In this document: in pieces, positions 1 to 57,524 of the stretch
Numbering within the stretch: position 1 is the stretch's first letter
Layout: the number at the start of each line of letters is the position of its first letter
From: an uncultured Oceanisphaera sp.
GTDB taxonomy: Bacteria; Pseudomonadota; Gammaproteobacteria; Enterobacterales; Aeromonadaceae
Direction of reading: 5' to 3'
DNA length: 57,524 bases
NCBI RefSeq assembly: GCF_947495715.1
Contig: NZ_CANLZU010000023.1
Location: 1-57,524, forward strand
Notes under the pieces: generated by a model
The model's input: only the letters and a program-made list of their open reading frames with translations
Told to the model about the DNA's origin: nothing
The model's database searches: none
Translations under genes and position numbers: made by a program

Positions 1-25
1 CTTAATAAAGGCAGCTTCGGGCTTG

Positions 26-88
26 TTCAACACCCGGATGAAGTGTCGGCTGCGCGACACTTATCCTTATTTGTTAGTCGCGAGGCAC
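26..88 (-). repeat. attC site of the leftmost visible cassette
   Basis: Read on the minus strand, the distal end matches the R' core (GTTGAAC at 26-32) and the proximal end is an R''-like GACTAAC near 80-86. Between them AAGTGTCG and CGACACTT (about 40-61) pair as a hairpin. The site is short and diverged compared with the other attC sites. Bases 1-25 would belong to the next cassette, so the array continues left of the window. Confidence 0.55.
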
Positions 89-573
89 CGAGCGACAATT
101 TTAAGCCGAACTAAACTTTGCGAACAACAAACTTTATGTGCTTTGATGCATTTAAGTCAGGCGCAGTCTCAAAGCGGCTACTCAATGAAACCACTTGGAA
201 CAAACAACGCCGCAGAAAACGAACTGACAACACCAAAAGGCGCTTTTGAAAAGCTAATCTCACAGTGCGGACTTTCAAGGAAGTCACTGAAACCACGTGG
301 AACTTACCACACCAGAGAAAACGTCCTTTCAACAAATAAATCAGCTTTTGAACCAACAAACTCGCCGAGCCGAGTTGCAACCAAAAACAGACTCTCGATT
401 ATCCTGCTCTGTCAGCACCAAAGAACAAAATAACCGCTAAGAAACTTGCAAAACTTTGGACTTAAAACAGCTGAAACTGAGTTTTGACCATCGACGATGG
501 ATCTGTGTACCAAACAAACAGCAGCCAAATTTTGGGCTTAGAAACATGATTTTGATTGCTAGCTTTTTCTGGC
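89..573 (-). other. Integron cassette body without a convincing gene
   Basis: This stretch lies between two attC sites and so is a cassette body. The only minus-strand frame of any size (111-380, 89 codons) has no recognisable domain and overlaps an equally unconvincing plus-strand frame. The DNA contains two imperfect direct copies, near 190-260 and 290-360, sharing words such as ACCACxTGGAAC and GCTTTTGAA. That suggests a duplicated non-coding or decayed cassette. I do not assign a function. Confidence 0.4.
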
Positions 574-648
574 GACTAACGCCGCCAACACAGGCGAGCG
601 TAGCGAGTCCAGCCAGCTTGCTGGCGATTGTGATTGGCCTTGTTAAGT
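574..648 (-). repeat. attC site (cassette with two small genes)
   Basis: The outer ends are GACTAAC(GCC) at 574-580 and (GGCCTT)GTTAAGT at 642-648, the plus-strand image of R' and R''. The interior pairs around GCCAGC/GCTGGC. It is almost identical to the attC at 2444-2519, while the other attC sites in the array differ. Confidence 0.85.
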
Positions 649-825
649 GTTCTTAGTGATATAGCTTATTAGGTGAGGTCTTGCTGCTGATGCTGGGCTA
701 AGACCTTTTAATTCCGTTTCCCTCGAATCACCATCTGGTAGGTATACTGTTAATGTATCACCATTCACAAAATATTCGGCAGTGTATTTTTTCCCATTTA
801 CCTCAATACTTATTTCTTCATTCAT
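643..825 (-). CDS. Small hypothetical cassette protein, 60 aa
   Basis: This is the second gene of a two-gene cassette. Its ATG lies 3 nt after the TAA of the upstream zinc-ribbon gene, so the two are probably co-translated. The protein is acidic and predicted beta-rich over residues 1-40 (alternating ISIEVNGKKYTAEYFV and DTLTVYLPDG), followed by a basic tail. I do not recognise the family. The stop codon lies inside the R'' box of the attC, so the last residue is encoded by the recombination site. That is common for compact cassettes. Function unknown. Confidence 0.55.
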   Translation of the reverse strand: MNEEISIEVNGKKYTAEYFVNGDTLTVYLPDGDSRETELKGLSPASAARPHLISYITKNT

Positions 826-828
826 AGA

Positions 829-1026
829 TTATTCCGTTATTTTTTCATCTTTTATCGGTGTATAGCTGTAGGACATAGTTCCATTCCAACTTCGTATTTT
901 ATTACCACATGAACAGGTAAAGCTATCCTTGTCTCTACATGGATATTGCTTGCCAGTAACAGAATATATAGTGCCACATTGATCGCAGGTTTCTTTACCT
1001 AAATCTGATGTATCCCAAGTAGCCAT
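829..1026 (-). CDS. Small zinc-ribbon cassette protein, 65 aa
   Basis: The start at 1026 is chosen because TAAGGAG precedes it by about 8 nt; the longer frame to 1176 would run through the attC. The protein has two CxxC pairs (CDQC near residue 14 and, after a further Cys, CSC/CGN near 39), the arrangement of a rubredoxin/zinc-ribbon fold. The start lies about 27 nt inside the cassette boundary. It is followed after 3 nt by another small gene. Metal binding is inferred from the Cys pattern; biological role unknown. Confidence 0.65.
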   Translation of the reverse strand: MATWDTSDLGKETCDQCGTIYSVTGKQYPCRDKDSFTCSCGNKIRSWNGTMSYSYTPIKDEKITE

Positions 1027-1052
1027 AAAATTTCTCCTTATTCGTGGTTGAC

Positions 1053-1124
1053 ACTTAACGCCGCGCTCTGCGGCAAATTTGGAGCGCAGCGGAAAATTTG
1101 TCCGACAGCAGCGCCTTGTTAGCA
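1053..1124 (-). repeat. attC site of the GTPase cassette
   Basis: Outer boxes are ACTTAAC(GCC) at 1053-1059 and (GCGCCTT)GTTAGCA at 1118-1124. Internal arms CGCGCTCTGCGGCAAATTT and AAATTTGTCCGACAGCAGCG pair to give the folded attC stem. Reading direction matches the neighbouring cassettes. Confidence 0.85.
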
Positions 1125-1193
1125 GTGACTCAGTTCGACGGTTAGAAAGTCGAGCTGAGCCTAAACTACTCGACATTTCTTGACGCTGATATA

Positions 1194-2369
1194 TTACTTT
1201 TTGTAACTGAATACATCTTTGAAGACGGCTATAATTCGATCTGAGTTCTCTGGTAAAACGACTTCTCCTGTTTCTATGTCGAAGAAATTTTCCAATACAG
1301 AAATATAGGCATGACCGACAGCTTGCGTAATAGCGATCGCTGTGGTAGCAGAAATTGCGCCTCCAATCAAGGTGCCTGCACCGGGAATGAATTTCAAGGC
1401 ATTAGACACTACGGTTTTACCCACTTGTGCTAGTGCGGTGACACCCATGATGCCGGTTAAAACCGATGTCATTTTTGAGTTATCCGCATCTAGTTCGAAC
1501 TCGGTATTAATTTTATAAATCATAGTACTTTGTATTGCCGCAATTATAGGTGCGTCAGACCCAGGAATCGGTGAAGCTCCAGCTGTTCCTGCAGCGGCGG
1601 AAGCAACGTGAACGACATTCCTAGCTCCCTTTTTTATCGCCGCAAGGCGCTTTTCTATTTTTAAGCGTTGAGCTTTGAGAAAGGCATTTTTTGCCGATTT
1701 CTTACCCTCAGGAAATCGCGCCTCAGTGACCTCAATCAGGGATTCAAGCCCTTTGACCTTTACCACAATATCTTCATCAATTTCATAGGGGACGGAATTA
1801 ACGGAAACATAAGCTCCGTGCAAAAATTCTTTATATTTTTTGTCAATTATAAGCTGTGCTTCTTCGACAAACTCTCTCTCCGCTTTACCTATAACACGGG
1901 TGAAAACTACGATAGCAGGGATTTTACGTTTCTCAAGAAGACCTATTAACGTAAGGTCGCGGTCTTCCACTCTATCACTGCTGGCTTTAATACAAACCCA
2001 GCCAACATGAGGAATGTCACAGTCGTCATTGGCGTTATCAATGGCTTGCTTGAATTCATTTTCCAGTGATGACATTGTGTCTTTATAGTCTTCGGCCTCT
2101 ATGCCTTTGGTGTCCCAAAGGCAAATACCTTTTTCAGGGATGGCAACCTTCTCAAGGTGCTGAGTGACAGGCTTTCCTACTCCGGCTTTAACAACTTCCT
2201 CGCCAAAAATAGCGTTAATCAAAGTGCTTTTACCTACACCACTGGCACCAGAAATAATGATATTGCATTGTTCTTTTTCATTCACGGCCTTATTTTTGGC
2301 TTTGTCATGATTAAATTCACCGTTTTCCTCATTGTAGCTGTCGCCAAGGAAATCCTTATAATCGCTCAT
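1194..2369 (-). CDS. P-loop GTPase with C-terminal DUF697-like domain (integron cassette)
   Basis: The 391-aa protein has a full Walker A/G1 motif GASGVGKST near residue 41, a G3 motif WDTKG near 85, and a G4-like VFTRV near 157 where TKxD is degenerate. The N-terminal half is therefore a Ras/Era-like GTPase domain. Residues about 250-350 are hydrophobic and Gly/Ala-rich and start with SPIPGSDAP, as in the DUF697 domain fused to GTPases in several bacterial families; this part probably contacts the membrane. It fills an integron cassette bounded by attC sites at 1053 and 2444. GTP binding is well supported. The cellular role is unknown; GTPases of this build occur in membrane-remodelling and stress or defence settings, so a defence role is only a possibility. 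Confidence 0.8.
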   Translation of the reverse strand: MSDYKDFLGDSYNEENGEFNHDKAKNKAVNEKEQCNIIISGASGVGKSTLINAIFGEEVVKAGVGKPVTQHLEKVAIPEKGICLWDTKGIEAEDYKDTMSSLENEFKQAIDNANDDCDIPHVGWVCIKASSDRVEDRDLTLIGLLEKRKIPAIVVFTRVIGKAEREFVEEAQLIIDKKYKEFLHGAYVSVNSVPYEIDEDIVVKVKGLESLIEVTEARFPEGKKSAKNAFLKAQRLKIEKRLAAIKKGARNVVHVASAAAGTAGASPIPGSDAPIIAAIQSTMIYKINTEFELDADNSKMTSVLTGIMGVTALAQVGKTVVSNALKFIPGAGTLIGGAISATTAIAITQAVGHAYISVLENFFDIETGEVVLPENSDRIIAVFKDVFSYKK

Positions 2370-2443
2370 TTCTTTTTCTCCATATCATTTCAGTTAAACG
2401 TTAGAATTATTTTTTTACTTATCGACTGCTCAGTGGTTGCTCT

Positions 2444-2519
2444 CGCTAACGCCGCCAACACAGGCGAGCGTCAGCGAGTCCAGCCAGCTTGCTGGCGTTT
2501 GTGATTGGCCTTGTTATGA
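2444..2519 (-). repeat. attC site
   Basis: CGCTAAC(GCC) at 2444-2450 and (GGCCTT)GTTATGA at 2513-2519 form the outer boxes, with GCCAGC/GCTGGC internal pairing. It is nearly the same sequence as the attC at 574-648, implying those two cassettes came from related sources or one attC was copied. Confidence 0.88.
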
Positions 2520-2662
2520 GCTTCAAGTAAGACCAAAGAATTCATCACCGAACGTTCAACTAGGAGCCCATCCAAGATCTCAAATATTGAGATCCCAAAC
2601 CAAGTGCCTTGCCCTGCCCTCCAACAGACGAGCCGATGTTAAACTTTTTGTTTTTATGCATC

Positions 2663-3133
2663 TCACGCGCGCGCATTAATTCCGAATTCTCTTCCTTGAT
2701 TTCTATACATAATATCTATCGCATTCTGCAATCGCTTCGCTAGATCTGGATCATGGTTATTCGCCCATTCAATGCCTGAACGAGCCTTCTCAACATAATT
2801 GGCGCGTGTGGTGTCAGTGGCCATATCTACCGGCTGACCGGTCGCCACTGAGATTTTCATTGTCATTCCAAGAAACGGGGAACTTTCATCGAGCGACATT
2901 TTTCCAGTCTGGATTTGATCATTCATCCAATCAAACATTTCTTGCCGAGTCATACTTGTAAAGTCGGCTTGATTAGAGTCTTTTGATTTACTCGAATCGG
3001 TAGAGGCTGACTGCGCGACTTTAGTATTTAGAATGCTAGCAAATGATGCTGAATCATTACTGCTCTCTATTGAATTTTTCGGACCGGTGCGTTGACTGCT
3101 GTATTGATGGCTGGTTACTGTATCAATCTTCAT
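2663..3133 (-). CDS. Hypothetical cassette protein, 156 aa
   Basis: The start at 3133 is preferred over upstream ATGs because GGAG stands 7 nt before it. The N-terminal about 60 residues are Ser/Thr/Asn-rich and look disordered. The remaining part (from TRQEMFDWMNDQIQTGKM on) is a helical domain with conserved-looking aromatic and charged residues. There is no signal peptide and no recognisable catalytic motif. A 143-bp non-coding stretch separates the stop from the attC. I do not recognise the family well enough to name it. Confidence 0.6.
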   Translation of the reverse strand: MKIDTVTSHQYSSQRTGPKNSIESSNDSASFASILNTKVAQSASTDSSKSKDSNQADFTSMTRQEMFDWMNDQIQTGKMSLDESSPFLGMTMKISVATGQPVDMATDTTRANYVEKARSGIEWANNHDPDLAKRLQNAIDIMYRNQGREFGINARA

Positions 3134-3291
3134 AATGCTCTCCATTTTATTTTGTACACAACTAGAGTAATGCAAAATCTATTCCATACTTAAATTAGTA
3201 TGATTTACGCAATCACTAGCTGCAATAGTCATCCTTAAATGGCAATAACTTTCCTCCATCGGTAATCAATTGCCGCTGGCAGATTACTGGC

Positions 3292-3411
3292 TCATAACGC
3301 CAAGCTCACCGGCACATATTGCGGAGAGCGCTTTTGTGTAAAATTGGAGCAACGCGACATACACAAAAACGAGCGTAGCAATATGTGTCCGCGTGCAGCT
3401 TTTTGTTATGT
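3292..3411 (-). repeat. attC site, long form (about 120 bp)
   Basis: TCATAAC(GCC) at 3292-3298 and (CTTTTT)GTTATGT at 3405-3411 are the outer boxes. CGGCACATATTGC pairs with GCAATATGTGTCCG, and TTTTGTGTA with TACACAAAA, giving a long imperfect stem. It is longer than its neighbours, resembling the longer attC classes of environmental cassettes. Confidence 0.85.
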
Positions 3412-3418
3412 GCCTTCA

Positions 3419-4798
3419 CTAGCGTTTCATTTTGTTGCGAATAGCAAAAGTGAGCAATGCAGCCTGTACAACACAGTATAGCCGCCCGAATCCTGCTAAT
3501 AAGTTATACAAAATCAATAATAGCCAGTTCTGATCTATGAATGAGAGCAGTGTATCCTTTGTTGGCGTGACAAAAAAAGGCACGAAATCTCTTAGACTAA
3601 AAAATATAGAGCGAGCTACACTCCAATCTACTTGAAAACCGAATCCTGTATAAGCTACTCCCAAGGAAGATAGCACTACCAGCACAAATGCAATATAGAT
3701 ACAAAGTGAAATAATCGCTTGCGAAGGCTTCTCACCAAAACCACTCAGATATTTATATGCAATGAGAAAAACATATACCAAGTAATTTTTATCTTTCCTT
3801 GCGTTTATAGTAGCCATTTCTTTTTCTAGAAAATGCCACTTTGACACAAGCGAGTAATCTCTTTGATCAAACGCAATCTTTTTAAGATCTCTGTAAATTT
3901 CCTCAGCCTTTGAGGTGGAATCATCCTCTATTTCTTTATATTTTTCTGGAAATTTACAATTAGTAAATCTTAGGTATTCTAGATTTAATGAGGACAGCTT
4001 GATTTTTCCTGCATCAATATATTCGAGATATGCCTTACCCCCATTGAACTTGCAATACTTAAAATTTATGAAATCGTTGATTTCATTATCATGATAGTAA
4101 AGGTTCTTCTCGAAGATAGAGTTCACAATCCGGAATTCGGAGTTCTCATCATTATATTTAATATTATTGATTTCAACATCTTGATAAAATATCATCTCGT
4201 TAAAGTATATTGAGCACTTATAGTTATTTTTTCTGCACTCATTCACTTTGTGAATTCTTAATCGGCAGTCAAATTCTGAATTGTGAAAGGACATAGTGCC
4301 GATTTTACTATCACGAAGTTCGGCTCGCCTGCGAATAGTTGAGGATGTTACTGTAAGTTCTTCTATCTGCATATTGTGAGCATGAAGACCGTTCATCTCA
4401 CATTTATCTATCCTTACGGATTTAATTTCTCCGTTAGAAAAAGAGCCTAAATTGTAACAACCAATAAATTGAAATATCTTTTCTGGCTGATTATATGAGT
4501 CAAATGAATTATTGAAACTTTCTGGAAAATAGATGTTATCAAAGCGTATGATCAGTTCTGCCTCCTGATTTTTTATCAGAATTTCGAGCTGCTCATCAAA
4601 TTTCTTTTTTTCGAATTGACGTGATTTAGGACTGTAATCTGCCTTTTCGCCAATAAAAAATCCCTTTGGTCCTATGTAGTACTTCGGGGTGTGTAATAAA
4701 CAGTAATGATGGCCATTCCTATCTTCATAAACTATCTCAGGAGAGATAGCTCTACAATCTGATCCTTTAGATCCACCCCAGTGGTAGCATGTTGCCAC
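3419..4798 (-). CDS. Pentapeptide-like membrane protein with N-terminal Cys/His motif (integron cassette)
   Basis: The first in-frame start is GTG at 4798 with AAGGGG about 10 nt upstream. The 459-aa protein opens with a Cys/His-rich segment (CYHWGG, DCR, HHYCLLH within the first 37 residues) that may bind zinc. The middle (about 110-290) has irregular repeats with Phe/Cys/Leu spacing such as FIGCYNLGSF and HNSEFDC, suggestive of a degenerate pentapeptide-repeat beta-helix. The C-terminal about 110 residues contain two hydrophobic segments (CIYIAFVLVVLSSLGVAY, NWLLLILYNLLAGFG) separated by an amphipathic SIFFSLRDF loop, as in pentapeptide proteins fused to an ion-channel-like module. Membrane location is likely; function is unknown, with a pore-forming effector as one possibility. 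Confidence 0.7.
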   Translation of the reverse strand: MATCYHWGGSKGSDCRAISPEIVYEDRNGHHYCLLHTPKYYIGPKGFFIGEKADYSPKSRQFEKKKFDEQLEILIKNQEAELIIRFDNIYFPESFNNSFDSYNQPEKIFQFIGCYNLGSFSNGEIKSVRIDKCEMNGLHAHNMQIEELTVTSSTIRRRAELRDSKIGTMSFHNSEFDCRLRIHKVNECRKNNYKCSIYFNEMIFYQDVEINNIKYNDENSEFRIVNSIFEKNLYYHDNEINDFINFKYCKFNGGKAYLEYIDAGKIKLSSLNLEYLRFTNCKFPEKYKEIEDDSTSKAEEIYRDLKKIAFDQRDYSLVSKWHFLEKEMATINARKDKNYLVYVFLIAYKYLSGFGEKPSQAIISLCIYIAFVLVVLSSLGVAYTGFGFQVDWSVARSIFFSLRDFVPFFVTPTKDTLLSFIDQNWLLLILYNLLAGFGRLYCVVQAALLTFAIRNKMKR

Positions 4799-4818
4799 TT
4801 TATAATACCCCTTCTAGC

Positions 4819-4896
4819 ACATAACGCCGCCAGCAGCGGCCGAGTGAAACGAGGTCCAGCGACCGCAGGGAGTGATGCTGACTGGCCTTGTTATGC
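4819..4896 (-). repeat. attC site
   Basis: ACATAAC(GCC) at 4819-4825 and (TGGCCTT)GTTATGC at 4890-4896 form the outer boxes. The interior has paired GGTCCAGCGACC and related arms. The stop codon of the next gene starts at the base following the box. Confidence 0.87.
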
Positions 4897-5460
4897 CTAG
4901 TTGCAGACATCCATAGCCTCTATTTCCTTTACAGACTTACCATGAATAGAGTTTTTACTATAATGGTGCTTTACATACTTAAGGGCATCGACCTCATATG
5001 AAGAATTGTTAACACATAGCTTCCATTGGCTGCCATCTTTGTAAAGAATTCCATCTTCATGGTATCCAATATAACCGACGTACCCGTAGCCAGTTTTTTC
5101 TAATACTGACCCATCGACAAGTTTAAAAATATCGTCATTATGCTTATCAATCTCGACTTCAAATGCTTCAGTTGGCTGTTGCTTTGCAAGCTCTAGTTGA
5201 ATCATATCCTCAAGTTGATTTGGGTTTTTTAATTCAGTTATTGCGAGACTAACGATGTCTTTTTTCTCGTCATCGAACATGGCAGTAACAGGGATGCAAA
5301 CACCATTTATGTTTGAGTCTGGATATTCTTTTCCAAAAAAGACTGTAGATTTACACTCGCCTTTCCCATTTGCTAAGTAAGCACCTACGAAGTCAGCGAA
5401 CTGACCTGAGTTTGCATTCAATGAGATCAGAAAAAAGATCAAGATGGTTAAATATCGCAT
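4897..5460 (-). CDS. Secreted hypothetical cassette protein, 187 aa
   Basis: A classical signal peptide (MRYLTILIFFLISLNANS, cleavage near residue 19) directs export to the periplasm or beyond. The mature part has four or five Cys residues (ECK, VCI, LCV, DVC), consistent with disulfides in the periplasm. An acidic, mixed alpha/beta body follows. GGAGGG stands directly upstream of the ATG and only about 13 nt separate the start from the cassette boundary, a compact cassette layout. No family recognised. Confidence 0.7.
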   Translation of the reverse strand: MRYLTILIFFLISLNANSGQFADFVGAYLANGKGECKSTVFFGKEYPDSNINGVCIPVTAMFDDEKKDIVSLAITELKNPNQLEDMIQLELAKQQPTEAFEVEIDKHNDDIFKLVDGSVLEKTGYGYVGYIGYHEDGILYKDGSQWKLCVNNSSYEVDALKYVKHHYSKNSIHGKSVKEIEAMDVCN

Positions 5461-5473
5461 TGACCCTCCATGG

Positions 5474-5581
5474 GCATAACGCCGCGTTAACTGGTGAAGT
5501 GATGGATGATGGCGGCTGTTTTGCGTATTTTTGCAAAACAGGTGACAGCATTATTGAGTCCGAGTTGAAGCCTGGTTATGT
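5474..5581 (-). repeat. attC site of the first (attI-proximal) cassette
   Basis: GCATAAC(GCC) at 5474-5480 and (GCCTG)GTTATGT at 5575-5581 are the outer boxes. A perfect central hairpin CTGTTTTGC/GCAAAACAG sits in the middle. Confidence 0.85.
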
Positions 5582-5584
5582 GAG

Positions 5585-6214
5585 TTAAATTTCACTAAGA
5601 ATGCTCGCTCTCAGTTTTTGATACTCTTCTTCAGTAATGACACTCTGCTGTTTTAATTTGTGAATTTTTTGTAGCCTGTCTTCAGTATTGCTACTTGATT
5701 CAATCCCTTCAATTTTTAGGGTTCCCCCTTCTCGAAGAGATCCTTTAGAATTTAAACGCCAGCCATCACGCTCCAACAGATATTTCGCTCTTTTGACGCC
5801 ACGAACTTTCGTTTTTTCAGCAACTTTTTCAAATCGTTCGAGTGCAGACTCATATATAGCTGAGTCCATTGATGGCCCCCTAAAGATCAGGGTACCTTCA
5901 CCAGAGACCTCAGGATAATAACCTCGCACTTCAACACCATCGTCGTTTTTACCTACTGCTGGGAATACTCTAATCATTGAAGTCCAATAATCCAAGGCCC
6001 ACTTTCTTGTTAAGGAATAACCTCTTATTGGGCCTGTAATATCTCCTATAGGTGTTTCTCTTCTACCATCTAACATTGCATCATAGGCGGCATTAAAGAT
6101 AGCTTCTTCATCATTTGTAACAAAGATGTATTGCTCGCTATTTTGAAGTGTACTTTTGTGAGTAGCACACCCAAACAATAGAAAGGTTGCTAATAATAAG
6201 ATAGTTAATCGCAT
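5585..6214 (-). CDS. Lipoprotein with C-terminal SHOCT-like domain (first cassette)
   Basis: The start at 6214 has GGAG 8 nt upstream; the longer frame would include the attI junction. The 209-aa product begins with a lipoprotein signal ending in LLFGCATHK (Cys about residue 17). The centre is predicted to be an alpha/beta domain of unknown type. The last about 35 residues (LQKIHKLKQQSVITEEEYQ and following) match the SHOCT helical hairpin (short C-terminal domain), found at the end of many unrelated proteins. As the attI-proximal cassette it would be the best expressed and most recently inserted one if the integron behaves as usual. Confidence 0.72.
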   Translation of the reverse strand: MRLTILLLATFLLFGCATHKSTLQNSEQYIFVTNDEEAIFNAAYDAMLDGRRETPIGDITGPIRGYSLTRKWALDYWTSMIRVFPAVGKNDDGVEVRGYYPEVSGEGTLIFRGPSMDSAIYESALERFEKVAEKTKVRGVKRAKYLLERDGWRLNSKGSLREGGTLKIEGIESSSNTEDRLQKIHKLKQQSVITEEEYQKLRASILSEI

Positions 6215-6229
6215 TGTTACTCCTGTAGC

Positions 6230-6300
6230 ACATAACATTTTAATAGTGAGCATGCGCATATATGTTCCAGTGCATGCGTTAAATAAAATATATAAGTTTA
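6230..6300 (-). other. attI recombination site (approximate)
   Basis: The plus-strand ACATAAC at 6230-6236 is GTTATGT on the minus strand, the R'-type core into which cassettes insert; crossover would be between G and TT at 6236/6235. It marks the boundary between the first cassette and the invariant integrase side. Bases 6237-6538 hold the rest of attI and the intI promoter, and presumably the cassette promoter Pc reading leftwards. I cannot place Pc or the right edge of attI precisely. Confidence 0.6.
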
Positions 6301-6500
6301 TGATTATACTATTATTTTTCTCTTTTAGGGCAATAACTCCGTGTTAAAAACGAGCATGCTCGATATCTACACTACTTTGCGCGTTATCCACATCATCAGA
6401 TTCTAACATCATCAATTTACTACCTTTTTCTGCATCTGGCTGCTGTACACGCGCAAGCTTTGTTGATAACGCGCATGCAAACTTCACAGCTTGCAATACA

Positions 6501-6516
6501 CTGTATATACATACAG
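6501..6516 (+). promoter_or_regulatory. LexA (SOS) box in front of the integron integrase
   Basis: The 16-mer CTGTATATACATACAG has the CTG-N10-CAG form and differs by one base from the strongest E. coli LexA sites (CTGTATATATATACAG). It lies 22 bp before the integrase ATG, where repression would block transcription. LexA control of intI is established for many integrons; here it is inferred from the site. Confidence 0.9.
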
Positions 6517-6538
6517 CCATCAACAAGAAGGAGCTGTC

Positions 6539-7525
6539 ATGGCTGCCAGTCCGTTTTTGAATCGCATACGCCAAGAGCTGCGGTTAGGCGGCTACAGCAT
6601 GAGAACCGAAAAAACCTACCTGCACTGGATCAAACGGTTTATTCGGTTTCATCAACTTCGTCATCCGGCCGACATGGGTGGGCCTGAGGTGCGCAGTTTC
6701 CTCACCTGGCTGGCCGCCGAGTGTCATGTTGCCGTCAACACGCAGAAAACGGCCCTCAATGCCCTGGCCTTTATGTATCACAAGGTATTGAACATCGAAC
6801 TGGGCGAGCTGGATTTTCACCGCGCTACTCAATACCGCAGCCTTCCTGTGGTGCTTACCCAGGCCGAAGTCGCGTTAATCTTCAAACAACTGGATGAACG
6901 CAACCAACTGATTTTCTCTTTGCTCTATGGCAGCGGCCTCAGAATCACCGAGTGCCTGCGGCTTCGTGTGCAAGACATTGGCTTTAGCGACGGCTCCGTC
7001 ACAGTGCGTAATGGCAAGGGCAATAAAGATAGAAAAACCATGTTAAGCCACCGGCTTCACGGCATGCTGCACCAGCAGATAGAAAGCGCCTTGTCGATCC
7101 AGCAGGCAGATAATCTGAAAGGCGTCGGCCCCTCGCTACCCTTCGCCCTTGGCAAAAAATACCCTAATGCCTTTCGGCAACCGGCCTGGATGTTTGTTTT
7201 TCCGTCGGTCAGCTTGTGCAAACATCCCATAACGGGAGTGATTTGCCGGCACCACCTGCATGACTCGGTACCACGCAAAGCGCTGAAAACCGCTGTCAGA
7301 CAGGCCGGCATCAATAACAAACGCATTAGTTGCCACACCTTTCGCCATTCCTTTGCCACTCACCTGCTGGAAAGCGGACGTGATATCAGAACGGTACAGG
7401 AGCTGCTTGGCCACAGCGATGTTCGCACCACCCAGATTTATACTCATGTGATCGGTCAGCATTTTGCCGGCACCCACAGCCCGCTCGATTTCCTAGCCAG
7501 CTCGGAGAAAAATCAACCACATTAA
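6539..7525 (+). CDS. intI: Integron integrase (IntI-type tyrosine recombinase)
   Basis: The enzyme inserts and excises gene cassettes by recombining attI with folded single-stranded attC sites. The start at 6539 is chosen because GAAGGAG precedes it and the longer frame would overlap the LexA box. At 328 aa it has normal IntI length. The catalytic residues are present: Arg135 (LRITE), a Lys in NGKGNKDRK, His266-x-x-Arg269, His292 (LLGHS) and Tyr301. The IntI-specific insertion (about residues 175-205, FALGKKYPNA...WMFVFPS) between the two catalytic Arg regions separates it from XerC/D. It is divergent from the cassettes, the classical layout. The gene looks intact, so the array may still be active. 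The integrase class is not determinable by eye. Confidence 0.95.
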   Translation: MAASPFLNRIRQELRLGGYSMRTEKTYLHWIKRFIRFHQLRHPADMGGPEVRSFLTWLAAECHVAVNTQKTALNALAFMYHKVLNIELGELDFHRATQYRSLPVVLTQAEVALIFKQLDERNQLIFSLLYGSGLRITECLRLRVQDIGFSDGSVTVRNGKGNKDRKTMLSHRLHGMLHQQIESALSIQQADNLKGVGPSLPFALGKKYPNAFRQPAWMFVFPSVSLCKHPITGVICRHHLHDSVPRKALKTAVRQAGINNKRISCHTFRHSFATHLLESGRDIRTVQELLGHSDVRTTQIYTHVIGQHFAGTHSPLDFLASSEKNQPH

Positions 7526-7953
7526 TCCATCGCTTTGAACAGCGCCCACGCTACCGCCGGACCGTGCAGGCGATCATCCCGGTTGCAACCCTGTAATTTT
7601 GCGTCTTATTTTGACGCACTGGCAGATTATTTCAATTGAGACCTATATAAAAATGGCCAGCAGGCTCAAAACGCCTATGCAGGAACACTTTTGCCCTCTT
7701 GGTCGAATACTCTTACCTAAAATAAGTCGACCCTACGAAAAACAACGATACCTCAGCTCCGTAGGCGCCAACTGAAGTGGCGGCTACCGGAACGCTGAAC
7801 TTCGTGAAGGCTGGCATTATGTAGAATTAATCAATCTCCCCCTTTTAAACCTCACTTAATATGAAGAACAAAACCTTCAAGGGTAAAAGTATCTCGCCCG
7901 AAGTGGGCCCTGCATAGCCAGGCTGTTGCGCCGGGCCTTGCCGACTGCTACAT
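7526..7953. other. Gene-free stretch with degenerate hairpin repeats
   Basis: It holds a long imperfect hairpin 7701-7732 (GGTCGA...CGACC followed by CTACG) and a second hairpin about 7759-7790 (CGTAGGCGCCA-ACTGAAG-TGGCGGCTACCG). Both belong to the dispersed CTACG-flanked families found elsewhere in the window. No gene was recognised. Confidence 0.6.
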
Positions 7954-7967
7954 TTGAATACATCATT

Positions 7968-7983
7968 TGTATGTTGGCATAAT
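7968..7983 (+). promoter_or_regulatory. Candidate Ter (Tus-binding) site in the tus leader
   Basis: TGTATGTTGGCATAAT shares the GTATGTTG half of the enterobacterial Ter consensus (GTATGTTGTAACTA), including the G at the critical GC(6) position, but diverges in the second half (GCATAA instead of TAACTA). It lies 4 bp before the proposed tus ATG. In E. coli the TerB site overlaps the tus promoter and lets Tus repress its own gene. The match is partial, so this is a candidate only. Confidence 0.4.
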
Positions 7984-7986
7984 GCT

Positions 7987-8901
7987 ATGTTTACTCCGGC
8001 AGCCCGGTTGCGTCATACCTTTAGTGAACTCGAAACGGCCATGGCGGCACTGGCCGATCTCATTAGCCAGGCAGCCGCCACGGCGCCGGTCAATGCCTGC
8101 TGCTTTCCCCTGCCCGAGGTGGCCAGTGGCGACGAGCACGAGCCGGTCACGCACATAGAGGTGTCCCGGCTCGATGGGGCGGCGGCCATCGCGGCCACGC
8201 TGGACGGTTATCGCCAGTGGTATATTCGGCCCGGCTGTTCGGCCAAGGCCAGTTTTCGCCTGCCCGGCTACCTGGTGCTGCCCTCGGCCCTCAAGCCACC
8301 ACTTGCGGAAGTGACCGACGCCATCAACCGGCTCAAGACAGAATTCAAGGCCCGGGTGCAGGAAACCGAGGGCCGCGATCAAAAGTTTGCCCTGGTGCAT
8401 GACACCCTGCCCGGCCTTATTACCCTGCAGGTTTACCGCCAGCTGGTATTGTTACCGCACCCGGTATCGCGGCTGGGCTTTACCTGGGCCAACAAGCAGA
8501 TCATCCAGAAAATAGACAAGGACAAACTGGTCAAGCAACTCACCGACGCCCGTTTGTCTCCGCCCCCGCTCACCGATGCCCAGACCTGGATACAGTGTGT
8601 GGACCGGGAAATCTACGACGTAAAGCGGCTGCCGCCGGGGGTCGAGCTGCGCCTGCGCCGACCGGTCAAGACCCACCCCATGGTCAATGTGCGCTGGCGT
8701 GAAGACATCACCCCGCGCCAGCAACAGGTCAAGGCGCACCTGCCGCTGTTGCTGTGTCAGGACGAGCCGCCGGCGGTCACCGCGCTCGGTAACTATCCGC
8801 CCGCCACCACCCGCAAGCGACGGGCCGCCCGCATCACCGACGAGCCGCTGATCCCCCGGCTGTATATCTACCCCTACCGGCCGGAGAAGAGTGAGCCATA
8901 A
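7987..8901 (+). CDS. tus: Tus: DNA replication terminus site-binding protein
   Basis: Tus binds Ter sites and arrests replication forks from one side, confining fork fusion to the terminus. The 304-aa product (E. coli Tus is 309 aa) shares many segments remembered from E. coli Tus: FPLPEV...DEH.P...IEV near residue 40, LPGLITL near 140, WANK.II near 165, and RPVK...P in the C-terminal DNA-binding region, ending with IPRLYIYPY. A longer frame starts with TTG at 7954, but the ATG at 7987 aligns with the E. coli N-terminus. No clear ribosome site precedes it, suggesting low expression. It lies between the integron integrase and aspC. Tus is best known from Enterobacterales and some plasmids, so its presence here is notable. 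Confidence 0.9.
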   Translation: MFTPAARLRHTFSELETAMAALADLISQAAATAPVNACCFPLPEVASGDEHEPVTHIEVSRLDGAAAIAATLDGYRQWYIRPGCSAKASFRLPGYLVLPSALKPPLAEVTDAINRLKTEFKARVQETEGRDQKFALVHDTLPGLITLQVYRQLVLLPHPVSRLGFTWANKQIIQKIDKDKLVKQLTDARLSPPPLTDAQTWIQCVDREIYDVKRLPPGVELRLRRPVKTHPMVNVRWREDITPRQQQVKAHLPLLLCQDEPPAVTALGNYPPATTRKRRAARITDEPLIPRLYIYPYRPEKSEP

Positions 8902-9196
8902 ACGGGATCCGGTCGCGGGCATCCATATCAAAAACCGAACATAGCGCAGGCTGAAACGGCGCCTGCGGCAACAAGACAAGATGCATTAACGCCGTGTATC
9001 GGATCTTGCGCTTCCATTGCCCTTGTGGTCACTCGTTGCCGGCGTTACCGGCTGCGGGCTCACCCCATAGATAAGAGGATCGGGGCAGATCCGGCACTGA
9101 AAGCCGTTTTTTAATGGGGCCGCAAGTGTTATAACTAGGGGCTGTCGCGATCTGCGACCCGAAAGACACTCTTTACTACAAGGATTTAACAAGACT

Positions 9197-10387
9197 ATGT
9201 TTGAGAAGGTCACTGCTGCACCGGCCGACCCCATCCTGGGCCTGACCGATGCTTTCCGCAAAGATCCCCGTACCGACAAAATCAACCTGGGCGTGGGCAT
9301 CTATAAAGACGAAGCCGGCCAGACTCCGGTACTGCGCTGCGTTAAAAAAGCCGAAGCCCGCCTGGTGCAAGAGCAAACCACCAAAAACTATCTCAGCATA
9401 GAAGGCGTCGAGGCCTACGGTAAGGTTGTGCAACAACTGCTGTTTGGCGCCGACTCTTCCATTATTGCCAGCCAGCGTGCCCGCACCGCCCAGGCCCCCG
9501 GTGGCACCGGTGCCCTGCGCATTGCCGGTGAGTTTATCGCTCGTCAGCTCGACACCAACACCATCTGGATCTCCAACCCCACCTGGGCCAACCACAGAGC
9601 CGTGTTTACCGCCGCCGGCCTGGAAGTGAAAGAGTACGGTTACTACAACGCCGACGCCAAGGATCTGGACTTTGACGCCATGCTGGCCGATCTGGCCCAT
9701 GCCAAGGCCGGTGATGTGGTGCTGCTGCACGGCTGCTGCCACAACCCGACCGGTATCGATCCCACCGCCGAGCAGTGGGAACAACTGGCCAAATTGTCTG
9801 CCGAAAAAGGCTGGCTGCCGCTGTTCGACTTCGCCTACCAGGGCTTTGCCAGGGGCATCGAAGAAGACGCCTTCGGCCTGCGGGTCTTTGCCGAGCATAA
9901 TGTCGAGCTGATGATTGCCAGCTCTTTCTCCAAGAACTTCGGTCTGTACAACGAGCGCGTGGGTGCCTTCACCCTGGTCGCCAAAGACGCCGATACCGCC
10001 AACACCTCGTTCAGCCAGGTGAAAGGCATTATCCGCGCCAACTACTCCAACCCGCCGTCTCATGGTGCCAACGTGGTTGCCATTGTGGCCAACGATCCCG
10101 AGCTGTATCAGGACTGGCTGGCGGAGCTGGCCGAAATGCGTGATCGCATTCAGGAAATGCGCACCCTGTTCGTGGAGAAGCTGTCCAGCCGCGGCGTGAA
10201 TAAAGACTTCAGCTTTATCGCCCGCCAGAACGGCATGTTCTCGTTCTCCGGTCTGAACAAGGATCAGGTGGCCCGCCTGAAAGACGAATTCGGCATTTAC
10301 ATCGTCGGCTCCGGCCGTATCAGCGTGGCCGGTATCACCAAGTCGAACATCGACGCCCTGTGTGACGCCATCGCCGCCATTATCTGA
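9197..10387 (+). CDS. aspC: Aspartate/aromatic aminotransferase
   Basis: This PLP enzyme transfers the amino group between glutamate and oxaloacetate (or aromatic keto acids) in the cytosol. The 396-aa sequence follows E. coli AspC throughout: [15 protein letters not shown] at the start, [37 protein letters not shown], and the PLP lysine in [15 protein letters not shown] near residue 246. A TATAACT sequence at 9130 is a likely -10 element. The gene is monocistronic, ending in a strong terminator. Distinguishing AspC from TyrB by eye is not certain, but the substrate-binding segments look AspC-like. Confidence 0.93.
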
Positions 10388-10403
10388 TTACTCCATCAGA
10401 TAG

Positions 10404-10432
10404 CAAAAGGCCCCGCAGTGCGGGGCCTTTTT
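10404..10432 (+). terminator. Rho-independent terminator after aspC
   Basis: GGCCCCGC-AGT-GCGGGGCC hairpin followed by a T run and preceded by an A run. It could also serve the convergent diguanylate cyclase gene. Confidence 0.9.
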
Positions 10433-10501
10433 CGTTTATGGTCGCAACCGGTTCACGTATTCATTCCGGTCAGCACCTGCGCTCGCTCAAAACGACTGCC
10501 T

Positions 10502-12361
10502 CTATGGGCATTCGCTCCTTGCTTCATCGGCCAACCGGCAAACACGCCCTTTGCCCCCGGCCTTGGCACCGTACATGGCATTATCGGCGCGGCTCAACAG
10601 CTCGTCGGCACTGTCACCGTCTTGTGGATACACCGCAATGCCGATAGAGGCCGACACCTGCAGTTGATGCTCTCCCCAGGATAAGGGCGCAGACAATAGC
10701 GCCAGTATCGACTCGGCAATATCCCGGGTCACCTTCTCATCGTTAACCGAATCAAGCAGGATCACAAACTCGTCGCCGCCGATACGGGCGCAGCAATCGG
10801 TGGCGCGAAACCGGTTTATCAGCCGCTGGCCCAGCGCCGTCAACAAGGCATCGCCGGCGTCGTGGCCGTGGGTGTCGTTCAACATCTTGAAACCGTCCAA
10901 ATCGATAAACAACAGGGCAAAAGACTGTTGCTCACGCCGGGCCCGATGAATGCTGCGCATCAGCTGTTCATTGAGCAGGCTACGATTGGCCAGGCCGGTC
11001 AGGGAGTCGTGCAACGCCAGATACTGAATCTGTTCCTGCTGTTGCTGTCGTTCCAGAATCAGTGCCGTTAAATGTGAAATGCGCTGAATCACCATCTGCT
11101 CATGCAAGCCGGGATGGCTTTTATGACGAGGAAACACCGCCAACAGACTCTGAGACATTTGGGTACTGAGCTGAATCGGCATTAACCAGCAGCCGTTCAT
11201 CTCATAATCCCGTGCCAGCGTCAGCCAGGATTGCCAATGCGTACCGGGCTCTTTCGCCACAAAAACCTGCAACTGCCCCTGCTGCAACCCCGGCCGTAAT
11301 ACGCGCAGCAGGCTGTCGGTCTGCAGTTGATACAGCCGCTGCGAGAAGGACTCCGGCAACCCGGGAGCATGGTCAACCCGCAACCGCTCATTCGTGTCCA
11401 TCTGTAACACCGCCACCCGGCAGCAATCCAGTTGTCGTTCCAGTGCCAAACACAGATGAGTCAGTATGTTGGCGGGCTGCTCGCCGGCGGTCGCCATTTC
11501 CAGCATTTCCCGTTCCAGGCGCAACAGGGCGTCAGACCGCTCCCGCTCGGTAATGTCCTGTCCGGTATAGATCAGATAACGAAGCAGCTGATCACCGTCG
11601 CGCACCGCTTTTATGGTCCAGCGAACATGCATCGACTCTCCGCCGGCATTGCTCATGCGACAGGTAAACGGCCGGGGTTCATCATGGTGGCCGCGACCAT
11701 CCGGCAGGTGTTTGAGGCTGTCGAGACCCAGCAGCATTTTCAGCGGTTGGCCGTGTACTTCTTCTTCATTGACGCCGGTCTGCAACTCGCAACTGCGGTT
11801 GATGTTGACGATGCGGCCATGGGTGTCGGTCACCACCACCAGGGCACTGATGGTCTTGAGTACCGTATCGATAAACTGTTTTTCTTCGGTCAGTACCTGA
11901 TGCACCTTGCGCAGCGCCTGCTCTTTATCGCGCAAATGACGCTCGCGCCGCACCGCATTGGTGGTGTCGTGCAACTGCACCAGTGTCAGCCCTTCTGCAT
12001 CGTCCAGCGGGCGTAGCAGCATGGAATGATGAATCGGAGTGCGGGCACCGGACACGGTACGGCCATGCAACGGCAGTAGCTGGGTATGCAGCTGATGAGA
12101 CAGCAGACGAGACAAACGATGTTCGCAGGCATCACCAATCGCCGACAGCACCACGGGCGGCAAGGGGCCGTCAAACAACTGCTCCAACCGCTGGCCACCG
12201 GCCGTATCGGCATCAATGCCCGTATAGCGCACCAGCCACTGATTCCAGAATCGCACCCGTCGCTCACTGTCCAGCAGCATGATACCGCTTTCTATATAAT
12301 CCAGCGTCATCATGCTCATGTGCTGTCGGTTTGCTATCCGTGATGGATTCGTCATCGTCAT
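10502..12361 (-). CDS. Diguanylate cyclase with PAS and GAF-type sensor domains
   Basis: The 619-aa protein would make c-di-GMP from two GTP. Order: an N-terminal PAS domain (about 20-130), a second PAS domain (about 165-280, with VVTDTHGRIVNINRSCE), a GAF-like region (about 290-430), then a complete GGDEF domain (about 450-615) with the intact GGDEF signature and an RATD inhibitory I-site five residues before it. No EAL domain and no membrane segments were seen, so a soluble sensor-cyclase is expected. It is the last gene of a three-gene operon and overlaps the CheC-like gene by ATGA, so it is translationally coupled. The ligand of the sensor domains is unknown. Confidence 0.9.
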   Translation of the reverse strand: MTMTNPSRIANRQHMSMMTLDYIESGIMLLDSERRVRFWNQWLVRYTGIDADTAGGQRLEQLFDGPLPPVVLSAIGDACEHRLSRLLSHQLHTQLLPLHGRTVSGARTPIHHSMLLRPLDDAEGLTLVQLHDTTNAVRRERHLRDKEQALRKVHQVLTEEKQFIDTVLKTISALVVVTDTHGRIVNINRSCELQTGVNEEEVHGQPLKMLLGLDSLKHLPDGRGHHDEPRPFTCRMSNAGGESMHVRWTIKAVRDGDQLLRYLIYTGQDITERERSDALLRLEREMLEMATAGEQPANILTHLCLALERQLDCCRVAVLQMDTNERLRVDHAPGLPESFSQRLYQLQTDSLLRVLRPGLQQGQLQVFVAKEPGTHWQSWLTLARDYEMNGCWLMPIQLSTQMSQSLLAVFPRHKSHPGLHEQMVIQRISHLTALILERQQQQEQIQYLALHDSLTGLANRSLLNEQLMRSIHRARREQQSFALLFIDLDGFKMLNDTHGHDAGDALLTALGQRLINRFRATDCCARIGGDEFVILLDSVNDEKVTRDIAESILALLSAPLSWGEHQLQVSASIGIAVYPQDGDSADELLSRADNAMYGAKAGGKGRVCRLADEARSECP

Positions 12362-12984
12362 TGCGTCAGTTCGGCCAGATAAAGGCGCAGCGCCTCAATA
12401 AAGGCATCCGCCGAATGCAAATCGATAAGAAACGCCAGGTACCCCTGCAGATCATTCGCACGCAGGCTGAAATCAATCTGCACCAGCATGATCATGCAGC
12501 TGTCACCCTGACCGTGCGACGATAGCCGGTTCAGCAGGTGCGGCGTATCCACATTGAATGCCTGGGGCAGATCGGTCTGAATTTGCCGGTTCAGCAGGTT
12601 GGCCAGGGTCGCCAGACAGTTGTTGAGCAGAATATTGCCAAGCTCGGCCAGGGTTTCCTGCTCCAGCTCGGTAATTTCGTCCGCCGACATGTCTGCACCC
12701 AATATGGCCCGTACCAGTTCAAGGCTGCGCTCTTCGGGAAACAGCAGGGCCGCCCGGCCACTCATGAAGCCCTGAAAATCCTGCATCACCCCCGCCAGCA
12801 AGTCCGGCATGGAACGGCAAAAAATTTCCTTGGCATCGGCAGACTCGAGAAACTGCAGCCTGGGCACCGACAGCAGCACTTCGTCCTGTACCAGTTGCGA
12901 CAGCGCACTCGCGGCACGACCGACGCCAATGTTCATCAGTTCGACGATGACATCATGCTCATCGTCGGTCAGCACCCATGTCAT
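12358..12984 (-). CDS. CheC-like chemotaxis phosphatase family protein
   Basis: CheC/CheX/FliY-family proteins dephosphorylate response regulators such as CheY-P. The 208-aa protein has both family helices with the catalytic acidic/Asn pair: ELMNIGVGRAASAL near residue 15 and ELGNILLNNCLATL near 115. This duplicated layout is that of CheC. It overlaps the upstream response-regulator gene and the downstream cyclase gene by ATGA each. The context suggests it resets the adjacent regulator and thereby influences c-di-GMP signalling. No chemoreceptor or CheA gene is near. Confidence 0.85.
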   Translation of the reverse strand: MTWVLTDDEHDVIVELMNIGVGRAASALSQLVQDEVLLSVPRLQFLESADAKEIFCRSMPDLLAGVMQDFQGFMSGRAALLFPEERSLELVRAILGADMSADEITELEQETLAELGNILLNNCLATLANLLNRQIQTDLPQAFNVDTPHLLNRLSSHGQGDSCMIMLVQIDFSLRANDLQGYLAFLIDLHSADAFIEALRLYLAELTQ

Positions 12985-13352
12985 GCGACGCCCTCGATAA
13001 ACCGGGCCAGATCGTCCGGACGCGTCGGTTTTCCCAGAAAGGCCATGCCCAGCTCTTGCGCCCGTTGCATCAGGGCGTCCTGAATATTGGCCGTCACCAG
13101 CGCCAGTTTCATGGTTGGATGACTTTGACCAAACTCGATGGCGAGCGCTATGCCATCCCGCCCGGGCATATTGAAATCGATCAGCGCCGCATCGGCCTGT
13201 CGCTCCTGCATCAGCGCCTGCGCTTCGTCTGCCGACGCCGCCTGTAATATCTCGAATTCAAGGGGAAGGGCGTTCAGTTGACGCATCAGGCTGAGGCGAG
13301 CAACCTTGCTGTCATCGACCAACAGCAAGGTCATGGCGCGGGTGTGACTCAT
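12981..13352 (-). CDS. Single-domain (CheY-like) response regulator
   Basis: The receiver domain is complete: acidic pocket LLVDDSKVAR near residues 9-17, phospho-acceptor Asp in ALIDFNMPGRDG near 57, Thr in LVTAN, and Lys in FLGKPTRPDD. No output domain follows, so it acts like CheY through partners. The start at 13352 (MSHTRAMT) is preferred to the longer frame because GGAAA lies upstream and the receiver fold begins soon after. It is the first gene of the regulator-CheC-cyclase operon, with 4-bp overlaps, and is probably the substrate of the CheC-like protein. Confidence 0.87.
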   Translation of the reverse strand: MSHTRAMTLLLVDDSKVARLSLMRQLNALPLEFEILQAASADEAQALMQERQADAALIDFNMPGRDGIALAIEFGQSHPTMKLALVTANIQDALMQRAQELGMAFLGKPTRPDDLARFIEGVA

Positions 13353-13590
13353 TGAAGTTTCCAAAACGGGAGTAAATAACAAGTCGACCATTATAAAGAA
13401 AAGCCACGATATTTAAATGGTTATAGATCAATCATTAACCGAACAACCGGTTCTCGATGAAGCGGCCGCGCTAACAGAGCCGACATACCGACACGACTCC
13501 CCGGCCACTCGGCGACAGGATGCTGGAGCAGGGTTGAAAACTGTCGTAGTATCAAGCACTCACTGCTAGTATTCCGGAGGCGTCCCCTCA

Positions 13591-14967
13591 TTGCCTGAAG
13601 AAAAATTGCCCGAAGAAAACAGTACCGCACCGGCCCCCACCGCGCATCGACATGGTCGCCCCACCGTGTCGCGGCGGCGCTTGCGCGTGTGTCGGGAATG
13701 CGATCTCTTGCTGGCGTTGCCATCGCTCAAGTCGGGTGAAAAAGCCGATTGTCCGCGCTGCGGCCACACCCTGGTGCGCCGACATACCAACCCGGCCGAG
13801 CGCAGCCTGGCGCTGGCCATCGCGACCCTGATCACCCTGGCCCTGTCGGTGGCCTTTCCCTTTATCAGTTTCGACATCAGCGGCATCGGTAATCGTATCG
13901 AGCTGACCGAAACCGCCTCGACCCTCATCGGCATGCATCAACCTCTGGTGGCCCTGAGCGTGTTGCTTACCGTGATAGTGCTGCCCACCATCTATCTGCT
14001 GAGCCTCACCTGGCTGTGCCTGGGGTTGATTCTGCAGCGACCCCTGCCCCGCAGCCGACAGCTGGCCCGCACCCTGCGTCATGTGACCCCCTGGATGATG
14101 GCCGATGTGTTCGTGATCGGCACCCTGGTCAGCCTGATCAAAATCATCGGCATGGCTCACGTCGAGCTGGGGCTGTCGTTCTGGTCCTTCTGTGTCTACG
14201 CCCTCTTGCTGCTGCTGACCACCCAGTCGGTGGACAGCGACTGGCTGTGGTTTTCGCTCGATAAAGAGCCCCTGGCGCCGTCCGGCGTCAGAGTGGGCGT
14301 GGCCGCCTCCGAACAGGGTCTCTGCGGCTGCCACACCTGCGGCCTGGTCAATCGGCTGCCACCAGGCGGCAAGGGCCGCTGCCGACGGTGCGGCGAGCCG
14401 CTGCATCCTTATCACGCCGGTAATCAGGTCACCCTGGCGCTGCTGGTCGCCTCGGTGGTGATGTACCTGCCGGCCAACCTCTACCCCATCATGATCACCA
14501 CGTCACTGGGCGATACCACGCCTTCTACCATCATCGGCGGCGTGTTGTTGTTTCTCCAGGACGGAGACTTTCCCATTGCCATGATCATCTTTGTCGCCAG
14601 CGTGCTGGTGCCGGTCAGCAAGATGCTGGCCCTGCTGTGGCTCTGTTATGTGGTGCGCCGGCAACAGCGCCCCCTGAGCCAGATGAGCCGTATTCGCCTC
14701 TATCGCATTACCGAATTTATCGGCCGCTGGTCCATGGTGGACGTGTTTGTGGTCGCCATTCTGGTGGCATTGATCCGTAACGGCTCCATCATGTCCATCG
14801 AGCCCGGCGCCGGTGCCCTGGCCTTTACCACAGTGGTGGTACTGACCATGCTGGCGGCCATGATGTTCGACCCGCGCAGCATCTGGCAGGGCGCCGGCTC
14901 ACCCACTCCCCCGGACTTATCTGCTACCGGACCTCAGGGTCCATCCAAGGAATCTTCTCATGTCTGA
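13591..14967 (+). CDS. pqiA: PqiA: paraquat-inducible inner-membrane protein
   Basis: PqiA is the membrane part of the PqiABC system, which bridges inner and outer membrane and supports envelope integrity. The 458-aa protein has two similar halves, each opening with a Cys4 zinc ribbon (CRECDLL...CPRCG and CHTCGLV...CRRCG) followed by four membrane helices, with YLPANLYPIMI typical of the family. No ATG is available near the proper N-terminus; the TTG at 13591 with GGAGG 10 nt upstream is the likely start. The last 8 bp overlap pqiB. Confidence 0.92.
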   Translation: MPEEKLPEENSTAPAPTAHRHGRPTVSRRRLRVCRECDLLLALPSLKSGEKADCPRCGHTLVRRHTNPAERSLALAIATLITLALSVAFPFISFDISGIGNRIELTETASTLIGMHQPLVALSVLLTVIVLPTIYLLSLTWLCLGLILQRPLPRSRQLARTLRHVTPWMMADVFVIGTLVSLIKIIGMAHVELGLSFWSFCVYALLLLLTTQSVDSDWLWFSLDKEPLAPSGVRVGVAASEQGLCGCHTCGLVNRLPPGGKGRCRRCGEPLHPYHAGNQVTLALLVASVVMYLPANLYPIMITTSLGDTTPSTIIGGVLLFLQDGDFPIAMIIFVASVLVPVSKMLALLWLCYVVRRQQRPLSQMSRIRLYRITEFIGRWSMVDVFVVAILVALIRNGSIMSIEPGAGALAFTTVVVLTMLAAMMFDPRSIWQGAGSPTPPDLSATGPQGPSKESSHV

Positions 14968-16597
14968 CCCCGTGCGCGCCGAACGACGGCCCCAGCGTTC
15001 TCTTTCTCCCATCTGGATAGTGCCTCTGGTGGCCCTGCTGATTGGCGCCTGGATGATTTACGATAACCTGAGCAAGCTGGGCCCGACCATCACCCTGATC
15101 ATGGATAATGCCGAAGGCATCGAAGCCGGCAAGACCCTGATCAAGACCCGCAATGTGGAAGTGGGCCGGGTAGAGAAAGTCCGGCTGTCGGACGATCTCG
15201 AACATGCGGAGATCACCGCCCGCATGAGCCCCCAGGCAGAAGACATGCTCAACGAGGATACCCGGTTCTGGGTGGTCAAGCCGCGCATCGGTCGCGAGGG
15301 CGTCAGCGGCCTGGGCACCGTGTTGTCCGGGGCCTACATTCAGCTGTTGCCCGGTAGCAGCGAAGAGACCAAAGAGATATTCGACGTGCTGGAGCAACCG
15401 CCGGTGGCGCCGCCCGATGCGGAAGGGTTGCGCATCAACCTGATAAGCCAGGTGGGTAATGCCATTTCCACCGGCGATCCCGTGACCTATCAGGGGTATA
15501 CGGTCGGCCGGGTGGAAGACAGCCATTTCGATCCGGAAAAGCGGGAAATGCGCCATCGGCTTTATATCCAGTCTCCCTACGAGGTACTGGTCACCAGCAC
15601 CACCCGTTTCTGGACCGCCTCCGGGGTGGATGTGCGGCTGGACTCGGAAGGGTTCAAGGTGAATGTCGCTTCGCTGGAGTCGCTGATCGGCGGTGGCATC
15701 ACCTTCGGCGTGCCCGAAAATGCCTCTATCGGCCGCCAGGCCAGGGAAGGCGCCAACTACGTGCTGTTCAACGATGAAGACAGTGCAAAAGAAGGCCGCT
15801 ATGGCCAGTATCTGGAATATGTGATGCTGGTAGACGATACGGTGCGTGGCCTGAGCCCCGGCGCCCCGGTGGAATACCGGGGGGTGCGCATCGGTACCGT
15901 GGTCAGCGTGCCCTGGAACTTTACCGCGCCTCAGCCCGACTCGCTCAGCCGCTTTGCCATTCCGGTGCTGATCCGCATCGAACCCCAGCGCTTCGACGAC
16001 ACCGAGCAGGACGTGGATACAGAACAGTGGCAACAGCGGCTGGATCGCATGTTTGATCATGGCCTGCGCGCCTCGCTCAAGGCCGGTAACCTACTTACCG
16101 GTGCCCTGTTTGTGGATCTCAACTTCTATAAAGACGCGGTGCCCTTTCAGCGTATGACCTTTGTGCAAAAACAGGTGTTTCCCACCACCTCCGGTGGCTT
16201 CGCCCAGATTGAACAGAAGGTGTCCAACCTGCTGGACAAGCTGAACAAGCTGCAAATTGAGCCGGTGCTGGACACCCTCAACCAGACCCTGGCCAGCACC
16301 CAGAAGACCATGGACAAGGTCAACGGCATTGCCACCTCGGTCGATGCATTACTGGCGGACCCGGCCACCAGCCAGCTGCCGGAAAACGTGAACACCACCA
16401 TGCGCCAGTTGCGCGATACCCTGCAGGGCTTTGCTCCCGACTCGCAGGGCTACCACGAGCTGACCCAGACCCTGTCGCGACTGGAAAAACTGATGCGGGA
16501 TCTGCAGCCGGTGGTACGTACCCTGAACGATCAGCCCAACGCGCTGATCTTTGACAAGAAACTCACCGAAGACCCACAACCGAGGGCCAACAAATGA
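14960..16597 (+). CDS. pqiB: PqiB: MCE-domain intermembrane tunnel protein
   Basis: PqiB forms a hexameric tube across the periplasm for lipid movement. At 545 aa it has one N-terminal membrane helix (IWIVPLVALLIGAWMIY) and three MCE modules (starting near residues 40, 160 and 285; for example GIEAGKT.IK.RNVEVG and GLSPGAPVEYRGVRIG), then a long C-terminal helical segment (about 410-530) that forms the needle in the E. coli protein. It overlaps pqiA by 8 bp and pqiC by 4 bp, so the three proteins are co-expressed. Confidence 0.94.
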   Translation: MSDPVRAERRPQRSLSPIWIVPLVALLIGAWMIYDNLSKLGPTITLIMDNAEGIEAGKTLIKTRNVEVGRVEKVRLSDDLEHAEITARMSPQAEDMLNEDTRFWVVKPRIGREGVSGLGTVLSGAYIQLLPGSSEETKEIFDVLEQPPVAPPDAEGLRINLISQVGNAISTGDPVTYQGYTVGRVEDSHFDPEKREMRHRLYIQSPYEVLVTSTTRFWTASGVDVRLDSEGFKVNVASLESLIGGGITFGVPENASIGRQAREGANYVLFNDEDSAKEGRYGQYLEYVMLVDDTVRGLSPGAPVEYRGVRIGTVVSVPWNFTAPQPDSLSRFAIPVLIRIEPQRFDDTEQDVDTEQWQQRLDRMFDHGLRASLKAGNLLTGALFVDLNFYKDAVPFQRMTFVQKQVFPTTSGGFAQIEQKVSNLLDKLNKLQIEPVLDTLNQTLASTQKTMDKVNGIATSVDALLADPATSQLPENVNTTMRQLRDTLQGFAPDSQGYHELTQTLSRLEKLMRDLQPVVRTLNDQPNALIFDKKLTEDPQPRANK

Positions 16598-17211
16598 TAA
16601 CGACTTTTCGCAGCAAGCCGACGTTACTGCCCGGCCTGATATTCAGCCTGCTGCTCGGCCCCTTGCTGCTGGGCCTGAGCGGGTGCGCCGGCAGCGATGC
16701 CGCGCCAGCCAGCTATTTGCTGCCGTCCACCACACCAGCAAAGCAATACCCACATGCCCTGGCCATTAGCGTGGCGCCGGTCGGCATCGCCGGTCATCTG
16801 GACAGTGAGGGTATCGTGATGCAGTTGAACGATATCGAGGTATATCAGGCGCGCCAGCACCTGTGGGCCGAAGATATTGGCGAGCAACTGCAGCAACGGC
16901 TCACGCAGCGGCTGACGCTCAGCCTGCCCCGGTCGCAGGTGGTGGGCAAAGGCCAACCGATGTTGGAGGGCGTACCGGTAAGGGACGTCCGAATTCGGAT
17001 GAGTCGTTTTCAGGGCCATCATGACGGCATGGCGCTGGCCGAGGGCCAATGGCAACTGCTGGATGGCAGCGGTCGCCTGCTTAAACAGACCGGTTTTCGG
17101 GTAGAACAACCGCTGACCGAAGACGGCTATCCGGCCCTGGTACGCGCCCTGGCCACCGCCTGGGATCGGGTCGCCGATCAGCTGGCGGCAGAGCTTGACC
17201 GACAGGGCTGA
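16594..17211 (+). CDS. pqiC: PqiC: outer-membrane lipoprotein of the Pqi system
   Basis: The ATG overlaps the pqiB stop (ATGA). The 205-aa product has a signal with lipobox LGLSGCAGS (Cys about residue 31) and an ABC-type transport auxiliary (YmbA/PqiC, DUF330) body: SYLLP near the mature start, ISVAPV..A..L, and conserved WAEDIGEQLQQRL. It anchors the PqiB tube at the outer membrane in E. coli. The hydrophobic signal is longer than usual. Confidence 0.9.
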   Translation: MITTFRSKPTLLPGLIFSLLLGPLLLGLSGCAGSDAAPASYLLPSTTPAKQYPHALAISVAPVGIAGHLDSEGIVMQLNDIEVYQARQHLWAEDIGEQLQQRLTQRLTLSLPRSQVVGKGQPMLEGVPVRDVRIRMSRFQGHHDGMALAEGQWQLLDGSGRLLKQTGFRVEQPLTEDGYPALVRALATAWDRVADQLAAELDRQG

Positions 17212-17215
17212 GTAT

Positions 17216-17262
17216 TACCTGCCGCTACCAAGCCTGCCGGCTGAAGCGGCAGCTACGGGCAT
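17216..17262. repeat. Hairpin repeat with TGAA loop, CTACG flank
   Basis: CTGCCG pairs with CGGCAG around GCTGAAGC, followed by CTACGGG. It belongs to the dispersed TTCA/TGAA-loop family in this window. It lies between the convergent pqiC and mscS-like genes. Confidence 0.5.
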
Positions 17263-17278
17263 AACACCGATATCAGGA

Positions 17279-18448
17279 TCACTCCGTATCCGGTTCGGTT
17301 TTTGACTCCTTCGTCTTGCCCTGTCGGTCAAGCCAGGGCGCCAGCCCCTTGGCCTCGTCGATAAACAGCTGCAGGTGAGGAAAGGGCATTTCAATACCGG
17401 CGTCATCCAGCCCCTGCTTGATGCTCTCCAGCAACTCGCAGGAGATACGGCCCTTCACTTCCACATCCTCCGCCCGTACCCACACCTGGGCACTCAGGTT
17501 CAACGACGAATCCGCCAGTTCGCGTAGCTGCACCCTGGGCGGCATCCGGTCGTTGGTGATCACCATGGGATGGGCACTCAGCAGCGGCATGATCACCGCC
17601 CGCGCCTGCTCGACCGACTCCTTATAGGCAATGCCCAGAGGAATGCGAATGCGGGTCGGCCCTTCGGCGCTGAAGTTGATGATGTCCGAGGTGGCCACAC
17701 TTTCGTTGGGGATCATGGTAAAAATATTATCCCGGGTGCGCAGCCAGGTGGTGCGAAAGGCGATGCGCACCACCCGCCCCTCTTCACCGCGGATCTGTAC
17801 CCAGTCACCGATGCGAAACGGCCGCTCGATAAGCAGGGTGATACCGGCAATAAAGTTGGCCAGGGTAGACTGGGCGGCAAAACCGACCGCGATACCCACA
17901 ATCCCCAGACCGGCAACGATAGAGAGCACATCGAAGCCGAACTGCGCCATGACGGTAATGGCGCCCATGGCGATAAGCGAGACCGACAAGGTGTTCTTGC
18001 ACAGTTGCTCCAGTGACGAGTCGATATGATGCCGTGACAGGCTGGAGGTAAGGCCGCGAGACAACAGCAACCAGAGCACATAAAAAGCCAGTGCCATCAG
18101 TCCGGCCCGGGCGGCCCCCTTGAGCACACCGTCGGGGGCACCGTATTGCGCCAGAATAGCCACAATGGCCGCCAGCCCCAACAGGTAGCGGAGCACGGTT
18201 CTGGCCGCCCAAAAAGGCCGCATGCCATAGTTGGCGCGTCCCAGTATCAGCTTGAGCAGACTGGCCAGCAGCCAATAGACGGTACCAAACAGCACCAGTA
18301 TCATCACGGAAACCAGCAACTGCCCCACGGCAACGACCGCCAAGTCCTGCCAATTGAGCCCGCTTACCCCCAGCGCATCGCCGGTATCGGTCAGGCTTTC
18401 ATAAAATTGTTTCCACAACAGGGAAATACTGGAGTCTGCCATCATCAC
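17279..18448 (-). CDS. MscS-family small-conductance mechanosensitive channel
   Basis: The 389-aa protein has four to five predicted membrane helices in the first 190 residues. The pore-lining helix and beta domain signature follow: GIVGIAVGFAAQSTLANFIAGI, then RPFRIGDWV and NIFTMIPNE. The C-terminal MscS cage domain follows with a short charged tail. Such channels open on membrane tension and release solutes at hypo-osmotic shock. AAGGAT stands before the first ATG. Longer than E. coli MscS (286 aa), it carries two extra N-terminal helices, as in YbdG/YnaI-type paralogues. Confidence 0.9.
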   Translation of the reverse strand: MMMADSSISLLWKQFYESLTDTGDALGVSGLNWQDLAVVAVGQLLVSVMILVLFGTVYWLLASLLKLILGRANYGMRPFWAARTVLRYLLGLAAIVAILAQYGAPDGVLKGAARAGLMALAFYVLWLLLSRGLTSSLSRHHIDSSLEQLCKNTLSVSLIAMGAITVMAQFGFDVLSIVAGLGIVGIAVGFAAQSTLANFIAGITLLIERPFRIGDWVQIRGEEGRVVRIAFRTTWLRTRDNIFTMIPNESVATSDIINFSAEGPTRIRIPLGIAYKESVEQARAVIMPLLSAHPMVITNDRMPPRVQLRELADSSLNLSAQVWVRAEDVEVKGRISCELLESIKQGLDDAGIEMPFPHLQLFIDEAKGLAPWLDRQGKTKESKTEPDTE

Positions 18449-18680
18449 ATCCTTGTTTTCGGCTAAAGCGTCAGACTAAAAGTTCGGGCTGGCTGTTACC
18501 CTCGGCTAAACGCCAGTCGCATAAAACTATAGCATCTGCAGCAAGGTCAATAACTTAAGAATATTTCAGACAAACCTGATGAACGAAATAAAGGGCGTGA
18601 GGCCTCATCACCGAGGAAGATGCAGGGATGGATCATTGAAAGCATGACGTCTGGGTCCAACACGGACCCAGACGAGAGTG

Positions 18681-18968
18681 TTACTTGAATTTGTCGGCGG
18701 CATCCTTGAAAGAGCCCTTGAGCGTGGTCCAGGCACTCTCAAAGCCCTGTTTTATCGACTCCCAGCTTTCTTCGCTGCTGTTGGACAACTCTTCCAGTTT
18801 TCGCTCGCTTTGTTCGATTTTTGCATCCAGATCGTCGATGTGCCGGTTCAGTTCCAGTTGTTTGTCGGCACTGGCCGACGATGCCTGGGCCTTGAGCTTG
18901 TCCAGCTCTGCCTTCCATTCATCCAGCTTCGCTTGGGCCTTTTTCTGATACAGCTCTCTCTCATTCAT
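18681..18968 (-). CDS. Small coiled-coil protein (sll1863-type stress-response family)
   Basis: The 95-aa product is chosen from the ATG at 18968 because AAGGAG stands 8 nt upstream. Almost the whole chain is a charged coiled coil (YQKKAQAKLDEWKAELDKLK, then ELNRHIDDLDAKIEQSERKL) ending in an amphipathic segment AWTTLKGSFKDAADKFK. Its length and C-terminal W..LK..F..A...F pattern resemble small proteins annotated as the sll1863 stress-response family. The role is not established; the family name rests on memory of the pattern. Confidence 0.7.
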   Translation of the reverse strand: MNERELYQKKAQAKLDEWKAELDKLKAQASSASADKQLELNRHIDDLDAKIEQSERKLEELSNSSEESWESIKQGFESAWTTLKGSFKDAADKFK

Positions 18969-19410
18969 GGGAACTCTCCTTATTGCGGTGATTGACAGCA
19001 GACCACCAGACAACGGGGCATGGAACGCCGACACCGACAGGTGCCGACCTGAAACACCTAGCCATAAAGCGACCACGGTTTCAATATTGACATATCCTTC
19101 CTCCCTGCCTACATCTATGTGGTGTTTGTAATTAGCCAATGGCACGGAGAAACACTAAACGATACGATGCACCACACCATGTTGATTTGTCTTTACAATT
19201 GACACCATTAAATTAACGGTTGGTTACCAAGAAGCTGTGTATTAGGATAGTAAACCAGCCTGTTAACGTCTGCAGACTGAAAGAAAACAGCAAATAGTCT
19301 CAAGTGTGTCTATTTTAATGTCGTATTTCCGGACAAGCTCCGAATAACCGACCGGACGATTTGAGTGCTTGGTTAGTGTTTTTATGATGGGTCCATTCAA
19401 GGAGTTTCTC
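18969..19410. other. Gene-free stretch between divergent genes
   Basis: About 440 bp between the coiled-coil gene and the outer-membrane protein gene. It must hold both promoters. A frame continues upstream of the coiled-coil gene but lacks a ribosome site and domain features. I recognise no repeats or RNA genes here. Confidence 0.5.
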
Positions 19411-19959
19411 ATGAATACGATCAAGAAGTTTTCAATTGCACTTTGCGTCAGCGCCTCGCTGGCCCCCGCCTATATCCAAGCCCAAGGTATGTCATCTCAT
19501 GAGTTTGGTCCCAAAGCGGGCGATCGGGAGTTTACCCTGTCCGGTGCAGGTACCAGCAGCAAGGATTTTGATAACGGTACCTTTGGTGTGTCGGGTGATG
19601 TGGGTTGGTTTTTATCCGACCAAACCGTGGCCGGGGTACGCCAGAGCATCAACTACGCCAGTGTAGATAATGGTGACGATGTCTGGAACGGCAGCACCCG
19701 AGGTTATGTGGACTACCACTTTGGCCAGCATCAGGCGCGCCCCTTTGTCGGTGCCTCGCTGGGTGGCATTTATGGTGATGGCGTAAAAGACACCGGTATC
19801 GCCGGTTTGGAGCTGGGTCTTAAATACTATGTGCTCCCTTCTACCTTCATTCTGGCCCGTGCCGAATACCAGTTTTTGTTCGACAGCGGCGACAGTGCCG
19901 AGGATAACATTGACGACGGTGCCTGGGCTTACGTACTGGGTATGGGCTTCAATTACTGA
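19411..19959 (+). CDS. Outer-membrane beta-barrel protein, 182 aa
   Basis: The start at 19411 has AAGGAG 8 nt upstream. A Sec signal peptide (cleavage after AYIQA near residue 23) precedes a mature chain of alternating beta strands (REFTLSGAG, FGVSGDVGWFLSD, GVRQSINYAS, GYVDYHFG, PFVGASLGG, GLELGLKYYV, AEYQFLF) and a C-terminal strand ending in GMGFNY, the aromatic-terminated signature of barrels recognised by BAM. Eight strands are likely, as in OmpX/OmpA-type small barrels. The ligand or role is unknown. Confidence 0.85.
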   Translation: MNTIKKFSIALCVSASLAPAYIQAQGMSSHEFGPKAGDREFTLSGAGTSSKDFDNGTFGVSGDVGWFLSDQTVAGVRQSINYASVDNGDDVWNGSTRGYVDYHFGQHQARPFVGASLGGIYGDGVKDTGIAGLELGLKYYVLPSTFILARAEYQFLFDSGDSAEDNIDDGAWAYVLGMGFNY

Positions 19960-19982
19960 CACCCTGCCGGCATAAGCCATAC

Positions 19983-20011
19983 AAGCCAGCCCCTTGCAGG
20001 CTGGCTTTTTT
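19983..20011 (+). terminator. Rho-independent terminator after the outer-membrane protein gene
   Basis: AAGCCAGCC-CCTTGCA-GGCTGGCTT hairpin followed by a run of T. Confidence 0.92.
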
Positions 20012-20016
20012 GATGG

Positions 20017-20211
20017 TTACCGGATCACCGCCAACCCTTCGATGCGTTGAGCACAATTGGCCAGAATCCGTCTCTTCTGCTCATTCGACTTGTCACCCCA
20101 GCCGATGATTTCCGAGATGCTGCGATAACAGCCACGGCATACCTCATGCTCATCGAGTGCGCACTGTTTGATGCAAGGGCTGTTAACGCTCTCGACCTTG
20201 TCAATGTTCAT
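20017..20211 (-). CDS. DUF1289 family protein, 64 aa
   Basis: The family is defined by an N-terminal PCIKQC....E.C.GC.R..SEI..W pattern, all present here (Cys near residues 13, 17, 25 and 28), suggesting a metal or Fe-S ligand set. The second half is a basic helix (KSNEQKRRILANCAQR). It is a single gene, convergent with the preceding outer-membrane protein gene. Function is not established for the family. Confidence 0.85.
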   Translation of the reverse strand: MNIDKVESVNSPCIKQCALDEHEVCRGCYRSISEIIGWGDKSNEQKRRILANCAQRIEGLAVIR

Positions 20212-20343
20212 CTGTATTCCTGTACTGAGTAAGTAGGCACGCCAAGCTGCCCATATTTTACATGATTTTCAAATCTCCTCGCGTTCATTCTACAGTTGAA
20301 AGAGTCACCGGCAAAAACCGCCACTCAACCTCAAGGAGCCATC

Positions 20344-20844
20344 ATGAATTCAGCCAATCTTCATCCGGTATGGTATCTCGACACGCCCAGGCCCGGCCGC
20401 CTGGCCCTGACTCCCTGCCCCGGCACTCAACACGTCTCCCTAACCGACAGCCTGACTCAGCTGAATAACAACGGCGCCGGTGCCGTGATCAGCCTGACCA
20501 CGGAGGCGGAGCTGGAAGAAAAAAACGTCAGTCAGCTTCCCGAGCTGGTCACTTCCCTCGGAATGCGCTGGCTGCATCTGCCCGTTCATGAAGACGAGGT
20601 GCCGGATCTGGTCTGCGAAGACAAATGGCAGGCCAATCAGCTGGCCATGCTGACTCAGCTGACCCACGGCAAGGATGTGGTGATCCACTGCATGACCGGC
20701 TCGGGCCGAGCCAGTCTGATTGCCTATCGTCTGTTGAGGGCATTGGGGGTAGAGCCGCAACAGGCACGGGAGCAGATCAAGGCGGTACGACCCAAGGCCT
20801 TTACCCTGCCCGAACAGAACGACTATATAAAAAGACTGGGTTAA
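20344..20844 (+). CDS. Cys-based protein phosphatase (dual-specificity/CDKN3-like fold)
   Basis: The start at 20344 has AAGGAG 7 nt upstream. The 166-aa protein carries the phosphatase signature HCMTGSGRAS (Cys nucleophile and Arg spaced C-x5-R near residue 117), a general-acid region HLPVHEDEVPD near 78, and the early VISL-T strand. The length and fold resemble bacterial dual-specificity phosphatases. Substrates may be phosphoproteins or small phosphorylated molecules; this cannot be told from sequence. It is followed 116 bp later by the ATP-pyrophosphatase gene. Confidence 0.82.
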   Translation: MNSANLHPVWYLDTPRPGRLALTPCPGTQHVSLTDSLTQLNNNGAGAVISLTTEAELEEKNVSQLPELVTSLGMRWLHLPVHEDEVPDLVCEDKWQANQLAMLTQLTHGKDVVIHCMTGSGRASLIAYRLLRALGVEPQQAREQIKAVRPKAFTLPEQNDYIKRLG

Positions 20845-20960
20845 CCGATATGACAACCGCCAGCTCCCGGTAGCGCCAGCACCTCAAGCAGCCTCATTGG
20901 TGATAACATCGGCATATCATACTGTGCCGGCCTGTGGCGTCGGTAACCTTGAGGAACAAC

Positions 20961-21632
20961 ATGATCAGAAAAACCCTGATGTCCTGGAGCAGTGGCAAAG
21001 ACAGCGCCTGGGCCCTGCACACCCTGCAGCAAAACCCCGCGTTCGAGGTGGTGGGCCTGTTCACCACCGTCAACGAAGAATTCGAGCGGGTCGCCATGCA
21101 CGGCGTGCGGGCCGAGCTGCTGCGCCGACAGGCAGAGAGCATCGGCCTGCCGCTGGAAATCATTTATCTCCCCTTCCCCTGCAGCAACGAACAATATAAC
21201 CAACGCATGACCGACTTTATCGACGGCGCCAAAGCTCGCGGCATCGACTGTTTCGGCTTTGGCGACCTGCTGCTGGAAGATGTGCGCCGGTACCGGGAGC
21301 AACAACTGATCGGCACCGGCATTGAGCCCGTGTTTCCCATCTGGGGCACGCCAACCGATACCCTGCCCGGCCAGATGTTTGCCGGCGGCCTGCGCACCGT
21401 GATCACCTGCCTGGATCCGAAAAAAGTCCCCGAGCACCTTGCCGGCCAGGAGCTAAGCCCGGCCCTGCTGGCCGAATTGCCCGAAGGCACCGACCACTGC
21501 GGCGAAAACGGCGAGTTTCACAGCTTTGTGTTTGACGGCCCCATGTTCCGGCACAAAATCGATATTCGCATCGGCGACACCGTCCACCGCGACGGTTTTG
21601 TGTTTGCAGATGTATTGCCCGAGCATGGCTGA
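20961..21632 (+). CDS. Dph6-type adenine nucleotide alpha-hydrolase (ATP pyrophosphatase)
   Basis: The 223-aa protein starts with the PP-loop SSGKDSAWAL near residue 9. It also has the family motifs R...GLPL, FGDLLLEDVRRYRE near 97, and GENGEFHSF near 185, as in Dph6/diphthine-ammonia ligase homologues. Bacteria lack diphthamide, so the substrate here is unknown; members adenylate a carbonyl and amidate it. GAGGAA precedes the ATG. No pathway partners are adjacent. Confidence 0.82.
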   Translation: MIRKTLMSWSSGKDSAWALHTLQQNPAFEVVGLFTTVNEEFERVAMHGVRAELLRRQAESIGLPLEIIYLPFPCSNEQYNQRMTDFIDGAKARGIDCFGFGDLLLEDVRRYREQQLIGTGIEPVFPIWGTPTDTLPGQMFAGGLRTVITCLDPKKVPEHLAGQELSPALLAELPEGTDHCGENGEFHSFVFDGPMFRHKIDIRIGDTVHRDGFVFADVLPEHG

Positions 21633-21768
21633 ACAGATGAGGCTCGGCCCATCGCCAGCACCCGTGTTTATTGCTCATCGGCCCCATGCGCCTGCTCCTT
21701 GCTCTAAACTGAGCCTGATGCCCTTGGAATTTCATCCGGTGCACACTGCCTACAGGGAGTAAATTGAC

Positions 21769-22206
21769 ATGAAACGCTCGCAACTATTCATTATTTCGCT
21801 GGTGGCTCTTGGGCTGAGCGGCTGTGACCAAAGCTCGAAGGCCTTCAGTCTGCCGCCCGGCGATATCGCGCAGGGGGAGCAGGTATTTATGGATATGCAG
21901 TGTCTGAGCTGCCATATCCTGGACGGATATGAACGACCGGAGGGGGAATGGGAACTGTCTGTCGCCCTGGGCGGCAAAGGCAAGAGCCTAAAAACCTACG
22001 GCGAGCTGGTCACCTCGGTGATCAACCCTTCACACAAACTGGCCAAAGGCCACGACATGTCGTCGATTCAGGTTGACGGCAAATCGGTGATGCCGGTCTA
22101 CAACGATGTCATGACGGTATCGGAACTCGTTGATCTGGTCACCTTTCTGGAATCGAAATACGAACTGGAGCCTTACGACCCCACCATTTACAACCTTCAT
22201 CATTGA
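21769..22206 (+). CDS. Lipoprotein c-type cytochrome, 145 aa
   Basis: A lipoprotein signal (GLSGCDQ, Cys near 19) anchors the protein to a membrane. One haem-attachment site CLSCH lies near residue 46. A distal Met ligand is likely in the SVMPVYND segment near 106, the usual position in class I cytochrome c. Four helices around the haem are predicted. It probably carries electrons in the periplasm; the partner is not evident from neighbours. GGGAGT precedes the ATG. Confidence 0.85.
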   Translation: MKRSQLFIISLVALGLSGCDQSSKAFSLPPGDIAQGEQVFMDMQCLSCHILDGYERPEGEWELSVALGGKGKSLKTYGELVTSVINPSHKLAKGHDMSSIQVDGKSVMPVYNDVMTVSELVDLVTFLESKYELEPYDPTIYNLHH

Positions 22207-22216
22207 ATGGTTAACA

Positions 22217-22243
22217 CGGCCCGGCTGAACAAGCCGGCCGTTT
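22217..22243 (+). terminator. Probable terminator after the cytochrome gene
   Basis: CGGCCCGGCT-GAACA-AGCCGGCCG hairpin followed by a short T run. It lies between convergent genes. Confidence 0.6.
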
Positions 22244-22260
22244 GAAGCACAGCCCTTGCC

Positions 22261-23139
22261 TCACGGCGCCCTTTGACAATCCATTACGGGAGCCTGGTAC
22301 CCCCAGGTGATCCGTGCTTCACCCTGGTGTTCCCAAAAAGACTCGTTGCGGCCCTGATATTTGGCACCACTGGCGCTGGGTTGCAGAAACATCAGAGAAA
22401 CGCTGTCGCCACGCTCGGCCATCAGCGTCGGCGGCTCGGTTTCAAAGAAAGTGGTTATCACTTCGTTCGCCGGGTTACCGTCACATACGAATCGAAACGG
22501 CCCTTTATGGGGCACCAGCCGGTAGCTAGCCTGCAACTCGGCAATGCGGCGCTGATATGCCCTCTCAATACATGCCCGCTTGTCGTCGCTTTTCCAGCAG
22601 TCGTTGCGGCCCTTGATCCAGCCTCTTTGCTCTGCCTTCAGCATCGGCGGATGCTCATTGCTCGCCTTGTTCAACGCAGCGGCGTAAACACCGGCCAGGG
22701 TACGGTCAAGCGCAGACAAGGCCTCGTCTTCGCAAACCATCGCCTCGATACTGCCCGCCTTGATCTGGTTACAGGCGAATGAAGGACCTTGGTGCTCAGT
22801 CGAGCCATGAGCGGTGCCATGAGTGACGCCATTGCCGGAATAAACAGAGTCACTGCCCCTCACCTGCCGATCGATATACTGACACCAGGCGGCACTGTTA
22901 CGCGGTGGCACTTGTGGCTGCCCACGAATACCGAGCTTGAATTCGATGACCGACTTCCATTCGTCAGAGCCGACATCCGGGCCATGGCCCTGTCCGTCAC
23001 CCGTAGCGACGGTTTGTTCTATCGCTTGGCTCCATGACTCGGAACAGAGCGCCTCCGCCTGCGCACCTTGCTGCTTGCCATTACCGGCCTGAACACCGAT
23101 AGAAGCCACCATCAAGCACATTGCCAACCACTTGCTCAT
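22261..23139 (-). CDS. Secreted lysozyme-inhibitor-like protein (LprI-like plus MliC-like domains)
   Basis: The ATG at 23139 has GGAGG at good spacing; a GTG one codon earlier is less likely. A signal peptide (to VQAG near residue 19) is followed by a Ser/Gly-rich segment. An LprI-type domain (about 115-210) has paired Cys (SFACNQ, MVCEDEALSALDRTLAGVY, QRGWIKGRNDCW, CIERAYQRRI). The C-terminal about 75 residues resemble MliC (FRFVCDGNPANEVITTFF, then a ...SGAKYQG... loop). Both domain types inhibit host or predator lysozymes in the periplasm in known cases. Combining both in one chain is plausible but should be verified by profile search. Confidence 0.75.
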   Translation of the reverse strand: MSKWLAMCLMVASIGVQAGNGKQQGAQAEALCSESWSQAIEQTVATGDGQGHGPDVGSDEWKSVIEFKLGIRGQPQVPPRNSAAWCQYIDRQVRGSDSVYSGNGVTHGTAHGSTEHQGPSFACNQIKAGSIEAMVCEDEALSALDRTLAGVYAAALNKASNEHPPMLKAEQRGWIKGRNDCWKSDDKRACIERAYQRRIAELQASYRLVPHKGPFRFVCDGNPANEVITTFFETEPPTLMAERGDSVSLMFLQPSASGAKYQGRNESFWEHQGEARITWGYQAPVMDCQRAP

Positions 23140-23212
23140 CACACTCCTCCCGCTCTGCCGATGGAATCACGGCCCGATGGCCACGTTAACGATTCAATGT
23201 CTACATTGGGAC

Positions 23213-24286
23213 TTACTCATCGTTGAACAGGTGCCGGCTTCGTTTACACCATGACACCAGCATAAGCATCAAGGGCACTTCGATTAACACGCCCACTACG
23301 GTGGCCAGTGCGGCACCGGAAGACAGGCCGAACAAGATGACCGCCGTCGCAATCGCCACTTCAAAGTGATTGGACGCGCCAATCAACGATACGGGTGCTG
23401 CGTCGCAATAGCTTAACTTCAGCCATCTCGAGAACACAAAATACCCCAGTGAAAAAATCAACAGCGTTTGTATTATCAGCGGAATTGAAATCCATAGAAT
23501 GGTCAGTGGATTGCTTACGATGACATCCCCCTTGAATGAAAAAAGAAGGATCAAGGTCACCAGCAGCGCCGTGATGCTGACCGGCGTTAGCCAGCGCAGG
23601 AAATACTCATTAAACCACTCGATGCCTTTATGGTTTATTATGATTTTTCTGGAGAAATAGCCGGCGACCAGCGGCAACGCCACATAGACAGCAACCGAAA
23701 GCACCATGGTCTGCCAGGGCACCGGCATGGAATTTATGTTTAACAGCAAGCCCCCCAATGGGCCGTAAAGAAACAGCATCATCAACGAGTTTATTGCCAC
23801 CATTACCAGGGTGAGCCCGTCATTACCCTTGGCCAGATGCCCCCACATCAACACCATGGCCGTGCAAGGGGCTATGCCCAGTAGAATCGTTCCTGCTATA
23901 TAACTTCGCCACAATTCCACTTCTTCGCCATTGGCCAGAGTTTCTGTACCCGGCAGGAAATCTCTGAACAGGTAACCCAAGAAGAAGTACGAGATGGCGA
24001 ACATGCTGAATGGCTTGATGGCCCAATTGATGAAGAGTGTTAACAATACCGGCTTGGGGGTTTTCGCGGACTTGAGCACGTGAGCAAAATCAATTTTCAC
24101 CATGATGGGATACATCATGAAAAACAGGCACACCGCAATCGGAATGGAAACTTGATAAATGGAGAGATCATTCAAGGTAGTCGCCACACCCGGCGCCACT
24201 TTTCCCAGCATGATGCCCGCACTAATGCAAAGCAGAACCCATAGGGTTAAATAACGCTCAAATATTGACAAGGTTTTTTCCGGCAT
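23213..24286 (-). CDS. acr3: Acr3-family arsenite efflux transporter
   Basis: The 357-aa protein has ten predicted membrane helices and the Acr3 hallmarks: [13 protein letters not shown] near the start, [10 protein letters not shown]-type segment (IMVKIDF), the conserved Cys in [14 protein letters not shown] near residue 139, and [13 protein letters not shown] near 305. It exports As(III) (or Sb(III)) using the proton gradient. No arsR or arsC lies beside it, unlike most ars operons, so regulation is unclear. It sits between two probable lysozyme-inhibitor genes, on the same strand, but is not obviously co-transcribed with them. Confidence 0.93.
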
Positions 24287-24379
24287 CTCGGCTGACTCAA
24301 CTTATGGTTACGTTTCATGAGCTTATCCCTAAGCCCGGCGGATAAGTGAAGCATAACGTAAATGGGTCGCCTGGTGGCG

Positions 24380-24829
24380 CTAGTCACCCTTGGCGGTGGA
24401 AGTGCGTAACGCCGCGATTGGGTCTTCATCGGCGACGAGTCCGTCTAGCTGGGTGCGAAAGCGCAGTGTATTCTCAGTAAATTCAAATACATATGCGGAC
24501 TGGAAACTGCCTGTGCCTACCGAACGCGCAATAACAATGATCTCGGGCCGATCATCACCCACCACATCCGCAACAACGGCCTTTTCAAGCACGCCATCGC
24601 GAGGCCGAATGATACCGGCAAGGAAAAACGTCGTTTCATCCGGTGCTACCGCGGCCTGATAAAGTCGCACGCTGAAGCTGCCGATGGATCGTGCTTCCAG
24701 CTCACCTTCTGCCACCACCACCGTCTGGCCGGTGGGCAATGTCAGCTTCAAGACCGGGCTTGCCGGCTCTGCCGCCGTCACGGCAGCGACCAGCACCAGG
24801 AACATCAACAACATCCAGATTTTTGTCAT
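24380..24829 (-). CDS. pliI: PliI-like periplasmic inhibitor of I-type lysozyme
   Basis: The 149-aa protein has a signal peptide ending at VTAAE near residue 20. The mature part follows what I recall of the PliI family: L.LPTGQTVVVAEGELE, RSIGSFSVRLY, a central IIRPRDG..EKAVVADV.GD..PEI strand pair, and RSVGTGSFQSA, the loop that carries the inhibitory Ser/Tyr-type contacts in Aeromonas PliI. AGGTGAAAAG precedes the ATG. I-type lysozymes occur in invertebrates, which fits a marine, animal-associated bacterium. Family assignment is from memory of the pattern. Confidence 0.68.
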   Translation of the reverse strand: MTKIWMLLMFLVLVAAVTAAEPASPVLKLTLPTGQTVVVAEGELEARSIGSFSVRLYQAAVAPDETTFFLAGIIRPRDGVLEKAVVADVVGDDRPEIIVIARSVGTGSFQSAYVFEFTENTLRFRTQLDGLVADEDPIAALRTSTAKGD

Positions 24830-24993
24830 CTTTTCACCTGCACTTTTTCAACTGCACCAAACATAGCGGTCATGCCGTTGGCTGTAGCATAACGCCCTGC
24901 CGCATGATCAGCCTCGCCATCACCGACCATGGCGCGATAAATAACGCTCGAAAGCGTGAGTCGATTTATTGCTCTGCATGCCTTGTTTTAAAT

Positions 24994-25851
24994 TCAGGCA
25001 TCTTCGGCCGCTTCACGTATGCGCTCTCTGCGATCCTGCTCTTCTTCCCTCGCCGCTTGTATTTCTTCCAGCACCGAGTCTACATCGGCGTTATCGCCGC
25101 TATCTTCAAATTCACCGGTGAGTGTGGAATTGGGCGTCAGGTTACCCTCTTCAAACAGCGCCCACATTTCCTTGGCATATTGGGTATGTAACAAGGCGGG
25201 AGCAAACTCGCCATAGTAACGTCGCATATTGTTGACGTCGCGGGCGAACATGGCTTGGGCGCTGTTGTTGGCGGCGGCATTCACCGCTTGGGGCAGGTCG
25301 ATAATCACCGGGCCCTGATCATCCACCAGCACGTTGAATTCGGACAAGTCGCCGTGAATAATGCCCACACACAGCATCAGCTTGATGTAATGCATCATCA
25401 GCGCGTGATCTTCCATCGCCTGCTGTTCCGACATGGTCACTTCACCGAGTCGTGGAGCAACATCGCCCTCGGCGTCGGTCACCAGCTCCATGAGCAGTAC
25501 GCCATCAACACAGCCAAAGGTGTTGGGTACACGTACATTGGCATTGGCTAACGCGGATAAGGCATCGACTTCGGCATTCTGCCAGATTTTTTCCTCCAGC
25601 TGGCGGCCATAGCTTGAACGCTTTTCCATGGCGCGAGCCTGCCGGCCACCGCGCACCTTTCGCCCTTCCTGATATTGCGCCGCCTTTTTAAAGCTGCGTT
25701 TAGCGGCGTCTTTATAAACCTTGGCGCAACGAATATGCTCACCACAGCGAACAACAAAAATGTCGGCTTCTTTACCGCTCATCAGGCGGCTGAGCACGTC
25801 ATCGATTAAACCGTCTTCGACGAGAGGCTGTAGGCGTTTGGGTATTTTCAC
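24994..25851 (-). CDS. RIO-type serine kinase
   Basis: The 285-aa protein has the RIO kinase elements: a flexible P-loop region SGKEADIFVVR near 27 with the Lys of AKVYKD near 44, LVMELV-type hinge (VLLMELVTD near 120), the catalytic loop IHGDLSEFNVLV near 165, and the metal-binding IDLPQAV near 182. The C-terminus is an acidic/basic helix. Bacterial RIO kinases autophosphorylate; substrates are mostly unknown. The next gene downstream is the convergent-strand neighbour pseudouridine synthase only by position, so no operon partner is evident. Confidence 0.88.
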   Translation of the reverse strand: MKIPKRLQPLVEDGLIDDVLSRLMSGKEADIFVVRCGEHIRCAKVYKDAAKRSFKKAAQYQEGRKVRGGRQARAMEKRSSYGRQLEEKIWQNAEVDALSALANANVRVPNTFGCVDGVLLMELVTDAEGDVAPRLGEVTMSEQQAMEDHALMMHYIKLMLCVGIIHGDLSEFNVLVDDQGPVIIDLPQAVNAAANNSAQAMFARDVNNMRRYYGEFAPALLHTQYAKEMWALFEEGNLTPNSTLTGEFEDSGDNADVDSVLEEIQAAREEEQDRRERIREAAEDA

Positions 25852-25926
25852 AGGCGGCCTGCTGAGTTGGGTCGGCTATTGATCATTGTTTATTGAATCT
25901 GTTCCGTATGTTTGGTGTGTTTCTGA

Positions 25927-26640
25927 TTAAAACGGACAAGGGCAGTGTCCATGAAAGGGCTCGCCGCTGGCAGGGTGTGCAAAATATAAATCACTGGCGT
26001 GCAACAGCAACCGATCGGCCATTTGCTCACTCTGTTCATTGTTATAAAGATCACAGCCCAGAATGGGATGGCCTATGGCCTGGCTGTGAATGCGTAACTG
26101 ATGGGTACGGCCGGTAACCGGGGTAAATTGCACCCGGCTGCGGCGCGGTTGCTCCAGACGCTGTAATACCCGATATTCGCTGGTGGCGGCCTTGCCGCTG
26201 GTGTGGCAAATTTTTACGCGAGGAAAATGCTGTTTATCTTTCGCGATGGCGGCGGTGATCAGCCCCTGATCGTCTGCCATCCAACCATCCAGCATGGCCA
26301 GATACCGCTTTTGAATGGCTCGCGTCTGAAACTGGTTATTGAGGTGTTGTGCAGACCCCGCATTCAACCCCACCACCATGATGCCCGAGGTGCCGAAATC
26401 CAGCCGATGCGGTAACTTGGCCTCGGGAAAGGCAGGCGTCACTCCGGCCTGGCCGTTGACCAGACGATAGTGTACCGAATCCCGATTGAGCGGATTTTTA
26501 CCCGACAAACTGAGCAGACCGCTGGGTTTGTTGATCAACAGAATGTCGTCATCCTGATAGAGAATCACCACAACATCGTCACACACAGGTGCCACAAAAT
26601 CATCATTGATGGTGTGAGCCGACCGGGCGATACCAGGCAT
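25927..26640 (-). CDS. RluA-family RNA pseudouridine synthase
   Basis: The start at 26640 (MPGIARSAH) is preferred since GGGGA stands 6 nt upstream; the longer frame lacks such a site. The 237-aa product contains the family motif II with catalytic Asp, PHRLDFGTSGIMV near residue 80, ILYQDDDILLINKPSGLLS near 30, and GRTHQLRIH near 180. There is no S4 domain, so it is of the short RluA/TruC type. It isomerises uridine in rRNA or tRNA; the target site cannot be read from sequence. Confidence 0.88.
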   Translation of the reverse strand: MPGIARSAHTINDDFVAPVCDDVVVILYQDDDILLINKPSGLLSLSGKNPLNRDSVHYRLVNGQAGVTPAFPEAKLPHRLDFGTSGIMVVGLNAGSAQHLNNQFQTRAIQKRYLAMLDGWMADDQGLITAAIAKDKQHFPRVKICHTSGKAATSEYRVLQRLEQPRRSRVQFTPVTGRTHQLRIHSQAIGHPILGCDLYNNEQSEQMADRLLLHASDLYFAHPASGEPFHGHCPCPF

Positions 26641-26666
26641 TATATTCCCCGCTATTGATATACATA

Positions 26667-26713
26667 GGCCGGTGCCGCCCATGAGAGACCCATGTGGGCG
26701 GCACCGGCTTCAC
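26667..26713. terminator. Long perfect hairpin between helicase and pseudouridine synthase genes
   Basis: GCCGGTGCCGCCCA and TGGGCGGCACCGGC form a 14-bp perfect stem around a 13-nt loop. It follows the helicase stop region by position and lacks a strong T run, so it may be a terminator or an mRNA 3'-end stabiliser. Confidence 0.55.
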
Positions 26714-26729
26714 TCACAACGAAAAGAGC

Positions 26730-28124
26730 TTAACGTGAGTGTTGTTCGGCACGCTTGCCGCGTAATATTTTTTTCTTCGGACCGGTGCTTTTGCCGTTAT
26801 TGGTCTTTTTCAGGCGCACGGGTCTCGCCGTGGTCTTGCCGCCCGTTTCATTACCGCTGTTGGCGCGGCGGGGTTTGCCTTTAAACTTGCCGTTACCTGA
26901 ACCTTCCAGCTCAATCACGGTTTCACTGGCTTTGTTTGAACGCCCGGACAACACCTTGCGCGAGATGGTTTTCAACAGTGAACCACGGTCACTCACTTCA
27001 AAGCCCGGCTTGATGATACGTTTGATGTCGGTACCAATCAGCTTTTTAATACGCTCCAGGGTTTGCTCTTCTTCACGGCTCACAAAGGAAATGGCAGTGC
27101 CTTTCGCCCCTGCCCGACCGGTGCGACCGATACGGTGCACGTAATCTTCCGGCAAATACGGCAGGTTGAAGTTCACCACATAATCCAGGCCCTGAATATC
27201 CAGACCACGGGCCGCCACTTCGGTGGCGATCAGAATCTGGAGTTTACCGGATTTAAAATCGGCAATGGCACGGCGTCTTGAACCCTGGCTTTTATCGCCA
27301 TGACACACTGCCGCTTCAATCTTTTTCTTTTTCAGACCGGCCAGCAGTCGCTCGGCCTGCTCCTTGGTACTGGTAAACACCAACACCTGGAACCAGTTTT
27401 TCTCTTCCAGCAGCTGTTCGAACAATTCGATTTTGCGGCTTTCTTCTACCGCATACACCGCATGTCTTACGGTCTCGGCCGTGCTGTTGATTTTGGTCAC
27501 GCGGATCTGCTGATGATTATTCAGCACCTTGTGTGACAACTCGTTGACTGCCGGTGAAGTGGTGGCAGAAAACAGCAGGGTTTGGCGCTTGGGCGCGGTC
27601 AGTTGCATCAACTTCAGCACATCGGTGATAAAGCCCATGTCCAGCATGCGGTCGGCTTCATCCAGTACCACAAATTCAACGTCACTCAAGGTCACATTAC
27701 CCAGGGTAAGGTGCTCCATCAAACGGCCGGGGGTGCTGATCACGATATCAACGCCTGCTTTTAACTTGTTGGCCTGGCCACCCATTTTAACGCCACCGTA
27801 CAGGGCCGTTACGCTGATGGGCACAAACTTCGCGTAGCCATTAATGGCGTCGGCCAACTGCTCGGCCAGTTCGCGGGTTGGTGTCAGGATCAAGGTGCGA
27901 GGGCGACGCTCAACGGTTGCCTTGGGCTTGTCCAGCATGCGTTGCAGCACGGGCACGGCAAAGGCGGCGGTTTTACCGGTACCGGTTTGCGCGGTTACCT
28001 GCAAGTCTTTACCGCGACGGGCCGGCACAATGGCCTGAGTTTGTACGGGAGTCATTGCACTGTAGCCACATTCCACAAGAGCGCGTTGCAGATCCGGGGC
28101 CAAATCTAAAGATGAAAATTGCAT
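26730..28124 (-). CDS. DEAD-box RNA helicase, RhlE-like
   Basis: All core motifs are present: Q motif F..L.L...L..AL...GY..MTPVQ, I AQTGTGKT near 50, Ia PTRELAEQ, Ib STPGRL, II DEAD near 155, III SAT, IV VFTSTKEQ, V ATEVAARGLDIQGLDYVVNF, VI HRIGRTGRAG. The C-terminus (about 380-464) is basic and Gly/Asn/Lys-rich, typical for RNA contact in RhlE/SrmB-type proteins. It unwinds short RNA duplexes in ribosome assembly or mRNA decay. Which paralogue it is (RhlE versus another) is uncertain. Confidence 0.93.
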   Translation of the reverse strand: MQFSSLDLAPDLQRALVECGYSAMTPVQTQAIVPARRGKDLQVTAQTGTGKTAAFAVPVLQRMLDKPKATVERRPRTLILTPTRELAEQLADAINGYAKFVPISVTALYGGVKMGGQANKLKAGVDIVISTPGRLMEHLTLGNVTLSDVEFVVLDEADRMLDMGFITDVLKLMQLTAPKRQTLLFSATTSPAVNELSHKVLNNHQQIRVTKINSTAETVRHAVYAVEESRKIELFEQLLEEKNWFQVLVFTSTKEQAERLLAGLKKKKIEAAVCHGDKSQGSRRRAIADFKSGKLQILIATEVAARGLDIQGLDYVVNFNLPYLPEDYVHRIGRTGRAGAKGTAISFVSREEEQTLERIKKLIGTDIKRIIKPGFEVSDRGSLLKTISRKVLSGRSNKASETVIELEGSGNGKFKGKPRRANSGNETGGKTTARPVRLKKTNNGKSTGPKKKILRGKRAEQHSR

Positions 28125-28450
28125 GAGAGATCCTCTGTAGAGTCGCTACAGTCAAAAAAATGAGGGCAGAATATACAGTATTTTAGTGTGGGAAGAGAGG
28201 TTTGTTTGTCAGTTGGGTGAATTTTGTACAGCCTTGCTCGGATGGAAAAATGAAGGGAACGGGACGCTATGGCACGGGTGCCGGAGTCAAAAAAGCATCA
28301 GGGCTATGCCAAAAAGGAGCCCCGACTCAATCCGCGAAGGGCAGCGTAAACAGGCAGGCGTTGGTTAAACATGTGCGGCTTCACCCCGGGCCTGCCCGCT
28401 GCACCTTGCACGCCTATCGGCTGCGATAAGCGTCTTGTGGCCGGGTCTGA
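28125..28450. other. Gene-free stretch upstream of the helicase
   Basis: About 325 bp between the helicase start and the DUF6172 gene stop. Short open frames exist on the plus strand but show no domain, ribosome site or codon pattern like their neighbours. Nothing else recognised apart from the expected helicase promoter. Confidence 0.45.
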
Positions 28451-28762
28451 TCAGGCTTCGGCGTCGTCCGCAACAGCCGACTTCGGCTGGTGGTTACACG
28501 CGCGGGCAAGAATCTCGACATAGAATTCGGGCAGTTCCTGCGCTACGGCTGCATCGATATGCTTGTTGATTTCAGAGGTAAAGATCGCTTCTGCTGCCGC
28601 TTCAGAGGCACCAAAACGACAATCGAAGGTCCAGTAGTCCATGCCGGCGGGCAGCGACTTGCGACGCTCTCTGTTGAGGTACTTTTTAATATCATGCTTG
28701 ATTGAGTCCACCAGGCGAGCAGGTTGCAGCTTGGGGTGAGTTAACGCGATAGTCTTTTTCAT
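28451..28762 (-). CDS. DUF6172-like hypothetical protein, 103 aa
   Basis: The ATG at 28762 (MKKTIALTHPK) has TAGGA 8 nt upstream; the longer frame adds seven residues without a better site. The sequence MKKTI.LTHPK..PARLV...KHDIKKYL.RERRK.LP.G.DYW.FDC.FG recalls a small conserved proteobacterial family of unknown role. The central WTFDCRFG and FTSEINKHID segments suggest a compact alpha/beta fold. Function unknown. Confidence 0.75.
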   Translation of the reverse strand: MKKTIALTHPKLQPARLVDSIKHDIKKYLNRERRKSLPAGMDYWTFDCRFGASEAAAEAIFTSEINKHIDAAVAQELPEFYVEILARACNHQPKSAVADDAEA

Positions 28763-29051
28763 GGATTTCCTACAGAAGTGCACTCAAGAGTTCAAGAATA
28801 AAGCTGAATGAGCTTTTAAAAGCGTATTCTACATGGATGAGTAGCAGATAACTGCCAATTTCTGCGACTTTCTGCCTCGAAAAAGGCAGTAAACGGCTCT
28901 GCATGGCACTTTATCAGCCGCCGCTATGCCGGTCTGGCACACCGGTGCCGGATTTTAAACCAAACCGGATATACCGGCGATTACCCCTTGTGGTTGCGCA
29001 GGTTACCTCCACCGCACTGCTGTGTTGCCGGCAGCAAAATCGGGCCAAGTC

Positions 29052-30365
29052 TCATGGTTTATCTTCGGCGTTCTGGGTCGGAAAAAGGTTTTCATCCTCT
29101 TCCATGACGGGCGTGAGCGGCTCGCCTTCCTCGTCCTGAAGCTGGTAATCGAACGCCGCCTGCAGGCCGGTTTCGTCCTTGATCTCTTCAACCTCTTCAT
29201 GCTCGGGCTCCGGGTCAAGGTAGCGCGGGTACAGCGGCGACAAGAGGGACACCAGAATACCAACCGCGGCAAAGGTGGCAAACGCATCGGCGTAGCCGAA
29301 TTCATGTATCAGCACCCCAACCACCGGTGAGCCGGCCGCCTGCCCCAGTGCCACGGCCATGAATGGCAGCACAGGTCCCATCGACAGTCGGCCCGGCAGC
29401 AGCCGAATGCCGGTCATCAAATAAAGCCCGGTCAGACTCATGTAAGCCAGGCCGAACACCAGGGCAGAAAATGCGCTGAGCACCAGTTGGCCGGGGCTGG
29501 CCGCCAACAGAGCCAGGCTTGCAGACAACATCACCAGCATCAGCGCGTGCGTAATGGGTGGATTGTTGCGATCGGCCAGATCGGCTATTACGGCCCCGCC
29601 AAGACCGGCAATGCCCACCGCCAGCCACAGCCAGCCGGTTGCGCCAGACGGCAGGTCGCCGAGGGTGGCCATCAGGTCGGGGGCGAAAATCCAGTATGCC
29701 GACGAGATAAAGCCCATCAGGAAGGCAAACAACGACAGCCTGAACAGACGAGACCACTGCAATGCACTGACGGCAGGCGGCGGCGCCGCGTCTGTTGGCG
29801 TGATCCGTGACACAGAAGGAATAAAGAACCAGGCAGACACCATGCCGATGCCCGCCAGCACGGCAAAAGAGACATACGCAAAACGCCAGGCGCCGGCCAT
29901 CAGCAGCACCGCCGGTACCGCAACCGCCACTCCAATGCTGGTACCCGCGTTCATGACCGCGCTGACGCGCCCGTGCAACGAACGCGCTACCAGCGCCTGC
30001 ATGGCCGCCGTGAGTGCCGGCATCATCAGGCCGGTGCAGATGCCACAGGCAAACACCCCTGCGCCAAGCGCTAACGCGTTGTCGGCCCGGCTGATCAACG
30101 CCAGCCCGACAACACCAAAGCCCGCAGACAACACCGCCGTATTGCGGGCTCCGAGGCGATCGGCGGCCATCGGCGCCACCAGTGTCGCCAGCAAAAAACT
30201 GATCAGCGGCAACGCACCGATAATGCCGATTACCGACGGCGTTAGCGCCAGTTCGGCGCGAATGGGCGGCACAAACAGCCCGAAGGCGAAGCGCGCAAGT
30301 CCAAAGCTGATGGCAATCAGCACGGCACCAAACAGTGCAAACCCGGTACTGGAAAGCGTCTTCAT
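29052..30365 (-). CDS. MFS transporter
   Basis: The start at 30365 (MKTLSSTGFAL) has GGGAGG 4-5 nt upstream. The 437-aa protein has twelve predicted membrane helices. LARFAFGLFVPPIRAEL in helix 1, the MFS loop 2-3 motif ADRLGARN near 70, and a second-half NNPPITH loop are visible. An unusually acidic C-terminal tail of about 55 residues (DPEPEHEEVEEIKDE and following) extends beyond the last helix. The family resembles YbfB/CynX-type exporters. Substrate unknown; no regulator is adjacent. Confidence 0.85.
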   Translation of the reverse strand: MKTLSSTGFALFGAVLIAISFGLARFAFGLFVPPIRAELALTPSVIGIIGALPLISFLLATLVAPMAADRLGARNTAVLSAGFGVVGLALISRADNALALGAGVFACGICTGLMMPALTAAMQALVARSLHGRVSAVMNAGTSIGVAVAVPAVLLMAGAWRFAYVSFAVLAGIGMVSAWFFIPSVSRITPTDAAPPPAVSALQWSRLFRLSLFAFLMGFISSAYWIFAPDLMATLGDLPSGATGWLWLAVGIAGLGGAVIADLADRNNPPITHALMLVMLSASLALLAASPGQLVLSAFSALVFGLAYMSLTGLYLMTGIRLLPGRLSMGPVLPFMAVALGQAAGSPVVGVLIHEFGYADAFATFAAVGILVSLLSPLYPRYLDPEPEHEEVEEIKDETGLQAAFDYQLQDEEGEPLTPVMEEDENLFPTQNAEDKP

Positions 30366-30888
30366 GTCGCCTCCCGGCAGGCATTCCCCACTCGCTTTTG
30401 TTTCATCTCGGCCTTCGCCTCCGACGCGCAACAATCGCCCTGATGCACAACATCCGACTTCGCGTTTATCACCATGCAGCCCTCGCACAAGGCCGGAATG
30501 CCGGCCAGGACATAGCTCTTCATACGGATGAGTATAGGGCCTATCAACAACATGTATTGACGGTCACCAGAGTGTATCAAGCGCCCGTTTCAAGGTGCAT
30601 AAGCGCCTCGCTACCAAAACCCCTTTTCGCCCGCGCCTTTCCGCCGTGCCCGCCGATAACGGAACCGCAATCATCACCATAAAAACAGATAGTATCGAGA
30701 GTGGGGTCTGATTACAGGAGTTTCCACTTGGTGTTCTTTCGTCACTCCCCACGTGCGCTTTTGTCATTCCCACGAAAACGGGAATCCAGAGCTTATAGAA
30801 TGTTCGGACTGCAAGCCGCCTGCAAAGTACTGCCGACCCTGATATCTATACTCATATGATTGGGCAATCATTTTTCCCTGTTCATTTT
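30366..30888. other. Gene-free stretch with an inverted-repeat copy at its end
   Basis: No convincing gene. It contains the MFS promoter region, and at 30763-30791 a dispersed repeat GTCATTCCCACGAAAACGGG-AATCC. An inverted copy of that repeat lies on the other side of the next two genes (32743-32773). Confidence 0.55.
30763..30791 (+). repeat. Dispersed CATTCCC...GGGAATCC repeat, left of island
   Basis: CATTCCC-ACGAAAAC-GGGAATCC is a small hairpin. Related copies are at 32743-32773 (inverted) and 42801-42860 (two facing copies). Confidence 0.75.
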
Positions 30889-31566
30889 TCATTCTACCAA
30901 TATCGCACTGACTCGGGCACCTTGCTGATCAAGTGTAAAGTGTCCCGTTACCACCAGCGTTAAATTTAAGTCCTCTGGCACCTGGCCCCTAAAAAAGTTA
31001 GATACATGCTCAAAATCATCAATGCCAGAAATAAAATCGATAGAAAATGAAATAATAATAAACAATGCCTTTAATTTTGTGTAATCAATTGAATCCACAA
31101 AATACTGTTCAAAGTAGTCCATATAGAAGTGTTCTTCTTTGGTATAACCTCCGCTGTATAAGGTTGCCGTGCTGCCTTCACGCATCACAAAGCGAAAGTC
31201 ACCAAAATCCACACCTATCATATTATCACTGGTCAGAGTGTCTATAATATCATTTATAAAAACCTTATAACTTCCATCACTGACAACAAGCACTTTATCA
31301 ATAATATCGGGGCAGTCAATTCCAGAATAAGGTTTTTCTGCTGTAGTGAGTATCAAAGTTAACGCATCTTTTGATCTTATATCATCTTGATTAGCACTCA
31401 ACCACTCAAGGTCAGGCTCTATTAAAATAAAAAAATCGACTTCAACTGAAATGCTGCCTGCTTCATCTTTATCTACCAGATGAACTTTCGACAAACCATC
31501 AAGACATTCCGAGCTGAAATTAATAACATTAGTAACCAAAGAGCTGGCACTTTTAACATTAAACAT
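30889..31566 (-). CDS. Divergent compact FtsZ-like protein lacking the GTP-binding signature
   Basis: The 225-aa protein aligns by eye with FtsZ from residue about 10 to the end. The central helix and T7 loop FINDIIDTLTSDNMIGVDFGD matches the FtsZ GIAELIT..G.MNVDFAD region. The C-terminal domain follows (VMREGSTATLYSGG, then DFISGIDDFEHVSNFFRG, then LTLVVTGHF...GARVSAIL). The two T7-loop acidic residues that complete the GTPase site of the neighbouring subunit are kept (D120, D123), with Asn replaced by Gly. The tubulin signature GGGTGTG and the Gly-rich first loop are absent: the strand DFFILIEP runs straight into a shortened region. FtsZ is about 380 aa, so the nucleotide domain is strongly reduced. 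AGGT lies before the ATG. It is downstream of a caspase-like gene in an AT-rich island. It may act as an FtsZ cap or decoy; this is inference. Confidence 0.72.
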   Translation of the reverse strand: MFNVKSASSLVTNVINFSSECLDGLSKVHLVDKDEAGSISVEVDFFILIEPDLEWLSANQDDIRSKDALTLILTTAEKPYSGIDCPDIIDKVLVVSDGSYKVFINDIIDTLTSDNMIGVDFGDFRFVMREGSTATLYSGGYTKEEHFYMDYFEQYFVDSIDYTKLKALFIIISFSIDFISGIDDFEHVSNFFRGQVPEDLNLTLVVTGHFTLDQQGARVSAILVE

Positions 31567-31803
31567 AAATTACCTATTTATTAGGAAAGCATCTATTATT
31601 TAAGTAACTCGGCATAAATGTGTGGATAAACATTAATCCGCGTCAATGCTGGCAAGGCACTCAGGCAAACACTTCCACATCATTTACGCAAGGGCACTTA
31701 AAATTCTTAAAAAAATCCTAATGTAACTCCAAACCCAACCCCTGGCGTATAAAATTATGCCACAAATTAAGAATCACATTTAAACGCTTTTAGTTATGAC
31801 CAG

Positions 31804-32505
31804 TTATATCTGTAGCGATTTCATTACTGCAAAAACCTCTGCACTTACAGATCTAGCGCGTTTCCCTTGACCATTGGGCTGCATTACAAACTGAAGCGAA
31901 TCTTCCAGAGGAACTGCATTTCCGTTATAATCTTCACCTATATGGAATGAATTTGAAAATGCCGCAATCGAATTAGCAAAGTGGTGTATTATTTCGTTCT
32001 TGTCTGAATAATCACTTTCATCTAACTCAGACATTCCTGACAAAATAGCACAGTCAATTAGCGTGCCTTCAAGCCACTTTGATGTGGAGGAATAACCTAC
32101 GCACCACTTCAGATTATTGCCTTCCAAGAAAACTTCCATTGTACTAGAGTTCTCACCAACAAAGCACGATCCTAACATTAACCCCGTAATATTACATTCA
32201 TTGGATTTCAGCCCAACTTCCCAGATAAGATCAGAAATTGAAATATTACCAATTTTTTTCTTATAGCCATGAGCTGCAATATATACAGTGGTGTTTTTAA
32301 ACTTTCTTTTACATAAACAATTTAAAGCCTTTATAAAACTACTTTTATCATAGAAATTTGCGTGATAAACCTCAGTATCACCAGCAAGTTTCCCTATACC
32401 TTCAACGAAAGGAGTAACACTTGTTCTATTTGAATCGTTACAATCTAACTCCCATGGAGATTCCAGAATCAATATTGCTCGATTAGAACTATGCTGTTTT
32501 TTCAT
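31804..32505 (-). CDS. Putative caspase-fold (His/Cys) peptidase, DUF6642/CHAT-like
   Basis: The 233-aa protein starts with ILILESPWE followed by a variable segment (VTPFVEG.....DTEVYHANFYDK). It then has a hydrophobic strand ending in the His of TVYIAAHGYKKK (His79) and a second strand ending in the Cys of ITGLMLGSCFVGE (Cys114). This strand-HG...strand-xC order is the catalytic dyad layout of caspase-clan (CD) peptidases and CHAT domains. The segment LKWCVGYSS...W matches what I recall of the DUF6642 family. No signal peptide or membrane helix. AAGGATAAT precedes the ATG. The FtsZ-like gene follows 237 bp downstream on the same strand. Peptidase activity is inferred from two residues and fold order only. 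Confidence 0.6.
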   Translation of the reverse strand: MKKQHSSNRAILILESPWELDCNDSNRTSVTPFVEGIGKLAGDTEVYHANFYDKSSFIKALNCLCKRKFKNTTVYIAAHGYKKKIGNISISDLIWEVGLKSNECNITGLMLGSCFVGENSSTMEVFLEGNNLKWCVGYSSTSKWLEGTLIDCAILSGMSELDESDYSDKNEIIHHFANSIAAFSNSFHIGEDYNGNAVPLEDSLQFVMQPNGQGKRARSVSAEVFAVMKSLQI

Positions 32506-32742
32506 ATTATTATCCTTTTATACTTAGAGACCAGTTTTTTCATGATCTTGCCCTTCCATACTTTTACACACTGTTTTACTCATTTTTCTGAAAGCAGGCA
32601 CGCTACCGCACGAATCTTGCGGGCGATCTGGCCTCTCCCTTCCCTGTTTGTTGTGAGGCGCTGTTACCGGCATTTACATTGAACTCGAATGAAGCCCTGC
32701 ATTATACGGGGCAAGGGTTGCAGATTGGAAGCATCTCAACCA

Positions 32743-32773
32743 CTGGATTCCCGCTTTCGCTGGAATGACGACA
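32743..32773 (-). repeat. Dispersed CATTCCC...GGGAATCC repeat, right of island (inverted copy)
   Basis: CTGGATTCCCGCTTTCGCTGG-AATGACGAC is the reverse complement of the repeat type at 30763-30791. The two copies face each other across the AT-rich two-gene island. Confidence 0.75.
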
Positions 32774-32823
32774 TAAGTCCTGGGCTATTTGAGTAGTTCA
32801 GGCCACGCCGACATTAGCAGGAA

Positions 32824-32920
32824 GACAAAGGGATCGGCTCAGCCGACCTTCCGCGCCACGGGTGGCGCGGCTGAGCCCCGGATGTATTTACGGCGAGTGG
32901 CGGAGTCGCCCCTTTGTCCG
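32824..32920 (-). repeat. Long hairpin repeat with variable stem (copy 1)
   Basis: Outer arms GACAAAGGG and CCCTTTGTC bracket GGCTCAGCCGACC, a palindrome CCGCGCCAC-GG-GTGGCGCGG at 32851-32870, and GATGTATTTACGGCGAG. It is in inverse orientation to the copy at 41740-41840. Confidence 0.75.
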
Positions 32921-32944
32921 ACAAACTGAGAGTTACACACATAC

Positions 32945-32982
32945 AAAAAGCCCCGCGACCTTTCGGTTGCGGGGCTTTGTTT
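32945..32982 (-). terminator. Rho-independent terminator downstream of mukB
   Basis: AAAGCCCCGC-GACCTTTCGGTT-GCGGGGCTTT hairpin with A and T runs on both sides, so it works on either strand. It lies about 140 bp beyond the mukB stop. Confidence 0.85.
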
Positions 32983-32998
32983 CTTGGGGCGTTAATTA

Positions 32999-33023
32999 AG
33001 GTCCACTGAAGTGGACCCTACGG
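32999..33023. repeat. TGAA-loop hairpin repeat
   Basis: GGTCCAC-TGAA-GTGGACC followed by CTACGG. It is the reverse image of the TTCA-loop hairpins at 43909-44175 and 51968-51989, with a different stem sequence. Confidence 0.7.
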
Positions 33024-33119
33024 TAAGGCAGGGTAGCAACACCCCCACCCTGCCTCCCCCTGGCATAGCGCCGCCATTATGCCTGCCGGGCCGCAGCCAA
33101 GGGGGAGGAGTAGATAGAA

Positions 33120-36100
33120 TTACACCACCGCTTCGCCGGCAAAGCCGCGCAGGCCCACTACGTGTACGTGTTCCTGCTTGCCGTGCACCTTGCGGATCAG
33201 CTTGTAGGTGGTGCCTTTTTCCGGGCTGATGTTCTCGGGCGCGGCAATCAGCAGCTGCATGTCCTGCCGTTCGCACAGCTCGAACAGGGTAGCGATGGAG
33301 CGGGCGTCCAGTCGGGCCGCTTCATCCAGGAACAACAGCCGGCAGGGCAATACGTCTTTGCTGCGCAGATGGCGGGATTCTTCTTCCCAGCTCTGCAGCA
33401 CCATCAACAGAATGGCCTGGCCGGTACCAATGGCTTCACCGGTAGACAGGGCGCCGCTTTCGGCACGCAGCCAGCCGTCGGCACCACGCTGCACTTCAAT
33501 GCCCAGATCCAGGTAGTTGCGATAATCCAGCAACGCCTGACCCAGCACCTGCGGGCTGCGGTCTCCCTGCTCCAGTTGCGGGTTCAGCCGCTGGAACAAC
33601 TTGCCCATCGCTTCCGAGAAGCTCAGCTCCTTGCTGCTGAACAGGTCCTGATGGCGACCTTCGGGGTCGCTCAGCGCCTCCAGCAGGCGGCCGTAGGTGT
33701 CGCGAATGTTCACGTTCAGGCGCACGCCGGCCACCAGACCAAAGCTGATGTTCTGCAGGCCCTGGTTAAGCTGGCGAATACGGTTCTGCTCGCGGCGAAT
33801 AATGGTGTTGATCTTGGCCGCCACTTCCACCGACGACAGCGACAACTGGCCTTCGCGCAGTTGCAGCTCGTCGGCCAGCCGGCCCAGCTCCACTTCCATT
33901 TCTTCCAGCGCTTCCACCGGATCGTCGGCCCGGATGATGTCGTGCCGAATACGAGCCTTGAGGTGACTGAACACCAGGATGTAGAACTGCACCTTCTGCA
34001 GGGTATTGCGGTTGCCCTCAGAGAGGCGCAGCGCGTCACGCAACTCTTCGTCGTGAGCCACCGCCAGGCGCAGGGCACCCAGCGCCTTGTCGGAAATGGA
34101 ACGCAGCTCGTCGGCATCCAGATACGCCAGCTCGGGCCGGGCCAGGCGGCGCACCACGTCGTTGTCGCGCGCCAGTCGCACCACCTTGGCCCAGTTGGCC
34201 TTGTGGGCCACCAGTGCCTTGCGGGCGGCAAAATAGCCCTGGCCGTCTTTGCCGAGGCGCTGACTCAAGGATTCGATTTCGCGCTTGCTCACCTGGCGCT
34301 GGGCCTCGGTCTGGCTGCGCTTGCCACGGGTGTGCACCAGCTCGTTTTCAATGGAACGCTTGGCCTCGCGGGCCTTGTCTTCCATGTCGGACGCAAGCTG
34401 AATGCCCAGGGCGGTCAGCTCGTCACGGAATTCGTTAAGGGTGGCGCTTCTTGCATCGCGGCCGGTTACCAGCGCGGTGCGGGCCTGCAGGGCGTCGGTC
34501 AGGCGACCGTTCAACTGCTCGGCACGCAACCCGGCCTTGCGACGGGTTTCTTCCGCCTGCACCAGCTTGGCCTTGAGGCTGTCATTCATGGCCGAGCTTT
34601 GATCCAGCAACTGCTCGGCGTCGGCATAGGCCAGGTGCGGCAGTCGGGCCACCAGCTGGGTCAGGGCGTAGGTACGGTTACGCGCTTCGGTCAGCTCGGC
34701 CTCGGCCTCGGCCACCTGCTGTTGCAGGGCGTCGAATCCGGCGGGATCCTGGCGCAATACCTGCACCTGCTCGGCCAGGCGCCCCAGGCGCTGGCCGTGG
34801 GCGGCCATGAAGTCGCGGGCCGTATCCAGCTGGGCCATTTCTTCACGGGCGGCGGCCAGGCGTAGGGCCAGGCCCTCGTCGGCCAGCCAGTCTGCCAAGG
34901 GCAACAGCTTGTGCAACAGGCTCTGCTGCTCGCGCAGCTGGTTGCGCCGGGCCTGCCACTGATCGCGCTGGGCGGCAATGGTGGCCAGCTCCTGTTCCAG
35001 CTGATGCTGCTGGGCAGCCAGTTGTTCCAGTGCCGCTTCCGGATTATCGCCAAAGGCCAGTTGCAGGCCCTGACCAACAAACTCACTCAACTGGTGATAC
35101 AGGCGGCTGTGCTTCTGCTGGGCAAAGGCCGACTCGGCATAACGGGCGCTCACGGTTTCCAGTTCGGCGCTCAGTTGCTCGATTTTGCCCTCGCGGGCGG
35201 CGCGGCCAAACATCGGCTCGGTCGGAAAACGGGAATAACGCAGCTGGCGTTCGCCGTTTTTCACCCAGATGGCGCCGTCCAGCTCGGTGGCGTGCAGCAG
35301 GTCTTCGTCAAAGGCGTCCGGGTTGCCCTGGATCAGGTACAAGTCTGCCGGGCACGACTCCAGTGCCTGCAGTTGCTCCAACGCCGCCTGCGGGTCGGCC
35401 ACCACTATGCCGTTGCGGGCCGGGCCATACAACGCCTCGTAATAGGGCGCATCGTCTACGGCAATGTCGTCGTATACGTCGGCCAGCAGAGTACCGCCCA
35501 GCTGTTCGCACAGGGCAATCAGCCGTGGATCGGCGTCAACGCCGCTGCTCAGGCCGCGAATTTGCTGTTCCAGCTGCTGCTTGGTGGCCAGAGACTGCTG
35601 CTTGCTCTGCTCGGCCTGATGCTCGTCGCGCAGCGCCTGCTGCATGGCGGCAGTCACCTCGTTGCTGTCACTCAGCGGCAGGCCGGACAATTCGCGCAGC
35701 CGCTCCAGCTGCTGTTGGGCCTTGTGCCAGGCAGGAGCCTGGCCGCGCAGCGCGGTCACCTGCGGCGCAATCTGCCCCAGGCGAGACTGGCTTTGGCGCT
35801 GGGCGTCGGCACAGTCGGCCAGTTTTTCTTCCAGCTCGGTTTTTTGCTCGTCCAGCTCCGCCAGTTGCAGTTCCAACTCTGCTTCGTCCTGCACCGGACG
35901 GCCCAGCCGGGCCAGCTCGGCCTGCAGCGCCGTGGCTTTTTCGCGCTTGCAGGCGCCCTGCTCGGCGTCCTGCAACTGGCGACGAATGGCGCCGTCGCGC
36001 GCCAGCAGCGCCTGATATTCCCTGCCCTGCTCCAACAACTGGTTGGCGCGGGCAAAGGCGGACTCGCGGCTCACGTTACCGTCGATGGCCTGCAACAGCG

Positions 36101-37571
36101 ACAGCGCCTGATCGTATTGCGCACGAGCGGCTTCGGCGAGCGAGAGCTGCTGGCGTTGTTCCAGCACCACGGCGGTTTGGGCCTGCTCGCGTTGCTGGTG
36201 CGCCTGCTCTTCGGCTTTGGCCTGCTCCGGGCTCAGCTCCGGCAGGCCGCAGCGCACCTTGGCTTCACCCAGGGCCTGACGGGCCTGACGATACTGAATG
36301 GCGCGGGTCTGCTGGGTGTCGAGCGCCTGCTGATAATCGGCCAGCTGGCTCTTGAGGCTGTCCACCTCTTCTTCGGCCGCCGCTTTGGTGGCGGTGGCTT
36401 CCTGCTGTTCGTCCTGCAGCTCGGCCAGGGTTTCTTCCTGAATGGCGAGCTTTTCTTCCAGCTCGTCCAGCTCCAGCTGATAACCGGTGATCTTTTCGTT
36501 GAGCTTGACCCCGCTCAGCACCCGCGCCAGATGCTCGGAGGCGATGTCCAGCTCGTCACCCAGCATGCGCTCGCGGGAGCCCAGGTGTTCCAGCTCGTCG
36601 GCCAGATAAATCAGCCGGGCCCGCTCTTCGGCCAGAATGCGGCGCTCTTCGGCCAGCGCCTTGCGCGCCGACAATGCCTGCTCCGACAGCCGCTTTTTCT
36701 CGGCGCTGTTGCGCACGTAGTCGGCGGCCACATAGTGGGTGGTTTCGGTGATCAGCTGGCGAAACAGATCCCGCTGACGCTGGGTTTCGCGAATGGCTTC
36801 CAGGGTACGGCGGTTCTCGAAAATCGCCGCTTCCATGTCGTTGAACGCCTTGCGAATACCGGCATTTTCCGGCAGCAGGTAGTCTTTGAGGCTGCGGCTG
36901 ATGGTGCTGGAAATACCGCCGTACAAGGAGGCTTCGATCAGGCGATAGAACTTGACCCGATCGCGCTGATCCTTGAGCTTGCGCGGGGTAACGCCGGTAT
37001 CGAACAGAAAATTATGATACTCGCTCACCGTATTGAAACGGGTAAAGCGCAGCCCGTCCTGCTGGGCCACCGCCTTCAGCTCGTTGAGCGAACGCACCTG
37101 GCCGCGGCCGTCGTCCAGCCGGTGCAGCAGCAGCGCGGTAGGCGTATGTTCGGGCTTGATGCCCTGCACGCTGAAGGGCGTGAGATTGACCTTGTTGTCG
37201 CGGTTGGCTACCTGCTCCAGGTGCACACCAAACCAGACCCGTTCGCCCTGCGAGGTGTCGACCTCAATCATCGAATAGCAGTGGCCGCGCTGCAGCTTGC
37301 CGTACAGGCCCTTGTCGCGGCTGCCGGACTGGCTGCCCGCCTCTGTGGTGTTGCGAAAGTGCAGCAGGCTGAGATCGGGGATCAAGGCGGCAATAAAGGC
37401 GGCCATGGTGGTGGACTTGCCGGCGCCGTTACCGCCGGACAGCGTGGTCACCAGGGTGTCCAGCTCGAAGGTACGGGCAAAAAAGCCGTTCCAGTTAACC
37501 ATGGTCAGGGAATGAAACTTGCCCCGGCTGAAGGTGTTCAAGGTGTTTTCGGGCGTCGCTGAGGTGCTCAC
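33120..37571 (-). CDS. mukB: MukB: SMC-like chromosome condensin subunit
   Basis: MukB is the ATPase/DNA-binding dimer of MukBEF, which extrudes loops and organises the chromosome. At 1483 aa it matches the E. coli length (1486). The head has Walker [11 protein letters not shown] near residue 46 and, at the far end, the ABC signature [11 protein letters not shown] near 1370 and Walker [12 protein letters not shown] near 1405. Between lie two very long coiled coils and a hinge (about 640-790, [22 protein letters not shown]). The ATG overlaps the mukE stop by 4 bp. In E. coli MukBEF is kept out of the terminus by MatP, relevant given tus in the same window. Confidence 0.98.
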
Positions 37572-38239
37572 TGCTCGTTCTCCTGCTCTTCATCCTGGTC
37601 GTGGCCGGCCACCGCCTCGCCGTCTTTAATCATGCGCAACTGCAGTTCGCGCGGATCTTCGTCACTGCGCACGTCGGCGGCAAAGCGAAACACCGCTTCG
37701 GTAATGCGAAACTTGTCCTGGCTGCCCACGGCGCTGACCATGCCCAGCCGTTTGAGCCGGCGAATGGCGCTTTTCAGCTTGTCGGCCAGCTTGCGTTTGT
37801 CCAGATCACTGCCGCCGGCTCGCTGGTTGACCATGCGCAGCAGCGCGGCCTCGTTGGCCAGGGTCAGCACTTCTTCCTGCAAATCGAGCAGGGAAAAGAC
37901 CCCTTCGTTGATCAAGCGGTCCGGGCTCAGATACAGGTAGCACAGTACCTTGCCCACCAGCATTTCCAGCTCGGACAGAATGGAGGTGCCCAGCTCGCTG
38001 GTGGAGCGCGGGCGCAGGTAATAAAAGCCCTCGGGGGCGCGCACCAGTTCAACGTGATAGCGCTGATAAAAGGCTTCCAGCTCCGGGTAATACTCCTGCA
38101 GCAGCGAATGCTGCTCCAGCTCGTCGGCGCTGATGTGGCGGCCGGCACGCAGCTGGTTGTCCAGCGCCGGAAACAGCGGGTTGGCAATGGCCTGAACCAG
38201 ACGCGGGTCCAGGGCGAGATCAGTATTGGTCGATAACAT
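37568..38239 (-). CDS. mukE: MukE: condensin accessory subunit
   Basis: MukE binds the MukF kleisin and regulates MukB. The 223-aa product has the winged-helix layout of MukE with conserved [16 protein letters not shown]-type N-terminus ([13 protein letters not shown] near 14), [23 protein letters not shown] near 58 and [24 protein letters not shown] near 85. An acidic C-terminal tail follows. It overlaps mukF by 20 bp and mukB by 4 bp, so the three are co-translated. Confidence 0.97.
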
Positions 38240-39545
38240 GTGCTTGTACCTTGGCCCCGTGGGCGTTGATGCGTTGCCAGTCCGGCTGGGCGGCGCCCAT
38301 GCATTCGGCGTTGGCGTGGCCCAGCTTGACCGCTTCGTCGATCAGCAAACGGGCAATATCGAAATGTTGGTATTGAGGATAATCGTGCAGGTAATCTCTG
38401 AGCACCGCCGCCATGTCGAGCGGCTTGCCGGCGAGCGGAAACGCCTGCAGGTGATCGCGTATGCGGCCCGACAGCTCGGCCGACACGTCCACCATGTCGT
38501 GATATTCCAGCTCGACCGGCAGCTCGCCGGTCACTTCTTCGGCGTAGGCGGCCATGGTTTCGTCGCGCAGCTCCAGCAGCGGCTGGGCCTGGGCGATGCA
38601 CAGCCGCCAGTTGTGATCTTCAAACTGGCGAATGGACTCGCGCAACCGCTGGCTGAAGGCACGGTTCTTGTCCATGTCGATGGCGGTACGAATAAAACGG
38701 TGCACGTGCAGGTCGTACCGGGCCCACAGCTCGATGCACTGGCTGCCCCACAGAATAATGGCGTCCAGTCGGGCCTGCAGTTGCTGGCACAGCGGCGCCA
38801 GCGGCTCGCCGCGTTCGCTTTGTTGTAACTGTTCTTCGATGTTGAGCAGGCTTTGCTGCAGGCCATGGCCGGCCTTGTCGAGCGTGTCCTGCAGCTCGCG
38901 CAGGGTCAGGCCGGTTTCACGCAGCAGCTGTTCGCAGGCCGAAATGGCTTCGTGCCAGTTCTTGTTGAGCAGCGAGGCGATGTTGGCCTTGACCGCATTC
39001 TGCTGCTCGTCCATGGCGCGCTGGGTGTCGTCGATGCGCGCCAGCTGCTCGGAAACCGAATATTTGAGCCGGCCCGCCACATCCTGCGCCCATTGTTGTT
39101 CGTTCGGGCTGGCGGCTATGGTCTCGGCAATAGTGTCCAGATCCTGGGCAATCTGCGCCAGCTGCAACGACAGCTTGATTTGGCTGACTTCGCGCTGGGC
39201 GGCAAAGAATTCGACGATGGCCACGCCCAGTCGCGTCAGCCGGTACAGGCTTTCGCCCTCGCCCGGCTCGCCCTGAAAACGGCTCAGCAGCCGCTGGCGC
39301 ACCAAATCGTTAATGGCATTGTTACCGCGGCTGGACTGGGTGTCTGTGGCCTGCTCGAAGCCCTTGCTCACAAAGCCAAAGGCGTGGTGCAGCTCGGCCT
39401 CGGTCAGTTGCGGCTGCTCGCCACCCCGCCCGAATACCTGTATCGCCAGCAAGAACGCCAGCCGCTCGGGCGGCAGGTTTATGCCTAGATTTTCCTGTTT
39501 GACCCAGCCAATCCAGTCCGGCAGGGTGCGGGACATTTCCGTCAT
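38220..39545 (-). CDS. mukF: MukF: kleisin subunit of MukBEF
   Basis: MukF bridges the MukB heads. The start at 39545 ([14 protein letters not shown]) aligns with the E. coli N-terminus, and AAGAGAG stands upstream; the longer frame has no support. The 441-aa protein retains the N-terminal winged-helix dimerisation region ([16 protein letters not shown] near 88), the long middle helix region ([24 protein letters not shown]), and the kleisin C-terminus ending [12 protein letters not shown]. First gene of mukFEB. Confidence 0.97.
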
Positions 39546-39613
39546 CTTGCAGCTCTCTTCAGTTCTTGTTTCTGTACGCCCGAAAATGGAAACGTGGCTG
39601 GTATACGAGGCCA

Positions 39614-39705
39614 CAGGGCTCACTCCGCCGACTCGCTATGAATACCTCCCTGTACGCTCGCACATGCCATCCATGGCATATGACGGTCGGCCGAGCCGAG
39701 CCCTG
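39614..39705 (+). repeat. Long hairpin repeat with variable stem (copy 2)
   Basis: Outer arms CAGGGCTC and GAGCCCTG enclose CTCCGCCGACTCGCTATGAA, then a palindrome ATGCCA-TCCA-TGGCAT (39664-39679), then GGTCGGCCGAGC. Same backbone as copy 4 but with different outer arms and central stem. Confidence 0.72.
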
Positions 39706-39874
39706 CACCCTCTTCTCGTGGCGTTGGCATCGCCTGCCATGGCTGACAACAACCCCACGTCGTGCGTGGAAGCGTGGGTTGAGGCAGCGCCGATGCTACA
39801 GGGAGGAGCAAGAGAGCTGTCCCGCCGACCATGATATGCCATGGCCGAAAATTGCTCCTGCCGTTCCGGCATTC

Positions 39875-39890
39875 CCGCCATCCATGGCGG
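39875..39890. repeat. Variable-stem palindrome of the same family (partial element)
   Basis: CCGCCA-TCCA-TGGCGG with the same TCCA loop as copy 2 but other stem bases, followed by GGTCAGATGGCATAT; flanks are scrambled relative to the complete copies. Confidence 0.55.
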
Positions 39891-40061
39891 TCAGATGGCA
39901 TATCGAGCCTCCATGGGGCGAGCTTGCTTGCCGTGACGAGCTGTTTCAGCCTGACCGAATATCCAGTGAATGTTCGCAGCAGGTTGAAACAGCGAGTGTC
40001 ATGTCACATGGCGTGTCGGCGGGGCTGTCCCTTGCTCCGACTCTTCCTGACACCTAAGCCC

Positions 40062-40856
40062 TCAACCAGCTTTCTTTGCCAACACGTGAATGTAGCGCCC
40101 CAGGTGCATGAAGGGGGCTTGTCGGGCGTGGGCCAGCTCCATGGCGATGACTTCGTCTGCCTGCTCGACCTTGATGCGTTTTTCCACCATATAGTCGTGG
40201 ATCACCCGCACCCCACTACGCCCGGTTATAACAAAGCCCAGCTCGTCCAGCCACCGGTAAACCTCATCAGGTTTGCAGGGCCAGCCCGGCGTCAGTTTCT
40301 GGCGTCGTTTCTTGACCAGATTGGCGTGCACATAATCAAAGTGCCCCATCACCAGGCTGTGATACAGAAGGCCGTCGCGGTTATAGAACATCAAAGACAA
40401 GTGGCCGCCGTCGGCCAGCAGCGCCTGCAAACAGGCCAGCAACTGAGCCTGTTCCTGCACCCATTCCAGCACCGCATGGCACAAAATCAGATCGAACTGG
40501 CCCAGGTCCTCAACAGTTAACGACTGAATCGGCGCCTGAATAAACTCGAATTGCGCCAGCAGGCCTTTTTCGGCTACCTGCTCCTTTGCCAGCGCCAGCA
40601 TTTCACCGGACAAATCGCACAGCACCACCTTGTGGCCTCGGGCCGCCAGCGGCTGCGACAGCGGGCCGAAACCGCCGCCCGCGTCCAGAATGCGCAGCGG
40701 CCGATCCGGCAAGTCGGCCAGCAGCTCGTCGATATCGCGGCTCAACACCGCCAGCCGAATACGCCCCTTGGTGGTGCCGTAGATATTGCGGGCAAAGGTA
40801 TCACTCTTGCCGTCGAAATTGGTATTGCTCTTTATGACCTTGGGCTTTCTTCTCAC
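40062..40856 (-). CDS. cmoM: CmoM: tRNA wobble-uridine carboxymethyl ester methyltransferase
   Basis: CmoM (formerly SmtA) methylates cmo5U34 to mcmo5U34 in tRNA. The 264-aa protein shows SAM-binding LRILDAGGGFGPL near residue 55, VLCDLSGEML near 80, and the family-specific FARNIYGTTKGRIR near 22, CHAVLEWV, SLMFYNRDGLL and LGRYIHVLAKK near the end. E. coli has the same cmoM-mukFEB order, supporting orthology. A basic N-terminal extension of about 10 residues precedes the E. coli start. Confidence 0.95.
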   Translation of the reverse strand: MRRKPKVIKSNTNFDGKSDTFARNIYGTTKGRIRLAVLSRDIDELLADLPDRPLRILDAGGGFGPLSQPLAARGHKVVLCDLSGEMLALAKEQVAEKGLLAQFEFIQAPIQSLTVEDLGQFDLILCHAVLEWVQEQAQLLACLQALLADGGHLSLMFYNRDGLLYHSLVMGHFDYVHANLVKKRRQKLTPGWPCKPDEVYRWLDELGFVITGRSGVRVIHDYMVEKRIKVEQADEVIAMELAHARQAPFMHLGRYIHVLAKKAG

Positions 40857-40936
40857 CGGGGTGTTTCTTGCTGAGTCTGGGGGCGCTATTCTGGCACAAC
40901 CAATACGGTTAACAAATGCGTGTGTACATGGGAACG

Positions 40937-41710
40937 ATGTTTTTGGCGAAAAAATGGCTGGGTAGCCTGTTATTACCGCTACCTCTGCTGCTGATACTGG
41001 GCTTTTTCGGGTTGATTATGCTGGCAAGGCAGCACAGGCGCAGTGGAAGTGCGCTGATCCTGCTGTCGCTGACCGCCTTGCTGCTGCTGTCTACCCGGCC
41101 GGTGGCCAACCGGCTGATAGCACCGCTCGAGTCGCAATTTCCGCCCCATGTAATCGACATCGACTCGCCGGTGCAAGACATCATAGTGCTGGGGGCCGCC
41201 CAGGTGGCGGATCTGTCGCTACCGCTGCTGAGCCAGCTGGGTAACGCCGGGCTTATCCGTATCACCGAAGGTGTGCGGCTGGCCCATGTCTACCCCGAGG
41301 CGCGCATGATAGTAAGCGGCTATGCGGGCGGCGAAGGCCGTTCCAGCGCCGAGCTGTACGGCGCCGTGGCCCAGGCGCTGGGCATAGCGTCCAACCGGTT
41401 GCTGATGTTACCCGAGCCGAAAGACACCGCCGAAGAGGCCGCCGCCATTACCCCGCTGATTGCCGGGCGCCGGGCGCTGCTGGTCACCTCCGCCAGTCAC
41501 ATGCCGCGCGCCATGACGCTGTTCGAGAGCGAAGGCGCACAACCCCGGGCGGCGCCGGTGGGCCACCACGCCAAAGAGAGCAACGCCGCCCTGCCCTTGT
41601 ACACCTATCTGCCCCGCGGACGTTATCTGGAGCGCAGCGAAATTGCCTGGCATGAATATTTAGGGCTAGGCTGGCAAGCCCTTCGGGCTGCGGGAAGTTC
41701 CAGGCCGTAA
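40937..41710 (+). CDS. elyC: ElyC: envelope biogenesis factor (DUF218)
   Basis: ElyC is an inner-membrane protein needed for peptidoglycan synthesis at low temperature in E. coli. It has two N-terminal membrane helices (LLLPLPLLLILGFFGLI and LILLSLTALLLL), then a DUF218 domain with IIVLGAAQV near 83, EGVRLAHVYPEARMIVSGY near 110, PKDTAEEA near 157, and LLVTSASHMPRAM near 176. The start at 40937 matches the E. coli N-terminus best and has GGGA before it; ATGs at 40916 and 40928 are alternatives. Divergent from cmoM as in E. coli. Confidence 0.88.
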   Translation: MFLAKKWLGSLLLPLPLLLILGFFGLIMLARQHRRSGSALILLSLTALLLLSTRPVANRLIAPLESQFPPHVIDIDSPVQDIIVLGAAQVADLSLPLLSQLGNAGLIRITEGVRLAHVYPEARMIVSGYAGGEGRSSAELYGAVAQALGIASNRLLMLPEPKDTAEEAAAITPLIAGRRALLVTSASHMPRAMTLFESEGAQPRAAPVGHHAKESNAALPLYTYLPRGRYLERSEIAWHEYLGLGWQALRAAGSSRP

Positions 41711-41739
41711 AGCTGTCTTTTGGGCACAGTTTACACATA

Positions 41740-41840
41740 GGACAAAGGGCCAGCTCCGCCGACCCGCTATGAATACATCCATGTACGCTCTCCGTTTCGT
41801 CCCTGAAACGGAAGGTCGGCTGAGCAGATCCCTTTGTCCT
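41740..41840 (+). repeat. Long hairpin repeat with variable stem (copy 4, clearest)
   Basis: Outer arms GGACAAAGGG and CCCTTTGTCC are perfect inverted repeats. Inside are GCTCCGCCGACCCGCTATGA, ATACATCCATGTACGCTC, a central stem TCCGTTTC-GTCCCT-GAAACGGA (41791-41812), and GGTCGGCTGAGC. It lies in the otherwise empty 41711-42030 interval before tpiA. Confidence 0.78.
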
Positions 41841-41992
41841 CCTTGAAGCTCCGGCGTCGCCTGTTTGTGATGCCAACAGCTAACTCGGGCGTCAAGAAGC
41901 AGGATTGCTTTGCAGTTTCCTTTACTTACCGCTGATCGCTTACAGCTTACCGCTGCCCGAAGGGGACTCTGGTCTTGCCGGATCCCTGCCCC

Positions 41993-41998
41993 TATAAT
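41993..41998 (+). promoter_or_regulatory. Likely -10 element of the tpiA promoter
   Basis: A perfect TATAAT lies 33 bp before the tpiA ATG. A good -35 hexamer is not obvious at 17 bp, so the call rests on the -10 only. Confidence 0.4.
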
Positions 41999-42030
41999 GC
42001 CCTCATTTAACGAACAGGAAACAACACAAG

Positions 42031-42783
42031 ATGCGACAGACTCTGGTAATGGGTAACTGGAAACTCAACGGCAGCAAAACCATGGTGGCCGAGCTGATCA
42101 ATGCCCTCAAGGCCCCCGCCGCCGAGACCCCAAGCGTGGCCGTGGCGGTATGCCCGCCGGTGCTGTTTCTTGGTCAGGCCCAGGCACTGCTGACCGACAG
42201 CAATATTCTCCTTGGCGCGCAAGACGCAGATATCCATACCCAGGGCGCTTTCACCGGCGAAAACTCCCCGGCCATGTATGCGGAGTTTGGCGTGCATTAT
42301 GTGCTGGTCGGCCACAGCGAACGCCGCACCCTGCACGGCGAAAGCGATGCCATGGTGGCCGCCAAGTTTGCCGCCGTGCAGCAGGCCGGTCTGGTGCCGG
42401 TGCTGTGCATCGGTGAAACCCTGGAGCAGTTTGAAGAAGGTGAAACCCGGGCCGTGGTCGAGCGCCAGTTGCATGAAGTCATTGCCCACTGCGGCATTGA
42501 TGCGCTGGCCAATGCCGTGATCGCCTACGAGCCGGTCTGGGCCATCGGCACCGGCAGGACCGCCACCCCCGAGATTGCACAGAACGTGCACGCGGCCATT
42601 CGCGGTTTTGTTGCCGGGCAACACGCCGAAGTCGCCGCCGGGGTGCAGATCCTCTACGGTGGTTCGGTCAAGGGCGCCAGCGCCGCCGGCCTGTTTGCCA
42701 TGGAAGATATCGACGGTGCCCTGGTCGGTGGTGCCGCCCTGCAGGCCGACGAATTTGCCGCCATTATTCGCGCAGGTGCGTAA
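42031..42783 (+). CDS. tpiA: Triose-phosphate isomerase
   Basis: It interconverts dihydroxyacetone phosphate and glyceraldehyde 3-phosphate. The 250-aa TIM barrel has the catalytic Lys in MGNWKLNGS near residue 11, the catalytic His in VLVGHSERR near 95, the catalytic Glu in AYEPVWAIGTG near 167 followed by loop 6, and phosphate-binding YGGSVKG near 211 and GGAAL near 232. It precedes pfkA by 149 bp with a repeat in between, so separate transcription is likely. Confidence 0.98.
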   Translation: MRQTLVMGNWKLNGSKTMVAELINALKAPAAETPSVAVAVCPPVLFLGQAQALLTDSNILLGAQDADIHTQGAFTGENSPAMYAEFGVHYVLVGHSERRTLHGESDAMVAAKFAAVQQAGLVPVLCIGETLEQFEEGETRAVVERQLHEVIAHCGIDALANAVIAYEPVWAIGTGRTATPEIAQNVHAAIRGFVAGQHAEVAAGVQILYGGSVKGASAAGLFAMEDIDGALVGGAALQADEFAAIIRAGA

Positions 42784-42800
42784 CAAGCACCGAAGGTTCT

Positions 42801-42860
42801 TTTCATTCCCACGAAGGTGGGAATCCAGTGCCCTGTACCATGGATTCCCACCTTAGCGGA
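42801..42860. repeat. Two facing CATTCCC/GGGAATCC repeats between tpiA and pfkA
   Basis: TTCATTCCCACGAAGGTGGG-AATCCAG at 42801-42828 is followed by an inverted part TGGATTCCCACC at 42841-42852. Together they can form a larger hairpin. Same family as 30763-30791 and 32743-32773. Confidence 0.7.
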
Positions 42861-42932
42861 GCATATCTGTACAAGGGCACTATGAGTGATCAATGCTTCC
42901 CGAAATAAAAATGGATGTAAAACGAGGGCGAG

Positions 42933-43895
42933 ATGATTAAACGAATTGGAGTACTGACCAGCGGTGGCGACGCCCCCGGCATGAACGCCGCCATTCGCGC
43001 CGTGGTGCGAACCGGGCTACACCATCATCTGGAGGTGTTCGGCATTCACAGCGGCTACCTGGGTTTGCATCAGAATGACATAGTACCGCTGGATCGGCAG
43101 TCGGTGTCGGATGTGATCACCCGCGGCGGCACCTTTCTGGGCTCGGCCCGCTTTCCCGAGTTCAAGAACGAAAAAGTTCGGGTGGAAGCGGTCGAAAACC
43201 TCAAGAAACACGGCATCGACGCCCTGGTGGTGATCGGCGGCGACGGCTCCTACATGGGCGCCATGTGCCTGACCGAAATGGGCTTTCCCTGTATCGGCAT
43301 TCCCGGCACCATCGACAACGACATTGCCGGCACCGACTACACCATCGGTTTCGACACCGCGCTTAACGTGGCGGTAGAGGCCATCGACCGGCTGCGCGAT
43401 ACCTGCAGCTCCCATAACCGCATTTCGGTGGTGGAGATCATGGGCCGCCATTGCGGCGACCTGACCTCCTCCGCCGCGGTGGCCGGTGGTGCCGAATACG
43501 TTATCGTGCCGGAAGTAGCCTTCGATCAGACCGAGCTGATTCAACAAATTCACGAGGGCGTGGCCAAAGGCAAGAAGCACGCCATTGTCGCCATCTGCGA
43601 GAACATGTGTGACGTCAACCGGCTGGCGTTCGATATTCAGGCCGCCACCGGCCGCGACACCCGCGCCACCATTCTGGGTCACATTCAGCGCGGCGGTACG
43701 CCCACCGCACAAGACCGCATCATGGCCAGCCGCATGGGTGCCCGGGCGGTAGAGCTGCTGCTCGAAGGCTACGGCGGCCGTTGCATGGGCCTGCAGAGCA
43801 ATCACATAGTGCATCACGATATTATCGATTGCATCAAGCACCTGAAGCGCCCGTTCAACGAAGAAATGTACCAGTTGTCGAACACCCTGTTCTAA
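42933..43895 (+). CDS. pfkA: ATP-dependent 6-phosphofructokinase
   Basis: It phosphorylates fructose 6-phosphate. The 320-aa protein has [21 protein letters not shown] near residue 5 (ATP site), [12 protein letters not shown] near 98, the catalytic Asp in [19 protein letters not shown] near 127, the substrate-binding [10 protein letters not shown] near 167, and GHIQRGG near 245. Length and motifs are those of the allosteric bacterial PfkA. GCGAG precedes the ATG. Confidence 0.98.
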
Positions 43896-43908
43896 ACGAA
43901 AAAAACGG

Positions 43909-44175
43909 CCAGACCGGTCGAATAAATTCGACCCTACGAACACCAGAACCACACCATCTGTCGTAGGGTCGACTTCAGTCGACCAACGGCATGACACGCA
44001 GGCCTCACGGTCCAATAAATTGGATCCTGCGAACACCAGAACCACACCATCCGTCGTAGGGTCGACTTCAGTCGGCCAACGGTGTTATACGCTGGCCTCA
44101 CGGTCCAATAAATTGGATCCTGCGAACACCAGAACCACGCCATCTGTCGTAGGGTCGACTTCAGTCGACCAAGGG
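43909..44175 (+). repeat. Tandem array, about three copies of a 93-bp unit
   Basis: The word CACCAGAACCAC recurs at 43941, 44034 and 44127, a period of exactly 93 bp. Each unit holds two hairpins: GGTCGAA/GGTCCAA-TAAA-TT... followed by CC(C)T(A/G)CG, and CGTAGG plus GGTCGAC-TTCA-GTCGACC. In copies 2 and 3 the first stem reads GGTCCAA..TTGGATC, a compensated change relative to copy 1. It fills the gap between pfkA and the permease gene. Confidence 0.85.
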
Positions 44176-44316
44176 GGTTCAGCCGTGTTCTCGTCATTTC
44201 CGCCTGCTCGTGGAGCCAGCTCGCAAAATCGATAAGACCAGCCTGGCCTATGCTTCCCCCGCTCACGGCGATTGGCCATAATGACTCCCATTTTGTGTTT
44301 TCAAGGCCATGACCCG

Positions 44317-45048
44317 ATGGATAACCTCGATGTAAATTTCATGGTGCTGCTGCTGGCCGCGCTGGCCTGCTTTGTTGGCGCCTATGTGCAAACCGCCATC
44401 GGTTTTGGCATGGCCATAGTGGCCGCGCCGATCCTGTTTTATCTGGATCCGGCGCTGGTGCCCGGCCCGCTGATGGTGGTGCTGCTGGTCATGTGCCTGA
44501 TGAACGGCTGGCGTTTTCGCAAGGGGCTGGAGCTCAACCTGCTGGCGCCGGCGCTGCTGGCCCGCATTCCCGGCAGTGCGCTGGGGGTCTTGCTGCTGGC
44601 GCTGGTGTCCCAGCAGGTGCTGGCCATTCTTATCGCCATCACCATCATGCTCGGGGTGCTGGTGCGGCTGAAAGACATAGCACTGCCGATGACCCGCACC
44701 AACATGGCGCTGGGTGGCTTTATGTCCGGGGTCATGGGCACCAGCACCACCATCGGCGGGCCGCCGATGGTATTGGTGATGCACGGGGCAGACATGCACC
44801 GCATTCGCGCCAACCTGGCCGGCTTTTTCGTGGTGTCGACCATGATGTCGGTGGCGGCCCTGGCGCTGGGCGGTTTTCTAACCCAGGAGCACCTCATACT
44901 GGCCCTGCCGCTGGTGCCCGCGACCCTGCTCGGCAACTGGGTGGCGGCCCATACCCTGCATCTGGTCTCCCGGCCCGTGATGCACTACGGCTCTTTGCTG
45001 CTTTGTACCCTTGCCGTTATTGGCATGTTAATTAACACTTTTTTCTGA
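44317..45048 (+). CDS. TSUP (TauE/SafE) family membrane permease
   Basis: The 243-aa protein (start at MDNLDVNF) has seven to eight predicted membrane helices and two family repeats. The first has GAYVQTAIGFGMAIVAAP near residue 22 and the second GFMSGVMGTSTTIGGPPMVL near 137, both with the conserved G.G.G and P pattern. Such permeases export or import sulfur-containing or organic anions. An in-frame ATG at 44272/44281 would lengthen the N-terminus but gives a polar extension before helix 1. Substrate unknown. It stands alone upstream of the rnf operon. Confidence 0.85.
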   Translation: MDNLDVNFMVLLLAALACFVGAYVQTAIGFGMAIVAAPILFYLDPALVPGPLMVVLLVMCLMNGWRFRKGLELNLLAPALLARIPGSALGVLLLALVSQQVLAILIAITIMLGVLVRLKDIALPMTRTNMALGGFMSGVMGTSTTIGGPPMVLVMHGADMHRIRANLAGFFVVSTMMSVAALALGGFLTQEHLILALPLVPATLLGNWVAAHTLHLVSRPVMHYGSLLLCTLAVIGMLINTFF

Positions 45049-45140
45049 GGCCCACCCTATACCCACAGCATCTGTGGCATTGTTAAACGAGGCATAAAGT
45101 CCGATAATAACCGCCGTTATTTATTATCCGCCGAGTGATC

Positions 45141-45722
45141 ATGTCTGAATACCTGCTGCTGTTTGTCGGCACCGTGCTGGTCAATAACTTCGTGCTGGTC
45201 AAGTTTCTCGGACTGTGCCCCTTCATGGGGGTGTCCGGCAAACTCGAGACCGCCGTCGGCATGGGGCTGGCCACCACCTTCGTACTGACCCTGGCTGCCG
45301 CCTGCTCTTATCTGGTTAACCAGTATATTCTGCTGCCGCTGGATCTGCTGTATCTGCGCACCCTGTCGTTTATTCTGGTGATCGCCGTGGTGGTGCAGTT
45401 CACCGAGATGGTGGTGCACAAGACCAGCCCTACCCTGTATCGCCTGCTGGGTATTTTTCTGCCGCTGATCACCACCAACTGCGCGGTGCTGGGCGTGGCC
45501 CTGCTCAACATCAACGAACAGCATAACTTCATGCAAAGCCTGGTCTACGGCTTTGGCGCGGCGTTGGGCTTTTCACTGGTGCTGGTGCTGTTTGCCGCCA
45601 TGCGCGAACGTCTGGCCGGGGCCGATGTACCGGCGCCGTTCAAGGGGGCGGCGCTGGCGATGATCACCGCCGGCCTGATGTCACTGGCCTTCATGGGCTT
45701 TACCGGACTGGTCAAGTTGTAA
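45141..45722 (+). CDS. rnfA: RnfA: Rnf complex membrane subunit
   Basis: RnfA is one of two related membrane subunits that hold the [2Fe-2S] centre for electron transfer across the inner membrane. The 193-aa protein has six helices and the hallmark [18 protein letters not shown] near residue 15 (Cys ligand) and [16 protein letters not shown] near 100. The ATG at 45141 gives the E. coli length; a GTG two codons earlier is rejected. First gene of rnfABCDGE-nth. Confidence 0.97.
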
Positions 45723-45723
45723 T

Positions 45724-46278
45724 ATGAGCAATATTTTAATCGCCATCGCGGTGCTGGCGTTGCTGGCCCTGATTTTCGGCCTGATCCTCGGCTTTGCCGC
45801 CGTGCGCTTTCGGGTAGAGTCCGATCCCATCGTCGAGCAGCTCGACGAGCTGCTGCCCCAGACCCAGTGCGGTCAGTGTGGTTATCCGGGCTGTCGCCCC
45901 TATGCGGCGGCGGTGGCCGAGGGCGACGACATCAACAAGTGCGTACCCGGTGGCGATGCCACCATGCGCAAAATGGCCGATCTGATGGGTGTAGAGCCCC
46001 AGGCCATGGGTGAAGAAGCCGCCGCCCCCGTGAAAAAAGTCGCCTTTATTCACGAAGACATGTGCATCGGCTGCACCAAATGCATTCAGGCCTGCCCGGT
46101 CGACGCCATCGTGGGCGCCACCAAGGCCCTGCATACGGTGATTGCGGATGAATGCACCGGTTGCGATTTGTGCGTGGACCCCTGCCCTACCGATTGCATC
46201 GAAATGATACCGCTCTCGGTCACTCCCGATAACTGGAAATGGCAACTGCCGCCCATCGCCATCAAGCAGGTAGATTAA
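45724..46278 (+). CDS. rnfB: RnfB: iron-sulfur subunit of Rnf
   Basis: The 184-aa protein has an N-terminal membrane helix, then a 4Fe-4S domain C.QCGYPGC ([14 protein letters not shown] near residue 44), and two ferredoxin clusters: [12 protein letters not shown] near 113 and [12 protein letters not shown] near 143. It passes electrons between RnfC and the membrane part. It starts 1 bp after rnfA. Confidence 0.97.
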
Positions 46279-46279
46279 G

Positions 46280-48466
46280 ATGTCGCTGTTACAGGATCTC
46301 AATGCAGGCAAACTGCACGGCTTTCATGGCGGTATTCATCCGCCCGAGCGCAAGGCGCCGGCCAACCTCACACCCATCAGCCATGCCGGCCTGCCGGAAG
46401 AGCTGGTGCTGCAGGTACGCCAGCACATAGGCCAGCCGGCCAAGATCAGGGTAAAAGCCGGCGAGCGGGTGCTCAGGGGCCAGCCCCTGACCGAGCCGCT
46501 CAACCCCATGATGATACCGGTGCATGCGCCCACCTCGGGCATCATTGCTGCCATCGAAGACAGACCCCTCTGCCATCCCTCGGGGCTCGACGGCCTGTGC
46601 ATCGTGCTCAAGCCCGACGGCGAAGATCAGTGGCGCCCCCGCTATCCGGTGGCCGACTTCCGTTTACTCGGCGCCGACGTGCTGCTGGAGCGTATTCATC
46701 AGTCGGGCGTCACGGGTCTCGGCGGCGCCGGTTTTCCGGCCCACGTCAAACTGACGCCGCGCAAGAAAAAAATAGACACCCTGATCATCAACGGCGTGGA
46801 GTGCGAGCCCTATATCAGTGCCGACGACCGGCTGATGCTCGAACACCCGGCCGAAATACTGCTGGGCGTGGAGATACTGCGCCACATAGTGCAGCCGCAG
46901 CTCACCATACTGGCGGTGGAAGACAACAAGCCCGAGGCGCTGGCCGCGCTGCGCGCCGCCAACCGGGACCAAAACCTGCTCATCGTGGCGGTACCCACCA
47001 AGTATCCGTCCGGCGGTGAGAAACAGCTGATTGAAATTCTTACCGGCCTGCAGGTGCCCCGCAACGGCCTGCCTGCCGACATCGGCATCGTAGTGCAGAA
47101 CGTGGGCACGGCTTATGCGGTCAAACAGGCCGTTATCGACGACGAGCCACTGACGCGGCGAGTGGTCACCCTGGCCGGAGAGGCATTTGCCGAGCCCGGC
47201 AATGCCTGGGTGCATATCGGTACCCCGATTCGTTATCTGTTGCAGCGCTATGGCCTGACGCCCGAGCCGGAGCAGCGCATCATCATGGGCGGCCCCATGA
47301 TGGGCTTTACCCTGCACAGCGCCGCCGCGCCCATTATCAAGGGCAGCAACTGCATACTGGCGCCGAAACAGGCCGAGCTGGCGCCGCCGGCGGAAGAAAT
47401 GGCCTGCATTCGCTGCAGCAACTGCGCCGATGCCTGCCCCGCCAGCCTGCTGCCGCAACAGCTGTACTGGTATGCCCGCAGTCAGGATCACGACAAGCTG
47501 AACAGCCATCATCTGTTCGACTGCATCGAGTGCGGCGCCTGTGCCTATGTGTGCCCCAGCAGCATCCCCCTGGTGCAGTATTACCGGGTGGCCAAGGCCG
47601 AGATTCGCCAGGCCCAGCGCGAAGCCGAGCTGGCCGAACGGGCCAAACAACGCTTTGAGGCTCGCCTGCAGCGACTGGCGCGCGAGAAGGAAGAACGTCA
47701 GGCTCGTCAGGCCAAGGCCGCCGCCGAGCGCAAGGCGCGCATGGCCGAGCAGGCCGCCGCCGGGGGCGAAGATCCGGTCGCCGCCGCCCTGGCCCGGGTC
47801 AAGGCCCGCCAACAGGAGCAGGCGCCCGACGACATGGCTGCCGCCCGCGCCGCCCGCAAGGAAGAAGCCCGCCGCAACCGCGAGCTGAAACAGGCGCAGG
47901 CCGGTGGGAAAAATGCCGCCGACGGCACCGCTGACAGCACCGACACCGATAAAAAATCGGCCGTGGCCGCCGCCGTCGCTCGTGCCAAAGCGCGCAAGGC
48001 CGCACAGGAAACGGGGGCCACTCCCAAGTCGGAAGCGCCGGCTGAAAACACCACAGCAGACGACAAGCAAGCCGCCATCAAGGCGGCAGTCGCCCGGGCC
48101 AAGGCTCGCAAGGCCGAACAGGCCGCTGCCGCGGCTAAACAGGCATCCGGCACCGAGGCGGAGCCGGCGAAAACCGAGACTCCGGCCCCGGCCGAATCCG
48201 CAGCCGACGACAAGAAAGCCGCCATCAAGGCGGCGGTAGCCCGGGCCAAGGCACGCAAGGCCGAGCAGGCCGCTGCCGCGGCTAAACCGGCATCCGGCAC
48301 CGAGGCGGAGCCGGCGAAAGCCGAGACTCCGGCACCGGCCGAATCCGCAGCCGACGACAAGAAAGCCGCCATCAAGGCGGCGGTCGCCCGGGCCAAGGCA
48401 CGCAAGGCCGCCCAGGCCGAGAAATCAGCGGCATCCATTTCATCCGATCGAGAAGACGAGTCCTAA
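46280..48466 (+). CDS. rnfC: RnfC: NADH/flavin-linked subunit of Rnf with Ala-rich repeat tail
   Basis: RnfC is the peripheral subunit that exchanges electrons with NADH. Residues 1-450 form the conserved part: [13 protein letters not shown] near 145 (FMN/NADH region), [15 protein letters not shown] near 175, and two 4Fe-4S sites [12 protein letters not shown] near 375 and [16 protein letters not shown] near 415. The remaining about 280 residues are an Ala/Lys/Glu-rich extension with three near-identical 49-residue repeats ([17 protein letters not shown]) encoded by 147-bp DNA repeats. Similar long tails occur in other gammaproteobacterial RnfC. Confidence 0.96.
48064..48420 (+). repeat. 147-bp tandem repeats inside rnfC
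   Basis: The word ACAA(G/C)(A/C)AAGCCGCCATCAAGG recurs with starts near 48064, 48211 and 48358, a 147-bp (49-codon) period. It encodes the repetitive C-terminal tail of RnfC and is a likely site of length variation between strains. Confidence 0.85.
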
Positions 48467-49515
48467 TGGCGTTTACCATCAGCAGTTCCCCCCATGATCG
48501 CGCTCCGCTCGACACCGCCACCCTGATGCGGCGGGTTTGTTACTGCCTGATACCGGGCATTGCCGCCCAGTGGTGGTTTTTCGGCTGGGGCAGCCTGGTA
48601 CAAATTATGCTGGCGGTTGCCACCGCCTACGGTGCCGAGGCGCTGGTGCTGACCCTGCGCGGCCGGCGCCTGCAGCAACTCAGGGACAATTCGGCACTGC
48701 TGACCGCCGTGCTGATCGGCATCGCCCTGCCACCACTGGCGCCCTGGTGGCTGGTGGTGATCGGTACCGGCTTTGCCATTATCGTGGCCAAACAGCTGTA
48801 TGGCGGCATCGGTCAGAACCTGTTCAACCCGGCAATGGTGGCCTACGTACTGCTGCTGGTGTCGTTTCCGCTGCACATGACCAGCTGGCTGCCGCCGCTG
48901 GAGCTGCAACTGTACCCGCCGACCCTTGCCGACACCGTGTCGGCCATTTTCACCGGCTTTACCCTCGACGGTTTCAGCCCGCACCAGCTGCGTGAGCTGG
49001 CCGATGGCACCACCATGGCCACCCCGCTAGACACCCTTAAAACCGGCTTTACCCAGGGCCACACCGGCAGCGAAATTCTGGCCAACCCGGTGTTCGGCGG
49101 CCTGGCCGGCATCGGCTGGCAGTGGGTCAACCTGGCCTATCTGGCCGGTGGTCTGCTGCTGCTGCGGCTCAAGCTCATCAGCTGGCCCATTCCGGTGGCC
49201 ATTATCGGCAGCTTGCTGCTATTCAGCCTGCTGGGCTTTCTGATGGCGCCGGACGGCACCGCCAGCTCCATGATGCACCTGTTGTCGGGTGCCACCATGC
49301 TCGGCGCCTTCTTTATTGCCACCGATCCGGTGTCGGCCGCCACCACCTTTCGCGGTCGCCTGATTTACGGCGCGCTTATCGGTTTGCTGATTTACCTGAT
49401 TCGCACCTTCGGCGGCTATCCGGACGCGGTGGCCTTTGCGGTCTTGCTGGCCAACATGACGGTACCCATGATTGATGCGCTGACCAAACCCACCACCTAT
49501 GGAGCGGCCCGCTGA
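48466..49515 (+). CDS. rnfD: RnfD: flavin-bearing membrane subunit
   Basis: The 349-aa protein has about nine membrane helices. The covalent FMN site is in [17 protein letters not shown] near residue 270 (Thr of SGAT). [15 protein letters not shown] near 122 is family-typical. Its ATG overlaps the rnfC stop, and its stop overlaps rnfG. Confidence 0.96.
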
Positions 49516-50147
49516 TGCTGGAGATGATGCGCAAAAACGGGCTGACACTGGCGACCTTTGCCCTCGGCTGTACCGCCGTGGTGGCCCTGACCCACAGCCT
49601 GACGCAGAGCACCATTATCGAGCAGGAGCAGGCCCAGCTGCTGCGGGTGCTGGATGAACTGCTGCCGCCCGAAAGCCACGACGAACCCCTGTTCGACCAC
49701 TGCGTGATGCTGAGCAGCGAGCCGTTTCTGGGCACGCACGAGGCCCTGCCGGTGTTCACCGCCGTGAAGAACGGCGAGCCACAGAGTTATGCCATCGAGG
49801 CCATTGCGCCCGACGGCTACAGCGGCGAAATCAAGCTGGTGGTGGGCATCAAGGCCGATGGCACTCTCAACGGCGTGCGGGTACTCAACCACAATGAAAC
49901 CCCGGGGCTGGGTGACAAAATCGAGCTGAAAAAATCCGACTGGGTGCTGGACTTCAACGGCCAGTCGCTGCAGGGTGAGGAAGACCCCCGCTGGGCGGTA
50001 CGCAGCGATGGCGGCCAGTTTGATGCCTTTACCGGCGCCACCATTACCCCCAGGGCCGTGGTCAAGGCGGTACACAAGGTACTGCTGCTGGTAAACCAGC
50101 AACCCCGCTTACTGACCCAGGCGCCAGCGTGTGGAGAATCCCTATGA
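49515..50147 (+). CDS. rnfG: RnfG: periplasmic flavoprotein subunit
   Basis: The 210-aa protein has an N-terminal anchor helix ([18 protein letters not shown]) and a periplasmic FMN-binding domain with the covalent FMN threonine in [14 protein letters not shown] near residue 175. [20 protein letters not shown] near 120 is the family signature. Overlaps rnfE by 4 bp. Confidence 0.96.
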
Positions 50148-50839
50148 ACGAACAACACAAAGAGATTATTCGCCAGGGGCTGTGGCGCAACAACCCGGCC
50201 CTGGTGCAAATTCTCGGCCTCTGTCCGGTGCTGGCCGTGACCAGCACCCTGACCAACGCCATGGGGTTGGGTATTGCCACCATGCTGGTGTTGATTGGCT
50301 CCAACCTTACCGTTTCTCTGGTGCGCCAGTGGGTACCTAACGAAGTGCGTATTCCCATCTACGTGATGATCATCGCCAGTCTGGTCACCTGCGTGCAGCT
50401 GCTGATGAATGCCTATACCTACGGCCTTTACCAGTCGCTGGGCATCTTTATTCCGCTGATCGTGACCAACTGCGTGATCATCGGCCGGGCCGAGGCGTTT
50501 GCCTCCAAGAATACCGCCGGACTGGCGGCGCTCGACGGTCTGATGATGGGCACAGGCTTTACCGCCGTGCTGCTGGTACTGGGCGGCCTGCGCGAACTGC
50601 TGGGCCAGGGCACCCTGTTCGACGGCGCCGAATTGCTGCTGGGCGACTGGGCAACCAGCCTGCGCATTGATGTGCTGCACCTGGATAACGGCTTTCTGCT
50701 GGCGATACTGCCCCCCGGTGCCTTTATCGGTCTGGGCCTGATGATTGCCGCCAAAAACTGGCTGGACGGTCGGCTGGCTGCCCGCCAGGCGCCGGCACCC
50801 AAGGCCGAAGTCACCCGCGCAAGAGTGACCTCGCTATGA
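50144..50839 (+). CDS. rnfE: RnfE: membrane subunit paralogous to RnfA
   Basis: The ATG at 50144 overlaps the rnfG stop (ATGA); a GTG at 50129 is rejected. The 231-aa protein shows [24 protein letters not shown] near residue 10 (Cys ligand), [18 protein letters not shown], and [23 protein letters not shown] near 100. It pairs with RnfA around the shared [2Fe-2S] cluster. Last subunit gene of the complex, followed by nth. Confidence 0.96.
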
Positions 50840-51477
50840 ACATGGAAAAACGTCGCCAGATCCTGGAGCGGCTGCGGGCCGAAAACCCGCACCCCACCAC
50901 CGAGCTCAACTTTCGCAATCCGTTTGAATTGCTGATCGCGGTGCTGCTCTCGGCCCAGGCTACGGATGTGAGCGTGAACAAGGCCACAGTCGGCTTGTTT
51001 GCCGCCGGTCCCACCCCGGCGGCCATGCTGGCGCTAGGCGTAGACGGCGTGAAGGAGCACATCAAGACCATAGGCCTGTTCAACACCAAGGCGGTCAACG
51101 TCATCAAGACCTGCGCCATACTGCAACAGTTGCACGGCGGCGAAGTACCGGAAAACCGGGAGGCGCTGGAAGCCCTGCCCGGCGTGGGGCGTAAAACCGC
51201 CAACGTGGTGCTCAACACCGCCTTCGGCTGGCCCACCATAGCGGTAGACACCCATATTTTTCGGCTCTCGAACCGTACCGGCTTTGCTCCGGGCAAGAAC
51301 GTGGACCAAGTGGAGCACAAGCTGCTGAAATGGGTACCGGCGGAATTCAAGCAGGACGTGCACCACTGGTTTATTCTGCACGGCCGCTACACCTGCATCG
51401 CCCGCAAGCCCCGCTGCGGCTCTTGCGTGATCGAAGACCTGTGTGAATTCAAAGATAAACAGTATCCCGATACCTGA
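50836..51477 (+). CDS. nth: Endonuclease III (base-excision DNA repair)
   Basis: Nth removes oxidised pyrimidines and cuts the abasic site. The 213-aa protein has the helix-hairpin-helix with catalytic Lys ([20 protein letters not shown] near 114), catalytic Asp in IAVDTHIF near 137, and the 4Fe-4S loop C-x6-C-x2-C-x5-C ([17 protein letters not shown] near 187). The ATG overlaps the rnfE stop, the same rnf-nth coupling as in E. coli. Confidence 0.97.
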
Positions 51478-51525
51478 CGGGAAATATCCGACCTCTACAT
51501 CCACACCACTCTGGGAGTGTTAATC

Positions 51526-51933
51526 ATGCGTATTCTTCACACCATGCTACGCGTAGGTAACCTGGACAAGTCCATCGCCTTTTATACCGATGTCATGGGC
51601 ATGAAACTGCTGCGTACCAGCGAAAACACCGAATACCAGTACACCCTGGCCTTTGTCGGTTACGGCAAAGAAGAAAACGAAGCGGTACTGGAGCTGACCT
51701 ACAACTGGGGCACCGAGCAGTATGATCTGGGCAACGCCTATGGCCATATCGCCATTGAGGCCGATGACATCTACGGCATGTGCGAACAGATCCGGGCCGC
51801 CGGCGGCAAGGTGACCCGCGAGCCGGGCCCGGTAAAGGGCGGCAGTACCGTTATCGCCTTTGTGGAAGATCCGGACGGTTACAAGATAGAGCTGATTGCC
51901 AAGGCCGACGCCGGCAAGGGCCTGGGGGAATAA
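51526..51933 (+). CDS. gloA: Lactoylglutathione lyase (glyoxalase I)
   Basis: GloA converts the methylglyoxal-glutathione hemithioacetal to S-lactoylglutathione. The 135-aa sequence has the four metal ligands: His5 ([10 protein letters not shown]), Glu in AVLELTYN near 56, His in YGHIAIE near 74, and Glu in GYKIELIA near 122, and the short Ni-type length. The ATG at 51526 is used over a GTG 3 codons earlier; GGGAGTG lies upstream. Confidence 0.96.
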
Positions 51934-51967
51934 CTCCACAGGCTCTAAGCCGCACGCTAGTTCCAAT

Positions 51968-51998
51968 GTAGGCCCCACTTCAGTGGGGCTTATTTTTT
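51968..51998 (+). terminator. TTCA-loop hairpin acting as gloA terminator
   Basis: GCCCCAC-TTCA-GTGGGGC followed by TTATTTTTT; preceded by GTAG. It is both a member of the TTCA-loop repeat family and a good intrinsic terminator. Confidence 0.75.
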
Positions 51999-52013
51999 AG
52001 AACGGCCCATCGC

Positions 52014-52083
52014 GTAGGGTCCAATTTATTGGACCGGCAGGCCCGCGTGCAACACCCTTGGTCGAATAAATTCGACCCTACGA
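52014..52083. repeat. Pair of TAAA/TTTA-loop hairpin repeats facing each other
   Basis: GTAGGGTCCAA-TTTA-TTGGACC (52014-52035) and GGTCGAA-TAAA-TTCGACCCTACG (52060-52083). The two stems differ (TCCAA versus TCGAA) with compensating changes; GTAGGG/CCCTAC flanks are constant. Confidence 0.8.
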
Positions 52084-52153
52084 AAAACGGCTCCCATAGG
52101 TGCAAACCGGCAGACGAGAAAAATTATCAGGCGCGGAGACGGACAGTTCCCTC

Positions 52154-52209
52154 CTCACGCCTCACGCCTCACGCCTCACACCTCACACCTCACACCTCAC
52201 ACCTCACAC
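52154..52209 (+). repeat. Heptanucleotide tandem repeat (3 x CTCACGC, 5 x CTCACAC)
   Basis: Eight perfect 7-bp units end 4 bp before the last base of the cysB stop (cysB is on the minus strand). The array is homogeneous in two blocks, typical of recent slippage, and may vary between strains. Confidence 0.92.
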
Positions 52210-52212
52210 CAA

Positions 52213-53220
<1,008 letters not shown>

Positions 53221-53393
53221 TTATCAGACCCTGCAAAAATATCCTCTTTGGTAATCATTAATAACCAAAGGTTATATGCTAACAGATTAAACAATCAGCG
53301 GTTTTATGTCGTTAACCGTATGGGGGTTAGCCAAAGTCCGATGACTGGGGTAACATTTCACTTCACCTTTACCTATCCACGAGCCGCCGACAG

Positions 53394-54158
53394 ATGACGC
53401 TGACACTGATCCTCATAGCCATAGGCGCCTTGTTGTTTCTGGTTATTGTTTACAATATTCTTCAGCAGTACCGTCAAAAACAGGAAGCAGAAAGACGCAC
53501 CCTGTTACTCAAGCACAAAAACATCATCAACGAGACCGATGAATTGCTGTTGCACGCCGGCCAGTTGCCATACAGCAAGGCGCTGGTGATGATGCTATAC
53601 AACCGTATTCTGTCCAGCCTGCACATCATGCGGCAACAAGACCCCGCCAGTACCCAGGTAAAATCCCGCACTACCAATATCGAGCAACAGCTGCAGCAGG
53701 TAAAAGAACATTATCAGATGGAGCAGGCCAGCCTGCAGCCACCCGAGTCGGATCGGCAGGCCATCCATATGCTGAAGATCGTGAAACGACTCCGTGCCCT
53801 GTTACGTATAGAACACAACAACGGCAAGCTGGGAAACCAGACGTTTGTCATCGAAGATCGTCGCCTGGAACTGATACAGCTGAAAATCAATCTGGCCAAT
53901 CTGACCAAGCGGGCGCATCTTGCGCTGAATAATAAAAACAACCCGATGGCTCATCAGATGCTGACCAAGGGCCTGAGCGTACTGGAGCAGGTGCCCGACA
54001 AGGATGAGCAGCTGAAAAACATCGAAGAAAATCTGCAATTACGATTGAACGAGCTGAATAACAGCCAGATCAAGGTAGAGCAAGAGCAAAAGGCTCGCGT
54101 AGAAGAGCAGGAAAAGTCCGAACTCGATCAGCTGTTCGAGCCCAAACGAAAATGGTAA
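53394..54158 (+). CDS. Membrane-anchored coiled-coil protein, 254 aa
   Basis: An N-terminal membrane helix (LTLILIAIGALLFLVIVYNIL) is followed by about 230 residues of mostly helical, Gln/Glu/Lys-rich sequence, with probable coiled coils at 25-60, 85-115 and 205-245. No catalytic motif is visible. The C-terminal LDQLFEPKRKW is short and basic. It overlaps the downstream YecM-type gene by 7 bp, so the two are likely co-translated. I do not recognise a named family. Confidence 0.8.
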   Translation: MTLTLILIAIGALLFLVIVYNILQQYRQKQEAERRTLLLKHKNIINETDELLLHAGQLPYSKALVMMLYNRILSSLHIMRQQDPASTQVKSRTTNIEQQLQQVKEHYQMEQASLQPPESDRQAIHMLKIVKRLRALLRIEHNNGKLGNQTFVIEDRRLELIQLKINLANLTKRAHLALNNKNNPMAHQMLTKGLSVLEQVPDKDEQLKNIEENLQLRLNELNNSQIKVEQEQKARVEEQEKSELDQLFEPKRKW

Positions 54159-54721
54159 CCCCTATACCGTCAATGCTGGATTTACTGGGCGATGTGCGCG
54201 GTTTTATGGCGCAACTGGAGCAGGGCCTGCTCGGTTATGGCCTGCCGCCGACCTTGGGCCACATGGATCACGTCTGTTATCGGGCGGCAACGCCGCAAGA
54301 ATACCTGCGGCTGCGCAATGCACTGGCCCGGTTTGGAGACTGCCTGGTCGAAGGGATGATCGGCAACCGGCCCATCATTACTTATCGGCTGCATCAACCA
54401 CTCGCCAGCCCCTTCGGGCCCGTCCCCTGCCTCGAACTGGCCGCGCCCAAGGCCGGTAAACAGCATCTGCACGGCCTGGAACACGGTGAAATAGTGGTAA
54501 GCAAGCTGCAGCAGTTACTCATCGATTACCCGAACACCCCCTTCAATACCAAGGGACTAGCGGGCTCCTCGCCCGAGCTGACCCTGGCGCTGCCCCCTTA
54601 TCAAGTCAAGTTTCACCAACGCAGCCTGGCCGACACCATAGCGTTTGAAATCGCCCGCAACGAAGTAATACCGGTACCCGATGATTACTGGTCAAAAGAC
54701 AGCGGTAAGCCTGTCTCTTAG
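54152..54721 (+). CDS. YecM-type VOC-fold protein
   Basis: The 189-aa protein resembles YecM: LGHMDHVCYRA near residue 36 (first metal-type His in VOC folds), GNRPIITYRLHQPL near 71, LELAAPK.GK....GLEHGEIVV near 95, and IKFH-like QVKFHQRSLADTIAFE near 155. VOC folds bind metals and small substrates; YecM has no defined enzyme activity. An in-frame ATG at 54173 is an alternative start. Follows the coiled-coil membrane gene with overlap. Confidence 0.78.
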   Translation: MVTPIPSMLDLLGDVRGFMAQLEQGLLGYGLPPTLGHMDHVCYRAATPQEYLRLRNALARFGDCLVEGMIGNRPIITYRLHQPLASPFGPVPCLELAAPKAGKQHLHGLEHGEIVVSKLQQLLIDYPNTPFNTKGLAGSSPELTLALPPYQVKFHQRSLADTIAFEIARNEVIPVPDDYWSKDSGKPVS

Positions 54722-54751
54722 TCACAAGTCTGTCAGTCCATAAGATATGCT

Positions 54752-54860
54752 CAGAGGCAACTGGGTAGCCTCTTCCGACACGCTAAACCGCATCCCTGCG
54801 ACGCTCAGCACATGACGTCCTGTCATGTGATGGTCGGCTGAGTCTATCCCAGCCGCCTCT
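54752..54860 (+). repeat. Long hairpin repeat with variable stem (copy 5)
   Basis: Outer arms near GAGGC..CTGGG and CCCAG..GCCTC, with the central stem CATGAC-GTCCT-GTCATG (54811-54827) followed by GGTCGGCTGAG. The backbone is the same as copy 4, though arms and stem are different. Confidence 0.65.
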
Positions 54861-54956
54861 TTTCGGGCTCAGAGTCGTCGGTGAGCACCACTGAAACCCC
54901 CTCGGTGTTGAGCACCGGGCTGGCTGTCAGTATTCAACAGACTGCACCGGAGCTTC

Positions 54957-55078
54957 ACGAAGCAGTCGCGGGGATTGCCGGAGTCGACCGTCAAATGTCA
55001 TGGATGACATTTGCCGAGCGTCCCATGGATGGGCTTGAAGCGTGTCGACGGAGTGCAACCGCGCTACTGCTTCGCGTG
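54957..55078 (+). repeat. Long hairpin repeat with variable stem (copy 6)
   Basis: Outer arms CGAAGCAGT..CGCGG and CCGCG..ACTGCTTCG, central palindrome CAAATGTCA-TGGA-TGACATTTG (54992-55013), then GCCGAGCG. Loop TGGA is the complement of the TCCA loop of copies 2 and 3. Confidence 0.65.
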
Positions 55079-55115
55079 GCGATCATTCTCAACGATTTGT
55101 GACTAAGAGACAGGC

Positions 55116-56330
55116 TTATGGCTGACAACTTACGGCTGATTCTTGGCGCAGCAACCGCAGGCTGAGGCCCGCCGTCACCATCAGTACCAGCATCATGCCC
55201 GCCGCTACCCCCGGCAATCCGGCCCACGCCCAGAACGGATACAGATAAACCCCGCCCAGACTGGCCCCCAGATAATAAAACACCAGATACAGGGACGACG
55301 CCAGGGCCCTGTGGTGCTGCACGCTGCGCCCTACCCAACTGCTGGCACAGGCATGGGCCAGAAAGAAGGCGAAGCTGTCCACCAACAGCGCCAGCAGGAT
55401 CAACGGCAAACGATCGCTGAGCAGGCCGAGGTTGCCAACGGCCATGATACCGATGGCGCCCAGCAGGGTTCGACACAGACCGAAGCGACTGATCAGCCAG
55501 CCGCTGATGCCGGAGGCGAAGGTGCCGGTGAGATAGGTCAAGAACAGCAGGCCCAGCGCCGCCGGCGCCATCTTGATGGGCGGCTCCGATAAATAGAAGG
55601 CTACATAGGTGTATTGATTCAAAAACACCATGAAGTTGAGCCCGCCCACCAGATACACGGGCCACAGCAGGGGGTTGCGAATATGCTCAAGCAAGGGCCG
55701 GACTCCCTGCCCCTTGCCGGCCGGCACAAAGTAGCGTGACGGCGGCAACCATTTCAGCAACGGCAGCCACAACAACAGGCTAATCGCGCCCAGCACCAGA
55801 AAACTGGTCTGCCAGCCTCCGATCCACAGCTCGCCCCCCTGTTCACCCCATTGGGCCAGCAGACCACCGAATACCCGCCCGGCGATGCCGCCCATGGAAT
55901 TGGCGGCAATATAAATGCCGATGCTGGTGACCAGCGCCCTGGGGGTCAACTCCTCTCCCATGTAGGCCACCGCAGTGGCCGGTAGTCCCGCCAGAAAAAA
56001 GCCCTGCACGCCCCGCGCCGCCAGTAACCAGCCGAAGTTCGGTACCAGCGCCATCAGCAGACTCAACACAATGGCGACCAGCAAACAGCCCAGCATGACC
56101 GGTTTACGACCCAGCCGGTCGGCAATCCGCGCCCAGAACAGCAGACCAACAGCCAGCCCCAGGGTAGAAATCGACAAGGCCCAGCTGGCCGACAGCGCCG
56201 ACACATCAAAGTCCCGGGCCAGCAGCGGCAACAAGGGCTGGGTCAGATACAGATTGATAAACACCAGCATGGAGCCCAGGCCCAGTGTCAGGGTGGCGCG
56301 CCACCAGAGCCGGGTTTTCAAATCGATCAT
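55116..56330 (-). CDS. MFS transporter, YnfM-like
   Basis: The 404-aa protein has twelve predicted helices, the loop 2-3 motif ARIADRLGRKPVML near residue 67, and the helix 5 region ARGVQGFFLAGLPATAVAYMGEE near 105. It is divergent from a LysR gene 89 bp away, the same pairing as E. coli ynfM/ynfL. GGGAG stands 7 nt before the ATG. Substrate unknown; related proteins export small organic compounds. Confidence 0.88.
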   Translation of the reverse strand: MIDLKTRLWWRATLTLGLGSMLVFINLYLTQPLLPLLARDFDVSALSASWALSISTLGLAVGLLFWARIADRLGRKPVMLGCLLVAIVLSLLMALVPNFGWLLAARGVQGFFLAGLPATAVAYMGEELTPRALVTSIGIYIAANSMGGIAGRVFGGLLAQWGEQGGELWIGGWQTSFLVLGAISLLLWLPLLKWLPPSRYFVPAGKGQGVRPLLEHIRNPLLWPVYLVGGLNFMVFLNQYTYVAFYLSEPPIKMAPAALGLLFLTYLTGTFASGISGWLISRFGLCRTLLGAIGIMAVGNLGLLSDRLPLILLALLVDSFAFFLAHACASSWVGRSVQHHRALASSLYLVFYYLGASLGGVYLYPFWAWAGLPGVAAGMMLVLMVTAGLSLRLLRQESAVSCQP

Positions 56331-56387
56331 GGCTTACTCCCGAATGACAGCCTTGACCTTATTCCTCACCTGCGTATAAATGAAATA

Positions 56388-56400
56388 TATAAAATTTATA
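56388..56400. promoter_or_regulatory. Candidate LysR-type T-N11-A operator
   Basis: TATAAAATTTATA is a perfect 13-bp palindrome of the T-N11-A form, in the very AT-rich 89-bp space between the divergent LysR and MFS genes, where such regulators normally bind. The AT richness makes chance matches possible. Confidence 0.45.
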
Positions 56401-56419
56401 AAAAAAATAACAAAACCTT

Positions 56420-57328
56420 ATGCTTGAAACCAAATGGCTACGCCAGTTCGTTGCCGTCGCGCGAGCAGGTAACATCACCCGCGCTGCCGAGCAGCTGCAT
56501 CTGGCCCAGCCCGCCGTCACCATGACCATCAAGAAGCTGGAGCAACAGCTCGGCATCGCCCTGTTCGACCGTCGCCAGGGCCGACTGCAACTGACCGCAG
56601 AGGGTGAGCGGCTTTATCAGCATGCCGAAGGGATTATCAATGCCCTCACTCTGGCCGAGCAGGACATGGCGGCACTGCACGATCTCAACAGCGGCGAAGT
56701 CAGTATCGGCATTCCGAGCATGCTGGGCTCCTTTTACTTTCCGCCACTGCTGATGGCGTTCAAACACCGGTATCCGGGTCTGTCCATTCGGGTCATTGAG
56801 GCCGGTACCCAGGATCTGCTGGCCCGGTTATGCCAGGGGCAGCTTGGGCTGGGCATAGTGCTGACCTCTTCCCTGCCGTCCACCCTGACCGGCCTGCCGC
56901 TGCTGCGAGAAGAAATGGTGGCGGTGGTCAATGGCGAGCATCCGGCCCGCCATCAGGCATCCATCGCCATCGACGACTTTCTGGGGCAAGAGCTGGCGGT
57001 GTTTCGTCACGGTTTCTTTCACCGGGAATATATCGACGAGATGGCGAAACAGACCGGCATCAGTCCCCATATCGGTTTCGAGAGCAACCTGATCCCGCTG
57101 TTAAAAGCAGTGGTGCGCCGAGGCTTTGCCATCACCACCTTTTTACGCATGGTGATCGAAGACGACGCCGACCTGTTTGCGGTGTCGTTTGCCGAGCCCT
57201 ACTTTCTCGACCTGTGCCTGGCCTGGCCCTGTGACCGCCGCCTGTCCCGGGCCGAGCAGGCTTTTATCGATTTTATTCGAACGGAACCGGGTCTCTTTAC
57301 AGCTTCAATCAAAAACGTTATAACATAA
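56420..57328 (+). CDS. LysR-family transcriptional regulator, YnfL-like
   Basis: The 302-aa protein starts with a LysR winged helix (LRQFVAVARAGNITRAAEQLHLAQPAVTMTIKKLEQQLGI.LFDR near residues 6-50). A periplasmic-binding-type effector domain follows (GEVSIGIPSMLGSFYFPPLL near 95, then DLLARLCQGQLGLGIV). It probably controls the adjacent divergent MFS gene and itself. Inducer unknown. Confidence 0.92.
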   Translation: MLETKWLRQFVAVARAGNITRAAEQLHLAQPAVTMTIKKLEQQLGIALFDRRQGRLQLTAEGERLYQHAEGIINALTLAEQDMAALHDLNSGEVSIGIPSMLGSFYFPPLLMAFKHRYPGLSIRVIEAGTQDLLARLCQGQLGLGIVLTSSLPSTLTGLPLLREEMVAVVNGEHPARHQASIAIDDFLGQELAVFRHGFFHREYIDEMAKQTGISPHIGFESNLIPLLKAVVRRGFAITTFLRMVIEDDADLFAVSFAEPYFLDLCLAWPCDRRLSRAEQAFIDFIRTEPGLFTASIKNVIT

Positions 57329-57349
57329 CAAAAATTATCGGAGCCCGTT

Positions 57350-57524
57350 ATGTCCCTCAAACCCTTTGCCCTCGCCCTGCCCCTGTTGCCCTTCGGCCTG
57401 TTCGCCCAGAGTTTACCCGGTGTACACGAGCACGGCTTCGGCCGCCTCAGCCCTGAGGGATCCCCACAATTTTTGGCACTTAATACGCATAATTTTTGCT
57501 CATTTCATCATAGGCCTCGGCAAG
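57350..57524 (+). CDS. 5' part of a secreted protein gene (possibly DUF2796/ZrgA-like), cut by the window edge
   Basis: ATG at 57350 with GGAG 7 nt upstream opens a frame through the right edge. It encodes a signal peptide (MSLKPFALALPLLPFGLFAQS) and then LPGVHEHGFGRLS, resembling the His-rich start of DUF2796/ZrgA zinc-uptake proteins. From about 57456 the base composition changes abruptly to AT-rich and the reading frame no longer looks like that family, so an insertion (for example the end of an IS) may begin there. Only 58 codons are visible. Confidence 0.45.
   Translation, partial: MSLKPFALALPLLPFGLFAQSLPGVHEHGFGRLSPEGSPQFLALNTHNFCSFHHRPRQ

Follow-up and report, generated by a model that had tools for sequence, protein, structure and literature searches.

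A low-GC island between REP-like repeats

Two neighbouring genes were studied on the minus strand of the window (the whole stretch of DNA that was analysed, 57,524 nucleotides long), with a gene for a caspase-like protein upstream and, downstream of it, a gene for a degenerate FtsZ that we refer to as FtsZ-dg. The ORF coordinates confirmed that both reading frames are present, on the same strand, where the first-pass annotation of this DNA had placed them. The features of the island are the following:

32505..31804, minus strand: gene of the caspase-like cysteine peptidase (probable clan CD), 233 aa, ATG start, with His79 and Cys114
31567..31803, no strand: spacer of 237 bp between the caspase-like and FtsZ-dg genes, from the ORF coordinates
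31566..30889, minus strand: gene of FtsZ-dg, an FtsZ derivative lacking the GTP site, 225 aa, ATG start, with T7-loop Asp120 and Asp123
31198..31209, minus strand: codons 120-123 (D-F-G-D) of FtsZ-dg, corresponding to the T7 catalytic aspartates of FtsZ (computed from the ATG at 31566; invariance taken from alignments)
30763..30794, minus strand: REP-like repeat arm at the left end of the island
32738..32769, plus strand: REP-like repeat arm at the right end; the two arms form an inverted pair of 32 nt, 84% complementary, with an exact 25-nt core

Both ORFs have a GC content of 36%, against ~60-65% for the surrounding DNA (bins at least 1 kb away from the island were mostly at 59-70%), in a source genome of 3.65 Mb. 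The island is bordered on one side by an MFS transporter gene (29052..30488, MFS_1) and on the other by a gene that we take, from its sequence, to be of the MukB type (33120..37571). The 25-nt core of the REP-like repeat occurred in two exact copies in the window, plus one copy with three mismatches (0 expected), and among the compared loci it was found in none except those covering the island region. A consensus scan of the spacer revealed neither promoter-like nor terminator-like sites, and no tRNA was found at 25000-38000. A 30-nt direct repeat (32496-32525 and 32534-32563, 77% alike) spans the start and leader of the caspase-like gene.

The 3' flank of mukB varied among the 11 sister genomes compared, with two contigs stopping there, and the island site is thus a variable one; owing to this variable flank and the two contig ends, a clean empty site beside mukB was found in none of the 11. 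Because the two genes share their GC content and lie between flanking REP-like repeats, the data suggest that they were transferred jointly into the mukB-side site. A toxin-antitoxin reading of the island genes was weighed by eye only and was set aside.

The caspase-like family

Clan CD peptidases have a characteristic order of residues, in which HG comes after one hydrophobic stretch and [S/A]C after the next. The protein encoded by the first gene carries HG at positions 79-80 and GSC at positions 112-114, and the caspase-type dyad that had been read from this motif (His79 and Cys114) held across the family: His79, Gly80 and Cys114 were invariant in 21 of 21 full-length family members, at identities down to 24%. 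These sequences comprise a 17-row alignment (A4) and four others from a 5-row alignment (A1), two truncated matches having been excluded from the invariance count (L050 and L055, the former falling below the peptidase profile threshold of 1e-5). The family has a typical length of ~233 aa. A clan-CD-like regular expression, designed after the family was known, matched all 17 members of A4, and among 200000 shuffled versions of the window protein it matched 36; when 396 background ORFs were scanned, the four that matched were family members, leaving 0 of 392 unrelated ORFs.

The family libraries gave little to set beside this motif. Pfam and NCBIfam contained no match for the window protein, and none of the 17 members hit a Peptidase_C14 or CHAT model in Pfam at E values up to 1. 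Matches to the 17 members were weak and to unrelated families, five in Pfam (best E 0.054) and eight in NCBIfam (best E 0.0031, in a single member), while PADLOC returned only PDC-M62A (E 0.021), for one member of the 17, the window protein. A profile search of the PDB with the family yielded nothing meaningful. Judging from the motif and its invariance, the first gene probably encodes a stand-alone caspase-type (clan CD) cysteine peptidase.

Relatives of this protein are scattered. One was found among 197 other genomes searched (G061, 79%), others on three plasmids, and at least 18 loci among 84,980 species genomes, a search that used short conserved patterns and was not exhaustive. The hosts include Shewanella, Methylomonas, Dickeya, Halomonas and its kin, Marichromatium, Pseudomonas and Vibrio, among others; in viral contigs, pattern scans confirmed no relative. 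In the single measurable pair (Dickeya), dN/dS was 0.065.

Several of the loci lie near genes recognised by defence models: Hhe and type I RM (L038), WYL and type I RM (L051), mads_8-like (L039), PDC-S28 (L046) and BrxC (L048). The ten neighbours scanned, nine of which matched, had been picked as defence-looking from 184 neighbouring ORFs, each 90 aa or longer and no further than 5 kb away, at 20 loci, and for this reason the match rate is no test of enrichment. Two related groups of neighbouring genes, each with an L051 member called WYL by PADLOC, recurred within 5 kb in 6 of the 20 loci. We also observed a short gene of one family after the caspase-like gene in three Vibrio loci (L037 8768-9430, L053 8868-9497 and L054 8910-9530), the L037 copy having no Pfam match, and, in Shewanella sp. 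ANA-3 (L048 8010-13590), a caspase-like gene just upstream of two short genes and BrxC (BREX) on the same strand.

Caspase-like proteins take part in several bacterial immune systems, and passages of one report (PMC12799240) name Thoeris, gasdermin and type III CRISPR besides canu, in which a nuclease gene lies downstream of the caspase gene. The window family resembles these systems in encoding a probable caspase-type peptidase, some of whose loci lie near defence genes. It differs from them in being a stand-alone protein of ~233 aa with no conserved partner and no clear family match, and in the window its gene is followed on the strand by that of FtsZ-dg rather than by a nuclease gene. Since no partner is conserved across the caspase-like loci, a partner-activating role as in canu is not supported, and the peptidase would most simply be a stand-alone effector.

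An FtsZ derivative that keeps the T7 aspartates

Unlike FtsZ itself (PF00091 Tubulin and PF12327 FtsZ_C), the protein encoded by the second gene had no match in Pfam. Its relationship emerged from more sensitive comparisons. The single sequence gave modest evidence: a phmmer search of PDB chains matched FtsZ (E 0.0041), and 128 of 198 genomes, the source genome included, gave a match, which in most of them was to canonical FtsZ (E 5.8e-6 at best). With a profile of six FtsZ-dg copies, the E value against FtsZ in the PDB dropped to 6.5e-7. Finally, hhalign aligned seven copies with eight FtsZ sequences over 207 columns (probability 97.3%, E 2.6e-11 in a single comparison), which confirms statistically the degenerate FtsZ homologue proposed at first pass. 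On the strength of these profile comparisons, the second ORF is a true FtsZ derivative.

The homology begins at the strand that precedes the T4 loop and continues through the whole of the C-terminal domain. A T1-like glycine loop or the T4 motif GGGTxTG was present in none of the seven clear copies, while both loops were present in the two FtsZ2 proteins (second FtsZ proteins, see below) that were checked; with the two motifs missing in 7/7 copies, GTP binding should be lost. By contrast with these loops, the two T7-loop aspartates (D120 and D123 in the window) were kept in all seven copies. They were the only FtsZ residues retained throughout in one alignment, and a second alignment, of six copies, added F185. 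The T7-loop asparagine was found in no copy (0/7, by alignment), and the region of helix H7 is shortened. The C-terminal conserved peptide of FtsZ is absent from the window copy and was found in one of the seven, that of G010, which ends in LDVPAFLRQ. Extra or truncated FtsZ paralogues occur elsewhere, as with FtsZ1 and FtsZ3 of Agrobacterium and FtsZ2 of rhizobia. FtsZ-dg resembles these in being a second, reduced FtsZ beside a canonical one, but they keep the GTPase half, whereas FtsZ-dg keeps the opposite half.

Such a protein could also be a decaying FtsZ duplicate without function. The copies have lost the GTP-binding loops and share 17-25% identity with that of the window, and the gene has a patchy distribution, in 5 of the 23 genomes of the genus. 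A tandem pair of copies in one genome (G005) gave a dN/dS of about 1.0. Against decay, all seven reading frames are intact (225-272 aa) and share seven invariant residues, the two T7 aspartates among them; dN/dS between a G005 copy (G005a) and that of G010 was 0.37, and in Vibrio nereis the FtsZ-dg ORF overlaps the ORFs on both sides of it. We consider simple decay quite improbable.

Six copies were found in the window's own genus, which from the make-up of the family we take to be one of the Oceanimonas/Oceanisphaera/Zobellella type in the Aeromonadaceae: those of the window, G017, G022 and G010 and the tandem pair of G005. The G010 and G005 copies share a chromosomal locus with what we take, from their sequences, to be terC and pxpABC; no defence gene was apparent near these three copies in two genomes. 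The tandem duplicate (L087 7262-9170) has a pxpA-like fragment upstream. Outside the genus a single clear copy was found, in V. nereis. The wider searches covered 52 other genomes of the family, samples of 394 genomes of the order, 369 of the class (with a 3-copy profile) and 398 of the phylum, and 148 relatives of V. nereis including itself (in which G930 has the coordinates of G010). At their E limits of 1e-8 to 1e-10, at which divergent copies would escape, such as a possible one in Methylomonas described below (L039), they returned a short copy outside the genus only in V. nereis, the other rows being frames of at least 387 aa that we read as canonical FtsZ. Pattern scans confirmed no relative in viral contigs, phage records matched the V. 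nereis protein only through an annotated FtsZ, and plasmids gave nothing against the window protein at E values up to 0.01.

Two of the six other copies lie amid defence genes recognised by PADLOC. The G017 copy is flanked by genes for HEC-01, a type III methyltransferase and a helicase at one end and, at the other, by a GIY-YIG gene of the PD-T4-3 type, and the G022 copy adjoins two GmrSD-type proteins; here too, the neighbours scanned had been picked as defence-looking (8/10 matched), and this was no enrichment test. These surroundings, together with the fast divergence of the copies, raised the possibility that FtsZ-dg serves as a decoy for, or a sensor of, phage inhibitors of division: its T7-loop face would soak them up or signal their presence, protecting FtsZ or triggering immunity. 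Passages of one report (PMC13423816) fit this idea, in that CapRel-Ebc senses a complex of FtsZ with Gp0.4, and a model places Gp0.4 on the synergy-loop face, like SulA and MciZ. A decoy, however, would be expected to preserve the whole inhibitor-binding surface and not two catalytic acids, and the identity of the window protein to the two FtsZ of its own genome is 14-19%; the three copies at the terC-pxpABC locus also speak against it. We regard a decoy function as doubtful.

Pairing, FtsZ2 and a tentative docking mechanism

The first-pass annotation had suggested that the two genes could form a module for growth arrest or anti-phage defence, considered here as one in which the peptidase would cleave the FtsZ mimic or be triggered by it. 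Systems of a caspase and a partner are known, canu being one example (in passages of PMC12799240), and the window offers several arguments for the idea: the genes lie on the same strand with no terminator-like site between them, have an equally low GC content and are enclosed by one REP-like pair. Their spacer, on the other hand, is 237 bp long. Co-occurrence was assessed in an unfiltered search of 2299 ORFs from 22 other caspase-like loci (two truncated matches included, and one locus at two lengths) with the 7-copy FtsZ-dg profile. There was no match at E values up to 1 in 21 of the 22 loci. In the remaining one, from a Methylomonas MAG, one ORF may be FtsZ-like, with an E of 5.2e-4 in the set of 2299 ORFs:

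L039, 10398-11351, minus strand: FtsZ-like ORF, 317 aa (the other copies are shorter), at 1.7 kb from the caspase-like gene, on the opposite strand and with two ORFs between

This ORF scored 16.7 bits against the FtsZ-dg profile, whereas 1000 shuffles reached at most 7.7. Of the 13 PDB matches listed for it, 10 were to FtsZ (lowest E 0.11), and hhalign with the single sequence gave an E of 0.0013 against FtsZ-dg and of 0.26, not significant alone, against canonical FtsZ. The first T7 aspartate is kept and the second is replaced by Glu. The ORF is probably a distant, degenerate FtsZ, and its locus is a hint, not proof, of a link between caspase-like and FtsZ-like genes. Extending the profile with this protein yielded no additional paired locus.

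The reciprocal search gave the same picture. No caspase-like gene was found within 17-19.5 kb around each of the six other clear FtsZ-dg copies (0/6, the lowest E being 0.93), and no caspase-like match was obtained anywhere, at E values up to 0.001, in the four genomes of the genus that carry five of these copies. V. nereis carries both genes, on different contigs; it is one of 18 genomes reached through caspase-like loci, and the samples of the order and the phylum contained no clear FtsZ-dg outside the genus, a coincidence that favours some association. Among the literature matches listed, titles and abstract openings mentioned neither a caspase-FtsZ pair nor a GTP-less FtsZ of this kind. 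With the partner not nearby in 21/22 caspase-like loci and around 6/6 FtsZ-dg copies, the co-occurrence on which the proposed module depends was not borne out beyond the L039 case, where the strands, the intervening ORFs and the similarity to canonical FtsZ count against it, and a two-gene module appears rather unlikely. On present evidence, the window pair would be two accessory genes in one AT-rich island between REP-like repeats, not a conserved two-gene system. Defence genes were near some loci of each gene, among chosen neighbours, and none was apparent near the three FtsZ-dg copies at the shared chromosomal locus; a role in defence or growth arrest is compatible with such neighbourhoods.

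Another partner was suggested by V. nereis. In its L141 locus (8380-12338), the FtsZ-dg ORF overlaps an upstream ORF for a second FtsZ (FtsZ2) and a downstream WYL ORF, which is followed by an ORF for a PDDEXK_4 nuclease. V. nereis FtsZ2 is of the GTPase type, with Tubulin and FtsZ_C domains and intact GTP loops, and the four genes are possibly an undescribed operon. In the window's genus, all 23 genomes have a second FtsZ match, at 644-681 bp from a gene of the WYL type; the product of this gene did not match Pfam WYL, only WCX just below the cut-off. The source genome has its own FtsZ2 (G000:C3:167159-169059; L002, L094), a protein of 359 aa that keeps the GTP loops and the C-terminal peptide and whose gene adjoins that of a WYL-type regulator. 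The regulator alone was also present in 37 of the 52 other genomes of the family. No FtsZ-dg copy lies beside FtsZ2 in the window's genus.

One could imagine from this arrangement a two-subunit FtsZ, in which FtsZ2 would bind GTP and FtsZ-dg would supply the T7 catalytic half only, the two being encoded in V. nereis with a WYL regulator and a PD-(D/E)XK nuclease; they might act, through their polymer, as a switch in stress or phage defence, and FtsZ-dg would spread alone into islands such as that of the window. We think this scheme unlikely.

The reading that we prefer, tentatively and at a probability of about 0.42, is that FtsZ-dg binds through its T7 face to the GTP face of FtsZ or FtsZ2, restraining division or the FtsZ2 polymer, the two island genes being accessory and not a conserved pair. 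In FtsZ, the T7-loop aspartates extend into the neighbouring subunit's GTP site. Passages of PMC8936486 describe how D210 and D213 of Staphylococcus aureus FtsZ hold the water that attacks the GTP of the neighbouring subunit, and state that an incoming subunit is thought to add via its GTP-bound top surface. We infer docking, an effect on polymers and a biological role for FtsZ-dg as follows. A paralogue that has lost the GTP-binding loops and retains the C-terminal domain with the two T7-loop aspartates would use its T7 face to dock on canonical FtsZ or FtsZ2, at the face that carries the GTP. As FtsZ-dg would have no GTP face of its own, nothing could add behind it, and its binding would sequester subunits or end filaments. 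GTP turnover would be altered, and division or the FtsZ2 polymer would be restrained, probably under stress or phage attack. The proposed outcome, a block of subunit addition, is that of SulA, MciZ, Gp0.4 and Kil. The face would differ: SulA, MciZ and Gp0.4 attach to FtsZ at its T7 face (in passages of PMC13423816), whereas FtsZ-dg would itself supply a T7 face and occupy the GTP face, on the opposite side, of its partner.

The evidence for docking is the retention of the T7 aspartates in 7/7 copies with the GTP loops in 0/7, the overlap with the FtsZ2 and WYL genes and the adjacent PDDEXK_4 gene in V. nereis, the second FtsZ near a WYL-type gene throughout the genus, and the C-terminal peptide of the G010 copy. 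In view of the possible V. nereis operon, FtsZ2 would be the likelier natural partner. Several observations weigh against docking. The T7 aspartates rank among the most conserved FtsZ residues anyway, and the second is Glu if the Methylomonas ORF is counted. The T7 asparagine is lost in 7/7 copies, so that catalysis on the GTP of a partner may be poor. The dN/dS of the G005 tandem also fits relaxed constraint, and FtsZ2 has no FtsZ-dg beside it in the window's genus. That the two island genes are unpaired is consistent with the rarity of the pairing (1 weak case in 22), but the Methylomonas locus leaves space for a real link to the caspase-like gene.

The stand-alone caspase-like family, which has no clear match in the family libraries, is a candidate defence peptidase, with several of its loci near genes of Hhe, type I RM, BREX or WYL. 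A GTP-less FtsZ paralogue with the catalytic T7 aspartates would amount to a naturally occurring separation-of-function FtsZ. FtsZ-dg could be used to test whether half an FtsZ caps, sequesters or activates the GTPase of the real one, and may offer a route to natural division inhibitors.
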